Below, one piece after another: positions 1 through 7,630 of a stretch of 7,630 nt of DNA (position 1 is the stretch's first letter; each line of letters begins with the position of its first letter). The translations under genes and the position numbers were made by a program. The stretch comes from Candidatus Eiseniibacteriota bacterium (GTDB taxonomy: Bacteria > JAFGKV01), in NCBI GenBank assembly GCA_025453925.1, contig JALOPK010000296.1:1-7630 (forward strand). Direction: 5' to 3'. Below the pieces are notes generated by a model, which worked only from the letters and a program-made list of their open reading frames with translations, made no database searches and was not told the origin of the DNA.

Positions 1-925
1 TGGGCGATCCGAGCGCGAGAACATCCTCGTCACCGGTCGTCACAAAGCGCAGCCTCTGAGCATGCGGCGTGATCCAGGCATCGGTGTCCGTCTGCCGCCA
101 CGCACTCCCGTGGAGATCAACGCGATCCCATCGGTGAATGAGGCTCCAGCCACGTTCATCGAGCACCTCAGCGCGGAGCAGGGGCCTTCCGCCCTCCATC
201 ACCCGGAGGCCCGCCACCCAACAGCGCAGCCTCACACGGCCCGTTCGGGGGGGCAACTCGAAGGAGATGGTATCCGCGCCGGCCAGGGCCAGGGCGCTGC
301 GGAGAAACCCTCCACGCATGAGGCCGAACTTGCGGCGGCTCAACACCGCCCGTGCTTCCGGGCGCGGTGCCCGGCCTGCCCAGGACAGAAGGGCGTGCGC
401 GCGCCGCTCCTCCGCGGGGCTTGCACCGCGCCTCGACTCCAGCACCACCATGGACTGCAGGGGAGCCTCGCCCGTCACCCCGGAATGCAGAATCTCCAGC
501 GTACCTGAAAACAAGGAAGGATTGTGGAGTCGGAGTTCGCACCAGCTCTTGCCAAGTGGTCCGGAAATGGCAGTGACCGCCCTGCCGGCGGAGACTAGCC
601 GGGCCTCGACGATGCCACCGCGACCCCATCGCTTCGAGTAGGTGAGCCGGACCAGAACCGTGCGTCCGGGATTCAGAGATACCTCTTCCGAGAGGCCCGA
701 CGACTCATTCGGCCGCCGAGCGGGATCTCTCCCGTAGTCGCGGACGGCGAGCAGATCCCACGGGCCCGCTGCGACGCTGTCAGGGATGAGATCGAGGAGG
801 GTGATGATCCCGGCGTCGCGGCCCGGTTGCCCGCGCCCGCCGCAGGAGGCGCCGACGCCCAGTGCCGTTGCCACTGCCAGGGCTGCCGTGGCAGCTCTCA
901 GACGGCGGGCTCGATGGCGCGACAT
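1..925 (-). CDS. Exported lipoprotein-like protein, N-terminal 308 codons (possible sulfatase-type enzyme; gene runs off left edge)
   Basis: Reading the minus strand from the ATG at 925-923, the frame stays open to the window edge, so the gene is partial at its 3' end. The N-terminus has a basic n-region (several Arg in residues 2-10), an Ala-rich hydrophobic stretch (about 11-26) and Cys28 followed by two Gly. That suggests export, perhaps as a lipoprotein, although Gly at -3 makes a poor lipobox. The rest looks beta-rich: alternating hydrophobic strands at about 80-160 and 220-305, with no recognised catalytic motif. A short leader (LLDLIP), a beta-sandwich and a closing strand ending LALGSP resemble the N-terminal part of some large exported sulfatases of the alkaline phosphatase superfamily. 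The catalytic domain would lie outside the window, so this is a weak inference. The gene starts 3 bases after the kinase stop codon, indicating co-transcription and likely translational coupling. No clear Shine-Dalgarno is seen. Confidence 0.72.
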   Translation of the reverse strand, partial: MSRHRARRLRAATAALAVATALGVGASCGGRGQPGRDAGIITLLDLIPDSVAAGPWDLLAVRDYGRDPARRPNESSGLSEEVSLNPGRTVLVRLTYSKRWGRGGIVEARLVSAGRAVTAISGPLGKSWCELRLHNPSLFSGTLEILHSGVTGEAPLQSMVVLESRRGASPAEERRAHALLSWAGRAPRPEARAVLSRRKFGLMRGGFLRSALALAGADTISFELPPRTGRVRLRCWVAGLRVMEGGRPLLRAEVLDERGWSLIHRWDRVDLHGSAWRQTDTDAWITPHAQRLRFVTTGDEDVLALGSP

Positions 926-928
926 GCA

Positions 929-2986
929 CTACCCGGCACAGCTCGGAAGAATGATGTGAAAACTGCTTCCCTCGCCCTGGCGGCTCACCGCCCAGATTCG
1001 CCCTCCCATCTCCACGACGAAATCCCGGCACAAGGTGAGGCCCAGCCCCGATCCTTGCTCACCGATCGTGCCTCTGGTGCGGGGCGACCGATCAAGCTGG
1101 AAGAGGTTCCCGAGATCCGCCTCCGGGATGCCGACGCCACGGTCGGTCACGATGATCTCGGTCTCTCCGCCGGTGGTGGCGGCGCCCACGAGAACCTCAC
1201 TCCCCCGGAAACTGAACTTGATGGCATTGTCGACGAGATTCCTAAGCGCGACGCGCAGCATGTTGAGATCCGCTACCACGACCAGCGTCGGCGGAACGGT
1301 GGAAGAGAGCGCCACCGCTTTCGCGTCCGCGGCGTCCGAGAGTGCCGCAAGAATCTCATCCACGACCTCGCTCACACGCACCGTGGCCGGCTGCTTCTGA
1401 ATGGCTCCCGTCTGTGCTGTCGCCCATTGCAGGAGATTCTCGAGCAGCCGGTGAAGCCGTCGTGCCGACCCATTGATGGTCTCCATGTACTGCTGCAGCG
1501 TGCTGATGTCGAGGCCGTCGCAACAGGTGGCGAGCGAACGGGTAGTCGAGAGAAGCGATGCCAGGGGGCTGCGCAGGTCGTGGGCGATGATGGCAAAGAA
1601 ACGGTCTTTGGTTGCGTTGAGTTGCAGCAGCTCTCCGGTCTGGCGATTGAGAAGCTCCTGCTGATGCATCAGTTTCTTGTTCTGCTCTGCCAGGAGGGCG
1701 GTGTATCGCTTGTTGAGTGAGAGCTGCCGATAGAGCAGACTGGAGAACACGGCGATGGTCACGAACACGGCGCCGAAGGCGTAGATGACGATGCGCTGTT
1801 TCGAGAGTTCATCCTGCCGGCGATTCAACTCCTCGTCTTTCCTCTCGCCGGCGAGATGGAGTTCGAGGATCTCTCGTTCCAGCTTCTCCGACTCGTACTT
1901 GGCCCGCATGTCCTCGATGGCCTGGGTCTTTTCGGCGTTGTAGATGCTGTCGCCGAGCGCGGCGTACTGCTGGTGGAGCCTCAACGCGGAACGGTAGTCT
2001 CCCTGGGCCGAGGCGACTTCGGTGAGCCCTCGGCATGCGTCCATGGCCACGCGACGCGCACCGATCTCGAAGGCCAGATGCAGGCCCTCTTCGAGGTTCT
2101 CGCGGGCCTGATCGAAACGCTGAAGCTGCAGGAGCATGGTGCCAAGAACCACCCGGGTGGTGGCCATGAGGTTTCTGTTCCCCAGTGTGCGGGCGATTTC
2201 CAGCGCTTGCGACAGGTCCTCCAGAGCCGTCTCCACTCGTCCAAGCCGCTGGTGCACGACTCCCATGCTCTGCAGACACGCGGAGATGCCGCTTTTGTCG
2301 CCGAGCTCGGTGCGAATCTCCAGAGCCTTATGATAGTACTCCAGCGCATCCTCATACCGCAACCTGTCGAGGTACACGGCACCGATGCTGGAGAACGCCG
2401 ACGCCCGGTCTCGATCATACCCCTCCTGTTTGTAGAATTCGAGGGCTTTGAAGTAGTAACTCAGTGCCTCGTCGTAGTTCTGCTGGAGACGCATGATGAT
2501 GCCGATGTTGATGTAAATGTACGCCACTTCTGGTGTGATCGGCCGGCGTTCGTAGATGTTCAAGGCCCGCAGGAAGTACTCGAGGGCCTCATCGTAGAGG
2601 CTCCTGCTGTAATACACGGCGCCGATGTTGTTGAACGCGCGGGCGAGACCGGAGGAATCACCAAGGCTCTCGTACAGCGCCAGGGAGGTCAGGTGGGATC
2701 GCAAGGACTCCTGGTAGTCGCCCTGAACCCAGTGGTAGATGCCGAAGACCTGGTGACTTCTGGCGATACCGGATGTCAATCCAAGCCGGCTGGCCAAATC
2801 GAGGGCCTCCTGTGCGTAGGCCCGGGTCCTCTGGGGGTCAGTGCGGTGGGACTCGAAGGCAAGGCTGTTCAAGACAAAAACCCGCGCGGTGTCGGACGTG
2901 ATGCCGCGCAGAACCCCCGCCAGGCTGTCGGCCGCGGTCCGCGCGCCTGCCTGCGGCGCGCAGACAAGGAACGACAGCCAGATCAT
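929..2986 (-). CDS. TPR-containing sensor histidine kinase (685 aa)
   Basis: Membrane sensor kinase that should autophosphorylate and pass phosphate to a response regulator. Numbered from the ATG at 2986: a short signal-peptide-like segment (1-15, ending AGA); eight helical repeats of about 40 residues (35-346), with YDEAL/YEDAL motifs exactly 40 apart at Tyr131, Tyr171 and Tyr211; a charged coiled coil (350-398); one membrane segment (399-419); a second coiled coil; HisKA with H-box AHDLRSP, phosphoacceptor His469; then HATPase with N-box Asn587, G1 DRGVGIP (615-621) and G2 GSGLGL (645-650). All kinase motifs are intact, and there is no receiver domain. The TPRs are predicted to be periplasmic and may bind a protein or peptide partner. 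The frame extends upstream to a GTG at 3163, but a good promoter lies inside that extension, so 2986 is preferred. A TTG at 2989 is also possible. The chosen start lacks a clear Shine-Dalgarno and a basic n-region. The likely partner is the divergent NtrC-type regulator. Confidence 0.93.
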   Translation of the reverse strand: MIWLSFLVCAPQAGARTAADSLAGVLRGITSDTARVFVLNSLAFESHRTDPQRTRAYAQEALDLASRLGLTSGIARSHQVFGIYHWVQGDYQESLRSHLTSLALYESLGDSSGLARAFNNIGAVYYSRSLYDEALEYFLRALNIYERRPITPEVAYIYINIGIIMRLQQNYDEALSYYFKALEFYKQEGYDRDRASAFSSIGAVYLDRLRYEDALEYYHKALEIRTELGDKSGISACLQSMGVVHQRLGRVETALEDLSQALEIARTLGNRNLMATTRVVLGTMLLQLQRFDQARENLEEGLHLAFEIGARRVAMDACRGLTEVASAQGDYRSALRLHQQYAALGDSIYNAEKTQAIEDMRAKYESEKLEREILELHLAGERKDEELNRRQDELSKQRIVIYAFGAVFVTIAVFSSLLYRQLSLNKRYTALLAEQNKKLMHQQELLNRQTGELLQLNATKDRFFAIIAHDLRSPLASLLSTTRSLATCCDGLDISTLQQYMETINGSARRLHRLLENLLQWATAQTGAIQKQPATVRVSEVVDEILAALSDAADAKAVALSSTVPPTLVVVADLNMLRVALRNLVDNAIKFSFRGSEVLVGAATTGGETEIIVTDRGVGIPEADLGNLFQLDRSPRTRGTIGEQGSGLGLTLCRDFVVEMGGRIWAVSRQGEGSSFHIILPSCAG

Positions 2987-3104
2987 CAACTGGATTCGAC
3001 TGCGACACTTCTCAGAGGCACGATGATCCCCGCGGACTGAGATGAGGCCGGGCCGGAGTGGGCGGAGCTTCCACCGGCTGGCGGCTGCTGGGTGGCATGG
3101 GGGT

Positions 3105-3132
3105 ATTATCGACGGGTGGGCTCGACCGTCAA
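3105..3132 (-). promoter_or_regulatory. Sigma70-type promoter of the kinase operon
   Basis: On the minus strand TTGACG (3132-3127) and GATAAT (3110-3105) are separated by 16 bases. Each hexamer matches the sigma70 consensus at five of six positions, which is striking in this GC-rich DNA. Transcription would start near 3098, giving a leader of about 110 bases before the ATG at 2986. The promoter lies downstream of the alternative GTG start at 3163, which argues against that longer start. Confidence 0.55.
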
Positions 3133-3173
3133 GCACAGTGACAGTCTCTCCCCGGGGCTGCACCCACCCGGCC

Positions 3174-3203
3174 GGACAGGCGGGGTCCTGGTGGACAGGC
3201 GGG
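3174..3203. repeat. 11-bp direct repeat, possible regulator-binding site
   Basis: GGACAGGCGGG occurs perfectly at 3174-3184 and 3193-3203, a 19-base period close to two helical turns. It sits between the two divergent promoters, about 75-105 bases upstream of the predicted leftward start and a similar distance from the candidate rightward one. A further GACAG is present at 3140-3144. The position suits an activator or repressor site, but GC-rich DNA yields such matches by chance more often than average DNA. Confidence 0.4.
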
Positions 3204-3209
3204 CGCCCG
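3200..3209. repeat. 10-bp perfect palindrome
   Basis: CGGGCGCCCG reads the same on both strands and overlaps the end of the second direct-repeat copy. It could be half of an operator or simply a GC-rich coincidence. There is no T-tract after it, so it is not a terminator. Confidence 0.25.
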
Positions 3210-3234
3210 TGCCCGGCGTGTCGTGTCTCAGATC

Positions 3235-3263
3235 TTACGCGGGAGGCCGCGGCCTTGTATTAT
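3235..3263 (+). promoter_or_regulatory. Candidate promoter for the response regulator
   Basis: TATTAT at 3258-3263 is a five-of-six match to a -10 hexamer and stands out from its GC-rich surroundings. It would start transcription near 3270, about 55 bases before the ATG at 3325. The -35 position is poor (TTACGC at 3235-3240 with a 17-base spacer), so this promoter would be weak or activator-dependent if real. No sigma54 -24/-12 element was found upstream of this gene. Confidence 0.25.
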
Positions 3264-3313
3264 GGCGCGATGCTGTACGTTGCGCTCCCCTTCCATGCTC
3301 CGGCCGGTTCACC

Positions 3314-3318
3314 GAGGA
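3314..3318 (+). promoter_or_regulatory. Shine-Dalgarno deciding the regulator start at 3325
   Basis: GAGGA ends six bases before the ATG at 3325. The frame is open from an ATG at 3223, but the upstream 34 residues are Arg- and Cys-rich and unlike a receiver domain, while 3325 begins directly at the receiver's first strand. This settles the start. Confidence 0.75.
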
Positions 3319-3324
3319 CGTCGA

Positions 3325-4719
3325 ATGAACAAATCAGCTCAGATACTCATCGCCGACGATGACCCGGATGTCACCTCGTCCCTCGCTTTGGTGCTGCGGC
3401 AAGCGGGGCACCGCCCGCAGACGGTCTCGTCGCCGGCCGAGGCCATCGAGGCCCTGGAGGCTGCAGACTACGACCTGGTAATCCAGGACATGAACTACTC
3501 CCGGAGCACGTCCGGCCAGGAGGGCCTTGAACTGCTGCAGCGGATAAAGGGGAGATGGCCCCACGTTCCGGTCGTGCTGATCAGTGCGTGGGGAACGGTG
3601 GAACTGGCGGTGAGGGGGGTTAAGTCAGGGGCGGTGGACTTCATCACGAAACCATGGACACAGGAGCAGATCTCCCATGTGGTGCGCACCGCCCTGGGGA
3701 TGGCTGACCTCCGGCGCCATGGGCCCGCACGGGGGCCTCTTTCCCGGGCAGCCTTGGAGGAGCGGCACGACTTCGGGAGCCTCATCGGCGAGGACCAGGG
3801 GCTTCTCCGAGTACTGGATATCGTTGCGAAGGTCTCCGAGACCGATGTCCCGGTGCTCATCACGGGGGAGAGCGGCACGGGGAAGGAACTGGTGGCCGAG
3901 GCGATCTGGACCAACAGCTCCCGGCGGAACAAGCCGTTCGTCAAGGTGAACCTTGGGGGCATACCCCCCACGCTTTTCGAGAGCGAGATCTTCGGTCATG
4001 TGCGGGGGGCATTCACCGACGCCAAGCATACCCGTCTGGGGAGATTCGAGGCCGCGAACGGCGGCACCTTGTTCCTCGATGAGATAGGAGACATCGACCC
4101 GAGCTGTCAGGTGAAGCTGCTGCGGGTGTTGCAGGATCGCACCTTCGAGCGGGTCGGTTCGAGTGTGAGCACATCGGTGGACGTGCGGGTCGTCTCGGCG
4201 ACGAATCGTGATCTCGCGACCATGATCGCGTCGGGGGGATTCAGGGAGGATCTTCTCTTCCGCCTGAATCTGATCACGATTCACATGCCGCCCCTGCGTG
4301 AACGCAAGAGCGACATCCCACTTCTTGCAGCACGCTTTCTGCCTCAAGCCGCCTCGTTGTACCGGAAGGGCGATCTTCGACTCGCGCCGGATGCGTTGGA
4401 CTGGCTCGTCGCCCAGCGATGGCCGGGGAATGTGCGTCAGCTCAAACACGTGATCGAACGCACTGTCCTCCTTTCCTCGGCAGAGGAAATCACCGTGCAT
4501 GATCTCCTGGCCGCAGGGCAGGCGGAATTCGGCATACCGACTGCTGACGCCGCCGGGCTCGGCGACGGCATGACGCTCCAGGACATGGAACGGGCGATGA
4601 TCCTGCGGGCAATGGACGAATGCGACGGGAACCTCTCCAAGGTCGCCGAGGCGCTGGGGCTGAGCAGGGGAGCGTTGTACCGTCGGCTGGAGAAGCACGG
4701 TATCCACGCACCCCAGTGA
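3325..4719 (+). CDS. NtrC-family sigma54-dependent response regulator (464 aa)
   Basis: Cytoplasmic two-component regulator that, when phosphorylated, should form an ATPase ring and open sigma54 promoters. Residues 5-125 are a receiver domain: acidic pocket Asp12/Asp13, phosphoacceptor Asp55, Ser87 and Lys109. Residues 150-385 are the sigma54-interaction AAA+ domain: Walker A GESGTGKE (181-188), the sigma54-contact loop as GAFTDA (228-233) rather than GAFTGA, Walker B LFLDE with Asp252/Glu253, an arginine-finger region FREDLLFRL, and a WPGNVRQL sensor-2 motif (366-373). Residues 415-460 are a Fis-type helix-turn-helix. Length and domain order are standard and all catalytic residues are present. 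Divergent placement from the kinase suggests a cognate pair, and the downstream same-strand operon is a plausible target. Assignment to the family is secure; the regulon is not visible. Confidence 0.96.
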   Translation: MNKSAQILIADDDPDVTSSLALVLRQAGHRPQTVSSPAEAIEALEAADYDLVIQDMNYSRSTSGQEGLELLQRIKGRWPHVPVVLISAWGTVELAVRGVKSGAVDFITKPWTQEQISHVVRTALGMADLRRHGPARGPLSRAALEERHDFGSLIGEDQGLLRVLDIVAKVSETDVPVLITGESGTGKELVAEAIWTNSSRRNKPFVKVNLGGIPPTLFESEIFGHVRGAFTDAKHTRLGRFEAANGGTLFLDEIGDIDPSCQVKLLRVLQDRTFERVGSSVSTSVDVRVVSATNRDLATMIASGGFREDLLFRLNLITIHMPPLRERKSDIPLLAARFLPQAASLYRKGDLRLAPDALDWLVAQRWPGNVRQLKHVIERTVLLSSAEEITVHDLLAAGQAEFGIPTADAAGLGDGMTLQDMERAMILRAMDECDGNLSKVAEALGLSRGALYRRLEKHGIHAPQ

Positions 4720-4749
4720 TCGGAGCACCAGCACAACGACCTGCCCTAT

Positions 4750-4765
4750 CCGGGCCGCCGCCCGG
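4750..4765. repeat. Short GC hairpin between regulator and downstream operon
   Basis: CCGGGC and GCCCGG form a perfect 6-bp stem around a 4-base loop, about 30 bases after the regulator's stop codon. No run of T follows, so it is not a convincing intrinsic terminator. It may slow transcript decay or mean nothing. Confidence 0.3.
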
Positions 4766-4797
4766 TCGCGGGGAGTTACCGATGCCGACGGCGGGCC

Positions 4798-4813
4798 AGG
4801 CATGGGGGGTTCA
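4798..4813 (+). promoter_or_regulatory. Weak sigma54-like promoter candidate before the pyruvyl transferase gene
   Basis: Against the TGGCACG-N4-TTGCA consensus, this stretch (AGGCATGGGGGGTTCA) keeps GGCA, the following G and the final CA. It has the right GG-to-C spacing but carries T where the -13 G should be. Transcription would begin near 4823, just before the Shine-Dalgarno at 4831. The match is imperfect and is noted mainly because a sigma54 activator gene lies immediately upstream. Confidence 0.2.
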
Positions 4814-4830
4814 CCGGGGGACCCCGCTGC

Positions 4831-4835
4831 AGGAG
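4831..4835 (+). promoter_or_regulatory. Shine-Dalgarno deciding the start at 4841
   Basis: AGGAG lies five bases before the ATG at 4841, an ideal spacing. An upstream in-frame ATG at 4802 has no such site and adds 13 low-complexity residues. A GTG at 4862 is a less likely alternative. Confidence 0.75.
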
Positions 4836-4840
4836 ACCTG

Positions 4841-6091
4841 ATGAGAGGAAGTGGTTCTGCCGTGAGCGGTCCGCGCGTGCTCCTGGTCGGCTACAATGGC
4901 GCGAACAATACCGGTGCCGAGGCGCTGCTTCTATCGGATATCGCTGACTTCCTCCACGTGTTCGGCCCGGGCGTTTCCCTCACCGTGCCGACTCTGAATG
5001 AGTCGAACCTCCGGCGCTACGTCACTGAGGGGGCCCACCTTCGGATCGTCCCCATCTCGCCGGTGTTCATACGCCCGGTCATGCGCCTTGTCGCCAGTCA
5101 CGATCTCGTCGTGCTGGTCGAGGGCAGTACTTATATGGACACGTGGACGAGCGCATTGCTCTGGTACTTCCTGTGGGCCACTCGATGCGCCACCTCCCGG
5201 GGCATTCCCTGCATCGCCTATGCCGTGGACGCGGGTGCGCTCAGTCCTTTGAACCGCAGGCTGGTCCGGCGCATCGCCAGCGCCACCGACATGATCATCG
5301 TCCGGTCGGCCGCAGCGGCGGAACGGTTGCGCGGCTGGGGCGTCACCGCTCCCCTCCACGACACCGCCGACAACGCGTTCAACTTCGCCCCCCGGGAACG
5401 CGACCTCGACCTGTTGTCTCGGCTGTGGCCGCGACATGGGCGACCCGTGGTCGGCATCGCGCCGGTGGATTTCGCGCGGTGGCCCGTGGTGATTCGCCTC
5501 TGGGGAGGGAAGGAATCCTGCTACCGCTGGCCCTACTACTTCTCCCACTCGAAGTCCCGTTCGGCAGCCGCCGATCGCATGGCGCGGATGCTGGCGGCCT
5601 TCGCCGATTGGCTCGTCGAGAGTCTCGGCGCCGCGGTGGCGCTGTTCTGCATGGAGGAGTTGGACCAGCCCATGGCGCAGAGAATCCTCTCCATGATGCG
5701 TCATCCCGACGCCGCCATGACGTTCTCCGCCCAACGCCTGGATGCATCCCAGATGACCGCCGTCCTTCGCTCCCTTGACTACCTCGTCACCTCTCGGTTC
5801 CACGCCGCCGTGCTCTCTCTACGGGCATCGGTGCCGCAGATCGCCATCGGCCATGATCTCAGGCTGCCGACCCTTTATGCGGATCTCGGGATCCGCGACG
5901 AATTCTTCCTGGAGCACCGCGCCGTCGACCTCGATGTCCTCCAGGCCCGTTTCGACGACATGCGCGTCAGGGAGGTGGAGCTCCGGCGGCGCCTCGCTGA
6001 GGGCCACGCGGCGCACGCCGGGCGTGCGGCGCAGAACCGCCTCCTGCTGGCCCGATTCGCCCGGCAGGCTGCACTACGGACGGTTGAATGA
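4841..6091 (+). CDS. Polysaccharide pyruvyl transferase family protein (416 aa)
   Basis: Classical members of this family transfer a pyruvyl ketal from phosphoenolpyruvate to sugars of exopolysaccharide or cell-wall glycan. The N-terminus (12-30) has the first Rossmann strand and a Gly/Asn loop (VLLVGYNGANNTGAEALL). A second segment, HDLVVLVEGSTYMDT (about 87-101), occupies the place of the usual GGG-x4-D motif but reads E94-G95-S96 with Asp100. The C-terminal half has the hallmark block LDYLVTSRFHAAVLS with Arg319 and His321, followed by SVPQIAIGHD. No signal peptide or membrane helix is evident, so it should act in the cytoplasm. Length is normal for the family. It overlaps the next gene by four bases (ATGA), so the two are very likely translationally coupled. 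Family membership is fairly sure. The acceptor and even the donor are uncertain because the motifs diverge and the partner is a lipid-type enzyme. Confidence 0.88.
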   Translation: MRGSGSAVSGPRVLLVGYNGANNTGAEALLLSDIADFLHVFGPGVSLTVPTLNESNLRRYVTEGAHLRIVPISPVFIRPVMRLVASHDLVVLVEGSTYMDTWTSALLWYFLWATRCATSRGIPCIAYAVDAGALSPLNRRLVRRIASATDMIIVRSAAAAERLRGWGVTAPLHDTADNAFNFAPRERDLDLLSRLWPRHGRPVVGIAPVDFARWPVVIRLWGGKESCYRWPYYFSHSKSRSAAADRMARMLAAFADWLVESLGAAVALFCMEELDQPMAQRILSMMRHPDAAMTFSAQRLDASQMTAVLRSLDYLVTSRFHAAVLSLRASVPQIAIGHDLRLPTLYADLGIRDEFFLEHRAVDLDVLQARFDDMRVREVELRRRLAEGHAAHAGRAAQNRLLLARFARQAALRTVE

Positions 6092-7630
6092 TCCTTGTGA
6101 CCGGCGCGACAGGGTTCGTGGGCACACGGGTCATCCGCGAGTTGCTGCACCTCCGATTGCCGATCGCCGCCGTCGTGCGCACCCCCCCTGACGAAGCCGC
6201 TGCCAGACTCACCCGGGCATGGTGGGATTGGCCCGACCTCGCGGCGCTCATCGGCACCGCCGTTCATCCGTGTGCCGGGGACCTGACGAAGCCGGGCTTA
6301 GGCCTCAGTCCGGCCGATGCTGCGCTCCTGCGGGACACCTCGCACGTCGTGCATGTCGCCGCGGACATACGGTTGCAGGCACCATTGGAGGAACTCCGGG
6401 GCGTGAACCGTGATGGCACCGGACGAGTACTTGAACTCGCCCGTTCCTTCCGCTCGCTGCAGCGAGTCCTCCACGTGTCCACCGCCTACGTGGCGGGGAA
6501 CCGGCCCGGCTCTGTCGGGGAACAAGACCTGAGCGCCGAATTCGGGTTCAGAAACGGCTATGAGCTGAGCAAATTCGAAGGCGAGCAGCTCGTCCGAGGC
6601 GCCATGGCCTCCCTGCCCGCGACCGTCGTCCGGCCCGGCATGGTGGTCGGCGATTCCGTGACCGGTGCCGTGGCGACCTTCAACACGTTCTACCTCCCGG
6701 TTCGGCTCTACCTGCAGAGGCGTCTGCACCTGGCGCCGGTGAGTCCATCCTTGCGTCTCCCGCTGGTGCCGGTGGACTATGTCGCGCGGTCCATCGCCGT
6801 TTTGCTGACCGACCCGCGGGCGGCCGGGTCGACCGTCCATTTGGTGCCCCCGCATGAGGCCTCCCCCACTGTCTCGGCACTCGTTGATGCAGTCCGCGGG
6901 TGGGCACTCCATCACCTTGATGTTCGGCTTCCACGGCCCCTGTTTCTGCCGATACCGGTCCCCCGTCGCCTGAGGACGTTCAGAGCCGGCCATTCCCCGG
7001 GAGGCACACTTTGGGCATTGCTCCCCTACTCCTTCGGGCTGCGACTTCAAAGAGAGAACGCCGATCGCCTGCTCGGCCCCTACGGCCATGACTGGCGCAC
7101 AATGCTCCCGGCACTGCTGTCGTATGCGGTGGCCCGCGGCTTCATGCACCGAGCCGAGCGCACGGTGCATGAACAGGTGGCCTTCAGACTCAGTCGTTCC
7201 TCACGGCCCATCCGCTACCACGATATCGTCGATGGCAAGGTGGAAACCCTGCCGGCGTCGCACGTGGCGGCGGCGATCCGGGCAGCCGGGCGCTCGCTCC
7301 ATGCGCTGGGCGTCCGCAAGGGCGATCGTGTATCCATCGTCGGCCCGAATTGCTCACGGTATCTCGCCATCGACGTTGCCCTCGGTCTTGCGGGTGCCGT
7401 CAGCGTGCCGCTCTACCCTACCACACCACCCGCCGAACTGCACCGCCTCATTGCCGCCGCCGAGGCCCGGCTGGCCTTCGTATGCGGTGACGCCGCGGAT
7501 GCGCTGTGTGTCAACGCGGGGGTTCGAATCGTCTCGTTCGGCCGCGATCCCCCTCTGAATCCGGGTGTGATGGCATGGGATGCGTTCCTCAAGGCGGGCG
7601 AGGGCACCGCCGGTTTCTCCTGCCTGGTAC
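6088..7630 (+). CDS. Thioester-reductase/SDR plus acyl-adenylation fusion, N-terminal 514 residues (runs off right edge)
   Basis: The frame starting at ATG 6088 is open to the window end. Residues 1-270 form an extended NAD(P)-dependent SDR of the thioester-reductase/fatty acyl-CoA reductase type: dinucleotide motif TGATGFVG (5-12), HVVHVAAD (87-93), STAYV (131-135) and catalytic Tyr158-x3-Lys162 followed by VVRPGMVVGDS (180-190). Such domains reduce acyl thioesters to aldehyde or alcohol. Residues 285-355 are a basic, aromatic linker with no motif I recognise. From about 360 an AMP-binding (acyl-CoA synthetase/adenylation) domain begins: GVRKGDRVSIVGPN (408-421) and GLAGAVSVPLYPTTPPAEL (433-451). 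Its ATP-binding signature would lie beyond the edge. Carboxylic acid reductases have the reverse order (adenylation, carrier, reductase). Myxobacterial ElbD-type ether-lipid enzymes combine these activities in one chain, as far as I recall. Later carrier or acyltransferase domains may follow off-window. The start overlaps the upstream stop as ATGA. Confidence 0.9.
   Translation, partial: MILVTGATGFVGTRVIRELLHLRLPIAAVVRTPPDEAAARLTRAWWDWPDLAALIGTAVHPCAGDLTKPGLGLSPADAALLRDTSHVVHVAADIRLQAPLEELRGVNRDGTGRVLELARSFRSLQRVLHVSTAYVAGNRPGSVGEQDLSAEFGFRNGYELSKFEGEQLVRGAMASLPATVVRPGMVVGDSVTGAVATFNTFYLPVRLYLQRRLHLAPVSPSLRLPLVPVDYVARSIAVLLTDPRAAGSTVHLVPPHEASPTVSALVDAVRGWALHHLDVRLPRPLFLPIPVPRRLRTFRAGHSPGGTLWALLPYSFGLRLQRENADRLLGPYGHDWRTMLPALLSYAVARGFMHRAERTVHEQVAFRLSRSSRPIRYHDIVDGKVETLPASHVAAAIRAAGRSLHALGVRKGDRVSIVGPNCSRYLAIDVALGLAGAVSVPLYPTTPPAELHRLIAAAEARLAFVCGDAADALCVNAGVRIVSFGRDPPLNPGVMAWDAFLKAGEGTAGFSCLV

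Follow-up and report, generated by a model that had tools for sequence, protein, structure and literature searches.

Gene content of the locus

The window analysed here is a whole contig (G000:C336), 7,630 bases from end to end, of a 3.9 Mb draft genome that is 82% complete. Its features are collected in Table 1. At the left edge, a 308-codon open frame (2-925, minus strand) has no Pfam or NCBIfam match. The histidine kinase encoded next to it is a possible partner of the NtrC-type response regulator. Since the regulator gene is also found upstream of the operon described below in the same-genus genome G001, sigma-54 control of this operon is possible.

Table 1. Features of the window (residue numbers refer to the fusion protein)
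Feature	Position	Strand	Observation
TPR-sensor histidine kinase, divergent	929..3163	-	Pfam
NtrC-type response regulator (receiver, sigma-54 AAA+, Fis HTH)	3223..4719	+	Pfam; upstream of the operon also in G001
Polysaccharide-pyruvyl-transferase-like gene	4802..6091	+	Shares ATGA (6088-6091) with the start of the fusion; immediate upstream neighbour in all genomes examined but L066
Fusion gene, thioester-reductase SDR and AMP-binding ligase	6088..7630	+	Breaks off at residue 514, where the contig stops; expected ~910-930 residues
NAD_binding_4 / thioester reductase domain, residues 4-236	6097..6795	+	Pfam E 5.5e-53; TIGR01746 161 bits
Rossmann motif TGATGFVG, residues 5-12	6100..6123	+	Motif reading
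SDR Ser/Thr motif STAYV, residues 131-135 (STAYVAG from 131)	6478..6492	+	Motif reading
SDR catalytic Y158-x3-K162 (YELSK)	6559..6573	+	Invariant in alignment A3
Reductase C-terminal subdomain and junction, residues 271-360	6898..7167	+	Kept in all fusions; similar tail in stand-alone reductases (by eye)
AMP-binding (acyl-adenylating) domain start, residues 361-514	7168..7629	+	Pfam match at residues 386-469

The gene at the right edge combines a reductase (R) and an acyl-adenylating (A) domain. Its reading frame of 514 codons is open up to the last base, and because the contig itself stops there, the gene is cut inside the ligase domain, just 5' of the ATP signature motif. The sequence-only reading had described an SDR/thioester reductase with intact motifs, followed in the same frame by the opening of an AMP-binding ligase, and this two-part reductase-ligase gene is confirmed. 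The R domain scores 180 bits against PF07993 (NAD_binding_4), for which the gathering score is 20.1, and has the TGxxGxxG and YxxxK motifs at the residues originally given. The TIGR01746 thioester reductase scores of the window and of the relative L036 (161 and 178 bits) both lie below the curated cut-off of 213. The A-domain match covers profile positions 20-108 of 384 with an E-value of 5.7e-16, and the gathering score of PF00501 is passed by the partial window gene as well as by its relatives.

The complete fusion and the integrity of the junction

Relatives of the fusion are found in the same-genus genome G001 (56% identity to the window gene over residues 2-504), in Bipolaricaulota (L034, L035 and L067, the last in genome G466), in Chloroflexota (L036 and, in genome G278, L066) and in genome G647 (L092). 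The family spans at least three bacterial groups, namely the phylum of the window, Bipolaricaulota and Chloroflexota, in addition to G647. The fusion is present in 2 of 400 Chloroflexota genomes, in 3 of 100 from the phylum of the Bipolaricaulota and in 4 of 386 genomes of a sample with mostly one genome per family; these counts apply at strict E-value limits, which more distant fusions may escape. The phylum of the window organism is represented by three genomes in the collection. The L034 region is very close to L035 (Acetothermia), and the genome is listed in the phylum of G061, so that the Thermotoga sp. label of L034 is probably wrong.

Six members are full-length, with 912-963 amino acids. 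In the five scanned with Pfam (L034, L036, L066, L067 and L092), NAD_binding_4 is followed by AMP-binding and AMP-binding_C_3, and then the protein ends. A search for further domains downstream, which the sequence-only reading had called for, finds no Sterile (PF03015), PP-binding, Acyltransferase or HAD domain in these five proteins, and the phosphopantetheine-site pattern [LF]GG[DHN]S[LI] has no match. The full-length relatives carry TGAxGxxG, STAYV and YxxxK in the R domain and TSGTTG, YGLTE, GRKK-type and LTxNLK(L/I) motifs in the A domain. The ANL motifs (P-loop, YGLTE, TGD and the C-terminal lysine) are observed in these full-length relatives only. The ATP signature reads YTSGTTGxPKG in five of the six; the P-loop of the sixth, L066, is altered to YTSGTTGHARG and is without the usual lysine. 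An AlphaFold model of the fusion has a mean pLDDT of 57, too poor for interdomain geometry or contacts, and Foldseek with this model returns CAR A domains and the MxaA R domain, which only repeats the sequence result.

The junction between the two domains is common to all relatives found, which span it in a single frame. Over residues 271-360, identity between the window and seven relatives, each from a different genome, is 44-58%; over residues 361-505, it is 41-47% for the same seven. An assembly join within 7000-7250, considered at the outset as a possible source of the fusion, is excluded because these seven relatives from separate genomes have the same junction. The G+C content by codon position shows no shift along the gene. 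By eye, the interdomain linker resembles the C-terminal part of stand-alone reductases. No stop or frameshift of the kind that could have closed the frame just outside the window is seen in the intact relatives, which are open over their full length. The G001 copy has noisy sequence close to its own contig end.

The missing part of the window gene could be located in part. With the G001 GMC oxidoreductase as query, contig C182 (3,374 bases) is found in the window genome; its minus strand opens with 33 codons (RMKQPERDGLYADVGTPPGVQHMGGSHPREGCT) and a stop, which resemble the end of the fusion in G001, GLYQGSPLPGVHHVGTLFSEAGS, likewise closed by a stop. After this stop, C182 continues with a small-protein gene overlapping as GTGA, a GMC oxidoreductase and an adenine-deaminase-like gene. 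As C182 holds the last 33 codons of a fusion and the genes that usually follow, the sequences make it very likely that C336 and C182 flank one assembly gap, into which ~370 residues of the window gene fall. In G001, the two halves of the gene (contigs C129 and C297) join around query residue 700, and therefore there is no space for an additional domain. The regions following the fusion on C182 (L091) and on C297 of G001 (L094) both contain a small protein predicted to be V4R/TRAPPC3-like, a GMC oxidoreductase and an adenine-deaminase-like gene.

A conserved four-gene operon

The fusion lies in an operon with the order pyruvyl-transferase-like gene, fusion, small protein of ~180-200 amino acids and GMC oxidoreductase. 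This operon is complete in L034, L035, L036, L067 and L092, and the order is the same in G001 and in the window genome, where it is split across two contigs each. The gene ends mostly overlap or nearly touch. L066 is the exception and contains the fusion without the three neighbours. The conserved operon of four genes shows no carrier gene. A CrtI-like FAD oxidoreductase gene upstream of the operon is seen only in the Bipolaricaulota members (L034 5172-6680, L035 2-1399, L067 ~3957-5459).

The pyruvyl-transferase-like protein is highly conserved, with 46-67% identity; a sequence search returns no solved relative on which its catalytic residues could be mapped. The GMC oxidoreductase contains a C-x2-C-x3-C motif and has weak 4Fe-4S matches. 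The small protein matches no Pfam family above cut-off (ATC_hydrolase appears below cut-off only) and has no solved relative by sequence. Its predicted fold (mean pLDDT 79) resembles TRAPPC3 with palmitate and V4R sensor domains with Z values of ~10-11, at a Foldseek E-value of only 4.5e-3, and we treat this predicted V4R/TRAPPC3-like fold as a lead. The TRAPPC3/V4R fold has a greasy pocket, and by analogy the small protein may hold an acyl chain. Taken together, the conserved neighbours suggest an undescribed lipid-type pathway distinct from the formation of ether lipids, waxes or fatty alcohols.

Relation to known reductase-ligase enzymes

Carboxylic acid reductases (CARs) carry their domains in the order A-T-R, with the reductase last (PMC5396282). 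The plasmid-borne CARs, in which the A domain precedes the R domain, bear out what had been said of the CAR order. Matches are found in 2,388 plasmid records; only two of them covered at least 80% of the query, both CAR-type with the A domain first. Of the original interpretation, a reductase-first, self-contained enzyme for activated carboxylic acids is supported.

Fusions and CARs share the chemistries of adenylation and thioester reduction. Both domains of the fusion resemble CAR in the PDB comparison, and CAR (5mso/5msc) is the best single match to the whole protein, as would be expected if the fusion were a circularly permuted CAR in which the R domain shifted to the front and the carrier was lost. 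However, the order is R-A and not A-carrier-R, the central phosphopantetheine-binding domain is missing and the identity to CAR is only ~25-33%. In pairwise comparison the R domain is closer to stand-alone thioester reductases (38-40%) than to CAR R domains (27-33%), and the A domain is closer to a Tsukamurella long-chain ligase (34%) than to CAR A domains (26-27%); its identity to an ElbD-like A domain is 28%. CARs form a fully supported branch of their own in both the R and the A tree, and the grouping of the fusion A domains with those of CARs reaches just 35% support. We therefore regard a permuted CAR as very unlikely. The fusions are not assigned to the CAR family, given the reversed order and a search that found neither the PP-binding domain nor its site pattern.

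ElbD of Myxococcus xanthus, involved in ether lipid formation, is built as FAR-ACS-ACP-acyltransferase (PMC9131029). It also starts with a reductase followed by an acyl-CoA-synthetase-type domain, and the reductase-first order is therefore not new in itself. From this likeness, the fusion could be a shortened ElbD, an ether-lipid enzyme minus carrier and acyltransferase, and ElbD-type proteins lacking domains do exist: L095 (987-3686) encodes a variant with reductase, Sterile and acyltransferase domains, has neither A domain nor carrier and is followed by a HAD-like frame. The ElbD-type homologue L068 contains NAD_binding_4 and Sterile, AMP-binding, AMP-binding_C, PP-binding and Acyltransferase, and a HAD-like gene comes after it. 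In contrast, the fusions have no Sterile domain after the reductase, their A domain ends in AMP-binding_C_3 instead of AMP-binding_C, and they stop where ElbD continues with a carrier and an AGPAT-type acyltransferase. The fusions are not flanked by HAD or epimerase genes as in elb loci. In the R-domain tree the fusions lie on one side of a branch with a support of 93/96, in the A-domain tree with an SH-aLRT of 100, and in both trees the ElbD-like proteins, as well as the CARs, are on separate branches. A shortened ElbD is thus highly improbable, and the ElbD-like assignment proposed from the sequence is not supported. Membership in the ElbD family is rejected, as the defining domains are missing and R and A fall into separate clades.

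Stand-alone thioester or acyl-CoA reductases (TIGR01746, PRK07201/AcrB-like) and the R domain of MxaA (PDB 4u7w) share the R-domain motifs with the fusions, but no ligase is joined to them in the order of the fusion, and the fusions score below the TIGR01746 cut-off. In the R tree, the stand-alone reductase L071 groups inside the fork formed by the fusions, which leaves both a later split of the fusion and an older origin possible. For the A domain, single-sequence matching places CoA ligases nearest. Long-chain ligases have the A-domain motifs in common with the fusions; they are stand-alone enzymes, however, and their family models match the fusions below the curated cut-offs. The suggestion of a new arrangement stands only in part, as ElbD is a precedent for the domain order. 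What may be new is the carrier-less two-domain form, together with its separate ancestry and the fixed operon; no published description of such a fusion or operon was found in the open-access literature.

Proposed function

From sequence, with a probability of roughly 60%, the fusion would be a carrier-less two-domain acid-to-aldehyde enzyme, in which a thioester reductase precedes a fatty-acyl-CoA-synthetase-like domain and feeds the partners in the operon. By homology to CAR and ANL enzymology (PMC5396282), the A domain would convert an acid and ATP to acyl-AMP. The acyl group would then be moved from AMP to CoA, giving acyl-CoA; we propose CoA as the relay because a carrier is missing and the A domain is akin to CoA ligases, and a free acyl carrier protein could take its place. 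The R domain on the same polypeptide would take over the acyl-CoA and reduce it with NAD(P)H to the aldehyde, possibly the alcohol. Judging from gene order, this product may be handed to the GMC oxidoreductase, the pyruvyl-transferase-like protein and the V4R/TRAPPC3-like protein and end up in a lipid-like compound.

Two other modes of action would use the same domains differently. Among PDB structures, the R domain comes nearest to the terminal reductase of MxaA, whose substrates are chains bound to a carrier. In CARs, a carrier is loaded by the A domain. By analogy, the A domain might load a separate holo-ACP, from which the R domain would release the chain as in carrier-based reductases. 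Such a carrier in trans is unlikely, as the four-gene operon contains no visible carrier gene and the nearest matches of the A domain are CoA ligases. Alternatively, the two activities might not act in series, with the A domain supplying acyl-CoA or acyl-AMP to another enzyme of the operon and the R domain reducing a different thioester. GMC oxidoreductases are expected to oxidize alcohols, the direction opposite to that of the R domain; the operon may therefore use several substrates. The fixed fusion over several phyla, however, suggests channelling from one domain to the other, and we judge separate activities decidedly unlikely.

Beyond the acid-to-aldehyde activity, it is conceivable, though rather doubtful at present, that a four-gene operon shared between phyla encodes an undescribed pathway centred on the fusion, with a hitherto unknown type of lipid bearing pyruvate or an aldehyde as its product. 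If the proposed two-domain activity is correct, a chain of ~930 residues would need no phosphopantetheinylated carrier domain to convert free fatty acids to aldehydes. Such an enzyme would be easier to use than CARs, which require a partner transferase. The fusion marks a conserved operon across several bacterial phyla, including one of which the collection contains just three genomes.
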